From Bacteroidales bacterium (GTDB lineage: Bacteria; Bacteroidota; Bacteroidia; Bacteroidales; WCHB1-69): a stretch of DNA of 40,725 bases. This document shows, piece after piece, positions 1 to 40,725 of this stretch. Location: NCBI GenBank assembly GCA_017525245.1, contig JAFXTE010000029.1, positions 1 through 40,725 on the forward strand, given 5' to 3'. Made by a program: the position numbers and the translations under genes. Every line of letters starts with the position of its first letter. Within the stretch, counting starts at the first letter, position 1. The notes below the pieces were generated by a model. It ran no database searches. It saw only the letters and a program-made list of their open reading frames with translations, and was not told where the DNA came from.

Positions 1-1052
1 ATCTTGCCCAGCATTTCGGGATCGACACCAATCTCGGCATCGTCGGGGTCGTTTTCATCGACGGTGAAGTTGTAGGAGGCCAAGAAGGTGAAAAGGTCGT
101 TGAACAACGAAGCCGGCAGCTTGATATTCATCTTATCCACCTCGTCACGCTCGAACAAACCGCCGTTGAGGTACGGCAATTGCTCCCACTGTTTCAGCAA
201 CCCCTTATCCCACTGTTCGTCGGCAAACAGTTCCTCCCGCTGCTCCGGCTCGGTGTTGAAGATTCCGAAAAAGAGCGGTTCCAAGACTTGTTCGAGAAAA
301 TCGGCTTGATGAGGACTGGAGAGAAACAGGTCGCGCAGGAACGTCGGATTGCCGTTGAGCCAGCCTTTTTTCTGCAGGAAATGGAGGAACACGATGCGGC
401 CCATCATCTTTTTGACGTAGTCGTGGAGACGGGTATCGGATGTTCCGTCGGTAGAGACGCGCCATGTCACGTCTCTACGATAGGATTGCGTGAGGTTCGC
501 CACTATCCGGTCGTAATGGAGATGGTATTCGTCGAAGAACTCATCGCTGAGCGCATCCACCGAGAAGGATTCCCTGAGGTCGGACAGCGTTAAACGCCCA
601 TTCAGTCTGGCCACCTTCTCCAATCGCTCAAGCGGTGTTTTGTATTGCCCGTTTTCGTCACCCAGGATATAGGAGAACCGTTTGGCCGAGGTGCTGCCCT
701 CCTTGAGGTCGCAGATGTAGGACAAACGCCAGTGCCGGCCGTCGTCGAAAACGGCAATGGCCCCGTCGACATCGTATTTCAGATAGGGACTGATCAGCTT
801 GCGCAAGCCCACGCGCTTGCGACGCACATCGCCGCCTTCGGCCACACGGGTGTAGAAGAAGCCGAGCAGACGATGGTCGGCATCATCCATCTGACCGATG
901 AAAAAACTCTGGTCGCCTTCGGCGTTGGTGTCAAGCCATTCGGGACGCGAGGCCACATCGTGGCACCCAAAAAGACGATGCACGATTTCGCGGCTGTAAG
1001 TGGTGTAGTCGAACGGCGACTTGAAAATCTGACGGAGGGTTTCGGTATTCAT
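1..1052 (-). CDS. Eco57I-type restriction-modification DNA methylase, N-terminal part (cut by window edge)
   Basis: An open reading frame starts at ATG 1052 and runs without a stop off the left edge, so about 350 N-terminal residues are visible. The segment contains PYLNGGLFERDEVD and, near the edge, a stretch ending GVDPEMLGK. These are the conserved pre-catalytic signatures of the large Eco57I/type IIG and PglX-like adenine methylases; the SAM-binding and NPPY motifs would lie beyond the edge. It starts 8 nt after the stop of the helicase at 1061-4363, so the two are surely co-transcribed and presumably form one R-M or DISARM-like complex that modifies and restricts DNA. A dispersed palindrome (451-478) lies inside the frame and is translated as RRDVTWRVST. 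Family assignment is firm; target specificity cannot be read. Confidence 0.85.
   Translation of the reverse strand, partial: MNTETLRQIFKSPFDYTTYSREIVHRLFGCHDVASRPEWLDTNAEGDQSFFIGQMDDADHRLLGFFYTRVAEGGDVRRKRVGLRKLISPYLKYDVDGAIAVFDDGRHWRLSYICDLKEGSTSAKRFSYILGDENGQYKTPLERLEKVARLNGRLTLSDLRESFSVDALSDEFFDEYHLHYDRIVANLTQSYRRDVTWRVSTDGTSDTRLHDYVKKMMGRIVFLHFLQKKGWLNGNPTFLRDLFLSSPHQADFLEQVLEPLFFGIFNTEPEQREELFADEQWDKGLLKQWEQLPYLNGGLFERDEVDKMNIKLPASLFNDLFTFLASYNFTVDENDPDDAEIGVDPEMLGK
451..478. repeat. Dispersed palindromic repeat, copy 1 (inside a CDS)
   Basis: The arms GTAGAGACG and CGTCTCTAC are perfectly complementary around a GCCATGTC-like centre; 12 of 14 positions pair. Related copies sit at 17062-17087 and 33830-33853. 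This copy lies in frame inside the methylase gene; the other two are intergenic. Confidence 0.8.
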
Positions 1053-1060
1053 TGTCGGGT

Positions 1061-4000
1061 TTATTTGAAGGTTTCACTTAAAATGATGTCGGCGGCGGTG
1101 TAGGTCACCTGCTTGGTTTCAGTCTGCGTCTGTGACTGGCTGTAGCGTCTGTCCAACTCCTCAAGCTGTTCCTGTATCTTGATGAGCGGCATTGGCTCTT
1201 TCTTCTGCTTCCTCGAAATACGGTTGAGGGCATCGGCTAACTGGTTGTAGGCACCGCGTTCCACCATCTGCTTCAGACGGTCGAGGATGCTGCGACCTTC
1301 TTCGTCGAGCATAGGCCGCACCTCGCGCAGGAAAGCGGCGGCTTTTTTTGCGTCGTTGTCTTTGCTGCCGATTTTGAGCTTGTCTTCCTGATATTCGCGC
1401 TGCTGGTCGAGGGTGTATTGCCGTATGGCACTCTGTACCTGTTCGTAATGCCGCTGTATGCTGTCGCCGAAAGGCACGGCATTCTCATCGGGTTCCGCAT
1501 GGAAGATGTCGGCGGCTTCAAGGAAGGAGAGCTCGCGGGGAATGTCGCCGACGAGGTAGAAGGCTTTTTTGAGGGGAGAGGAGAGATAGACGATGGTCTG
1601 ATTTGGCGTCTCTCCGAGACGGGCACAACGACTTTTCGGCGGCAATTTCTTGATGCGGCGGTAGAGCGAAGGATGGTTGTCGTGGAGGGCTCGCACTTCG
1701 CGCAACAGCTCCAGACTGCGGTCGGTTTCGTCACGCACGTCGGTGTTGAAGAGCTTGAATTCGTGTACGAGCTCGTCGTGCGAGTAGATTTTGGTGTCCT
1801 CGCCGAGGGCGGAATGGAAACTCTGCAGCTTGATGAGGGAATTCTTCTTCAAACTGATGATGGCGTCGCCGGGATCGGAAGGGTAGAACATGTAGTTGTG
1901 AATGGCGGTGGCGGTGGAACCGATACGGTTCACACGACCGATGCGCTGCATCAACCGCGTGGCATTCCACGGGCTGTCGTAATTGACAATGACATTCGCC
2001 CTGTGCAGGTTCACGCCTTCGGCCAGCACATCGGAGGTGATCATGATGTTGTAGTCGTTACGCCACTCCTCCTTGTACTTGGCATCGAAGTTGGCCTGGA
2101 TCGTTTTCTGAAGTCGCTTGCGGTTTTTGGCGCACACGGCCAGAATATCGTCACGGTGCAGACGCTCTTTCAACTCTTTTTCCAGATAGTTGACGGTATC
2201 CACGCTTTCGCTGAACACCACTAATTTGCCGCCGGGATTCTTCTCCTTGTCGAACAATTCCCCTTGCAGCATATTGATGAAAAGTTCCAGCTTGGGGTCG
2301 GATTTCACTTTGTCCCATCGTTGGCACAGCTTGTCCAGCACATCAGCATCATACTCCAACATCGGCAGGAAATCGGGCTTGAAGTCGGCCGCATGGAAGA
2401 GTATCTCTTTTTGGTCGAACCCTTTGCCGATGGCCAGTTCTATGATTTCGTCCAACTCGACCCCGTCGGACTGCAACTTTTTCACATTCAGCTCGGGGGC
2501 GATGATGACTTTGTCTTCCCGGAACATTTTTATCATCCCCCTCGTGGCATCCAAAAGGGTGTGGAGCGAGCGGCGGAAAGCATCGAAACTGCTTTCCAAC
2601 CGTTTGACCAGATGCGTCTGGTAGATGGAGGCCAGCGAGTCGGTTATATGTTTGGCCATTTTGCCGGAAGGGACTTTGTACGAGGGACAATACTCCACCG
2701 CACGATAGCGGGCATAATGCAGACCGCTTCCGTTGAAGATGTCCGCGTTCACCTCTTTCAGATTGGCCGACGGTGTATCTACCAATTTTATGTAGGTGTC
2801 GATGAAGAGTTTCAGCAATTCGGGCGACATCTGATAGGTACGGTCGGTGGGGTCAAGAAGCTGCGGGAAATGGATTTCGTGGGCATAGCGGGGCTCGTGC
2901 TGGATATTGCTGCGGGTACGGCGCACCATCACTTTCTCCAACACCTTGTGCCGAAGCTCCTGATTGATGGCATCGATACGGGTGGTGAGGAAACCGGCGC
3001 TCATCGTGCGACGCTGCGACATAAGACTTTTGAATTCCTTGATCCACGGGGCAAAAGTGTCGGCAATGTTGCTGACGCCGTCAATCGTGCAACGCGCGAC
3101 ATCCTGAAACAGCAGCAACTGGTTCTTGATGTCCTCGGGCGTGTTGTTGAGCGGCGTGGCCGAAAGCAGCAGCACCCTTTTATCCCCCTTGACATTGCCT
3201 TTGTTCGACCGTGCCGACTTGCAGATGCGCTGCAGCAGGTCGTAGTTGCAGTTGCTGTCATGCCGGAAATTGTGCGCCTCATCGACGATGATGAGGTCGT
3301 AGCAACCAGGCTGATTGTAGTTGTTGGTGCCCTCAATGATTTTTTCCAAACTGCCATTGCTGACGAATTGGCTATAGTTGTTTTTGATTTCGAAATCCCT
3401 GAAAGTGTCCTCCCAGTTTTTTTGCACCGAAGGCGGGAAGATGACGAGGATGCGGGTGTTGTCGCCATTGGCGGCGATAAACCGTTGTGCAATCATGGCC
3501 GCCACCACGGTTTTGCCCAAACCCACCACATCGGCGATAAAGCATCCACCGTGCCGCATCATAATGTCGTATCCTTGCACCACAGCATCGCGCTGATAGG
3601 TGAGGTCGTCGTAGTTGTCGGGAAGATGAGGGACGAAATGGTCTTCGACCTGATTGCCGAAATGGTCGATGAGCATCCGCATATAGAGCTCGTATGGCGT
3701 AGGCTGGTGTTCAGGCGCCGCGAGATGAGTGCCGTCCACGATGCGGTTCACGTCATCCATAGTCACGGGTATGGCGTCGTTCCACAGATGCTGAAATTCC
3801 TCCTCGCAGTAATGCACATCGTCATAATCCTTCATGGCCACATTCAGCTCATAGCGAGGCGGTTCGGTGGTGCCGAGCCCTTGCGCACTGAGGTTGCTGC
3901 TGCCCATAATGACCCAGCCGTCGCTATGCTCGCTGTGGCTCTTCGGCAGACAGAGATAGAACTTCGCGTGGAGGTCTTTGGTGGGATGGATGCGTAACTG

Positions 4001-4363
4001 CAAACGTCCGTCGGCGATGTCGGCGCAAAATTGGCGGATGCCGTCATCCACATCGGAAGCGTATTCCGACTGATAGACATCGCGGAGGAAATCCTCGCAA
4101 TATTGTTCGAGACTCGCCTCCCTGTCGCCGAAAAACAGTTTGCCGGCGGCCTGCGACTGTCGGAAGAGATTGTCGATATTGATGCCGACGAGGATGCGGA
4201 TTTCGCTGACCTTCTCCAGCTCCTTGCGCAGTTTGAAGTAGCCGCTGGAACGAAAATAGCCAACCACGGCATGGAAGATGTCGAAGTTGGCCATGGCGGA
4301 GGCGATGCCGTGGAACTTGTCCATCAGCCTCGTCTCGATATTATTGAAAAACTTGGTGCTCAT
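1061..4363 (-). CDS. PLD-domain SNF2-family helicase of a restriction-modification/defence system
   Basis: 1100 residues. The N-terminal part carries a phospholipase-D-type nuclease signature: HAK at about 132-134 and GSSNLS at 154-159. A superfamily 2 helicase follows: GLGKT Walker A at about 281-285, DEAH at 361-364, LLLSATPLNN near 400, and a C-terminal helicase half with GRVNRIGS. SNF2 proteins with a PLD domain next to a large adenine methylase are known from DISARM-like and related multi-gene restriction systems. The likely role is ATP-driven translocation and PLD-mediated cleavage of unmodified DNA. ATG 4363 was chosen because the family N-terminus (FFNNIETRL) follows at once. The gene precedes the methylase by 8 nt and has a long structured leader (4411-4558). 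Nuclease activity is inferred from motifs only. Confidence 0.85.
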   Translation of the reverse strand: MSTKFFNNIETRLMDKFHGIASAMANFDIFHAVVGYFRSSGYFKLRKELEKVSEIRILVGINIDNLFRQSQAAGKLFFGDREASLEQYCEDFLRDVYQSEYASDVDDGIRQFCADIADGRLQLRIHPTKDLHAKFYLCLPKSHSEHSDGWVIMGSSNLSAQGLGTTEPPRYELNVAMKDYDDVHYCEEEFQHLWNDAIPVTMDDVNRIVDGTHLAAPEHQPTPYELYMRMLIDHFGNQVEDHFVPHLPDNYDDLTYQRDAVVQGYDIMMRHGGCFIADVVGLGKTVVAAMIAQRFIAANGDNTRILVIFPPSVQKNWEDTFRDFEIKNNYSQFVSNGSLEKIIEGTNNYNQPGCYDLIIVDEAHNFRHDSNCNYDLLQRICKSARSNKGNVKGDKRVLLLSATPLNNTPEDIKNQLLLFQDVARCTIDGVSNIADTFAPWIKEFKSLMSQRRTMSAGFLTTRIDAINQELRHKVLEKVMVRRTRSNIQHEPRYAHEIHFPQLLDPTDRTYQMSPELLKLFIDTYIKLVDTPSANLKEVNADIFNGSGLHYARYRAVEYCPSYKVPSGKMAKHITDSLASIYQTHLVKRLESSFDAFRRSLHTLLDATRGMIKMFREDKVIIAPELNVKKLQSDGVELDEIIELAIGKGFDQKEILFHAADFKPDFLPMLEYDADVLDKLCQRWDKVKSDPKLELFINMLQGELFDKEKNPGGKLVVFSESVDTVNYLEKELKERLHRDDILAVCAKNRKRLQKTIQANFDAKYKEEWRNDYNIMITSDVLAEGVNLHRANVIVNYDSPWNATRLMQRIGRVNRIGSTATAIHNYMFYPSDPGDAIISLKKNSLIKLQSFHSALGEDTKIYSHDELVHEFKLFNTDVRDETDRSLELLREVRALHDNHPSLYRRIKKLPPKSRCARLGETPNQTIVYLSSPLKKAFYLVGDIPRELSFLEAADIFHAEPDENAVPFGDSIQRHYEQVQSAIRQYTLDQQREYQEDKLKIGSKDNDAKKAAAFLREVRPMLDEEGRSILDRLKQMVERGAYNQLADALNRISRKQKKEPMPLIKIQEQLEELDRRYSQSQTQTETKQVTYTAADIILSETFK

Positions 4364-4410
4364 AGGCTTGGCGTTTGGGGCGCTTCGCCTTTCGAGCGGT
4401 CACAAAAAAG

Positions 4411-4558
4411 AATCCGTGAACTTCTGTCTGAATGGAGGCTCTGGACTGCCTAAATCCCAAAACAAGAAAGCCCACGGATACACCGTGAGCATTTCTGCCT
4501 TCTCGTTGGGATTAGAAATTGTCCAGATTTCCATTCACTTGAAAAGCAAAAACGCTTT
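4411..4558 (-). ncRNA. Structured leader RNA, copy A (upstream of R-M operon)
   Basis: Read on the minus strand, the segment begins with a small hairpin (4554-4558 with 4543-4547). A long branched rod follows: 4530-4536 pairs with 4430-4436, 4521-4526 with 4441-4446, 4506-4513 with 4453-4460, 4497-4505 with 4463-4471, and an apical stem 4483-4488 with 4472-4477. The same architecture with different bases in the stems occurs at 40144-40292, so the helices are supported by covariation. The 3' tail carries CACGGA (4413-4418), which could pair instead with the apical 3' strand. It lies about 50 nt upstream of the helicase start codon. I do not recognise it as a named RNA family. Confidence 0.7.
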
Positions 4559-4635
4559 ATATCAAAAAATTATAAATGTCTATTTCTCTCTTCTAATATT
4601 CAATAAAGTTTGGTTCTTATCCATTTTTACAGGCG

Positions 4636-4643
4636 CAAAAGTA
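4636..4643 (-). promoter_or_regulatory. Putative -7 box (TACTTTTG) of the R-M operon
   Basis: On the minus strand the sequence is TACTTTTG, matching the Bacteroidota -7 consensus TAnnTTTG. It lies about 80 nt before the structured leader and 270 nt before the helicase start. No good -33 TTTG is visible. Confidence 0.55.
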
Positions 4644-4691
4644 CAAAAAAATCCGATAGTGCGCAGGTGAAATGCGATTGTTGTTTCAGAT

Positions 4692-4744
4692 TACGCACGA
4701 AGCGCCAATAACCCCACAAGACGGAGCCGAAGTGTGAGGGCTTC
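4692..4744 (+). repeat. Dispersed hairpin repeat, copy 1
   Basis: The segment includes TAACCCCACAAG, a short turn and AGTGTGAGGGCTT, which fold into a hairpin. A homologous copy lies on the opposite strand at 38632-38690. Confidence 0.55.
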
Positions 4745-4773
4745 AATAACCTATAAGCAATAACCTATAACAA
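4744..4773 (-). repeat. Degenerate tandem tract after cysH
   Basis: On the cysH strand this reads as repeats of GGTTATTG and GCTTATA, beginning directly after the cysH stop codon. It is one of the stop-codon-adjacent tracts of this window. Confidence 0.6.
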
Positions 4774-5484
4774 TTACCGCTGGTGCAGTCCGCACTCGCG
4801 GTGTTCGGGCGATTCCCACCACCAGCGTCCGGCGCGGATGTCTTCACCTGGCTTCACCGCCCGTGTACACGGCTCGCACCCGATGCTCGGGTAACCCTTG
4901 TCGTGAAGATTGTTGTATGGCACATGGTGAGCTTTCACATACTTCCACACCTGCGCCTCGGTCCAGTCAATTAGCGGGTTGATTTTCAACACGTTGTGGC
5001 TTTCATCCCATTCGATTTTCCGCATATTGGTGCGGGTGACAGACTGCTCGCGACGGAGTCCGCAGATCCATGCGTCGAGGGTTCGGAACGCGCGGCCCAG
5101 GGGCTCGAGCTTGCGCACGTGGCAGCAGGCGTGCCGCTTCTCGATGCTTTCGTAAAACGGGTTGATGCCCTGCTCCTGCACGAACCGTTGCAGCGCCTCC
5201 GTCTGCGGACAGAACACCTCCATGCGGATGCCGTAGTGCAGGTTCGTCTTGTCGATAAGCTGGTAGGTCGCTGGGAAAAGCCGGCCCGTGTCGAGCGTGA
5301 AAACCCTCGCCTCCGGGTTGACTTTCATCAGCATGTCCGTAAGGGTCTGGTCCTCAATGCTCAAACTGGACGACAAAGCAATCCTGTCTCCATAGATTTC
5401 CCAAAAATGTTGCAGCAGTTCCTCCGGAGTAGCCTCCGCAAACCGCACATTCAAATCTTCAATATCATCTTTGTAATATCTCAT
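4774..5484 (-). CDS. cysH: Assimilatory adenylyl-sulfate (APS) reductase
   Basis: 236 residues from ATG 5484; an in-frame GTG lies one codon upstream. The protein belongs to the PAPS/APS reductase family: SSSLSIEDQTL and LDTGRLFPATY form the nucleotide-binding N-terminal half. The catalytic ECGLH is at the C-terminus. The cysteine pairs CC (about 120-121) and CEPC (about 203-206) are the ligands of a [4Fe-4S] cluster, which marks the APS-using rather than the PAPS-using type. This fits the neighbouring cysDN, which make APS, and the lack of an APS kinase gene. It reduces APS to sulfite with thioredoxin-like donors in the cytoplasm. It is the last gene of the cysD-cysN-cysH series. Confidence 0.93.
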   Translation of the reverse strand: MRYYKDDIEDLNVRFAEATPEELLQHFWEIYGDRIALSSSLSIEDQTLTDMLMKVNPEARVFTLDTGRLFPATYQLIDKTNLHYGIRMEVFCPQTEALQRFVQEQGINPFYESIEKRHACCHVRKLEPLGRAFRTLDAWICGLRREQSVTRTNMRKIEWDESHNVLKINPLIDWTEAQVWKYVKAHHVPYNNLHDKGYPSIGCEPCTRAVKPGEDIRAGRWWWESPEHRECGLHQR

Positions 5485-5487
5485 CAC

Positions 5488-5511
5488 CTTTATATTGTGA
5501 ATTATGAATTA
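5488..5511 (-). repeat. Degenerate tandem tract overlapping the cysN stop
   Basis: In cysN sense it reads AATTCATAATTCATAATTCA and supplies the last codons (YNS) and stop of cysN. It then fills the space to cysH. Confidence 0.6.
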
Positions 5512-6795
5512 TGAATTGTACATTGCCACCATTCCCGCCCCTACAGTCTCAAAACTATCTGGATCGATGAAGATGACGGAGCCGGTGACACGGTTCTCGT
5601 CATAGCTGTCAACCACTATCGGATTGGCGGTCTTCACCGTGATGCAGGCGATGTCGTTCATCTTCAGTGAGGTCACCCCTTCGACGTGCTCCAAGGTGCT
5701 GACATCCACCTTGTAATCCACCGATTGCACCATCGCGACGGTTTCCGACACGGCGGTGCGGAGGATGTAGCGTTTGCGCAGCTGCATCTCCGTCTCATTG
5801 AACCAGCAGCAGTGCATCTTGAGTTGCTGGGTCACCTCGGGTTGCGGTCTTTCCGCGCTCACGAGCATGTCGCCACGACTGATATCGATGTCATCTTCCA
5901 ACAGGACAGAAACAGATTCGGGGGTGTGTGCCATTTCCAACTCCTTGTCGGCCTGCATAATGGCCTTCACAGTGCTCGTCAGCCCGGAGGGAAGCACGCG
6001 CACGGTGTCGCCCTTGCGTAGCACGCCACCAGAGAGCCGTCCCGCATAGGCACGGTAGTCGGGGAACTTGTCGGAGATAGGCCGGATGACGTATTGCACG
6101 GGGAATCGCAGCGGTTGTGCCTCGTCGCCCATTTTGTGTTCGATGGAGACCGTCTCCAGCAAATGCATCAGCGGACCGCCGGTGTACCACGGCATATTTT
6201 GGGAATCTTCCACCACGTTGTCGCCGTATTTGGCCGAGATCGGGATGAAGAGCAGCGAGGCGCGGATGCCGATTTTGGTGGCCATCTCCTCGTAGTGCTG
6301 CCGGATGTCCGTGAAGACCTGCTCGGAGAAATCGACCAAGTCCATCTTGTTGATGCACACGGTGATAAAGGGGATGCCGAGCAACGAGGCGATGTAGGAA
6401 TGACGCACTGTCTGCTCCACCACGCCGTTGCGTGCATCGATAAGGATAATGGCGAGGTCGGCGGTGGAGGCACCCGTCACCATGTTGCGGGTGTATTGGA
6501 TATGTCCGGGGGTGTCGGCGATGATGAACTTGCGCTTGGGCGTGGCGAAGTAGCGGTAGGCCACATCGATGGTGATGCCCTGCTCGCGTTCGGCCCGCAG
6601 TCCGTCAGTGAGCAGCGCGAGGTTCACCTCCTCGTTGCCGCGGCTCCGCGAGGCCTGTTCCACCGCTTCCAACTGATCCTCGAAAATCGACTTGCTGTCG
6701 TATAACAATCTTCCGATGAGCGTGCTTTTGCCGTCATCCACGCTGCCCGCGGTCGTGAACCGCAACAGCTCCATGTCTAAATATCCGTTATTCAT
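5509..6795 (-). CDS. cysN: Sulfate adenylyltransferase subunit 1 (GTPase subunit)
   Basis: 428 residues, an EF-Tu-like GTPase. G1 is GSVDDGKST near residue 17, G3 is DTPGH, and G4 is NKMD followed by LVDF. Beta-barrel domains follow that resemble EF-Tu domains 2 and 3. With CysD it couples GTP hydrolysis to formation of APS from ATP and sulfate. Length is normal for a stand-alone CysN, with no fused APS kinase (CysC). That agrees with the APS-type reductase encoded just downstream. The C-terminal residues are encoded by a low-complexity tract. It starts 29 nt after the cysD stop. Confidence 0.95.
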   Translation of the reverse strand: MNNGYLDMELLRFTTAGSVDDGKSTLIGRLLYDSKSIFEDQLEAVEQASRSRGNEEVNLALLTDGLRAEREQGITIDVAYRYFATPKRKFIIADTPGHIQYTRNMVTGASTADLAIILIDARNGVVEQTVRHSYIASLLGIPFITVCINKMDLVDFSEQVFTDIRQHYEEMATKIGIRASLLFIPISAKYGDNVVEDSQNMPWYTGGPLMHLLETVSIEHKMGDEAQPLRFPVQYVIRPISDKFPDYRAYAGRLSGGVLRKGDTVRVLPSGLTSTVKAIMQADKELEMAHTPESVSVLLEDDIDISRGDMLVSAERPQPEVTQQLKMHCCWFNETEMQLRKRYILRTAVSETVAMVQSVDYKVDVSTLEHVEGVTSLKMNDIACITVKTANPIVVDSYDENRVTGSVIFIDPDSFETVGAGMVAMYNS

Positions 6796-6797
6796 AC

Positions 6798-6827
6798 TGC
6801 TAACTACTAACTGCTAACTACTAACTA
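6798..6827 (-). repeat. Degenerate tandem tract after cysD (GTTAGTAG family)
   Basis: In cysD sense it reads GTTAGTAGTTAGCAG repeated, starting at the cysD stop codon and filling the gap to cysN. The same motif follows pstB, nqrF and the gene at 38726. Confidence 0.7.
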
Positions 6828-7724
6828 AAAGTACCCTTCCTTCTTCCGGTCCTCCATGGCGGTTTCGCTGCGCTTGTCATCGGCACGACCACCGCGTTCG
6901 GTGATGCGGGTGGCGGCGATCTCGGAAATGATGTCCTCCAAGGAGTTGGCCTCGGAGATGGTGAGTCCGGTACAGGTGATGTCGCCGATGGTGCGGCAAC
7001 GCACACGGCGGGTGACCACCTCCTCGGTGGGCTTCAGCGTCATGCAGGGCTCGGCAGCCAACCACTGGCCGTCGCGGAGGAAACAGCGACGCTCGTGCGT
7101 GAAGTAGAGCGACGGCAACGGGATTTTCTCCGCATAGATGTACTGCCAGACGTCCATCTCAGTCCAGTTGCTGATGGGGAACACGCGGAAATGCTCGCCC
7201 ATATTCTTGCGCCCGTTGAAGATGTTCCACAGTTCGGGCCGCTGGTTCTTGGGGTTCCACTGCCCGAATTCGTCGCGATGCGAGAAAAAACGCTCTTTGG
7301 CGCGGGCTTTCTCCTCATCACGCCGAGCGCCTCCGATGCACGCGTCGAACTTGTATTCCTCGATGGTGTCTAACAACGTTGTGGTCTGCAGACGGTTACG
7401 GCTGGCGTTGTAGCCCTTTTCCTCCTTCACACGTCCCTTGTCGATGCTCTCCTGCACGGAGCCGACGACCAGCTGCGCCCCTAACTGCTCCACGAGCGCG
7501 TCGCGGTAGTCGAGGGTTTCCTGGAAGTTGTGCCCCGTGTCGATGTGCAGCAACGGGAACGGGATCTTGGCGGGATAGAACGCCTTGTAGGCCAAATAGG
7601 TGACCACGATGGAGTCCTTGCCACCGGAGAAGAGGATAGCGGGCTTCTCAAACTGCGCCGCCACCTCCCGCAAGACGTAGATGGACTCGGATTCCAATTC
7701 TTTCAAATGAGTTAACTTATACAT
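6825..7724 (-). CDS. cysD: Sulfate adenylyltransferase subunit 2
   Basis: 299 residues, a normal CysD length. The PP-loop ATP pyrophosphatase motif is LFSGGKDSIV at about 31-40. Further family segments are LLHIDTGHNF, GARRDEEKARAKERFFSHRD and WNIFNGRKNMGEHFRVFPIS. It catalyses adenylation of sulfate to APS together with CysN. It lies in a minus-strand series about 98 nt downstream of pstB, so it may belong to the same transcript as the phosphate-type transporter genes. Start at ATG 7724. Confidence 0.95.
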   Translation of the reverse strand: MYKLTHLKELESESIYVLREVAAQFEKPAILFSGGKDSIVVTYLAYKAFYPAKIPFPLLHIDTGHNFQETLDYRDALVEQLGAQLVVGSVQESIDKGRVKEEKGYNASRNRLQTTTLLDTIEEYKFDACIGGARRDEEKARAKERFFSHRDEFGQWNPKNQRPELWNIFNGRKNMGEHFRVFPISNWTEMDVWQYIYAEKIPLPSLYFTHERRCFLRDGQWLAAEPCMTLKPTEEVVTRRVRCRTIGDITCTGLTISEANSLEDIISEIAATRITERGGRADDKRSETAMEDRKKEGYF

Positions 7725-7785
7725 TTATCAATATTTGTTTAATTGCAATTTTTATCTAATGCATCATTGTATGCTATACCCCAAC

Positions 7786-7825
7786 AACTACTAACTACTA
7801 ACTACTAACTGCTAACTGCTAACTA
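7786..7825 (-). repeat. Degenerate tandem tract after pstB (GTTAGTAG family)
   Basis: In pstB sense it reads CAGTTAGTTAGCAGTTAGCA followed by repeated GTTAGTA units. It starts at the pstB stop codon and is the longest member of this family in the window. Confidence 0.7.
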
Positions 7826-8572
7826 ACTGAAGGCTCCGTTGAGATATTTTTGCGTAAGTTCGTGCTGGGGATGGTGGAAGACCTGGTCGGCGGGACCCTG
7901 TTCAATGATTTCGCCGAGGTACATGAAGACGACATGGTCGGCGATGCGGAGGGCCTGCCGCAGAGTGTGGGTGACCATGATGATGGAGTATTGCTCTTTG
8001 AGCGACACGAAAAGATCCTCCACGGTCTTGGCGGAAATGGGGTCGAGGGCACTGGTGGCCTCGTCGGCGAGGATATAGTCGGGCTCCACGGCGAGGGAAC
8101 GGGCGAGACAGAGACGCTGCTGCTGCCCGATGGAAAGACGGCTCGCCGGAGTGCGGACACGTTCCTTAATTTCGTTCCAAAGACCCACTGCCTTAAGGTT
8201 TTTCTGCACCTGGTAGATCAACATCCGGCGTTTGGGGAACATCTTGTTGATTCGGCATCCGTAAGCCACATTGTCGAAAATGGACATGGGCAACGGGCAC
8301 GGCCGCTGGCTCACCAACCCGATCTTGCGACGCAATTCGGTGACATCGGACTCGCTGGCGAGGATGTCCTGTCCATCGACCAACACTTGCCCATCCAACT
8401 TCACCCCTTCCGTGGTGTCTATCAGACGGTTGAGCGTCCGCAGCAGGGTGGATTTCCCGCAGCCCGATGGTCCGATAATGCAGGTAATCTGCTTTTCGGG
8501 CAACTCCACATTCACGTTCTTCAAAATGTGATTGCCCTTGATATGGACGTTTAGATTTTTGACTTCTATCAT
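7823..8572 (-). CDS. pstB: Phosphate-type ABC transporter ATP-binding protein
   Basis: 249 residues. Walker A is GPSGCGKST near residue 34. The signature region is LSIGQQQRLCLARSLA and the Walker B region is ILADEATSALDP. The signature has Ile where most PstB have Gly (LSGGQ), and the Walker B segment reads DEATSALDP rather than DEPTSALDP. Overall length and the N-terminal pattern fit PstB. It should drive uptake through PstA/PstC in the inner membrane. The usual downstream partner phoU is absent; cysD follows instead, so the substrate (phosphate or another oxyanion such as sulfate) is open. Confidence 0.85.
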   Translation of the reverse strand: MIEVKNLNVHIKGNHILKNVNVELPEKQITCIIGPSGCGKSTLLRTLNRLIDTTEGVKLDGQVLVDGQDILASESDVTELRRKIGLVSQRPCPLPMSIFDNVAYGCRINKMFPKRRMLIYQVQKNLKAVGLWNEIKERVRTPASRLSIGQQQRLCLARSLAVEPDYILADEATSALDPISAKTVEDLFVSLKEQYSIIMVTHTLRQALRIADHVVFMYLGEIIEQGPADQVFHHPQHELTQKYLNGAFS

Positions 8573-8640
8573 TATTTCTGTTTTATAACAAATTCGCTAC
8601 CAAGCTTTTACCCCTATCGGGGCAATTCAAGGAATAATGT

Positions 8641-9495
8641 CTATATTTTATTCTTCGAAAATCGGTTGGTGATGAAACGGCTGGCGATGCTGAGGACGAG
8701 AACAATGACGGTGAGAACGAGAGCGGCAGCGTAGGCGCGGTCAACCACCTCGGGGATAGGACTTTGGAGTTGGAAGAAGACGGCGAGGGGCAGCGTTGCA
8801 GCAGGTTGGGACAGGGACGTAGGGATGCTGTCGGTGTAGCCGGCGGTGAACATTACGCTGGCGGCGTCGCCGATGGCGCGGCCGACCGAAAGCAGGGTGG
8901 CTGTGGCGATGCCCGGGGCAATCTGCCGCAGCACCACCTTCAGGGTCTCCCAGCGCGTGGCTCCTAACGCGAAACTGGCGTCCAAAATGTCGCGAGGAAA
9001 GTTACGGGTGGCCTCGTCCATCGTACGGATGAAGATGGGGATGATGAGCAGCGTGATGACGATGATACCGCCCAATAGCGAGGTCCGCAGCCCGAAATAG
9101 ATCATGATGGTGAATCCGAACGCGCCATAAACGATGGAGGGCACCCCAAAGAGCACATCGAAGGCCATCCGCGCGGCGTATGCCAATTTGGAATCCCGCT
9201 GCAAATAGACGTTGAGGAAAAAGACCACCGGGATGGAGACGATCAAGCCCAACACCGTAGAGGCGCCCACGATGTAGAGCGATCCGACGATGGCATTCAA
9301 AAAGCCGCCCTCCTTGCCGATGTAGAAACCACCGCCCGGCAGCTTGCTCACCATGTCCCAGCTCATGGCCTTCACCCCTTTGGAGAAAATGGTCCAGATG
9401 ACACTGATGACGAGTCCGAACACCACAAACATCGCCATCCACATGAAGGTCTTGGCGACAATCTCACGAACTTTCTTTTTGGAGGATATTTTCAT
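8641..9495 (-). CDS. pstA: Phosphate-type ABC transporter permease PstA
   Basis: 284 residues with about six hydrophobic segments, starting with one at about residues 15-37 after a basic N-terminus. The ABC-permease coupling motif appears as ALGATRWETLKVVLRQIAPG. It forms the inner-membrane channel with PstC. It lies between pstC (53-nt gap) and pstB (68-nt gap). The gap to pstB is the only one in the series without a clear tandem tract; it has a short CCCC-GATA-GGGG hairpin instead. Confidence 0.9.
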   Translation of the reverse strand: MKISSKKKVREIVAKTFMWMAMFVVFGLVISVIWTIFSKGVKAMSWDMVSKLPGGGFYIGKEGGFLNAIVGSLYIVGASTVLGLIVSIPVVFFLNVYLQRDSKLAYAARMAFDVLFGVPSIVYGAFGFTIMIYFGLRTSLLGGIIVITLLIIPIFIRTMDEATRNFPRDILDASFALGATRWETLKVVLRQIAPGIATATLLSVGRAIGDAASVMFTAGYTDSIPTSLSQPAATLPLAVFFQLQSPIPEVVDRAYAAALVLTVIVLVLSIASRFITNRFSKNKI

Positions 9496-9504
9496 TTTGG
9501 TGAT

Positions 9505-9535
9505 TTGTGAATAGGGATTAGTGAATAGTGAACAA
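9505..9535 (-). repeat. Degenerate tandem tract after pstC
   Basis: In pstC sense it reads TTCACTATTCACTAATC and continues in the same style, about 15 nt past the pstC stop. A similar tract lies at 23817-23880. Confidence 0.55.
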
Positions 9536-9548
9536 GGGAGTTGTCTAT

Positions 9549-10448
9549 CTAACTGTTACCGAGTCGCTTTTCGAGCCGGTAGAGTACGATGCGGGAGATG
9601 AGGTTGAAGACGAGTACAACGAGGAAGAGGATAAGGGCGGCGAACATGAGGGCGGCCTCGTACATGGGCATGGAGAGCATCTCGCCGTAGTTGTTGGCGA
9701 TGAGGGCGGGAATCGGGTAGCAAGGGTCAAGGAAGCCGTTGGGGATGCCGATGACGCAGCCGCACACCATCAACACCGCGATGGTCTCGCCCATGGCTCG
9801 GGAAATGGCCAGCACCGTGGCTGCGATAATGCCAGGATAGGTGCGCCGGAACAGCACCTTCTTGGTGGTCTGCCAACGGCTCGCACCCAGCGCCAACGAG
9901 CTCTCGCGCAACTCCAAAGGAACGGAAGAGAAGACCTCGATGAACAGACTTACCAACAACGGTATCACCATGACACCCAGCACGATGCCGGCAGCCAACA
10001 CCGTATATCCCGTGGAGAAGTCCATGAAATGCGGCGCGACGTGTTTCGAAATCCAAGGCACAATGACCAACACGCCCCACACGCCGTAGATGACAGACGG
10101 TAACGCCGCCAAAATGTCCAACGCCGGAAACACGAACTTCTTGACGTAGGATTTCGCGTATTCGGTGAGGAAAACCGCCGTGAGCAGCGAGATGGGCAAC
10201 GCAAGGAGGATGGCGACGAACGTCACCCACAACGTGCCCGCCAAGAAGGGCAGGAAACCGAACTCGCCTTTCATGGGCTTCCATTCCGAGGAGGTCAGCA
10301 GCCCCCACAACGAACGGTCCTCCAGCACCGGTGCCGACTTCAGATACAGCCCCACGAACATCACCACCACCATGAGGATGGAGACGATGGTGAGACCGAA
10401 CATGACAGCCTGCGCGGTTTTGTCTTTGATGATTCTCGATTTCTGCAT
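9549..10448 (-). CDS. pstC: Phosphate-type ABC transporter permease PstC
   Basis: 299 residues with six predicted membrane spans. The EAA-type coupling loop reads ALGASRWQTTKKVLFRRTYPG, split across two short stretches, and is followed by AISRAMGETIAVLMVCG, typical of PstC. It pairs with PstA in the inner membrane. The gene starts 68 nt after the pstS stop, in a gap filled by a degenerate tract. Confidence 0.9.
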   Translation of the reverse strand: MQKSRIIKDKTAQAVMFGLTIVSILMVVVMFVGLYLKSAPVLEDRSLWGLLTSSEWKPMKGEFGFLPFLAGTLWVTFVAILLALPISLLTAVFLTEYAKSYVKKFVFPALDILAALPSVIYGVWGVLVIVPWISKHVAPHFMDFSTGYTVLAAGIVLGVMVIPLLVSLFIEVFSSVPLELRESSLALGASRWQTTKKVLFRRTYPGIIAATVLAISRAMGETIAVLMVCGCVIGIPNGFLDPCYPIPALIANNYGEMLSMPMYEAALMFAALILFLVVLVFNLISRIVLYRLEKRLGNS

Positions 10449-10477
10449 GTTAAAGCCTAATTAGTTGAGTCCTATGG

Positions 10478-10516
10478 TTAGCCAACAGCCAATAGCCAAC
10501 AGTCAACAGCCAGGCG
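10478..10516 (-). repeat. Degenerate tandem tract after pstS
   Basis: In pstS sense this reads GGCTGTTGACTGTTGGCTA and further GGCTGTT units, starting a few bases past the pstS stop codon. Confidence 0.6.
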
Positions 10517-11485
10517 TTAATTCTTGACCCCCAACTTTTCCAACCCTTTCTGTAATTTCTCCTCGTTCAAGCTGATGTAGCCCACGGGCACGTTCTGCTT
10601 CTGACCGTCAGTGAGGACATATTCGAGGAAGGCGATGACGGCGGGATTCTTGGGGGTGCCGTGACTGACCAAGTAGAGGTCGCGGGCGGGCGGCGACGGG
10701 TATTTGTCCTCGGCCACCGCCGCGATGAAGTCGTCCTTGGTATCGTAGAAGTACTCGTCGGAGGTGATGACGCCGTCGTTGTCACGGTCGATCGGGCAGA
10801 CGAGCAGTCCCTGGTTGGGCTTCCGCGACTTCTCGTCGTACGCGTAGCCGATGTTGTTCAGCCCGATGCCGAGTTTGTCGGCTTGGATGGCGGAAGCTAA
10901 CCCCGGGTCACCGAAGACGGCGGTGCCCAGCAAATCCTCTTGTTTCTTGCCCATCCAGAGGGCGAACGTCTCGGCCGCACCGCAAGCATCGGAGCGGGTA
11001 TAGACGTGAATCGGGGTATTATCGTTAGTGCCCAGCACCTGTCCCCAAGTGGTGTATTCGCCCGTGATCCAGATTTTGGTGGCGGCCTCCTGGGAGATGC
11101 CGTGCTTCATCAGCTTGTCAGCCAAAGGGTTGTCGGCATTGATGGTGATAACCACCGCGTCCTTGGCCGAAGCGAACGGAACGGCACCCTTCTCCAATTC
11201 CGGGGGATAGACCTCGCGGGAGACCATTCCGAGATCGACCACATCGGCCAGCACGTCGGTCATGCCTTTGCCAGCGCCACCTGCAGAAAGGTCAATGCGC
11301 ACGCCAGGATGCATTGCCTGGAACTCCTCGGCCCACTTCACCGCTAAGGGATAAAGGGCAAAGGCACCGGAAATGGTAATACTGCCTGAAAGTCCGTCTT
11401 TGGTCTGCGGATTCTGCTTCTTCCCGCAGGACACACACATCATCAAGATGCTAATTGCTAATAAAAAGGTAATTGTTCTTTTCAT
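10517..11485 (-). CDS. pstS: Phosphate-type ABC transporter substrate-binding lipoprotein
   Basis: 322 residues. The N-terminus MKRTITFLLAISILMMCVSC is a lipoprotein signal with the acylated cysteine near residue 17-20. The mature part has the PstS fold pattern: ISGAFALYPLAVKWAEEF, GGAGKGMTDV, VVDLGMVSRE and TRSDACGAAETF. The Asp in VVDLG corresponds to the residue that reads protonated oxyanions in classical PstS, which favours phosphate. The protein is divergent from the enterobacterial type, and co-location with cysDNH leaves sulfate possible. It delivers substrate to PstC/PstA and is preceded by a porin gene. Confidence 0.85.
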   Translation of the reverse strand: MKRTITFLLAISILMMCVSCGKKQNPQTKDGLSGSITISGAFALYPLAVKWAEEFQAMHPGVRIDLSAGGAGKGMTDVLADVVDLGMVSREVYPPELEKGAVPFASAKDAVVITINADNPLADKLMKHGISQEAATKIWITGEYTTWGQVLGTNDNTPIHVYTRSDACGAAETFALWMGKKQEDLLGTAVFGDPGLASAIQADKLGIGLNNIGYAYDEKSRKPNQGLLVCPIDRDNDGVITSDEYFYDTKDDFIAAVAEDKYPSPPARDLYLVSHGTPKNPAVIAFLEYVLTDGQKQNVPVGYISLNEEKLQKGLEKLGVKN

Positions 11486-11516
11486 ATTCTACATTCTTCA
11501 TTCTACATTCTACATT
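11486..11516 (-). repeat. Degenerate tandem tract after the porin gene (GTAGAATG family)
   Basis: In gene sense it reads ATGTAGAATGTAGAATG and further GAAGAATG units, directly after the porin stop codon. The nqrE stop (15153) is followed by the same motif. Confidence 0.7.
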
Positions 11517-12646
11517 TAAAAGACCGCGCTCACCATCACCGTTACATTATGTCCAAAAGAGTGTTCTCGAGTTCGTTGTTTGAGGGTGTAGGCCAACTGT
11601 GTGCGGAGGTGCTTCTCGGGCCACCACTCCACACCGGTGGAGTAATAGAGGGACGGGGCATGGGCTGTCATGTTCTTTTCATAATAGTCGAAACGGAGCA
11701 TGGGACGCAATTTCTGCTCAACATTGCTGTTTTTGCCCCAGCCGAAACGGAACCAGTAACCGGCAGTCACATAGAACCCTTGTGTGCGGGTAGGCACAGG
11801 AACGTAATCATCCGTGAGGGGATCCACCGCTGCAAAATCAGTTTTTCCCCAAAGATACTCGCCACGGAGAACCCATTGTCTGTCAGTGTATTGCAGACCT
11901 CCGGTATAACGAGTGCGCGCCCCGTCGGTATGAGTCGTAACCCCATCATGCAACATGTCATATTTTCCCCAATATCCTGAAGCTGAGAGCGTAAGCCCTT
12001 TCACAAAAGGAGAGAACTCCACTCTTGCAGACACGTCTTTGGCTAAGTTGTCGGTCTTGACGTTGATGCCGTTGCCGCCGAAGATGCCGACCCCGTATTG
12101 CAGGATGGGGATGCGTTCACCGCGAACCTCCGCAGATGCCAACGTGCCCGTGAGCATTGCGCCGATTTCGCGGCCGTTGGAGTACGAACTGATTCCCGTC
12201 ACATCCTTATAGCCCGATAACGCACTGACAACTTGGGCGTTTTCCATCAGTTCCAAGTCCAATGGCGATAATTTGTTCTCCAATGAAAACGGAATCTTGA
12301 ACTGTCCGATCTGTAGCTGCACCTGCTTGCAGAAATTCACCTTCACAAAAGCGTCTATCAACCTCGGATTAGGGGCGAAATCGACTTGTAGCCGATAGTC
12401 CACCCATTTTGAGGGACTGCCTTTGAAGTCGAGGCGGGCGCGGCGTATTTGGAATACACTACTTTGATTATCAGCACCATAGTACTCGTATGCGTACTGC
12501 GCGTCAATCCAACCTCCCACCTTCAGGTATTTCTGAATCTGTTCCAGCACATTTTGCGACTTGCTCTTGATAGTATCCTGTCCATAGGCAAATCCATACA
12601 AAAAAAGAAATGGAAAAGCTGTAAAAAGAAGTAAAAATTTTCTCAT
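11516..12646 (-). CDS. Phosphate-selective-type porin (OprO/OprP family)
   Basis: 376 residues from ATG 12646; an in-frame TTG lies one codon upstream. A signal peptide (RKFLLLFTAFPFLFLYGFAYGQ region) is followed by YLKVGGWIDAQYAYEY, QIRRARLDFKGSP and QLQIGQFKIPFSLENK, which are the typical strands of OprP/OprO outer-membrane trimers, and a C-terminal VTVMVSAVF ending in Phe. It should admit anions through the outer membrane for the PstSCAB system downstream. It is the first gene of the series. Its promoter region is shared with the divergent AraC-type gene and holds the direct-repeat array. Confidence 0.9.
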   Translation of the reverse strand: MRKFLLLFTAFPFLFLYGFAYGQDTIKSKSQNVLEQIQKYLKVGGWIDAQYAYEYYGADNQSSVFQIRRARLDFKGSPSKWVDYRLQVDFAPNPRLIDAFVKVNFCKQVQLQIGQFKIPFSLENKLSPLDLELMENAQVVSALSGYKDVTGISSYSNGREIGAMLTGTLASAEVRGERIPILQYGVGIFGGNGINVKTDNLAKDVSARVEFSPFVKGLTLSASGYWGKYDMLHDGVTTHTDGARTRYTGGLQYTDRQWVLRGEYLWGKTDFAAVDPLTDDYVPVPTRTQGFYVTAGYWFRFGWGKNSNVEQKLRPMLRFDYYEKNMTAHAPSLYYSTGVEWWPEKHLRTQLAYTLKQRTREHSFGHNVTVMVSAVF

Positions 12647-12678
12647 CAACGCAGATTTATATCAATGAAAACTGGCGG

Positions 12679-12686
12679 CAAAAATA
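12679..12686 (-). promoter_or_regulatory. Putative -7 box (TATTTTTG) of the porin-pst-cys series
   Basis: On the minus strand TATTTTTG matches TAnnTTTG, 33 nt before the porin start. No TTTG is found at -33. The first repeat of the candidate operator (from 12707) sits there instead, as expected of an activator-dependent promoter. Confidence 0.7.
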
Positions 12687-12706
12687 CTCCCTTATCGGCG
12701 AACGAA

Positions 12707-12780
12707 TGTCATAATTTGCAAAAAAACATGTCATAAAACAGCAAAAACAGTGTCAGAATACCGCAATTCTTGTCCAGAAA
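12707..12780 (+). promoter_or_regulatory. Candidate AraC-type operator: four phased direct repeats
   Basis: Four copies of TGTCAnAAnnnnGCAA start at 12707, 12729, 12751 and 12771 (spacing 22, 22 and 20 nt). The last is degenerate (TGTCCAGAAAT). Spacing of about two helical turns and direct orientation are typical for AraC-family regulators. The outer repeats overlap the -33 regions of both divergent promoters, so the regulator at 12806 is the obvious candidate ligand. Confidence 0.7.
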
Positions 12781-12792
12781 TGATATTTTTGG

Positions 12793-12800
12793 TATTTTTG
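12793..12800 (+). promoter_or_regulatory. Putative -7 box (TATTTTTG) of the AraC-type gene
   Basis: TATTTTTG at 12793 lies 20 nt after a TTG at 12770, fitting the Bacteroidota promoter layout. The start codon ATG 12806 follows within 6 nt, so the mRNA may be leaderless or nearly so. Confidence 0.7.
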
Positions 12801-12805
12801 CCGTC

Positions 12806-13348
12806 ATGAAACCGATTTACATTATATTATCTGTTCTGGCGATGTCGAACATCTTGTTCCTGATCCTGTTCATCCACAGCCGCTGGTCATACAGAAAGCT
12901 GATGCAGAAGAGTCTTGAAACAGAGGAGAAGAAAAACGCACTCGTGGAAACCGCTTCGTACAATATCGAGGTTGTTCCCGACGAACAGGAGCGGCGGATA
13001 TTGAGAGACCTGCAGAAAGCGATGGAACAAGGAAAGGTTTTTCTCGATCCGACCATCAGTGTTCAGGATTTGGCCAAACGTCTCGGCACCAACCGAACCA
13101 GTCTGTCGCACATCATCAACACGCATCTGAACCAGAATTTCGCATCTCTGTTAAATAGCTATCGGATTAAAGAAGCGGTCAATCTATTGAGCGACCCGCA
13201 ACATTTCGACGACAAGATGGAAGCCGTGGGCGAGATGTGCGGCTACAACAACCGCCAAGTCTTCCACGCGGCCTTCAAGAAAGAAATGGGCATCACCCCC
13301 AGCCATTTCCGCAACATCAACAAAAACAGAATCAAGGAGAACATCTAA
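12806..13348 (+). CDS. Membrane-anchored AraC-family transcriptional regulator
   Basis: 180 residues from ATG 12806. A start further upstream is unlikely because the promoter box ends at 12800. An N-terminal hydrophobic helix (about 3-25, YIILSVLAMSNILFLILFI) is followed by a basic stretch and a short coiled region. A C-terminal AraC-type double helix-turn-helix spans about 85-175 (SVQDLAKRLGTNRTSLSHII; FHAAFKKEMGITPSHFRN). The sensor part is almost absent, so it may depend on the membrane or a partner. It is divergent from the porin-pst-cys series, with four direct repeats between the two starts. Control of that series and of itself is inference. Confidence 0.85.
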   Translation: MKPIYIILSVLAMSNILFLILFIHSRWSYRKLMQKSLETEEKKNALVETASYNIEVVPDEQERRILRDLQKAMEQGKVFLDPTISVQDLAKRLGTNRTSLSHIINTHLNQNFASLLNSYRIKEAVNLLSDPQHFDDKMEAVGEMCGYNNRQVFHAAFKKEMGITPSHFRNINKNRIKENI

Positions 13349-13357
13349 AAAAAATTG

Positions 13358-13365
13358 TACTTTTG
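13358..13365 (+). promoter_or_regulatory. Putative -7 box (TACTTTTG) of the methyltransferase gene
   Basis: TACTTTTG lies 9 nt after the AraC-type gene's stop and 21 nt before the methyltransferase start. It matches TAnnTTTG; the -33 element is not evident. Confidence 0.65.
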
Positions 13366-13385
13366 CGGCTTCATCAACCATTGTG

Positions 13386-14357
13386 ATGATGGGCAAAGAG
13401 AAACATAGAGCTGCAAGAAATCAGACGCTGACGGTCACCGCCGAGGAAGTCCCCGCGCTGGAACCGCTCGTCAGCACGCCGGACGACCTGCGCTCGGGCT
13501 TCCGCGACAACATGCTCGTCAACGGCGACCTGCTCGAATGCCTCGACCTCATCCCCGACGAACACTTCGACCTCATCCTCCTCGACCCGCCCTACAATCT
13601 CGACAAAGACTTCAACGGACGGAAGTTCTCGTCCATGAAATCCGACGATTACGAGGAATTCCTGCGCAGCTGGTTCGGCAAGGTGTGCGACAAACTCAAA
13701 CCAACGGGCTCGCTCTACATGTGCGGCGACTGGAAATGTTCCTCCTCCATGCAACGGGTTATCGAAGAGCGACTTACCATCCTCAACCGCATCACCTGGC
13801 AACGCGAGAAGGGCCGCGGGGCGAAATCCAACTGGAAGAACAGCATGGAGGACATCTGGTTCGCGGTGAAAGACCCGAAACACCACACCTTCAACCTGGA
13901 TGCCGTCATGATGAAACGCAAGGTGATAGCCCCATATCGAGTGAACGGGAAGCCCAAAGACTGGGACGACACCGCCGAGGGCAAATTCCGGCTCACCCAC
14001 CCTTCCAACTTCTGGGACGACATCAGCGTGCCCTTCTGGTCGATGCCCGAGAACACCGACCACCCCACGCAGAAGCCCGAGAAACTCTACGCCAAGCTCA
14101 TCCTCGCCTCCTCCAACCCCGACGACCGCATCCTCGACCCCTTCTCCGGCAGCGGCACCGCCGCCGTCGTCGCCAAGAAGCTCAACCGTCGCTTCTGCTG
14201 CGTCGAACTCAACCGCGAATACTGCCTCTGGACCGCCAAACGCCTCCTCCTCGCCGACACGAATCCCACAATACAGGGATACGCCGACGGCGTCTTTTGG
14301 GAACGGAACACGAGACGTGAGACGTGTGACGTGAGACGTGTGACTATACACCTATGA
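13386..14357 (+). CDS. Site-specific DNA methyltransferase, beta class (N6-adenine/N4-cytosine)
   Basis: 323 residues from ATG 13386; GTG 13383 and ATG 13389 are alternatives. The catalytic motif LILLDPPYNLDKDF comes early (about residues 60-73) and the SAM motif ILDPFSGSGTAAVVAKKL comes late (about 250-267). This order defines the beta class (M.HinfI-like). The target recognition part lies between. No restriction endonuclease gene is adjacent, so it looks solitary and may act in regulation or protection. The last 15 or so residues (RRETCDVRRVTIHL) are encoded by a degenerate tandem tract (14311-14345) of the same family as that after 35155, so the original C-terminus may have been replaced. 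Confidence 0.88.
   Translation: MMGKEKHRAARNQTLTVTAEEVPALEPLVSTPDDLRSGFRDNMLVNGDLLECLDLIPDEHFDLILLDPPYNLDKDFNGRKFSSMKSDDYEEFLRSWFGKVCDKLKPTGSLYMCGDWKCSSSMQRVIEERLTILNRITWQREKGRGAKSNWKNSMEDIWFAVKDPKHHTFNLDAVMMKRKVIAPYRVNGKPKDWDDTAEGKFRLTHPSNFWDDISVPFWSMPENTDHPTQKPEKLYAKLILASSNPDDRILDPFSGSGTAAVVAKKLNRRFCCVELNREYCLWTAKRLLLADTNPTIQGYADGVFWERNTRRETCDVRRVTIHL
14311..14345 (+). repeat. Degenerate tandem tract at the methyltransferase 3' end (GACGTGA family)
   Basis: Repeats of GAGACGTGAGACGTGTGAC lie in gene sense across the last codons. The same motif follows the stop of the FISUMP gene at 35155. Confidence 0.7.
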
Positions 14358-14384
14358 TGATGGATACTTAGTAAAAAAAGATAA

Positions 14385-14505
14385 TAAGAAACAAGAAATA
14401 AGAAACAAAAAACAAAAGAAACAAACATGTTCATTAAGTAATTACAGTACGTAAAACCCCAAAGTCACAAGTCTTAAGTCTCAAGTCTTAAGTCTCAAGT
14501 CCTAT
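14385..14505 (+). repeat. Two further degenerate tracts before nqrE
   Basis: 14385-14425 is built of AAGAAACAA-like units and 14468-14503 of AAGTCTTAAGTCTCAAGTC units. They fill the spacer between the methyltransferase and nqrE. No promoter box is obvious. Confidence 0.6.
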
Positions 14506-14550
14506 AACGAAAACCCCATAAAAAAAACTAATCCCCAAACAGTTACGAAA

Positions 14551-15153
14551 ATGTTCGATATCTTCATACGTTCCGTCTTCATCGACAACATGGTCTTCGC
14601 CTACTTCTTGGGCATGTGCTCCTATCTGGCCGTCTCCAAGAACGTGAAGACCGCCTTCGGGTTGGGACTGGCCGTCTGCTTCGTGCTGACCATCACCGTG
14701 CCGGTCAACTACCTAATCGACAAATACCTGCTCCGCGAAGGGGCGTTGACGTGGCTGAGCGCGAGCTTTGCCGGCACGGATCTCTCGTTCCTCTCGCTGA
14801 TCATCTTCATCGCGGTGATTGCGGGCATTGTGCAGCTGTTGGAGATGGTCTTCGAGCGGTATCTCCCGGCGCTGTACATGACGTTGGGCATCTTCCTGCC
14901 GTTGATTGCCGTGAACTGTGCCATCCTTGGCGGCTCGCTCTTCATGCAGGAGCGCAACTTCCCCACCGTGGCGCACAGTCTGGCCTACGCGCTCGGTTCC
15001 GGCATCGGCTGGCTGTTAGCCATCACCGCCTTCGCCGCCATCCGCGAGCGACTCAAATACGCGAAAATCCCGCCCAAACTGCAAGGCAACGGCATCGCCT
15101 ACATCATCACCGGACTGTTAGGCATGGGGTTTATGGCGTTCCTGGGAATGTAA
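14551..15153 (+). CDS. nqrE: Na+-translocating NADH:quinone reductase subunit E
   Basis: 200 residues with six membrane spans. Characteristic segments are FIDNMVFAYFLGMCSYLAVSK, split here as FIDNMVFAYFLGMC and SYLAVSK, then LPALYMTLGIFLPLIAVNCA and SGIGWLLAITAFAAIRE. These fit NqrE better than its paralogue NqrD or RnfA. The conserved cysteines in GMC and NCA lie in the half-helices that hold an intramembrane iron centre. NqrE and NqrF are parts of the six-subunit sodium pump, but nqrA-D are not upstream; a methyltransferase gene and repeat tracts lie there. nqrF follows after a 210-nt spacer. Confidence 0.93.
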   Translation: MFDIFIRSVFIDNMVFAYFLGMCSYLAVSKNVKTAFGLGLAVCFVLTITVPVNYLIDKYLLREGALTWLSASFAGTDLSFLSLIIFIAVIAGIVQLLEMVFERYLPALYMTLGIFLPLIAVNCAILGGSLFMQERNFPTVAHSLAYALGSGIGWLLAITAFAAIRERLKYAKIPPKLQGNGIAYIITGLLGMGFMAFLGM

Positions 15154-15157
15154 TTCC

Positions 15158-15182
15158 AATGTAGAATGAAGAATGAAGAATA
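15158..15182 (+). repeat. Degenerate tandem tract after nqrE (GTAGAATG family)
   Basis: AATGTAGAATGAAGAATG and one more unit start 4 nt past the nqrE stop codon, in sense orientation. The same motif follows the porin stop at 11516. Confidence 0.65.
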
Positions 15183-15201
15183 ATACGATCGAAGGACCAT
15201 T

Positions 15202-15352
15202 CCCCCCTTTAGGGGGGATGCCCGAAGGGCAGGGGGGTAAAGCGATGCCCGAAGGGCAGGGGGGTAAAGGGATGCCCGAAGGGCAGGGGGGTAAAGAGAT
15301 GCCCGAAGGGCAGGGGGGTAAAAGGATGCCCGCAGGGCAGGGGGATATAAAA
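15202..15352 (+). repeat. 27-bp minisatellite between nqrE and nqrF
   Basis: After a CCCCCC-TTTA-GGGGGG hairpin (15202-15217), five units of 27 bp start at 15218, 15245, 15272, 15299 and 15326. Each contains ATGCCCGAAGGGCAGGGGGG. The period is a multiple of three and the array is open in one frame: a 64-codon frame (15173-15367) would encode nine-residue MPEGQGGKx units. It ends with TGA overlapping the nqrF ATG (ATGA). Whether that peptide is made is unknown. GCCCGAAGGGC in each unit is a small palindrome. Confidence 0.85.
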
Positions 15353-15363
15353 CGAATCAGACT

Positions 15364-16608
15364 ATGAACATCTTAACCATCATATCCGCTACCATCATCT
15401 TCCTGGTAATCATCTGGTTACTGGTCGGAATCTTGTTGTTCGCCCGCAAGAAGATGATTCCCGAGGGATCGGTGAAGATCAACATCAACGGAAAGAAGGA
15501 GATCGAGCATGAGCGCGGGTGTACGTTGTTGCAGGCGCTGGCCGACGGGAAAGTCTTTGTGCCGTCGGCGTGCGGCGGCGGCGGTTCCTGCGGCACGTGC
15601 AGGGGCAAGGTGCTCAGCGGCGGCGGCGAGATCCTGCCCACCGAGCTGACGCACATCTCCCGCAAAGAGGCCGCCGACCATTACCGACTTTTCTGCCAGG
15701 TAAAGGTGCGCGAAGACATGGAAATCGAAATTCCCGAGAGCTTCTTCGGCATCAAAAAGTGGGAATGTAAGGTCGTCTCCAACCACAACGTGGCCACCTT
15801 CATCAAAGAGTTGGTGCTGCAGCTGCCCGAGGGCGAGGTCATGGACTTCCGCTCCGGTGGCTACATCCAGATCGACATCCCCGCTGGCACCGTCAATTTC
15901 TCCGACATGGATGTGGAAGAACCCTACCGCGCCGACTGGCAGAAGATGGGGCTTTTCGACCTGCGAATGAAAAATGGAACCCCGACGGTGCGCGCCTACT
16001 CGATGGCCAACTACCCGGCGGAAAACGGCATCGTGATGCTCAACGTGCGCATCGCCACCCCACCCTTCAACCGCAAGAAGGGACGGATGGAGAAGGTGAA
16101 CCCAGGTGTGGCATCCTCCTACATCTACAGCCTGAAGCCGGGCGACAAAGTCTTTGTGTCAGGACCTTACGGTGATTTCTTCGTGGAGGAGACCGACCGC
16201 GAGATGATGTTCATCGGCGGCGGCGCGGGCATGGCCCCCATGCGCTCGCACATCTTCGACCAGTTCAAAGTGAAACATACCAACCGGAAGACCACCTTCT
16301 GGTACGGTGGCCGCTCGCGCAAGGAGCTTTTCTACATGGACGAGTTCGAGCGGCTTGCGGCGGAACACGACAACTTCGAGTTCCACGTCGCCCTCTCCGA
16401 CGCGCTCCCTGAGGACCACTGGACCGGTCCCACAGGCTTCATCCACGACGTGATTTACGAGCAGTACCTGAAAAGCCATCCCGCACCCGAGGACATCGAG
16501 TACTACATCTGCGGTCCGCCCATGATGCTGCAGGCCGTTCTGAAGATGCTCGACAGTTTAGGCGTCACGAAGGAGATGGTGCATTACGATGATTTCGGAG
16601 GGAAATAA
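15364..16608 (+). CDS. nqrF: Na+-translocating NADH:quinone reductase subunit F
   Basis: 414 residues. An N-terminal membrane helix (about 3-27) is followed by a [2Fe-2S] ferredoxin domain with cysteines 70, 76, 79 and 111 ([12 protein letters not shown] and FCQVKV). An FAD-binding domain (RAYSMANYP) and an NADH-binding domain ([25 protein letters not shown]) follow. This is the electron-entry subunit of Na+-NQR, oxidising NADH on the cytoplasmic side. Length matches the family. The start codon overlaps the end of the minisatellite reading frame, so translation could be coupled to it. Confidence 0.96.
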
Positions 16609-16625
16609 TAGTTAGTAGTTAGCAG
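16606..16625 (+). repeat. Degenerate tandem tract after nqrF (GTTAGTAG family)
   Basis: AGTTAGTAGTTAGCAG begins right at the nqrF stop codon in sense orientation and ends at the truncated coding remnant downstream. Confidence 0.65.
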
Positions 16626-16946
16626 TTTTTTGCTCCTGAGTACGCCCATATCACCTTTGGCGACAACATCACTGTGATCAACGTGGCTGAGCTGGCCGGC
16701 GAATATACTAATGAGGAAATCGAAAACATGGATCTTGCGTACGTTTATGACGGTTCTACACACACCGGCACTCTGACGGCTGTCGGCAACGACGAGAACG
16801 GCAACCCCATCAACTATCAGATTGTCTTCACCTACGATGACAACGAAGATACCATCACCATCAACCTGCAATTCGCCAACGCCGAGGACGAAGACACCAC
16901 CATCAACTTCCCGTTGGTGTTCCACCGCGACGCAACTGCTGCATAA
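16623..16946 (+). pseudogene. 5'-truncated coding remnant, acidic beta-rich protein
   Basis: A frame encoding APEYAHITFGDNITVINVAE and continuing to FPLVFHRDATAA is open from 16623 to the TAA at 16944-16946. It has no ATG: it begins abruptly at the edge of the tandem tract, after an in-frame TAG. Only an internal GTG (16674) could start it, giving 90 residues. The composition (many D, E, N, T, alternating hydrophobics) suggests the C-terminal part of a secreted beta-sandwich protein. I do not recognise the family. A good terminator follows, which supports an old gene end. Confidence 0.5.
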
Positions 16947-16970
16947 GCGTTATCCGTACATATAATCGAA

Positions 16971-17006
16971 ACGGCGCCCACAGAATCCTGTGGATGCTGT
17001 TTTTTT
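16971..17006 (+). terminator. Rho-independent terminator
   Basis: The stem ACGGCG-CCCACAG pairs with CTGTGG-A-TGCTGT (with G-U pairs) around an AATC loop, and a run of seven T follows. It is placed 25 nt after the truncated remnant. Confidence 0.75.
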
Positions 17007-17061
17007 ATCCAATAACTTGCTAACCGCTAACTAAAAAAAGCGTGTCTTTTCTCTGAAATTA

Positions 17062-17087
17062 TAGAGACGTTTCATGAAACGTCTCTA
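17062..17087. repeat. Dispersed palindromic repeat, copy 2
   Basis: A perfect 26-bp palindrome with arms TAGAGACGTTTCA and TGAAACGTCTCTA, 42 nt before a promoter box. It is related to 451-478 and 33830-33853; the outer AGAGACG is conserved and the centre differs. Confidence 0.85.
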
Positions 17088-17128
17088 CAGCGTCAATTTC
17101 ATCTGTCTGTGTATATTCGTAATTTATG

Positions 17129-17136
17129 TACTTTTG
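17129..17136 (+). promoter_or_regulatory. Putative -7 box (TACTTTTG) of the acyltransferase operon
   Basis: TACTTTTG matches TAnnTTTG and lies 41 nt before the start codon at 17178. It is the only promoter-like box before the four-gene series up to 19931. Confidence 0.7.
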
Positions 17137-17177
17137 CCGTCAAATTGTTATCTGTCATTCAGCAAAACTATACATAT

Positions 17178-17519
17178 ATGAAAAAGAGAACATTTATCCT
17201 AGTGCTTTTCCTGTTACTGGGGATCTGCGGTCTCCGCGCACAGAAGATCTATTCCACAAACTACAAGTCCGAAGCCGACGTGAAGGTGTATGTGACCAAA
17301 TACCGTTCCGAAGCGGATCTTGTCGTCTATAAGACCAAATACAGTTCGGAAGCCACAGACAACAAGGGGGTCTGGTATTTCACTCAATACAAGAGTGAGG
17401 CGAAGAAGAAAATCTATTTTACAGAATACAGCTCTGAAGCGGATGTCAAAGTGTATTTCACCGACTACAAGAGCGAGGCCGGATGGAAAAACAAGTCCAA
17501 GCAACACTTGTTTTATTAA
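17178..17519 (+). CDS. Secreted repeat protein with Y-x-SEA units (DUF6150-like)
   Basis: 113 residues from ATG 17178. A signal peptide (KKRTFILVLFLLLGICGLRAQ) is followed by seven short repeats of 12-14 residues with the core Y-K/S/R-SEA and a following V/I-Y-x-T, for example TNYKSEADVKVYVTKYRSEA. This resembles small Bacteroidota proteins filed under DUF6150; that label is from memory. Such tandem strands could form a small beta-solenoid. It starts the operon with the MBOAT gene (12-nt gap), so it may take part in or be the product carried by that export/acylation module. Function is not known. Confidence 0.75.
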   Translation: MKKRTFILVLFLLLGICGLRAQKIYSTNYKSEADVKVYVTKYRSEADLVVYKTKYSSEATDNKGVWYFTQYKSEAKKKIYFTEYSSEADVKVYFTDYKSEAGWKNKSKQHLFY

Positions 17520-17531
17520 CCGATTCACCAC

Positions 17532-18728
17532 ATGCTGTTCACCTCATACGAACTCTTCTTTGAAATTCTGCTTTTCATACTCCTGTTCGTCATTGTCAAA
17601 TGGGGGCTCAAAAAGAGTTGGCTCAACAATCTTCTGCTCATCGGTGGCAACATCGTGATACTGACGCATATAGTGTCATGGAAATCGCTATTCCTGCTTT
17701 CGCTGCTGGCACTGGTGGCATACGGTGCGGGGCTCCTGTTAAGAAAGCGCAAGTCCGGCTGGGTGCTGGCTTTGTCACTTTCCTTACTGATTCTCCTCTT
17801 CTCTGTCCGCAACTACCCTCTGGTGCAGTCGTGGCTCGGCACCTGGTGGACCGACATGCTGGGCAAACATTTCCTCTCGGTGGAGAAAATCGGGCTGTCG
17901 TACATTCTGTTCCGCATCATCCATTGGTTGGTGGAAAGTTACAAGAACACCCTCCGAAGTCGCAACTTCTTGTCTTTCTTAAACTACCTGTTCTTCTTCC
18001 CGACTTTCATGGCCGGTCCTATCGACACATTCAACAACTTCCACTACTGGATGAACACAACCCGCGTACGCTTCAACAGGCGAATGTTCCTTGCCGGCAT
18101 TGGAAGGATCTTTATTGGAGCTGTCAAGGCCTTGCTCATCGTCCCGCTGATAAAGCCATACGCCATTGACTACCAAGCCTTTATACCTCAACTCAGCCCA
18201 TTGGGAGCGGTCTGTACCGCCGCCCTACTCTATTCGCTTTACATCTACATCGATTTCTCCGGCTATTGCGACATGGCCATTGGTATGGCCTACACAATGG
18301 GTGTCCGAACTCCCGAAAACTTCGACAATCCCTATCTTTCCAGCAACATTTCAGAATTCTGGAAACGTTGGCACATCACTTTCTCCACATTCCTGAAAAT
18401 CTATGTCTTCAAGCCAGTCATCGGACTGCTGAACCGTCTGCCCATCGCTAAATGGCGGATGGCGGTCTCCGTCACGGCCTATCTCGTCACTTTCCTCGTC
18501 TGCGGCCTTTGGCATGGCAGCACGCTCAATTTTGTTCTGTGGGGCCTCTGGCACGGCATAGGACTCTCTGTCTATAAGCTGTTTACGTATGGAAAAACGG
18601 CAAAGCCCCTCACCACAACACGTAAAGTTGTCGGCATTGTTGTCACATTCCTTTTTGTGACCGTCGGTTGGGTTTTCTTCAACTATCCTGTTGATAAGTT
18701 ATTGGTAATGTTTGAATTGCTGTTCTGA
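17532..18728 (+). CDS. MBOAT-family O-acyltransferase (DltB-like)
   Basis: 398 residues with about ten membrane spans. Family signatures are FFPTFMAGPIDTF, YIDFSGYCDMAIGMAYTMG, NISEFWKRWHITFSTFL (His281) and CGLWHGSTLNFVLWGLWHG (His328). The two histidines are 47 residues apart, the same spacing as the conserved pair of DltB. The enzyme should pass an acyl group across the inner membrane to an extracytoplasmic acceptor. Its stop overlaps the start of the DltD-like gene (ATGA), and a DltX-like microprotein follows, so the trio resembles dltB-dltD-dltX. No dltA or dltC is present, so D-alanine is not the obvious donor. Confidence 0.9.
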   Translation: MLFTSYELFFEILLFILLFVIVKWGLKKSWLNNLLLIGGNIVILTHIVSWKSLFLLSLLALVAYGAGLLLRKRKSGWVLALSLSLLILLFSVRNYPLVQSWLGTWWTDMLGKHFLSVEKIGLSYILFRIIHWLVESYKNTLRSRNFLSFLNYLFFFPTFMAGPIDTFNNFHYWMNTTRVRFNRRMFLAGIGRIFIGAVKALLIVPLIKPYAIDYQAFIPQLSPLGAVCTAALLYSLYIYIDFSGYCDMAIGMAYTMGVRTPENFDNPYLSSNISEFWKRWHITFSTFLKIYVFKPVIGLLNRLPIAKWRMAVSVTAYLVTFLVCGLWHGSTLNFVLWGLWHGIGLSVYKLFTYGKTAKPLTTTRKVVGIVVTFLFVTVGWVFFNYPVDKLLVMFELLF

Positions 18729-19837
18729 TGAAAAAAATATACACACTGAGAGTTTTAGCTTGGATTGGGATGGCGGCACTCGTCGCGATCCTGTTCTGGA
18801 TGGCGGTGGCGTGGTGCATCCCACCCTATAGCACGCCTGACAGCAGTGCGCAAATCTACACCATCCGACATCAGGATTTGCGTGACAACAACCCATTGTA
18901 CACAAATCTGCTGCTGAAGGGCATCAAAGAACATGACGGGTACTTGGTGTTGGGAACTTCGGAGACCAACGAGCTACCGAATGGCAACTATTTCGACTTT
19001 CTGAATGCCGATACCACCATCCATGCCTTCTTCTCCGTCATCGGCGGTGCCGGACGAACTCCTTGTACCTATTTTCCTCTAATTCAGAGCAATGAGAATG
19101 TGCGGAATCTCAAGCTTCTCTTTTTTGTCAACCCTTCCTATTGGTGCAACAAACTGGCGAAAAGCAATGCGGACTATTTCCACCGATATGTCTCGATTAC
19201 AGAATATAGAAAGGCTAATCATCCTAAGGATCAAGATGTTGACCATATTTTGAAGGTAAATCGTCGCAATGTGCGATTATCGGACAGAATTGTGGAACCT
19301 CTTTCGTGTATAGCAGACCGGGTTCGCCGGAAATATCATCAGGATCTTGCCTTTGCGCTGGATCCGACCAAGTTTTATCATCGTCTGACATGGGCTGACA
19401 CAGCTTGGATAAACCGAAAGGCACGGAATTGTACTCCTCCGGACAGCAACCAGCACAACTATTCGTTGAATATTTCCAGCACGTTCAACGTCTATTCCTA
19501 TATGCTGCGACCATATCCTGAGGAGCAGTATCGTTACGACGAATTGCGCACGATGGTCCGACTGTGCCGCGAACATGGGGTGGATGCCACGTTTGTGGTC
19601 GGCCCCTACAACCGAACCGCCTTCGAACAAATTCATCCAGAATATCTAAATGATATTCAACTGGTTGTAACCAATACCATCCGATTATTGGAAAAGGAGG
19701 GAGCGCAATACATAGACTGCTCCGAGCTCTCTGCAAATCCCGCCACATTCGATGACTGGCAGCATCCAAACAGTTATGGCGCATTTTTAATCTATCATAA
19801 AATCAGAGAATATGTTTTGGAAAAAGAGAATCGTTAA
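18728..19837 (+). CDS. DltD-like SGNH-type acyltransferase partner, membrane-anchored
   Basis: 369 residues. An N-terminal anchor (about 9-32) is followed by an extracytoplasmic domain with the nucleophile motif LGTSETNE (Ser78). The Asp-His pair lies in DDWQHPNSYG (Asp343, His346). The S...DxxH layout is that of DltD, the protein that transfers acyl groups to teichoic acid. Start ATG 18728 overlaps the MBOAT stop by one base. The acceptor polymer in this Gram-negative is unknown: capsule, LPS, glycan or a surface protein are possible. The 3' end overlaps the microprotein gene by 26 nt. Confidence 0.82.
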   Translation: MKKIYTLRVLAWIGMAALVAILFWMAVAWCIPPYSTPDSSAQIYTIRHQDLRDNNPLYTNLLLKGIKEHDGYLVLGTSETNELPNGNYFDFLNADTTIHAFFSVIGGAGRTPCTYFPLIQSNENVRNLKLLFFVNPSYWCNKLAKSNADYFHRYVSITEYRKANHPKDQDVDHILKVNRRNVRLSDRIVEPLSCIADRVRRKYHQDLAFALDPTKFYHRLTWADTAWINRKARNCTPPDSNQHNYSLNISSTFNVYSYMLRPYPEEQYRYDELRTMVRLCREHGVDATFVVGPYNRTAFEQIHPEYLNDIQLVVTNTIRLLEKEGAQYIDCSELSANPATFDDWQHPNSYGAFLIYHKIREYVLEKENR

Positions 19838-19931
19838 AGTATTGATTACCATAGCAATATTCATTCTGGTATTATTGCTGTTCATGGTTCGTTCCGAAGG
19901 CGACATCTCTTGCCTGTACACCACTTTTTAA
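19812..19931 (+). CDS. DltX-like 39-residue membrane microprotein
   Basis: This small frame starts with ATG 19812 inside the end of the DltD-like gene, in another frame, and ends with TAA 19929-19931. The product has a basic N-terminus (FWKKR), one hydrophobic helix (VLITIAIFILVLLLFMV) and a short tail RSEGDISCLYTTF. Size, topology, gene position after dltB/dltD-like genes and the C-terminal Y-x-x-F all match DltX of Gram-positive dlt operons. DltX ends in a similar Tyr-containing motif proposed to carry the acyl group between DltB and DltD. The frame overlap suggests translational coupling. No database comparison was possible, so the homology is inference from pattern. Confidence 0.65.
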   Translation: MFWKKRIVKVLITIAIFILVLLLFMVRSEGDISCLYTTF

Positions 19932-19987
19932 CCATTCTGTTTTTATTACAAGATCGGATCATTTTCCGCGTATATTCATATTTTATG

Positions 19988-19995
19988 TATGTTTG
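19988..19995 (+). promoter_or_regulatory. Putative -7 box (TATGTTTG) of the T9SS type B cargo gene
   Basis: TATGTTTG fits TAnnTTTG and lies 15 nt before ATG 20011. It rules out the in-frame alternative start at 19993. Confidence 0.7.
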
Positions 19996-20010
19996 CGGCA
20001 AATTTTCGGG

Positions 20011-23000
20011 ATGAAGAGATTGATTTTATTCACACTCACCTTATTGTCCATGGTGAATTTGTGGGCACGAAAGCCCATCGACACCCTGTCGGCAGGGCGA
20101 TGGGAATTTGTGCAGAATCTCGGTCAATGGGAATCCCCCGTGCTGTACAAAGCCACTATGCACGGCGGCGCTCTTTTCTTTGAACATAACTCTTTCCTTG
20201 TCGCACAATTAGCCCCGAACCAATTAGAGGCTTTCCACGAGGCCAAACATTCGGGGAAACCCTTCCCGTCATCTTTTATCGACGCCGCTGCCTACCGGGT
20301 GACGTTCATGAATGCCTTGAATGATATCAAGGTGAACGGCATTCAACCTTTCGAACATTATTACAATTATTATATAGGCCGCTCTGCCAAAGGATGGGCA
20401 TCCCATGTATCCGCCTATCATCATTTGGAATACAATCAGCTATACCCCAATATTGATTTATATTTCTTAGGGGATGGTGATTACCTGAAATACGAATTTC
20501 ATATTGCTCCGGGAGGTGACCCAAAGCAAATCCAGCTACGCTACGACGGACTGAAAAGTATCTCCAAAATGGATGAAGTATTATTGCTGCACACTGCTGT
20601 GGATCGCGTATTGGAACTCGCTCCATTCGCTTATCAAATTGATGATAAAGGAGATACAATCCCTATCAAGTGTTCTTACTCCCTTTCAAAAAACATTGTA
20701 TCATTCACCCTTGACCAATACGATCCTGCTTTGCCGTTAGTGATTGACCCGACGGTGGTTTTCTCCTCTTACTCAGGTTCCACCGCCGACAACTGGGGCT
20801 ATACCGCCACTTACGACTCGCACGGCAACCTCTACGGCGGTGGCATTGTGTTTGATGTCGGCTACCCCACCACCCTCGGTGCCTTCCAGATTGACTTCGC
20901 AGGCCAAGTGGATGTCTCCATTTCCAAATTTGACGCATCGGGCGATTCCTTGCACTATTCCACCTACCTCGGCGGCAGCGAAACAGACATCCCGCACAGT
21001 CTCCACGTCAACGACAATGACGAGCTCTACATCTTCGGCACCACGGGCTCTGCTGATTTCCCCGTCACCGCAGATGCGTTCGACACTTCTTTCAACAGCG
21101 GTCCGAACATCACCCTCTCCACCAGTATGATCTTTCCCGCCGGATCCGACATCTTCGTTTCCAAGCTAAGTGCGGACGGCACGCAGCTGCACGCCTCCAC
21201 CTTCATCGGCGGCAGTGGTAACGACGGGGTCAACACCGCCGCCGGGTTGCGCAAGAACTACGCCGATGACAACCGGGGCGAAATCATCGTGGACGAGAGC
21301 AGCAACGTCTATGTTGTTTCTTCCACAAGCTCTTCCGATTTCCCCGTTACGGCGAACTGTTACCAACCAAACAGCTCAGGCAGCCAAGAGGTTTGTGTCT
21401 TCAAATTCAGCCAAGACCTTTCCTCGCTAATCTGGTGTACCTATTTCGGCGGTTCCAGTAATGATGCGGGTTACAGCATGTTTGTGGCGGCTGACAAAAG
21501 CATCTATTTCTGTGGCGGCACCACATCCGTAGATCTACCCATCACCCTCAATGTCTATCAAACCGCCCACGCGGACAACGGTGCTTCCGTTGACGGATTC
21601 GTGGCGCACCTTTCCTCGAACGGCAGTTTGTTACTGCAAAGCACCTACTTGGGAAAATCCGGTTACGACCAAGCCTATTTGATAAAAGGTGACGACGAAG
21701 ACTTTCCGCATGTGTTAGGTCAGACTGATGCCGACGGTACCCAATGGGTTCACAATGTCGCTTATCACGTTCCCGGAGGCGGCCAGTTTTTGACAAAGTT
21801 GTCGAAAAATCTTGGCTCCGACGTCTGGTCCACGGCCCTCGGGTCTGGCAACGGCGGCCCGGACATCTCGCCCACCGCCATGCTGGTGGATTACTGCAAC
21901 AACATCTACCTTTCGGGCTGGGGTTCCCGTCAGCTGAACGGATTCGGAGGCACCAACGGACTTCCCGTCACCGATGACGCTTTCCAATCCACCACCGACG
22001 GCAGCGATTTCTATTTCATGGCCATCAGCGACGATGCCAGCAACCTGATTTATGCGACTTATTTCGGTGGTGCGGCCGGTTCAGCACGCGAGCATGTGGA
22101 CGGCGGCACCAGCCGGTTCGACAAACACGGCAAGATTTACCAAGCCGTGTGTGCGGGATGCGGCGGACAGAGCAGCTTCCCCACCACCCCGGGAACTTAT
22201 TCCAATGTTAACGGCAGCAGCAACTGTAATCTCGGGGTCATCAAAATCGACTTCAGTTTGCCCGTAGTGGTGGCCGATTTTCTGATGCCTAACGTCGTTT
22301 GTCTGCCCGACACCGTCTTCTTCACCAACTATTCGCAATCCATCAGCTCACAAACAGACATTTTGTGGAATTTCGGTGACGGCAACACATCGAATCAATG
22401 GGAGCCCTACCATGTTTACACCCAGACGGGATACTATGAAGTGACCTTGATTGTTCATGATTTGGGCAGCTGCAATGTGGCCGACACACTCCGGAAGCGG
22501 ATTCTGGTGCTCTCCAACACCCAATCCACCTTGCCCACGGTCAACATCTGCGCTGGTGAATATGCCGAATTGGGAGTCCCGCCGTCCATCGGGGTGGACT
22601 ACCTGTGGTCGCCGGCGGAAACGTTGAGCAATCCGGTCATCTCCAACCCCATCGCCACCCCCGACCAGTCCACCCTCTACACGCTGATTGCCTCCACCGC
22701 AGCCTGCGTGGACACCATCTCCCAACTCGTAGATGTACACGATGTCTCCGCCTCCATTTCAGGGGATTCCATCATCTGCATAGGAGAAAGCGGCACACTC
22801 ACTGTCAACATCACCACATCTGACAATTATATTGTAGAATGGTCAGAACATATTGATTTTCAAAGTGTTTTTTCGACAGATGCGACCTCTGTGACTGTGA
22901 CTCCTGCAACATCGCGCACCTATTACGCACGTGTGACCACCGACTATTGTGTCAGAATCATCCCTTTCCATATCACCGTATTCAATATTGAAATCACAGA

Positions 23001-23760
23001 TTATCAGGATTATCTACTATGTTTTGAAAATGAAGTCACCTTGCATGTGCAGTGCATCGGAGGTGTCCCACCCTACCAATACCAATGGCAGCTGGGCGAC
23101 GGCGAAACATCAATAGATCCGAATCCAGTCGTCACGCCACAACACACCACTACCTATACGGTTACAGTTACGGATGCCAACGGTTGCACTGCCACGGCAG
23201 TCGGTCAAATAAAGGTGCGGGAAGGAACTTTCCAAGATTCCTTGCAGGCATGGTGTTTGTTGCATGAGGTTCTTGCATATCACGAAACAACTTTGTTCTC
23301 AACTGATTACGGAAACGAATACACCTATCAATGGACACCGGCGCAACATTTGGAAACGCCTCACTTGCCAAGCACTGTTGTCGTTCCCGAAGAGACCACC
23401 ACCTACACCGTCATTGTAACCGACACGTTCGGATGTTCCCTCACGGACACAGTAACCATAAAGGTTCTCCCCGTGTCCTGTGAAATGCCATTTGTTTTCA
23501 TCCCCAACAGTTTCACGCCCAACGGCGACGGAATGAACGACATCCTGTATGTTCGCAGTGACATTTTGGTTGAGTGCTACTTTGTGGTTTATGACCGTTG
23601 GGGCGAGAGAATTTTTGAAACCCACGACCCCACTGTCGGCTGGGACGGCACTTTCAAGAAGAAAGAATGTCAACGGGGAGTTTATGACTACTATTTTAAA
23701 GGCATTTGCATGGACGGAGATGAGTTGGAAATGAAAGGGAATGTCACCCTGATACGGTGA
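20011..23760 (+). CDS. Large secreted protein: DUF7948/SBBP propeller, PKD and Ig-like domains, T9SS type B sorting domain
   Basis: 1249 residues with a signal peptide (MKRLILFTLTLLSMVNLWA). The first 240 residues (FVQNLGQWESPVLYKA) are the domain that usually precedes SBBP repeats. Propeller-type repeats of the form YSTYLGGS...DxxVTxDAF follow to about 720. A PKD domain (ILWNFGDGNTSNQWEPYHVY) follows at about 735-815, then Ig-like segments rich in TTTYTV. The last 90 residues (FIPNSFTPNGDGMNDIL to GNVTLIR) are the gliding-motility-type C-terminal domain used for type IX secretion. It is therefore exported through the outer membrane and probably surface-bound. It is monocistronic with its own promoter. 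Binding target unknown. Confidence 0.88.
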   Translation: MKRLILFTLTLLSMVNLWARKPIDTLSAGRWEFVQNLGQWESPVLYKATMHGGALFFEHNSFLVAQLAPNQLEAFHEAKHSGKPFPSSFIDAAAYRVTFMNALNDIKVNGIQPFEHYYNYYIGRSAKGWASHVSAYHHLEYNQLYPNIDLYFLGDGDYLKYEFHIAPGGDPKQIQLRYDGLKSISKMDEVLLLHTAVDRVLELAPFAYQIDDKGDTIPIKCSYSLSKNIVSFTLDQYDPALPLVIDPTVVFSSYSGSTADNWGYTATYDSHGNLYGGGIVFDVGYPTTLGAFQIDFAGQVDVSISKFDASGDSLHYSTYLGGSETDIPHSLHVNDNDELYIFGTTGSADFPVTADAFDTSFNSGPNITLSTSMIFPAGSDIFVSKLSADGTQLHASTFIGGSGNDGVNTAAGLRKNYADDNRGEIIVDESSNVYVVSSTSSSDFPVTANCYQPNSSGSQEVCVFKFSQDLSSLIWCTYFGGSSNDAGYSMFVAADKSIYFCGGTTSVDLPITLNVYQTAHADNGASVDGFVAHLSSNGSLLLQSTYLGKSGYDQAYLIKGDDEDFPHVLGQTDADGTQWVHNVAYHVPGGGQFLTKLSKNLGSDVWSTALGSGNGGPDISPTAMLVDYCNNIYLSGWGSRQLNGFGGTNGLPVTDDAFQSTTDGSDFYFMAISDDASNLIYATYFGGAAGSAREHVDGGTSRFDKHGKIYQAVCAGCGGQSSFPTTPGTYSNVNGSSNCNLGVIKIDFSLPVVVADFLMPNVVCLPDTVFFTNYSQSISSQTDILWNFGDGNTSNQWEPYHVYTQTGYYEVTLIVHDLGSCNVADTLRKRILVLSNTQSTLPTVNICAGEYAELGVPPSIGVDYLWSPAETLSNPVISNPIATPDQSTLYTLIASTAACVDTISQLVDVHDVSASISGDSIICIGESGTLTVNITTSDNYIVEWSEHIDFQSVFSTDATSVTVTPATSRTYYARVTTDYCVRIIPFHITVFNIEITDYQDYLLCFENEVTLHVQCIGGVPPYQYQWQLGDGETSIDPNPVVTPQHTTTYTVTVTDANGCTATAVGQIKVREGTFQDSLQAWCLLHEVLAYHETTLFSTDYGNEYTYQWTPAQHLETPHLPSTVVVPEETTTYTVIVTDTFGCSLTDTVTIKVLPVSCEMPFVFIPNSFTPNGDGMNDILYVRSDILVECYFVVYDRWGERIFETHDPTVGWDGTFKKKECQRGVYDYYFKGICMDGDELEMKGNVTLIR

Positions 23761-23776
23761 TATCCCAAAAAAATAG

Positions 23777-23784
23777 TACTTTTG
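23777..23784 (+). promoter_or_regulatory. Putative -7 box (TACTTTTG) of obg
   Basis: TACTTTTG matches TAnnTTTG. The start codon of obg is 157 nt further on, so the transcript would have a long leader made mostly of tandem tracts. Confidence 0.6.
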
Positions 23785-23816
23785 CAGCCTCATTTGACGA
23801 TGAAAGACGATGAAGA

Positions 23817-23937
23817 GCCTCTATTCACTATTCACTATTCTCTATTCTCTATTCACTATTCACTATTCACTAATCACTATTCACCAACAACAATCACCAG
23901 CTTCAATAACCAATAACCCATAACCAATAACCATTAA
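23817..23937 (+). repeat. Two degenerate tandem tracts in the obg leader
   Basis: 23817-23884 consists of CTATTCACTATTCACTAT-like units and 23904-23937 of ATAACCAATAACC units. They end 3 nt before the obg start codon. Similar motifs occur after pstC and, in reverse orientation, after cysH. Confidence 0.7.
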
Positions 23938-23940
23938 AGA

Positions 23941-24957
23941 ATGGCGGAAGAACAATTCATAGACTATGTAAAGATATTCGGCAGATCGGGCAACGGCGGT
24001 GCCGGGTCGGCGCATTTGGCGCGGACGGCGCACAATCCGAAGGCGGGTCCCGACGGCGGCGACGGCGGCAAGGGCGGCAGCATTATTGCTCGCGGCAACC
24101 GCAATTTATGGACACTCTTGCACTTGCGTTACACCAAGCACGTCTTCGCTGAACATGGAGGCAACGGCCAAAAGAACCAATGTTTCGGCAAGGACGGTGA
24201 GAACGCCTACATCGAAGTGCCACTCGGGACCATCATCCGGCTGGTCGATACGGACGAGTATGTGGGCGAAGTGTTAGAAGACGGACAGGAGCTTGTGGTG
24301 ATGAAAGGCGGGCGCGGCGGACTCGGCAACGTCCACTTCAAGAACGCCACACACCAAACACCCCGTTTCGCTCAACCGGGCGAAGAAGGCACGGAAGGAT
24401 GGATATCCCTGGAACTTAAAGTGTTGGCTGACATAGGATTAGTAGGATTCCCCAACGCAGGCAAATCCACGTTGATTTCGCAGGTGTCTAACGCCCGTCC
24501 TAAAATCGCGAACTACCCCTTCACCACACTCAAGCCGAACCTCGGCATGGTTGCTTACAGGGATTTCCAATCATTTGTCATCGCCGACATCCCCGGAATC
24601 ATCGAGGGAGCCTCGGAAGGCAAAGGAATCGGCCTGCGCTTCCTCCGCCACATAGAACGAAATGCCGCCCTGCTGTTTATGATTCCCGCCGCAGATGACG
24701 AAGGCAAGGTGAAAACGGTCACACAAATCAAAAAGGAACTTAAGATTCTCCAAAACGAACTCAAGCAATTCAATCCGGAACTTTTGGACAAAAAATGGAT
24801 GCTCGCCATCACAAAGTGCGACCTCATTTCCGAAAAGGAATCTGCCGCTTTGGAATCGAAATTGGCAAAATATTTCACCGTTTTATGCATTTCCGCCGTC
24901 ACAAATTGGAGACTTACCGAATTAAAAGACCGATTATGGGATATGTTACAATTCTAA
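23941..24957 (+). CDS. obg: Obg/CgtA ribosome-assembly GTPase
   Basis: 338 residues. The N-terminal glycine-rich Obg fold ([43 protein letters not shown]) is followed by the G domain: G1 GFPNAGKST at about 164-172, G3 [11 protein letters not shown]4 TKCD. It is an essential GTPase of late 50S assembly and stress response. There is no C-terminal extension, as is usual outside Firmicutes. A terminator follows, so it forms its own unit before rpmG. Confidence 0.97.
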
Positions 24958-24987
24958 AAAGCAATATAACAAATTAAAAACCAAACA

Positions 24988-25012
24988 ATTAACAGTTGTT
25001 AATATTTTTTTT
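24988..25012 (+). terminator. Terminator after obg
   Basis: The stem ATTAAC-AGTT-GTTAAT is followed by A and a run of eight T, 30 nt after the obg stop codon. Confidence 0.65.
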
Positions 25013-25054
25013 CATCAAAAAACATAAAACAAACTGACTAATTCAAAAAAAGTG

Positions 25055-25062
25055 TATTTTTG
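25055..25062 (+). promoter_or_regulatory. Putative -7 box (TATTTTTG) of rpmG
   Basis: TATTTTTG matches TAnnTTTG, 27 nt before the rpmG start. Confidence 0.7.
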
Positions 25063-25088
25063 CCGCGTAAATTTTTTGAAATAAAACA

Positions 25089-25277
25089 ATGGCAAAGAAA
25101 ACGAAGGAAGCACGTCAACAAGTTATACTTGAGTGCACAGAGCAAAAGGCAAGTGGAGTGCCAGGAATGTCCAGATATATTACGACAAAGAACAGAAAGA
25201 ACACTCCCGACAGATTGGAACTGAAAAAGTACAATCCGTATTTGAAGAAAATGACTATTCATAAAGAAGTTAAATAA
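25089..25277 (+). CDS. rpmG: 50S ribosomal protein L33
   Basis: 62 residues, starting [20 protein letters not shown] and continuing with [33 protein letters not shown]. This is the L33 pattern. Only one cysteine is present, so it is the zinc-free form. In related genomes rpmB (L28) usually stands just before it; here obg does. The DUF4295 gene follows after 15 nt. Confidence 0.95.
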
Positions 25278-25292
25278 AAAAACTGAGAAGAG

Positions 25293-25448
25293 ATGGCAAA
25301 GAAAGTTGTTGCAACATTGAAGAAAGAGGGTGGCGTCACCTACACACGTGTTGTGAGAATGGAACGTTCACCGAAAACCGGAGCCTACACGTTTAAAGAA
25401 GCGATTGTAGAGTCTTCCGCTGTAAAAGACTTTTTGGCTAAAAAGTAA
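25293..25448 (+). CDS. DUF4295 family small basic protein
   Basis: 51 residues, MAKKVVATLKKEGGVTYTRV to SAVKDFLAKK. Its position between rpmG and ftsY and its small basic nature are those of the Bacteroidota-specific DUF4295 family, which is thought to be ribosome-associated. It is co-transcribed with rpmG (15-nt gap) and ends before a strong terminator. The function is not established. Confidence 0.88.
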   Translation: MAKKVVATLKKEGGVTYTRVVRMERSPKTGAYTFKEAIVESSAVKDFLAKK

Positions 25449-25466
25449 TATTTTGTTTTCATGGTT

Positions 25467-25498
25467 GAAAAAAGGTGGGCGCCTGCCCGCCTTTTTTC
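25467..25498 (+). terminator. Strong rho-independent terminator after rpmG-DUF4295
   Basis: The 14-bp stem GAAAAAAGGTGGGC / GCCCGCCTTTTTTC with a GCCT loop contains its own A and T runs, so it works in either direction. The -7 box of ftsY starts 2 nt later. Confidence 0.9.
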
Positions 25499-25499
25499 G

Positions 25500-25507
25500 T
25501 ATATTTG
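25500..25507 (+). promoter_or_regulatory. Putative -7 box (TATATTTG) of ftsY
   Basis: TATATTTG matches TAnnTTTG and lies 22 nt before ATG 25529. Its -33 region falls inside the upstream terminator hairpin. Confidence 0.7.
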
Positions 25508-25528
25508 CAGCCGAATAATTGTAGCATT

Positions 25529-26512
25529 ATGGGATTCTTTTCATTTTTCAAAAAAGATAAAAAAAACGAGATTAACGAAGAACAAAAGAAGGAATTGAAC
25601 GAGGGTTTGCAGAAATCCAAGGAGAATTTCTTCAAAAAACTGGCGAAAACCATCGTCGGAAAGTCAAAAGTCGATGACGAGGTGCTCGACAACCTCGAGG
25701 AAGTGCTGGTTACTTCTGACGTGGGCATCGAGACCACCCTCAAGATCATCGACCGCATCGAAAAGAGGGTTTCCAAAGACAAATACTTGGGCACCAATCA
25801 GGTGAACATGATTCTGAAGGAGGAAATCGCCGGACTGCTCCTCGAGAACGACCTCGAGAAAGAGAACGACTTCGTGATTCCCGAAATGGATGTGCCCTAC
25901 ATCATCCTCGTTGTGGGAGTGAACGGCGTGGGCAAGACCACCACCATCGGAAAGCTGGCTTACCAGTTCAAGAAACGCGGTTATTCCGTCACACTCGGCG
26001 CCGCCGACACGTTCCGCGCCGCCGCCATCGACCAGCTCACCGAATGGGCCAACCGCTGCGAAGTGCCTATCGTGGCCCAAAAGATGGGCTCCGACCCTGC
26101 AGCCGTGGCATACGACACTGTGAAATCCGCCATCGCAAACAAGAGCCAGGTCGTCATCATCGACACAGCCGGCCGACTCCACAACAAGGTCAACCTCATG
26201 AACGAGTTGGTGAAGATTAAGAACGTCATCCGCAAACTCGTACCCGACGGTCCACACGAAGTCCTGCTCGTCCTTGATGGTTCCACAGGCCAGAACGCTT
26301 TCGAGCAAGCCAAACAGTTTACTGCCGCCACCGAAGTCAATGCGCTGGCTATCACCAAACTGGACGGCACCGCAAAGGGCGGTGTGGTCATCGGCATCTC
26401 CGACCAGTTCCAAGTCCCCATCAAGTACATCGGTGTGGGCGAGAAAATCCACCAGCTCCAAATCTTCAACCGCGTAGAATTTGTCGATTCCCTGTTCCCC
26501 GACAACTGGTAG
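25529..26512 (+). CDS. ftsY: Signal recognition particle receptor FtsY
   Basis: 327 residues from ATG 25529, chosen because the promoter box ends at 25507 and GFFSFFKKDKK is a typical membrane-targeting N-terminus. The N and G domains show GVNGVGKTTTIGKLA, LGAADTFRAAAIDQL, DTAGRLHNKVNLMNEL and TKLDGTAKGGVVIGI. It docks SRP-ribosome complexes at the inner membrane. ispH starts 2 nt after its stop. Confidence 0.96.
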   Translation: MGFFSFFKKDKKNEINEEQKKELNEGLQKSKENFFKKLAKTIVGKSKVDDEVLDNLEEVLVTSDVGIETTLKIIDRIEKRVSKDKYLGTNQVNMILKEEIAGLLLENDLEKENDFVIPEMDVPYIILVVGVNGVGKTTTIGKLAYQFKKRGYSVTLGAADTFRAAAIDQLTEWANRCEVPIVAQKMGSDPAAVAYDTVKSAIANKSQVVIIDTAGRLHNKVNLMNELVKIKNVIRKLVPDGPHEVLLVLDGSTGQNAFEQAKQFTAATEVNALAITKLDGTAKGGVVIGISDQFQVPIKYIGVGEKIHQLQIFNRVEFVDSLFPDNW

Positions 26513-26514
26513 CC

Positions 26515-27384
26515 ATGCCCAAAAACATTGTTGTTGACCAAAACTCCGGATTCTGCTTCGGCGTGATCAACGCCATCCGAACAGCGGAAAAATACCTCAA
26601 GGAACACAACACGCTCTATTGTCTTGGCGATATCGTCCATAACAACGAGGAGGTGCAGCGTCTGTCTGATATGGGATTGCAAATCATTGACTATGAACGG
26701 TTCAAATCCCTCAAAGACACTACCGTTCTCATCCGCGCCCACGGGGAACCACCGGAGACATACCGCATCGCCGAAGAAAACAACATCCGGCTGATTGACG
26801 CCACCTGCCCTGTCGTCCTCAAGCTGCAAAAACGCATCCTCGGTGAACATCGGAACAACACATCCGGAAAACAAATCCTGATTTACGGAAAAAAAGGGCA
26901 CGCCGAAGTGGTCGGACTTTTAGGGCAAACCGAAAACACCGGCATCGTCATCTCCTCCCCTGAGGACATCGACGGCATTGACTTCAGCCGCCCCGCCATC
27001 CTCTACTCCCAAACCACCCAAAGCCTCGAAAACTACCGCAAACTGATTGACACCATCCAATCTCGTTACGCATCGGCGGGACATGCCGACTGGTTCGAGC
27101 ACGAAGACACCATCTGCGGGAAAGTCTCCTCTCGTGCCAAACAAATTGCCGATTTCGCCGCCAGCTTCGACATCATCCTGTTCGTCTCCGGTGAAAAAAG
27201 CTCCAACGGGTTATACCTATATAATATATGTAAGGAACACAACCCGCGCAGCTTTTTCCTGACCAATGTTGAACAGCTGCAGCAACTTGACTTGTCGCAG
27301 GCGGACAGCATCGGCATCTGCGGAGCAACCTCCACCCCCATGTGGTTGATGCAGCAAGTCGCCGACAAATGCGCCGAATTTTAA
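26515..27384 (+). CDS. ispH: 4-hydroxy-3-methylbut-2-enyl diphosphate reductase
   Basis: 289 residues. The three iron-sulfur cysteines are Cys14 (SGFCFGV), Cys98 (DATCPVV) and Cys201 (TICGKVSSR). The substrate-binding HGEPPET, GKKGHAEVVG (His, Glu) and SQTTQS segments are also visible. It is the last enzyme of the MEP isoprenoid pathway, giving IPP and DMAPP. It is coupled to ftsY by a 2-nt gap. Confidence 0.95.
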   Translation: MPKNIVVDQNSGFCFGVINAIRTAEKYLKEHNTLYCLGDIVHNNEEVQRLSDMGLQIIDYERFKSLKDTTVLIRAHGEPPETYRIAEENNIRLIDATCPVVLKLQKRILGEHRNNTSGKQILIYGKKGHAEVVGLLGQTENTGIVISSPEDIDGIDFSRPAILYSQTTQSLENYRKLIDTIQSRYASAGHADWFEHEDTICGKVSSRAKQIADFAASFDIILFVSGEKSSNGLYLYNICKEHNPRSFFLTNVEQLQQLDLSQADSIGICGATSTPMWLMQQVADKCAEF

Positions 27385-27446
27385 AAATCCTGCCATTTGC
27401 CCCCTTTCCTTTATTTAATTTTAACTGTCATTTCTTAATTCCAAAA

Positions 27447-27476
27447 TTAAAATTAACTAATTTTAGTTAATTTTAA
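27447..27476. terminator. Perfect AT-rich hairpin after ispH
   Basis: TTAAAATTAACTA and TAGTTAATTTTAA form a perfect 13-bp stem with the loop ATTT, 62 nt after the ispH stop. It lacks a clear T run, so it may be a weak terminator, an mRNA-stabilising hairpin or an operator for the gene at 27623. Confidence 0.5.
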
Positions 27477-27549
27477 GTATATCACAAAACACCATATCGC
27501 TGTTTTTCAAGTAAATAAAAATTTATTATTTGGATTTTATAAATATATG

Positions 27550-27579
27550 TTGATTATTCATTAAATAAACATATATTTG
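27550..27579 (+). promoter_or_regulatory. Promoter of the T9SS cargo gene at 27623
   Basis: TTG (27550-27552), a 19-nt spacer and TATATTTG (27572-27579) fit the Bacteroidota -33/-7 layout. Confidence 0.75.
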
Positions 27580-27622
27580 CCGTGGTTTTGATTATTGATT
27601 TATTCACTTGAAAAAAGAAGAA

Positions 27623-29179
27623 ATGAAAGAAAAAATCATCTGTATTAAAACAGGGCTTCTGACAATGCTACTGGTGTCGGGAATCTTATCAGAAGCCGTA
27701 GGACAGAACATCTTGTATGAGGAGAACATGGGTTCACCTACTTCCAACACTCTGATTCAGGACTATACCGGTTGGCAAAACAGCACGGTTGTGTATATAG
27801 GCGATGGCACGTGTGATGTGCGGTCGTCAGGTGCCTCAACCAACTACGGAGGTGCCTCTGGCGGGGGCAACGTCATGATCAACGATACGGTCAAGTGGTT
27901 CCAGATTTCGGGAATCAATACATCAGCGGCCACAAACAGCACAGTGAAACTCTACTGTGGCCTTCGCAAAACGACTAAAGCGGAAAACGGGAGTCACCTG
28001 CTGGTGGAGTTTTCCACGGACAGCATCGTTTGGACGAGCCTCCCGATGTCTGACACGCTCCCCACCGGCACCGGATCAACAGGCTGGCATCGTGTCTGCT
28101 TCCCAAATCTGCCAACACACCCGCACCTGCATATAAGGTTTTCCAACACCGCTAATGTTGAGTTTCGCATCGACGACATCAGCATCACCGACGGCGACGA
28201 AATTGTTCTGGAGACCGTGGAAACGCCGGTTTGCTCCCCGTCTGCTGGCACCTACTACGAGCCGCAAACCGTCTTACTCGAATGCTCCACGCCCAATTCC
28301 ACCATCCGATACACGTTAGACGGCTCCACACCAGACGGACAATCGCCCCTCTACTCCGAACCTATTACCATAGATGCCACCAGCACCTTGAAAGCGTTTG
28401 CGGAGAAAGACGGCATGTATAGCAGCGAAATCCTTACCGCACAATTCATCTTATTAGACACCAATTCCCTTTTGACGCTACCCTTTGACATCTCGCAAAA
28501 TAGCGAATCGGAAAGGGCGGAGGTCAAAACCATGCCAGGATTTCGCAGTAACAAGTTAGGCGCGTCATACGCGGACGGGGCAGCCAAGTTCGAATCGAAG
28601 AATGCGGGACAGGCGACGCTGATCGCGCACCTCGACAGTACTCCCGGCAGTCTCTCGTTCGACCTCAAAGGTGCCAAAGGAGGCAATCCCTCCGCATACA
28701 ACGGCATCTTGTTCGTGGTCAGCGAGTCCGCCAACGGAACGGAATGGTCCACTGTGACAACATTGGACGAAAACGACATCAGCACATCGTCTTATTCGCA
28801 TCTTGGGAGTTTTCCTTTGTCCCAAGACACACGATTCATCCGCTGGTTATTGGCCGCGGCCAACAGCGGGAACACCCAACTTAACAACATCGTTATCACA
28901 AAACGGCAACAGGGAGATGAAACCGGCATTGACACCCATGGCGACAATCCAAGATATGAACCGTACCCAAATCCGGCAAGCGAATTCTTTCAATGGAACA
29001 TTTGCGATGTGATGACAACGGTGAAACTCTCAGACATGAACGGCAATGTGATCAGCATTTGGGGGAATGTATATCCCGGTGACCAGCTGTACATCGGAGG
29101 GATAGCACCCGGATGCTACCTGCTCACAGCACAAGACGAAATGAACAGACGGGTGACAAAGAAACTAATCATCAAATAA
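27623..29179 (+). CDS. Secreted protein with chitobiase-type C-terminal-like domain and T9SS type A sorting signal
   Basis: 518 residues from ATG 27623; an upstream in-frame TTG is less likely. A signal peptide (LLTMLLVSGILSEAVGQ) is followed by a beta-rich domain ending DDISI, like a jelly-roll binding module. At about 200-270 lies a segment CSPSAGTYYEPQTVLLECST with RYTLDGSTPDGQSPLYSEPI, typical of the CHB_HEX_C_1 domain. A second beta-sandwich follows. The C-terminus (EPYPNPASEFFQWNI to RVTKKLIIK) is a type A T9SS sorting signal. No catalytic domain was recognised; it is probably a surface or secreted binding protein. Confidence 0.85.
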   Translation: MKEKIICIKTGLLTMLLVSGILSEAVGQNILYEENMGSPTSNTLIQDYTGWQNSTVVYIGDGTCDVRSSGASTNYGGASGGGNVMINDTVKWFQISGINTSAATNSTVKLYCGLRKTTKAENGSHLLVEFSTDSIVWTSLPMSDTLPTGTGSTGWHRVCFPNLPTHPHLHIRFSNTANVEFRIDDISITDGDEIVLETVETPVCSPSAGTYYEPQTVLLECSTPNSTIRYTLDGSTPDGQSPLYSEPITIDATSTLKAFAEKDGMYSSEILTAQFILLDTNSLLTLPFDISQNSESERAEVKTMPGFRSNKLGASYADGAAKFESKNAGQATLIAHLDSTPGSLSFDLKGAKGGNPSAYNGILFVVSESANGTEWSTVTTLDENDISTSSYSHLGSFPLSQDTRFIRWLLAAANSGNTQLNNIVITKRQQGDETGIDTHGDNPRYEPYPNPASEFFQWNICDVMTTVKLSDMNGNVISIWGNVYPGDQLYIGGIAPGCYLLTAQDEMNRRVTKKLIIK

Positions 29180-29368
29180 CGTATGAGAGGAGGTGTTCTA
29201 TAAGAAAAAAAAAGAATAATGTACGTGTCTTTTTAATGTTTTGAAATGGTAATCTAAAAACCGGCCTGTATATCGGGGAGGGCGGATGATAAAACATAAT
29301 TATTTCATTTTTCATAGTAGTTGACATCGTTTTCTCGATTATATTTTGTTTTATTGGTTAAATTTTCC

Positions 29369-30031
29369 TCAAACTATCAGGACAAACTCCCCTTTTACAG
29401 GTTGGTTTTCAAAGTACTGGACGGCCTCCGCAAGAGTGCCTCTGAAGGTGAAGGCATGGATTTTGGTCAGTTCCTTGGCCACGGCCACTAGATGTTCTCC
29501 GCCCATGATCTCCACCATCTTCTCCAAAGTTTTCAGCAACCGATGTGGAGATTCGTAGAACACGACCGTCTCTTCCATCTCGGCGAAACGTTTCAGCAAC
29601 GTCTCCTTCCCCTTCTTGTGAGGCAGGAAACCGTAAAAATAAAAGCTGCTGCACGGAAAACCCGATTGGATGAGAGCGGGCACAAAAGCGGTGGGTCCCG
29701 GCAGGCATTCCACCTCAACATCCTGTTTCAAGGCTTCACGGACAAGCAGGAAACCGGGATCTGAGATTCCTGGAGTCCCCGCATCGCTCACGAGCGCTGC
29801 GGTCTCCACCTGCTGAATCATACGGATATAGTTGCCGACCTGTTCATGTTCGTTGAAGATATGGTACGCCATGCAGCGTTTCCCCTCAATCTCGTAATGC
29901 TGAAGCAGGTTCTTGGTGGTCCGGGTGTCTTCACAAAGGATCAAATCCGCTTCTTTCAAAACATTGAGAGCGCGAAGGGTAATGTCTTCAAGATTTCCGA
30001 TAGGGGTCGGTACGATGAATAATTTGGCCAT
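29369..30031 (-). CDS. rsmI: 16S rRNA (cytidine1402-2'-O)-methyltransferase
   Basis: 220 residues from ATG 30031 (MAKLFIVPTPIGNLEDITLR). Family motifs are LCEDTRTTKNLL, ALVSDAGTPGISDPG and ECLPGPTAFVPALIQSG. It belongs to the tetrapyrrole-methylase fold and methylates C1402 of 16S rRNA. It lies downstream of tRNA-Leu on the same strand, after a terminator-like hairpin. Confidence 0.95.
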   Translation of the reverse strand: MAKLFIVPTPIGNLEDITLRALNVLKEADLILCEDTRTTKNLLQHYEIEGKRCMAYHIFNEHEQVGNYIRMIQQVETAALVSDAGTPGISDPGFLLVREALKQDVEVECLPGPTAFVPALIQSGFPCSSFYFYGFLPHKKGKETLLKRFAEMEETVVFYESPHRLLKTLEKMVEIMGGEHLVAVAKELTKIHAFTFRGTLAEAVQYFENQPVKGEFVLIV

Positions 30032-30052
30032 AATGAGAGGTTCTAAAACAAT

Positions 30053-30079
30053 GAAAGACGGCCATCTCAACCGTCTTTC
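30053..30079 (-). terminator. Hairpin after tRNA-Leu
   Basis: On the minus strand GAAAGACGG and CCGTCTTTC pair (9 bp, 9-nt loop). A weak T-rich stretch follows. It probably trims or terminates the tRNA transcript before rsmI. Confidence 0.6.
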
Positions 30080-30086
30080 CTTTCAG

Positions 30087-30169
30087 TGCCCAGAACAAGA
30101 GTCGAACTTGCACATCCGTTCGGATACTACACCCTGAATGTAGCGCGTCTACCATTCCGCCACCTGGGC
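30087..30169 (-). tRNA. tRNA-Leu (CAG)
   Basis: 83 nt without an encoded CCA. The acceptor stem GCCCAGG pairs with the 3' end, discriminator A. The D arm includes GCGGAATGGTAGACGC, the anticodon stem CTACA/TGTAG encloses the loop TTCAGGG with anticodon CAG, and the long variable arm TATCCGAACGGATG marks a class II tRNA. The T arm contains GTTCGACTC. The 5' end directly abuts the stop codon of the QueG-KdsD gene, so processing from a common transcript is likely. Confidence 0.95.
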
Positions 30170-32068
30170 TTAATAAATACCCTCCTTGATGATGTCGTGA
30201 ATATGAATCACGCCCTTGTAGGATCCGTCATCATCCACCACAAAGATGTTGGTGATATGATGCTGCTTCATCATCTGTAACGCATCCACCGCGAGGGTGT
30301 TCTCGTGGATGGTTTTAGGTTTCCGGGTCATTATGTCCTTCGCTTTGAGCGACATAATTTCCGCATGATGTTGGATGGCGCGGCGCAAATCACCGTCTGT
30401 GATCGCACCGACCACCTTTTCATCTTCGACAACTGCCGTGACACCCAGACATTTACCGGAGATTTCCAGAATAATCTCCTGCATACTGGCTTCAACCCCC
30501 ACAGAAGGAACCTCGTTCTGCTTGTAAAGATCCAAGACCTTCAAGCGGGTTCTCCTTCCCAAGATGCCGCCCGGATGAACTTTTGCGAAATCCTCCGTTG
30601 TAAAACCGCGCATCTTAATAAGCGTTGACGCCAAAGCATCGCCGATTGCCAACTGAGCCATTGCACTGCTTGTCGGGGCCAGATTGTTGGGGCTTGCCTC
30701 CCGCGACACCGTGCAGTTCAGCACGATATGCGCTTCTTTCGCCAGCATGGAATCCATCGTACCGACTATGGCTACGAGGATGTTCCCGTTAGCCTTCAAA
30801 AACGGTATCAGGACGGAAATCTCCGGCGTGTTCCCGCTTTTGGAGAGGCAGACCACAATGTCATCTTTCTGAACTATGCCCAAGTCACCGTGGACAGCAT
30901 CAGCAGCATGCATAAACACCGCAGGTGTTCCTGTGGAGTTGAATGTCCCCACTATCTTCTGTCCGATAATGGCGCTCTTGCCAATACCTGTCACAATGAC
31001 GCGACCCTTGCAATTCATAATCTCCTGAACGGCCTTCACGAAATTTTCATCCAGATAGCTGGTGAGCTTTGAAACCGACTCGGCTTCTTCGTTCAGCACT
31101 TTCGTGGCATATTGGATAATTTCCTGTGGTTCCATTCTACAAAGATGCTCTTGTTGCCTTTTCGCTTCTATCAAAGAACGAAATCTTGCATACTTCCTTC
31201 TCAGAATCGAAGTATCCGAAAAATAACGCTTGAATTCCGTTTCACTTAACGTTTCCAAGTCATCATTTTTGAGCAGCAAAAATAAAGAATTTTTCGATAT
31301 GTTCAGCGGGTTTGCGTTTTTTTTCTTGTTACGGGGACAAACCTCCTGGCAAACATCACAGCCAAAGGCATATTTTTGCAATGCCAACTCACTGTAATTC
31401 GGACACTTGTCTTCCGTATTATGATAAGAGACACACCGTCTCGCATCCATTTGGAAAGGGGTTGCCAAAGCATTCACGGGACAACTTTTCACACAGATTT
31501 CACAATCCCCGCAGTCCGATTTTGGCAAAGATTGGTCATATTCGTCGCAAAACCGATCCACCAAAAGGACACCGATGACGAAAAACGATCCATGCTGGTT
31601 ATGGATTAGCCCGTTCTTGCCCATATACCCTACCCCAGCCTCCATCGCCCATCGCTTCTCGGAGATGGCGGAGCTATCCACTGTTACTCTATATTTTACT
31701 GATGGACAATTATTTACAATATTGTCCGCCAACTGTTCCAAGAGATTTTTCACCAAGATGTGGTAATCCTGGATCCAAGTGTAACGTGCAGTACGATACT
31801 TGTCAGATTTTGGTTCGGAGTCAGTCAAGTAATTGTAAGTCACCACAATAACCGATTTACAACCTTGAAGCAACGATTCCGGATTGAAACGGTTGCCGAT
31901 GTTGCGCTCCAAATAGTGCATATCGGCATGGTAGTCGTTTTCGATGGAATGCCGAAAATCCCTTTCCGCCTCCGTTAACACCCGCGCCCGCGCAATACCG
32001 CAGTCCTGGAAGCCAATTTCCGATGCCCATGACTTAATCCGTTGAGAACTAAGTATTTCAGGAATCAT
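30170..32068 (-). CDS. Fusion of epoxyqueuosine reductase (QueG) and arabinose-5-phosphate isomerase (KdsD/KpsF)
   Basis: 632 residues from ATG 32068; GTG 32074 is an alternative overlapping the upstream stop. Residues 1 to about 310 are QueG: VDSSAISEKRWA with the catalytic Asp, then two [4Fe-4S] motifs (CGDCEICVKSCP; CDVCQEVCP with distant Cys), acting in tRNA queuosine synthesis. From Met312 (ATG 31135) a complete KdsD follows: SIS domain (GKSAIIGQKIVGTFNSTGTP; LSKSGNTPEI) and two CBS domains, acting in Kdo synthesis for LPS. The junction (EAKRQQEHLCR-MEPQEII) has no linker. A TAG stands one base before that ATG in another frame, so a small indel may have fused two genes. Confidence 0.88.
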   Translation of the reverse strand: MIPEILSSQRIKSWASEIGFQDCGIARARVLTEAERDFRHSIENDYHADMHYLERNIGNRFNPESLLQGCKSVIVVTYNYLTDSEPKSDKYRTARYTWIQDYHILVKNLLEQLADNIVNNCPSVKYRVTVDSSAISEKRWAMEAGVGYMGKNGLIHNQHGSFFVIGVLLVDRFCDEYDQSLPKSDCGDCEICVKSCPVNALATPFQMDARRCVSYHNTEDKCPNYSELALQKYAFGCDVCQEVCPRNKKKNANPLNISKNSLFLLLKNDDLETLSETEFKRYFSDTSILRRKYARFRSLIEAKRQQEHLCRMEPQEIIQYATKVLNEEAESVSKLTSYLDENFVKAVQEIMNCKGRVIVTGIGKSAIIGQKIVGTFNSTGTPAVFMHAADAVHGDLGIVQKDDIVVCLSKSGNTPEISVLIPFLKANGNILVAIVGTMDSMLAKEAHIVLNCTVSREASPNNLAPTSSAMAQLAIGDALASTLIKMRGFTTEDFAKVHPGGILGRRTRLKVLDLYKQNEVPSVGVEASMQEIILEISGKCLGVTAVVEDEKVVGAITDGDLRRAIQHHAEIMSLKAKDIMTRKPKTIHENTLAVDALQMMKQHHITNIFVVDDDGSYKGVIHIHDIIKEGIY

Positions 32069-32070
32069 AT

Positions 32071-32685
32071 TCACAAGGTGATGCGTTCAAATTTTTCAGG
32101 AATCCTGATGCTGGTGACACCCGGCACGTCCAACCGGACAACTTTGATTTTGCCCCTTATCTCAATCACGCGGTTCAACTCCTTGAAAACGAATTCAGTG
32201 AAAAACGAACTTGCACTATCTACAGGGGCAAACGCAGAATACTCGTACGAGAGTTTTTTACCCTGTGGCAGCTTTTCCGTCTCACCGTTAAAGAGTGCCT
32301 GAACCGTCTGGAAATCAAATGGAAACGGCAAAAACCTGTTAATTGGCGTGTAGGTGTCGCAAAAATATTGCTGTGTCAGTTTGTTGACATACTTGACGCT
32401 GTCGGGAGTGAAAACGGCACGCATCACCTCAACTCCGTAAGCGTGGATATTCAGGTAGAGGATGCTGTCCGTACGGTTGACCATGAAGAAATTGCAGGTG
32501 CGTGTGCCGCCCGTGTCGATGATGTCGGCCTTGCCCCGGTAGGTGATCCAGTCGTAGCCCGTGGCCATGGGAAGGACGGTGGTGTCGGATGCCACAACGG
32601 AACTGTCGGATGTCTGTGCATGAAGAACCGCAGAAGAGATCAGAAAGAAAGCTAATATCCCGAATATCTGAATTTTACGTTTCAT
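32071..32685 (-). CDS. DUF4292-like secreted protein
   Basis: 204 residues from ATG 32685. A signal peptide (KIQIFGILAFFLISSAVLHAQ) is followed by a beta-rich domain: GKADIIDTGGTRTCNFFMVN, INRFLPFPFDFQTVQALFNG and IRIPEKFERITL. The IPxKYxRI-type end and FPFDFQTVQALFNG resemble DUF4292, a LolA/LolB-like periplasmic family of Bacteroidota. It may bind lipids or lipoproteins. Its stop precedes the QueG-KdsD start by 2 nt, so the two are coupled. Confidence 0.75.
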   Translation of the reverse strand: MKRKIQIFGILAFFLISSAVLHAQTSDSSVVASDTTVLPMATGYDWITYRGKADIIDTGGTRTCNFFMVNRTDSILYLNIHAYGVEVMRAVFTPDSVKYVNKLTQQYFCDTYTPINRFLPFPFDFQTVQALFNGETEKLPQGKKLSYEYSAFAPVDSASSFFTEFVFKELNRVIEIRGKIKVVRLDVPGVTSIRIPEKFERITL

Positions 32686-32764
32686 GATGGTAACAAGCGT
32701 TTTCAAAAGACCGTGGAGATAGACAAAGGTTAAATCCCGCTATCATCATAATGTTCAGAAGCGA

Positions 32765-32998
32765 TTACTCCTCTCCATCGTTTTCCAACATGTAGGCACT
32801 CTCCTCCTGAACCGCATTCTCGGCTTTCAAGGTGTCCTGATCCATATAAGCCACGGTGTCATCCTCTATCAAATCTTCCCGCAAGCCTCCAGACGGCGGG
32901 CCATAACATGCCTGGAACACGAGCATCACCGCCGTGAAAGAAAACGCCCCCAAAAGTAGCCGGAGAATCTGCTGTTTTTTCTGACGCAATTTGTTCAT
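32765..32998 (-). CDS. Small lipoprotein
   Basis: 77 residues from ATG 32998. A basic N-terminus and a hydrophobic helix (ILRLLLGAFSFTAVMLVFQA) lead to a lipoprotein cysteine in FQACYGPPSGG. A short acidic tail follows (REDLIEDDTVAYMDQDTLK). I do not recognise the family. The ACYGPP motif is one I associate with tiny Bacteroidota lipoproteins. A TATCTTTG box precedes it. Confidence 0.7.
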   Translation of the reverse strand: MNKLRQKKQQILRLLLGAFSFTAVMLVFQACYGPPSGGLREDLIEDDTVAYMDQDTLKAENAVQEESAYMLENDGEE

Positions 32999-33016
32999 AA
33001 TCGTAGAAATAAAATG

Positions 33017-33024
33017 CAAAGATA
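33017..33024 (-). promoter_or_regulatory. Putative -7 box (TATCTTTG) of the small lipoprotein gene
   Basis: On the minus strand TATCTTTG fits TAnnTTTG, 19 nt upstream of the start codon at 32998. Confidence 0.65.
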
Positions 33025-33047
33025 AACTTTTTACGCAGCCATACGAA

Positions 33048-33341
33048 TCATGAATCTTTTTTCTCAGACATCAGGTCACGACGGTTTTGCCCAATGTATT
33101 TGAAATACAGGAACAAATCAAACGAAACGATCAGCAAATTAAACAGATACAAATAAACGACCCAGTCATAATTGTAGAACACTTTGTGCAAAATCCCGAA
33201 CACATAGCCTAATATGATGATAGACATGAAGACGGGGCTTTTCCCGAGAACCACCTTGGTTCGCAGGGCTTTTACGATGGAAAACGGCCAGCTGCACGCG
33301 AAACAGAGCAGCATCAATATTTCAAAAACACTGACATTCAT
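33048..33341 (-). CDS. Small three-helix inner-membrane protein
   Basis: 97 residues from ATG 33341. Three hydrophobic helices: SVFEILMLLCFACSWPFSI, FMSIIILGYVFGILHKVF and WVVYLYLFNLLIVSFDLFL. The pattern SWPFSIxKxxRTK...GKSPVF is shared, as I recall, by a conserved family of unknown function in gut bacteria. The three-helix size recalls half-SWEET (PQ-loop) proteins, but no PQ motif is seen. Function not known. Confidence 0.7.
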   Translation of the reverse strand: MNVSVFEILMLLCFACSWPFSIVKALRTKVVLGKSPVFMSIIILGYVFGILHKVFYNYDWVVYLYLFNLLIVSFDLFLYFKYIGQNRRDLMSEKKDS

Positions 33342-33470
33342 AGCTTTATACTGATTTTTCAATGTGAAACAAATCGGTGCGAAGATACATTTTTTTGCTG
33401 TTCGCTATTCACTATTAGCTGGCCAAAGGGACCTCCGCCCTACAAGAGCAAGGGAACGGAAACAGTGCAA

Positions 33471-33600
33471 CCCGCAAAGACACGCAGCAACGACCAGCAA
33501 ATGCACCATTCCGTTTGGCCACCCTCCCCTAACGGAAACAACCCGCATTGCCGAAACCCACTGCATAACGTCAAAGCGACACCTTGACCGGCCAAACGGA
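33471..33600 (+). repeat. Duplicated non-coding element, copy 1
   Basis: About 130 bp similar to 34837-34967. Both share GACCAGCAAATGCACCATTC and an inverted pair CCGTTTGGCC / GGCCAAACGG about 70 bp apart. The two copies flank the truncated Rpn gene in direct orientation. Confidence 0.75.
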
Positions 33601-33752
33601 AACCGGGACTCGCAAGGGCTCCTTTTATTATCGCTTCATCGCCAAATTTCCTGCCAAATCACGACCTTAAAATTTACAATTAGAAATCGAATAGTTAACT
33701 GCATTTTCGTAAAAGATTGGCTCCCAGCGAGAAAAAAAATTACGCAAAACCC

Positions 33753-33783
33753 TTGACAAACGGGATGTCTTGTTGTATCTTTG
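33753..33783 (+). promoter_or_regulatory. Promoter before the Rpn remnant
   Basis: TTG (33753-33755), a 20-nt spacer and TATCTTTG (33776-33783) match the Bacteroidota consensus closely. Confidence 0.75.
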
Positions 33784-33829
33784 CCATCGGAAATGCAGTT
33801 GAACAATGGGGCATTTGTGTTCCCTTTTC

Positions 33830-33853
33830 AGAGACGCGCCATGGCACGTCTCT
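33830..33853. repeat. Dispersed palindromic repeat, copy 3
   Basis: AGAGACGCGCCATGGCACGTCTCT, given here as arms AGAGACG and CGTCTCT around a GCCATGGC centre. It is related to 451-478 and 17062-17087 and lies just downstream of the promoter at 33753. Confidence 0.8.
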
Positions 33854-33955
33854 ACGGACAACCGTCAGACCAGAACGAACAAAACAACAAACCTAAACAA
33901 AAAACAATGACAAAAAAGAAAACAAAAAGAAAGTCCAAGACAGAATCATTGGCAG

Positions 33956-34579
33956 TTGTTCTTTGTCAGACGGCTTCGGGCATATCACAGCTACTCCACT
34001 GTCAGCGGCGTGAAAATCGGTGACACGGTGTATGCGACTGTGCCGAAAGTGTTCTCCATAAGTTTCATGGAGAAAGACATGCCCGAATTCAAGGGCAAAA
34101 GCAGGTTCCTTTGGAAGGTTTATCCCAAAGATGACGACAACGAAATATTTTCTAAAGAAAATGTTTGGTATTTTGTAGAATTGTGTAAATTTGCCGCGCA
34201 GTTGGAAACGCTGGATCTGACCGATGGGAAGAACCGCTGGCTCTACATGCTCACCCATGTAGCGGACATCAGCGAGGATGAAGTTCGAGGGATGGCTCCT
34301 GTTTACCAACGGTTTTACGAAGAGTGCCGAATATCAAACCTTAATGAAATGGAAAAGAAAGAATACGTGACGAGTGTATTGGAGTACGATGATGTACGGG
34401 AGTCGATGATGTGCGAACGCGAAGTGGGGAGAGAGGAAGGGCGCGAAGAAGGACGTGAGGAAAGGACACGCCAGCTCGCCCTCAAGATGCTCGCCAAGGA
34501 TTTCGCCCCAGACCTCGTGGCGGAAATCACCGGGTTGACAGAGGAGGAGGTCTGCGCTTTGGTTTCTCATACTGATTGA
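33956..34579 (+). pseudogene. Truncated Rpn-family (PD-(D/E)XK) recombination-promoting nuclease
   Basis: The frame encodes the C-terminal two thirds of an Rpn/transposase_31-type protein: KIGDTVYATVPKVFSISFM, LWKVYPKDDDNEIF, VWYFVELCKFAAQLETLDL and the charged tail GREEGREEGREERTRQLALK with MLAKDFAPDLVAEITGLTEE. About 120-130 N-terminal residues with the catalytic D and ExK are missing. No convincing start is present: it opens at TTG 33956, out of frame with the ATG at 33907. A good promoter lies upstream, so a deletion or frameshift after the start is likely. Duplicated elements flank it. Confidence 0.75.
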
Positions 34580-34735
34580 CGGAAGCTTGACAATCCTGTC
34601 AGAACCATCTCTGGCGAGTTCGAGATTCCGTTTTGCAACCATGTCCTCACGAGCCAATGCCCGCCTTGACGACAACGACCGCCCTCGCGGCTCAACGTCT
34701 CCCTCTTCTGGCAAAACGGTATGGTGCATTGGGTG

Positions 34736-34841
34736 CCCGCAAGGGCGGTGATCAACGATACCCCGTTCCCCGCAAGTGCAGTGATTGCCGAAATACGGAT
34801 AACCCGCCAGCGCAGTGATTACCGAAAAACCGGCGACCCGC
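34736..34841 (+). repeat. Imperfect 34-bp tandem repeat
   Basis: Units start with CCCGC at 34736, 34769, 34803 and 34837. The core is CCCGCaAGnGCaGTGATT followed by CCGAAA. The last unit merges into the duplicated element. Confidence 0.65.
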
Positions 34842-34967
34842 AAGAACACGCAGACCCGACCAGCAAATGCACCATTCCGTTTGGCCTCCCTCCCCTAACG
34901 AAAACAACACGCATTTCCGAAACCCACAACAAAACGAGAAAGCGACAGCTTGACCGGCCAAACGGAA
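34837..34967 (+). repeat. Duplicated non-coding element, copy 2
   Basis: Homologous to 33471-33600 with inverted arms CCGTTTGGCC (34878-34887 region) and GGCCAAACGG (34957-34966). It lies downstream of the Rpn remnant. Confidence 0.75.
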
Positions 34968-35092
34968 CCTCCGCCCCGCGAGGGGACGCCCTTTCTAAAC
35001 ACGAATTTTCACGAATTCACCACGAATTTGCCATAAATATTCATTTTCGTCCCTTCTTTCATCATTCAGCATTCAGCATTCATCATTAAACA

Positions 35093-35119
35093 AAGGGCGC
35101 AGCCACCGGCCACGCCCTT
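35093..35119 (-). terminator. Terminator-like hairpin of the FISUMP gene
   Basis: On the minus strand AAGGGCG and CGCCCTT pair around a 13-nt GC-rich loop, followed by TGTTT. It lies 36 nt after the stop codon at 35155. Confidence 0.5.
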
Positions 35120-35120
35120 A

Positions 35121-35152
35121 TCTCACGTCTCACGTCCTACGTCTCACGTCTG
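35121..35152 (-). repeat. Degenerate tandem tract after the large FISUMP gene (GACGTGA family)
   Basis: In gene sense it reads CAGACGTGAGACGTAGGACG and further GTGAGAC units, starting 2 nt after the stop codon. The same motif ends the methyltransferase gene at 14311. Confidence 0.7.
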
Positions 35153-35154
35153 TT

Positions 35155-38100
35155 TTAATCGCGGAGGCAGCGGACAGAATAGCCGTTGTCCTTGTGGTAG
35201 TCCTGGAACATGAGCATGCGCGCGTTGGCGAAGGCCAGGCTGCGGTAGTAGGCGAGGCTCGGGTCGCTGCTGCCCAGCGTAGCACACCAGAAGTAGGCTT
35301 GGTCGCCCGCGTCGTAGTACGACAAACCTCTGCAGTAACCTGCCGGAACGGCGGAAAAGCCCGTGGCATTGTTCGTGCTCGGGCCGTTGCCCACCACACA
35401 AATGCCTGTGCTGCTGTTCCACCCCTCTGTGGAGGCTAACGCCTTGGCGATGTAACTGCTGTTGCCGCCGCAGGTGTATTCGCTTTGGCTACTGACATAG
35501 TCAGTCAGTGCCGTCCACTCCGCGTTGCTCGGCAGATGCCAACCCGCAGGGCACACCAAATTGGCCGCAGGCCAGTTGTACAGGTAGCCCCGTGTCGCCA
35601 ACGGCAGGCTGTGGCTGCTGTAATCGTAGTAGTACGGCTCCGTGTAGCTGCTGTATGGGCCGGAAGTCGTGGTCGTGCCGTTAGTGGCACCGGCGGGCGC
35701 CACACGCAGGTTCGTCTTCGTCCAGCATTGCGTGCCGATCTGCACCGTCTCGTACTCGTTGCCGTCCGCGTCAACCATCTTGCTGGTGCCGCAGGTGAAG
35801 GAGGCGGAGCCGGAAGCCGTGGTGGTAAACGCCACCTCGTCGCCGTAGCTTGTGCCGGCAGCCGTGGTCACGAACGCACGGTAGGTGTAGGATGTGCCGG
35901 CGGTGAGGCCCGTGAGGGCGTAGGTCATCGTCTCGCCCGTGGCGTTCACTGCCGCGTAAGCTCCGCCCGCAGTGGCTTTCCACTCAAAGCCCTGTGCGGT
36001 GATGGCCACTTCATCGGGGTTCGAGACGCTGCCGTTCAGCGTGGCGGAGGTCTCTGTCACATCGGTCGCACCGGAGGTGGTCACCGTGGGCTCGGTCGAT
36101 GCCGTGCCGCCGCCCGTCTCATCGCGGAGACAGCGGACCGACTGACCGTTGCTCTTGTCGCCGACGCCCCTGCTCACGTACGCGAAATTGCAGTACAGGA
36201 TGCGGTTGTAGGCGACGCCCGGGTAGCTCAAGTCCTGCGTAGCATTCCAGAAGCTGGCGCTGCCGCCCGCGTAGTTGAACGACGAACCGTTGCAGGTGCC
36301 TGCCGGAACGGCGGAAAAGCCCGTGGCGTTGTTCTTGCTCGGGTCGTTGCCCACCACACAAATGTACGTGCTCGGGTTCCACCCCTCTGTGGAGGCCAAC
36401 GCCTTGGCGATGTAACTGCTGTTGCCGCCGCACTGGAATTCACTCTGGCTGCTCACATAGTCGGTCAGCGTTGTCCACTCCGCGTCGCTCGGCAGGTGCC
36501 AGCCTGTCGGGCAGGCCAGCTTAGCGGCCTCCCAGTTGTAGTAGTAACCGTAAACAGCGGGGTTAACAGCCGAATTAACGTAGTAGTACGGCACCGTATA
36601 GCTGGATGCGCCGGAGGATGTCGCGTCCGTGGCACCGGCGGGCGCCACCCGCAGGTTCGTCTTCGTCCAACACTGCGTGCCGATCAGCACCGTCTCGTAC
36701 TCGTTGCCGTCCGCGTCAACCATCTTCGACGTGCCGCAGATGAAGGAGGCGGAGCCGGAAGCCGTGGTGGTAAACACCACCTCGTCGCTGTAGCTTATGC
36801 CGGCAGCCGTGGTCACGAACGCACGGTAGGTGTAGGATGTGCCGGCGGTGAGGCCCGTGAGGGCGTAGCTCATCGTGGAACCCGTGGCTGTCACCTGTGC
36901 GTAGGTGCCGCCCGTGGTGGCCTTCCACTCGAAACCCTGCGCCGTGATGGTCACGCCGTCGGGGTTCGCCACGCTGCCGTTCAGCGTGGCGGAGGTCTCT
37001 GTCACATCGGTCGCACCGGAGGTGGTCACCGTGGGCTCGGTCGATGCCGTGCCGCCGCCCGTCTCACCGCGGAGGCAGCGGACCGAGAACCCGTAGTTGC
37101 GGGATCTGTCGTTGAACCGGCTCACGTGGGCGAAGTCGTAGTTCAGGTAGCGGTGCCATGCGGAGTTCGTACCGTACTCCGTGGAGGACCAGAAGTAGGC
37201 ATAGCTACCCGCGCCGTCAAACCCGCTGCTCCAGCCACCGGCTGGAACGGCCCCGAAGCCCGAAGCGTTGTGGTCAAGGTCGGACGCGTCGCCAGATGCA
37301 CCCGCTGTCGATGAGGAATTCCAACCCTCACCGGCCAGCTTGCCCGCATGGCTGCCACGATAGCCTGTGGCTATCGCGTAATTCGCCTGCCAGTCCGTTC
37401 CACTCACGGTCTCTTCCAACGTGTTCCACTCCGCGTCGCTCGGCAGGTGCCAGCCTGTCGGGCAGGCCAGCTTAGCGGCCTCCCAGTTGTAGTAGTAACC
37501 GTAAACAGCGGGGTTAACAGCCGAATTAACGTAGTAGTAAGGCACCGTATTGCTGGATGCGCCGGAGGATGTCGCGTCCGTGGCACCGGCGGGCGCCACC
37601 CGCAGGTTAGTCTTCGTCCAGCACTGCGTGCCGATCAGCACCGTCTCGTACTCGTTGCCGTCCGCGTCAACCATCTTGCTCGTGCCGCAGACAAACGTGG
37701 TGGGGTCACTACTGCCGCCGCCGGTCACGCCCAGTGCGTCGCGCAGCGCCTCCTTCTCGGCATCCGTCATGCCGCCCACCAAGGCCAGCAGGTCGGCAAC
37801 ACTCATCGCGGGAATGGCCACATTAGTGTTACCACCCTGATTCGCAGTGAACGTACTGCTCGTGCCGTCCGGCAACGTAATCGTCAGAGTGCCGTCGTTC
37901 ACGGTCGGGTCACTCTCGATGGTGAGGTAAGGGGTCATGTCAGGAGTGTTCGTGATTTCACTGTAGTCGTAAACAGGCTTCACAGACTCTTTCGCCCAAT
38001 CCGGAACAGTCGGATCGGTCTCCGATGTCAGATAGCCGCTCATGTCAGGAGTGTTTGTGATTTCCGAATAGTCGTAAACAGGCTTGGTCGCCTCTTTCGC

Positions 38101-38571
38101 CCATGCGGGAACCGTCGGGTCGGTCTCAACAATGGAGCCGATGCTGTGATGCTCGAGGTAATCATCTACCGCGTCGTTCACCCAGTGGATGTCCACGCTG
38201 TCGGCGTAGAATGCGTAGGGCACCGCATTCACCGGTGTGGTGTTCGACAAGGTGGTGCCGATCGGCAGGGTGACTTCCGTGTGGATCTGCGCCGTGCGCC
38301 AATCCACAGATGCCATGTTGCCGCTCTGGCCGCTGCCCTCGCCAATCATCAGCGAAATAACACCGTTGCGGTTGCTCGTCACGCTGTGCGTCTCGCTAAA
38401 GACGGACGTGCTGTTCGCATCCGAGATGCGGATGGCCACGGTCAGGTTCTCTTCCGCCACCAGCTCGTTGGCCGCGTTGCGCACCACCGCCTGGTAGCTC
38501 ATTCTGTTGGTTTGCGCGAGCATCGTCGCCGCGCTGAATAGCACTAATGCTAAGAGTATCAGTTTCTTCAT
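35155..38571 (-). CDS. Large secreted modular protein with three FISUMP domains and two Fn3-like linkers
   Basis: 1138 residues from ATG 38571. The signal peptide (KKLILLALVLFSAATMLAQ) leads to SYQAVVRNAANELVAEENLT, an N-terminal domain common in Bacteroidota surface and tail-fibre-like proteins. Two short repeats WAKE-x-KPVYDYSEITNTPDM follow. Three FISUMP domains (about 294-499, 611-818, 927-1138) each show CGTSKMVDADGNEYETV, GTQCWTKTNLRVAPAGAT, CPTGWHLPSDAEW and a final SVRCLR. Two Fn3-like domains (TSATLNGSV, GLTAGTSYTYRAFVTTAAG) join them. The modules are nearly identical at the DNA level. No T9SS domain is seen at the C-terminus. The function is presumed surface binding or adhesion. Confidence 0.85.
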   Translation of the reverse strand: MKKLILLALVLFSAATMLAQTNRMSYQAVVRNAANELVAEENLTVAIRISDANSTSVFSETHSVTSNRNGVISLMIGEGSGQSGNMASVDWRTAQIHTEVTLPIGTTLSNTTPVNAVPYAFYADSVDIHWVNDAVDDYLEHHSIGSIVETDPTVPAWAKEATKPVYDYSEITNTPDMSGYLTSETDPTVPDWAKESVKPVYDYSEITNTPDMTPYLTIESDPTVNDGTLTITLPDGTSSTFTANQGGNTNVAIPAMSVADLLALVGGMTDAEKEALRDALGVTGGGSSDPTTFVCGTSKMVDADGNEYETVLIGTQCWTKTNLRVAPAGATDATSSGASSNTVPYYYVNSAVNPAVYGYYYNWEAAKLACPTGWHLPSDAEWNTLEETVSGTDWQANYAIATGYRGSHAGKLAGEGWNSSSTAGASGDASDLDHNASGFGAVPAGGWSSGFDGAGSYAYFWSSTEYGTNSAWHRYLNYDFAHVSRFNDRSRNYGFSVRCLRGETGGGTASTEPTVTTSGATDVTETSATLNGSVANPDGVTITAQGFEWKATTGGTYAQVTATGSTMSYALTGLTAGTSYTYRAFVTTAAGISYSDEVVFTTTASGSASFICGTSKMVDADGNEYETVLIGTQCWTKTNLRVAPAGATDATSSGASSYTVPYYYVNSAVNPAVYGYYYNWEAAKLACPTGWHLPSDAEWTTLTDYVSSQSEFQCGGNSSYIAKALASTEGWNPSTYICVVGNDPSKNNATGFSAVPAGTCNGSSFNYAGGSASFWNATQDLSYPGVAYNRILYCNFAYVSRGVGDKSNGQSVRCLRDETGGGTASTEPTVTTSGATDVTETSATLNGSVSNPDEVAITAQGFEWKATAGGAYAAVNATGETMTYALTGLTAGTSYTYRAFVTTAAGTSYGDEVAFTTTASGSASFTCGTSKMVDADGNEYETVQIGTQCWTKTNLRVAPAGATNGTTTTSGPYSSYTEPYYYDYSSHSLPLATRGYLYNWPAANLVCPAGWHLPSNAEWTALTDYVSSQSEYTCGGNSSYIAKALASTEGWNSSTGICVVGNGPSTNNATGFSAVPAGYCRGLSYYDAGDQAYFWCATLGSSDPSLAYYRSLAFANARMLMFQDYHKDNGYSVRCLRD

Positions 38572-38631
38572 ATTTATTTGATTTTTTATTTGTTTCTTTT
38601 TTATCCCAGGGCTCACGACAATTACACTCTG

Positions 38632-38690
38632 GGTTCCGGAAAGCCCCACACTGCGCTTCGCTTGTATGGGGTTACTTGCACTGCGTGCGT
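38632..38690 (-). repeat. Dispersed hairpin repeat, copy 2
   Basis: On the minus strand it reads GTAACCCCATACAAG, a turn and AGTGTGGGGCTTT, homologous to 4692-4744. It lies upstream of the large FISUMP gene and downstream of the smaller one. A second hairpin, TGCCTC-TCC-GAGGCA, is adjacent at about 38694-38708. Confidence 0.55.
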
Positions 38691-38711
38691 TTTGCCTCTC
38701 CGAGGCAGTTC

Positions 38712-38728
38712 CCAACTACTAACTGCTA
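38712..38728 (-). repeat. Degenerate tandem tract after the small FISUMP gene (GTTAGTAG family)
   Basis: In gene sense it reads TAGCAGTTAGTAGTTGG, where the first TAG is the stop codon. It is the same motif as after cysD, pstB and nqrF. Confidence 0.7.
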
Positions 38729-39712
38729 ATAGTTTTTCACGCAGCGCACGCTCACGGCGTCATTCGCATTGAGGGTGGTGGGAAGCGGCGTATTGCAGTA
38801 ATAGACGGTTGATAACGAGGTGGCCGCACTCGGAGTGGGGGCAGCCGTACTCCACAGGTGGGTGTCCAACAGCAGACGCTCGAACCCGTCATTACCGGCA
38901 TTGTATAGTCCGGCAGGCAGTTCGCTGAAACCCGTACTGTTAGTGTTGCTGTTCGGGGTGATCCAGTGTTCGGTGCTACGGATGTCCTCGGCGGCGAGAG
39001 CCTCCAACGCATTCATCTCCACGACAGTGGGAATATGCCATCCTGAGGGGCAGATTCCCTGCACGAAGCCATCGGCATCCGTCACGGGCGCGGCGGCGCT
39101 GCCCTCCGGCACGTTCAACGCAGAGTACCACGTGTATAAACGCCCATAAACGGACTCGTTTTCAGCGACATCCGGAAATGCATCCGACTCGTAAACCAAC
39201 GCTTTGGCGATTGCCGTACCCGCCGCATCATCATAGTGTTGCGCACGGAGGTTCGTCTGCGTCCAGCAATAACTGGCAACTTCGATGGTCGGATAGGGGT
39301 TGTTGTCCCCGTCATACACCAAATCACCGCAGGAGAACGGTCCCAACACTCTGAGTTTAAGCGTTTTGAGCAGGTCATATTTATAACTGCCACCGTATGG
39401 GGTGTAAATCTTGTCGCTATATGTGCCTATCGGTGTAGTGGCGGGATAGGAGAAGCCATGCCCCTCATAACCTTCACCGAAGGAGACTATCTCCTCGTAT
39501 TCCTCGCGCTCCAATTGCGCCTGCGCGATGCCTGCGGAAAGTTCATAGCCGCTGCCTGCGACCGAACCGGTAAACAGTTCGCCTACCGCCACATAGAGAC
39601 CGCCGCCGGAACTCGCGCCAACGGGCACCGCATACATGGTGGAGACTTGCGCCTCTGCCGTTCCCACAAGTGCAAACAGCAGAATAATTAATCGTAAAAG
39701 TCTGTTACTCAT
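38726..39712 (-). CDS. Secreted single-domain FISUMP protein
   Basis: 328 residues from ATG 39712. The signal peptide (RLLRLIILLFALVGTAEAQ) is followed by a glycine-rich N-terminal part with SGGGLYVAVGELFTGSVAGS. One FISUMP domain covers about 140-328: SCGDLVYDGDNNPYPTIEV, YCWTQTNLRAQ, GICPSGWHIPTVVEMNALE and SVRCVKNY. It lies upstream of the larger FISUMP gene on the same strand with a 154-nt repeat-rich spacer. The domain is clearly diverged from those of its neighbour. Presumably a surface protein. Confidence 0.82.
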   Translation of the reverse strand: MSNRLLRLIILLFALVGTAEAQVSTMYAVPVGASSGGGLYVAVGELFTGSVAGSGYELSAGIAQAQLEREEYEEIVSFGEGYEGHGFSYPATTPIGTYSDKIYTPYGGSYKYDLLKTLKLRVLGPFSCGDLVYDGDNNPYPTIEVASYCWTQTNLRAQHYDDAAGTAIAKALVYESDAFPDVAENESVYGRLYTWYSALNVPEGSAAAPVTDADGFVQGICPSGWHIPTVVEMNALEALAAEDIRSTEHWITPNSNTNSTGFSELPAGLYNAGNDGFERLLLDTHLWSTAAPTPSAATSLSTVYYCNTPLPTTLNANDAVSVRCVKNY

Positions 39713-39849
39713 TATATTGCAATTTTTTATATACATAATATATTAAACTGCAAATATGATAATATTCCTAATATACTGATAATGAGAGGTATTGCAAATT
39801 ATACCACAGGAATATGGCACTTTTTGCCACACTTTAGTGATTAGTGAAT

Positions 39850-39909
39850 AAAAGAAGGTTATGTCTAAGTCGTAGTCATCGTTTAAGTTTAAGTCTAAGT
39901 CTAAGTTTA
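39850..39909 (-). repeat. Degenerate tandem tract after the small HTH gene
   Basis: In gene sense it reads ACTTAGACTTAGACTTAAAC and continues with ACGACTTAGAC, starting directly at the stop codon. Confidence 0.65.
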
Positions 39910-40137
39910 AGTTATCGCCATCGCTTCAGAAATATCCCGCAAGAAGTCGTGGTTCAGCAGTTTGGAGATGCGAACCAGCATGGCGAGGTCGATGCTCTCC
40001 CGCTTGAGCATCTTGTGAACAACGCTGTAGTCGCGGTGGATGGCCTCTGAGAACCACTTCATCGTGCGACCCTGCGCCTTCAGCTCTGCGCGTATCATCT
40101 GACCGATGTGTATGTCTTCTATATTGTTTGCAGGCAT
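39907..40137 (-). CDS. Small XRE-like helix-turn-helix protein
   Basis: 76 residues from ATG 40137 (MPANNIEDIHIGQMIRAELK). A longer frame upstream overlaps the structured leader and is rejected. The pattern IHIGxxIRxELKxxGRTxKWFxExIHRDYSVVHKMLKRESID is that of the small Bacteroidota XRE-type regulators. It is a DNA-binding protein, probably a repressor. Its start codon comes 6 nt after the conserved CACGGA tail of leader RNA copy B, so translation may be controlled by that structure. Targets are unknown. Confidence 0.78.
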   Translation of the reverse strand: MPANNIEDIHIGQMIRAELKAQGRTMKWFSEAIHRDYSVVHKMLKRESIDLAMLVRISKLLNHDFLRDISEAMAIT

Positions 40138-40143
40138 AAAAAA

Positions 40144-40292
40144 TCCGTGTTCTTTCTGTCTATACCTGAGGTTCGCCAAAACCTTTAATGCAAACAAGAA
40201 AGCCCACGGAATACCCGTAGGCGTTCGGCTTTCTTGTGCATTAAATTGTGAAATTGGCGATTTCAGGTACACTTGAAAAGCGGAAACGCTTT
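40144..40292 (-). ncRNA. Structured leader RNA, copy B (upstream of small HTH gene)
   Basis: Same architecture as 4411-4558. The 5' hairpin is 40288-40292 with 40277-40281. Outer stems are 40264-40269 with 40163-40168 and 40255-40259 with 40174-40178. Inner stems are 40237-40245 with 40184-40192 (9 bp) and 40228-40236 with 40195-40203 (9 bp, perfect). The apical stem is 40215-40220 with 40204-40209. Outer and inner stems differ in sequence from copy A but keep pairing. The shared tail CACGGA (40144-40149) sits 6 nt before the HTH start codon. Confidence 0.72.
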
Positions 40293-40371
40293 ATATCAAT
40301 ATGTTAAAAAATCAAAAGTATCTATTCAATTCTCTTTTGGGGTTTTAATCAGACATCAATGAAAAACGTTG

Positions 40372-40379
40372 CAAAAATA
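40372..40379 (-). promoter_or_regulatory. Putative -7 box (TATTTTTG) of leader RNA copy B
   Basis: On the minus strand TATTTTTG fits TAnnTTTG, about 80 nt before the structured element, the same distance as in copy A. Confidence 0.65.
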
Positions 40380-40515
40380 GTGTTTTTTTTTGTTCGGTTG
40401 AGAATGGGGAAGAAAAGACGTGTGAATAGTCATAAGTCTAGTCAAAAGTAATAGTATTTAAGTTTCGCAAGCTCTTTTTGTCGCAGCTGTTGGCGTGTTT
40501 TCGTGATTTTCCGTT

Positions 40516-40709
40516 GGAGATTCCGCTCGCTCACTGCGTTCGCGGCGGAATGGTGCGCACCTCCGTATGAGACCAAAGGGAAGAAGATGGGCGGCGGGGA
40601 AATAGCTGCCGTTGCCTGAAGTTTCACGACCGCCGCCCATCTTCTTCCCCCTTTTCCTTGAATGTGGCGCACCATTCCGCCAGTGACGATAGGAACTGGC
40701 GGAATCTCC
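40516..40709. repeat. Large nested imperfect palindrome
   Basis: Three nested arm pairs: 40516-40526 with 40699-40709 (11 bp), 40544-40558 with 40667-40681 (15 bp), and 40578-40597 with 40630-40649 (20 bp). All are perfect. Each flank also has its own local hairpin (ATTCCGCCAGT / ACTGGCGGAAT at 40674-40705). No convincing gene lies in it. It could be a MITE-like or BIME-like element or a large bidirectional hairpin; it is close to the window edge. Confidence 0.75.
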
Positions 40710-40725
40710 TCCGTTCAAAGACAAA

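Follow-up and report, generated by a model that had tools for sequence, protein, structure and literature searches.

A putative bistable attenuator RNA family in operon leaders of Bacteroidota

Two leader elements and the genes behind them

We analyzed a 40,725-nucleotide stretch of DNA from a Bacteroidales bacterium (contig JAFXTE010000029.1), referred to here as the window. An earlier note on this DNA had described two homologous leader RNAs, and both are indeed present on the minus strand, copy A at 4404–4643 and copy B at 40138–40379, each with a promoter box, an AT-rich lead-in, an AAAGCG hairpin, a rod and a tail containing CACGGAT. The box is of the TAnnTTTG type, which we take to be the Bacteroidetes promoter consensus. 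Copy A and the operon behind it comprise the following features.

4636–4643, minus strand: promoter −7 box TACTTTTG, TAnnTTTG type
4541–4558, minus strand: region 1, AAAGCGTTTTTGCTTTTC, which can fold as hairpin H or, in the other fold, pair with region 2
4430–4536, minus strand: rod, with P1 (4531–4536/4430–4435), S2 (4521–4526/4441–4446), P3 (4506–4513/4453–4460) and the tip (4463–4504)
4515–4531, minus strand: P2 of the other fold, a GAAAT/ATTTC hairpin whose loop holds CTGGAC
4483–4504, minus strand: region 2, the 5′ tip arm; its partner is region 1 or region 3
4463–4479, minus strand: region 3, the 3′ tip arm; its partner is region 2 or region 4
4436–4451, minus strand: P4 of the other fold, an AGGC/GCCT hairpin whose loop holds GTCCAG
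4404–4423, minus strand: proposed 3′ strand of a terminator, made of region 4, AAGTTCACGGAT (4412–4423), and a U-run (4404–4412)
1061–4363, minus strand: helicase gene, 1100 amino acids, PLD/SNF2-type, reaching no NCBIfam cut-off
1–1052, minus strand: second ORF of the operon, the start of a type IIG restriction-modification gene that runs off the window end

The corresponding features of copy B are as follows.

40372–40379, minus strand: promoter −7 box TATTTTTG
40275–40292, minus strand: region 1/hairpin H
40163–40269, minus strand: rod, with P1 (40264–40269/40163–40168), S2 (40255–40260/40173–40178) and P3 (40237–40245/40184–40192)
40220–40236, minus strand: region 2
40195–40211, minus strand: region 3
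40169–40184, minus strand: P4
40138–40154, minus strand: region 4 and U-run, AAGAACACGGATTTTTT, with the ATG of the next ORF directly after
39907–40137, minus strand: 76-amino-acid ORF, helix-turn-helix-like by eye
38726–39736 and 35155–38715, minus strand: two Fib_succ_major proteins

The restriction-modification operon that had been placed behind copy A was borne out: the helicase gene is followed by the window-edge ORF, which matches type IIG models (E = 2.9e-20), and a homologous operon at another locus (L070) carries a type IIG-like gene at the equivalent place. For the 76-amino-acid ORF behind copy B, searches of Pfam, PADLOC and NCBIfam gave no match at E = 0.001. Upstream of copy A lie two proteins with PAPS-reductase domains (4774–5487 and 6825–7724) next to a GTP_EFTU protein, a sulfate-assimilation-like cluster; one of the two PAPS-reductase-domain proteins also matches the PADLOC model BrxP (E = 6e-15).

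Folded as single sequences, copy A reached −54.9 kcal/mol (z = −5.67) and copy B −55.8 kcal/mol (z = −7.31), and in each case none of 200 shuffled sequences folded as well. Rfam 15 returned only tRNA over the whole window; neither copy reached a gathering score, and the best E value under lax filters was 0.34.

Homologues, covariation and gene context

Covariance modeling, which the earlier note had proposed as a check, yielded homologues with covariation in other genomes. An initial model (R1) was derived from 34 copies detected by script, 29 of which were aligned with MAFFT (alignment A4, not fitted to structure), and at E = 0.001 it matched 94 of the 295 genomes searched within the order and 43 of the 395 within the phylum. 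A broader model (R2), built from 86 matches in 85 loci (alignment A6, fitted to the rod), raised these figures to 118 of 295 and 62 of 395 at E = 0.0001. The same strict filters at E = 0.01 gave no R2 match in either of two other phyla (199 and 200 genomes), namely those of records labeled Ruminococcus and Rhodobacteraceae. Judging from record labels, the genomes that carry the family appear to belong to Bacteroidota. In the 3.68-Mb genome from which the window comes, all nine scored candidates matched, giving a total of at least nine, and a DNA search with a single copy matched 27 of 60 genomes: the own genome, 25 of 35 of the genus and 1 of 24 others. A DNA pattern for the tip matched 65 named genome stretches, and R2 located the element in 42 of the 47 that were scanned; the five in which it was absent are labeled Ruminococcus (two), Eubacteriaceae, Anaerolineaceae and Rhodobacteraceae. 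A viral origin was considered and rejected: the H pattern occurs in 18 viral contigs, but R1 gives only short matches there, with a best E value of 0.01.

Partial and modified forms also occur. In close relatives, a lead-in and H segment stand before other genes with no rod (L056 7662, L057 2409, L061 1271, L065 7715, L031 2476–2534 and L043), one of the ORFs behind them being nucleotidyltransferase-like by eye, and several such segments are followed by a complete element roughly 1 kb downstream on the same strand. At L100 (1501–1693) an extra stem-loop is inserted in the H segment, showing that element length is free at that place. Directly 3′ of the U-run in five copies (L002, L039, L054, L055 and L063) there is a GGCGGAAACGGTTTATAA-type stretch nearly complementary to the H segment, and a further pairing between the two is possible in several close copies.

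That the stems keep their pairing while their bases differ, as had been claimed from the two copies of the window, holds beyond chance across the family. In A4, 91.6% of cells of the rod pair, compared with 78.7% after shuffling, and double changes occur in 23 of the 42 pairs; the number of double-change cells was 180 against 60.6 in shuffled alignments (none of 500 as high) and 27–39 for slid partners. In the 86 copies of A6, 94.7% of cells pair, 38 of 42 pairs show double changes, and double-change cells number 821 against 231. The internal-loop bases that the earlier note had called conserved are largely kept in the same 86 copies: the three A are present in 78, 86 and 85, and the opposite ACC in 70, 85 and 85. 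Counted by A6 column, the kept bases are A70 (86), A71 (85), U81 (86), U82 (85), G210 (86), C224 (85) and C225 (85). Much of the tip, GCUCACG/CGUGGGC, is likewise kept, and the sequences of P1, S2 and P3 are almost free. Note that the shuffles and permutation tests used here and below correct only partly for the relatedness of the sequences. Twenty divergent elements outside R2 gave z scores of −12.5, −8.8 and −13.0 for the rod stems; because a model of the rod served to find and align these elements, only their scores for the two helices outside the rod, given below, are free of that selection.

We compared the leaders of six homologous helicase operons in all 15 pairs. The proteins of L076 and L077 are 98% identical over 280 amino acids, with stem arms at 39% and the remaining element at 88%; copy A and L046 share 97% of the protein, 51% of the stem arms and 94% of the remainder; and L041 and L076 share 63%, 100% and 90%. 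Over the 15 pairs, stem arms are 27–100% identical and the remaining element 84–94%, and these values do not clearly follow protein identity. This decoupling suggests that stems or leaders move between operons at a higher rate than the genes themselves diverge. Leaders might be swapped within an old pool, or pairing between copies might be selected against; either would be a possible explanation.

The elements are consistently oriented with respect to promoters and genes. A promoter box lies within 120 nucleotides upstream of 67 of 84 elements, compared with 8.8 in shuffled sequence and with 12 of 79 stretches at 580–700 nucleotides upstream, and there is no enrichment downstream (6 of 84 vs 7.1 shuffled). 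Among 44 named copies the upstream box was found in 31 of 39 (2.4 shuffled) and the downstream box in 4 of 39 (1.5 shuffled), and among the 20 divergent elements in 11 (2.1) and 2 (1.9), respectively; 16 of 86 elements have no promoter box within 220 nucleotides. Since the box is enriched upstream but not downstream, the genes behind seem to depend on read-through. An ORF of at least 100 amino acids in the same direction starts within 400 nucleotides of 66 of 77 elements, and the mirror-image count is 28 of 77.

Taking the longest ATG-initiated ORF that starts within 550 nucleotides, we obtained a downstream ORF for 73 of 81 elements; 37 of these start 26–80 nucleotides 3′ of the element and 71 at least 26 nucleotides from it. 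Forty-six of the 73 open with a rough signal-like segment, compared with 5.0 in shuffled proteins. Among the Pfam matches listed for the 73 proteins, which cover 25 of 58 families, there were 12 Plug, 11 CarbopepD_reg_2, 6 BspA repeats, 5 ResIII, 5 PLDc_2, 4 Por_Secre_tail (T9SS tails) and 2 sigma-70 domains; other downstream genes are restriction or defense genes. The earlier suggestion of a leader for defense and HTH genes therefore stands for the restriction-modification operon behind copy A but is not specific, since Plug, BspA and T9SS-tail proteins and Fib_succ_major also follow the element.

At one locus (L129, 96–1055) a retron-type reverse transcriptase gene (RVT_1, E = 6e-21; best PADLOC E = 5e-96) begins about 445 nucleotides after the element. 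This gene may be one more target, and its own RNA could be located in the gap. Retron, bridge-RNA and 6S-like readings of the element itself do not fit because copies precede many different genes.

A second set of pairings

The earlier note described the rod but not a second fold that is incompatible with it. Each arm of the tip has an alternative partner: the sequence of the 3′ arm, AUCCGUGGGCUU, complements that of the tail, AAGUUCACGGAU, and the 5′ arm complements the 5′ hairpin region. When the pairing of regions 3 and 4 (helix 3:4) was forced in copy A, the 5′ hairpin region paired with the 5′ arm of the tip, as helix 1:2.

The tail tracks changes in the tip (CACGGA/UCCGUG, CACGAU/AUCGUG and CACGC/GCGUG). 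In A4, the 12 pairs of helix 3:4 form in 96.8% of cells, and five of them show double changes. In A6, 87.1% of cells pair and 88 double-change cells were counted against 19.9 after shuffling; the five central pairs form in 97.9%, and the ends are weaker, with two positions unpaired in 37 and 38 of 86 elements and a third in 31. A U-run follows the helix, with a mean of 7.8 U in the next 10 nucleotides (n = 86, lowest 3).

To compare each arm's own partner with swapped partners, duplex energies were calculated for 85 elements. Helix 1:2 gave −16.2 kcal/mol with its own partner vs −12.1 with swapped ones (z = −13.2), with z = −11.7 in 52 divergent elements and −3.6 in 33 close ones, and helix 3:4 gave −16.6 vs −12.6 kcal/mol (z = −12.0); control region pairs gave z scores of 0.9 and −0.3. 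In the 20 divergent elements outside R2 the scores were −9.6 for 1:2 and −6.0 for 3:4, with controls at −2.1 (12 of 500), 0.5 and 0.7. Helix 1:2 is nearly invariant in 44 close copies (z = −2.1, 6 of 500), and helix 3:4 scored −8.3 there. Because region 1 covaries with region 2, we rejected the view of hairpin H as a mere stable stem. The hairpins P2 and P4 are also kept (z = −5.7 and −6.0 over all elements; P2 −2.0 in the divergent ones), and the second fold may contain a four-way junction with kissing P2 and P4 loops, which would look the same in these analyses.

We also folded prefixes of the 86 elements as a growing transcript would expose them. Helix 1:2 formed in 85 once region 2 was complete and still in 42 when the 3′ arm of the tip was added; with the 3′ arm of P1 out, it formed in 1, the rod tip in 85 and hairpin H in 82. 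Minimum-free-energy folds at full length contained the rod tip in 79 elements, the terminator in 7 and hairpin H in 32, and a fold with the terminator forced was weaker by a median of 10.8 kcal/mol (nearest-neighbor energies). The rod is thus the stabler state in energy models, and equilibrium would favor read-through; the terminated state would need kinetics (speed), a factor, or loop–loop contacts outside the energy model.

Proposed mechanism, alternatives and relation to known RNAs

Taken together, the elements have a covarying terminator-like helix followed by a U-run and, on the same strand, an exclusive antiterminator-like helix that also covaries. Because the two folds exclude each other and one resembles a transcription stop signal, each element probably acts as a switch that turns the downstream genes on or off. 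Transcription attenuation, which the earlier note did not consider, is its likely function, and we hold with considerable though not full confidence that each element is a bistable transcription attenuator in an operon 5′ leader, a reading drawn from sequence comparison. Transcription would begin at the upstream TAnnTTTG promoter, and once region 2 had been made, region 1 would pair with it in a helix of about 15–20 bp with hairpin P2 in its loop. In the ON state, region 3 would capture region 2, and P3, S2 and P1 would close the rod as an antiterminator, releasing region 1 and leaving region 4 free, such that polymerase continues into the gene. In the OFF state, region 1 would hold region 2, and region 3 would pair with region 4, with P4 in the loop, directly before the U-run; this predicted intrinsic terminator would stop transcription about 170–250 nucleotides from the start. 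The pairings 1:2 and 3:4 would exclude 2:3.

The scheme presumes that the terminator works and that a factor, presumably a protein or a small molecule, tips the balance. Such a factor would most likely recognize the kept A and U bases and the G...CC bases around S2. These kept bases are compatible with a riboswitch ligand site, and the genes downstream are so diverse that they point to no particular ligand or protein. A more tentative extension, which we regard as possible but doubtful, is a Bacteroidota-wide attenuator regulon that reads one signal through the S2 core and thereby controls the transcription of numerous surface and defense operons, with P1, S2 and P3 serving as swappable, quickly replaced tags that prevent pairing between the copies within a genome.

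Several other explanations could account for part of the data. The elements might be free-standing small RNAs of about 170–250 nucleotides that act in trans, with the downstream genes incidental, and the promoter box, the U-run and the presence of several copies per genome would fit. Yet a same-strand ORF within 400 nucleotides in 66 of 77 cases, the 37 of 73 ORFs that start at 26–80 nucleotides and the absence of box enrichment after the U-run (6 of 84 vs 7.1), by which the genes seem dependent on read-through, argue for a leader, and a terminator that is always on has no need of a covarying antiterminator; we therefore consider small RNAs improbable. Slightly less probable still is control of translation, by masking of the start site, or of RNA stability in place of termination. 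In copy B the ATG directly follows the U-run, so helix 3:4 would hide the start too, but the chosen ORF begins at least 26 nucleotides after the element in 71 of 73 cases, and the U-run directly after helix 3:4 is kept.

A reading at the DNA level appears just as remote. A mobile palindrome or an attC-like or REP-like hairpin, with stems kept complementary by templated repair or recombination and the RNA fold as a by-product, would explain why G-U pairs are rare in P1 (2.7%), S2 (0.3%) and P3 (3.9%) and why stems are exchanged between homologous operons, and several copies (uncounted) are at most a few hundred bases away from a contig end. However, G-U pairs are frequent in the tip (17.1%) and the terminator helix (25.4%), helices 1:2 and 3:4 covary although they lie outside the rod hairpin, the orientation to promoter box and gene is constant, and no convincing member occurs among the 18 viral contigs with the H pattern (best match shortened, E = 0.01). 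The orientation and promoter data likewise make the end of a mobile element unlikely.

Among known systems, the attenuator model comes closest to trp-type attenuators, in which helices 1:2 and 3:4 exclude 2:3. The elements share this exclusive pairing of four consecutive regions and the U-run after 3:4, but differ in that region 1 can be sequestered in a hairpin of its own and that 2:3 is extended by three variable stems into a rod. No shared leader peptide or ATG over region 1 was seen by eye in the alignments, and in many divergent members only 20–29 nucleotides separate the box from the element (23 boxes in A6), so there is hardly space for such a peptide. The NusG paralogues LoaP and, in Bacteroides, UpxY bring about leader-dependent antitermination of long operons, a feature shared with the proposed elements; no NusG-like family is among the 25 of 58 Pfam families listed for the 73 downstream proteins. 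Terminator-platform riboswitches, with crcB and pfl as examples (PMC2864571), likewise combine a structured leader, a terminator overlapping the conserved fold and several target genes. Unlike known riboswitches, the element matches no Rfam 15 class, and most of its rod is unconserved in sequence.

Over 40 further loci that carry the element, Rfam 15 reported at threshold only DUF805, DUF805b and rteR, all beside elements. The DUF805 (RF03081) and DUF805b (RF02914) RNAs are Rfam families of cis-regulatory RNAs, and the element too would be cis-regulatory, but they are separate, short motifs that the element does not match. A DUF805 RNA lies between element and ORF at L097 (1393–1461) and L086 (1798–1863), which suggests tandem leader elements, and further DUF805 or DUF805b RNAs lie downstream of the element at L086 (1705–1741) and L081 (519–553). 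At L130 (2250–2330), an rteR sRNA match (RF04181, 93.5 bits) is found near the element.

Earlier surveys are also relevant. A 2017 study reportedly lists 224 candidate RNAs. Among the candidates of Fremin and Bhatt 2021, HMP2_4205 (132 bp) lies near TPR genes and HMP2_1881 (108 bp) near radical SAM genes; both are mostly from Bacteroidetes, and the former was called a terminator candidate (PMC8040213). Both resemble the element in taxon and size, and by their descriptions, the basis of this comparison, they may overlap with the family; unlike the element, they have no two-state mechanism described for them in the passages covered (PMC8040213). The open-access literature covered, including passages of PMC8040213, PMC7366714, PMC9723704 and PMC2864571, contained no description of the element. 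With its further homologues, its covariation and the lack of an Rfam match, the view of the earlier note that this is a cis-regulatory RNA class absent from Rfam is strengthened.

With covariation documenting the pairings of both folds, the family makes a sharp test of RNA switching. It also poses a puzzle, in that the stems change wholesale while the operon hardly changes. If the attenuator model is correct, the elements would constitute a large, unrecognized layer of gene control in Bacteroidota, one that precedes receptors, surface proteins and restriction or defense genes, and so would govern what the cell shows to hosts and phages.
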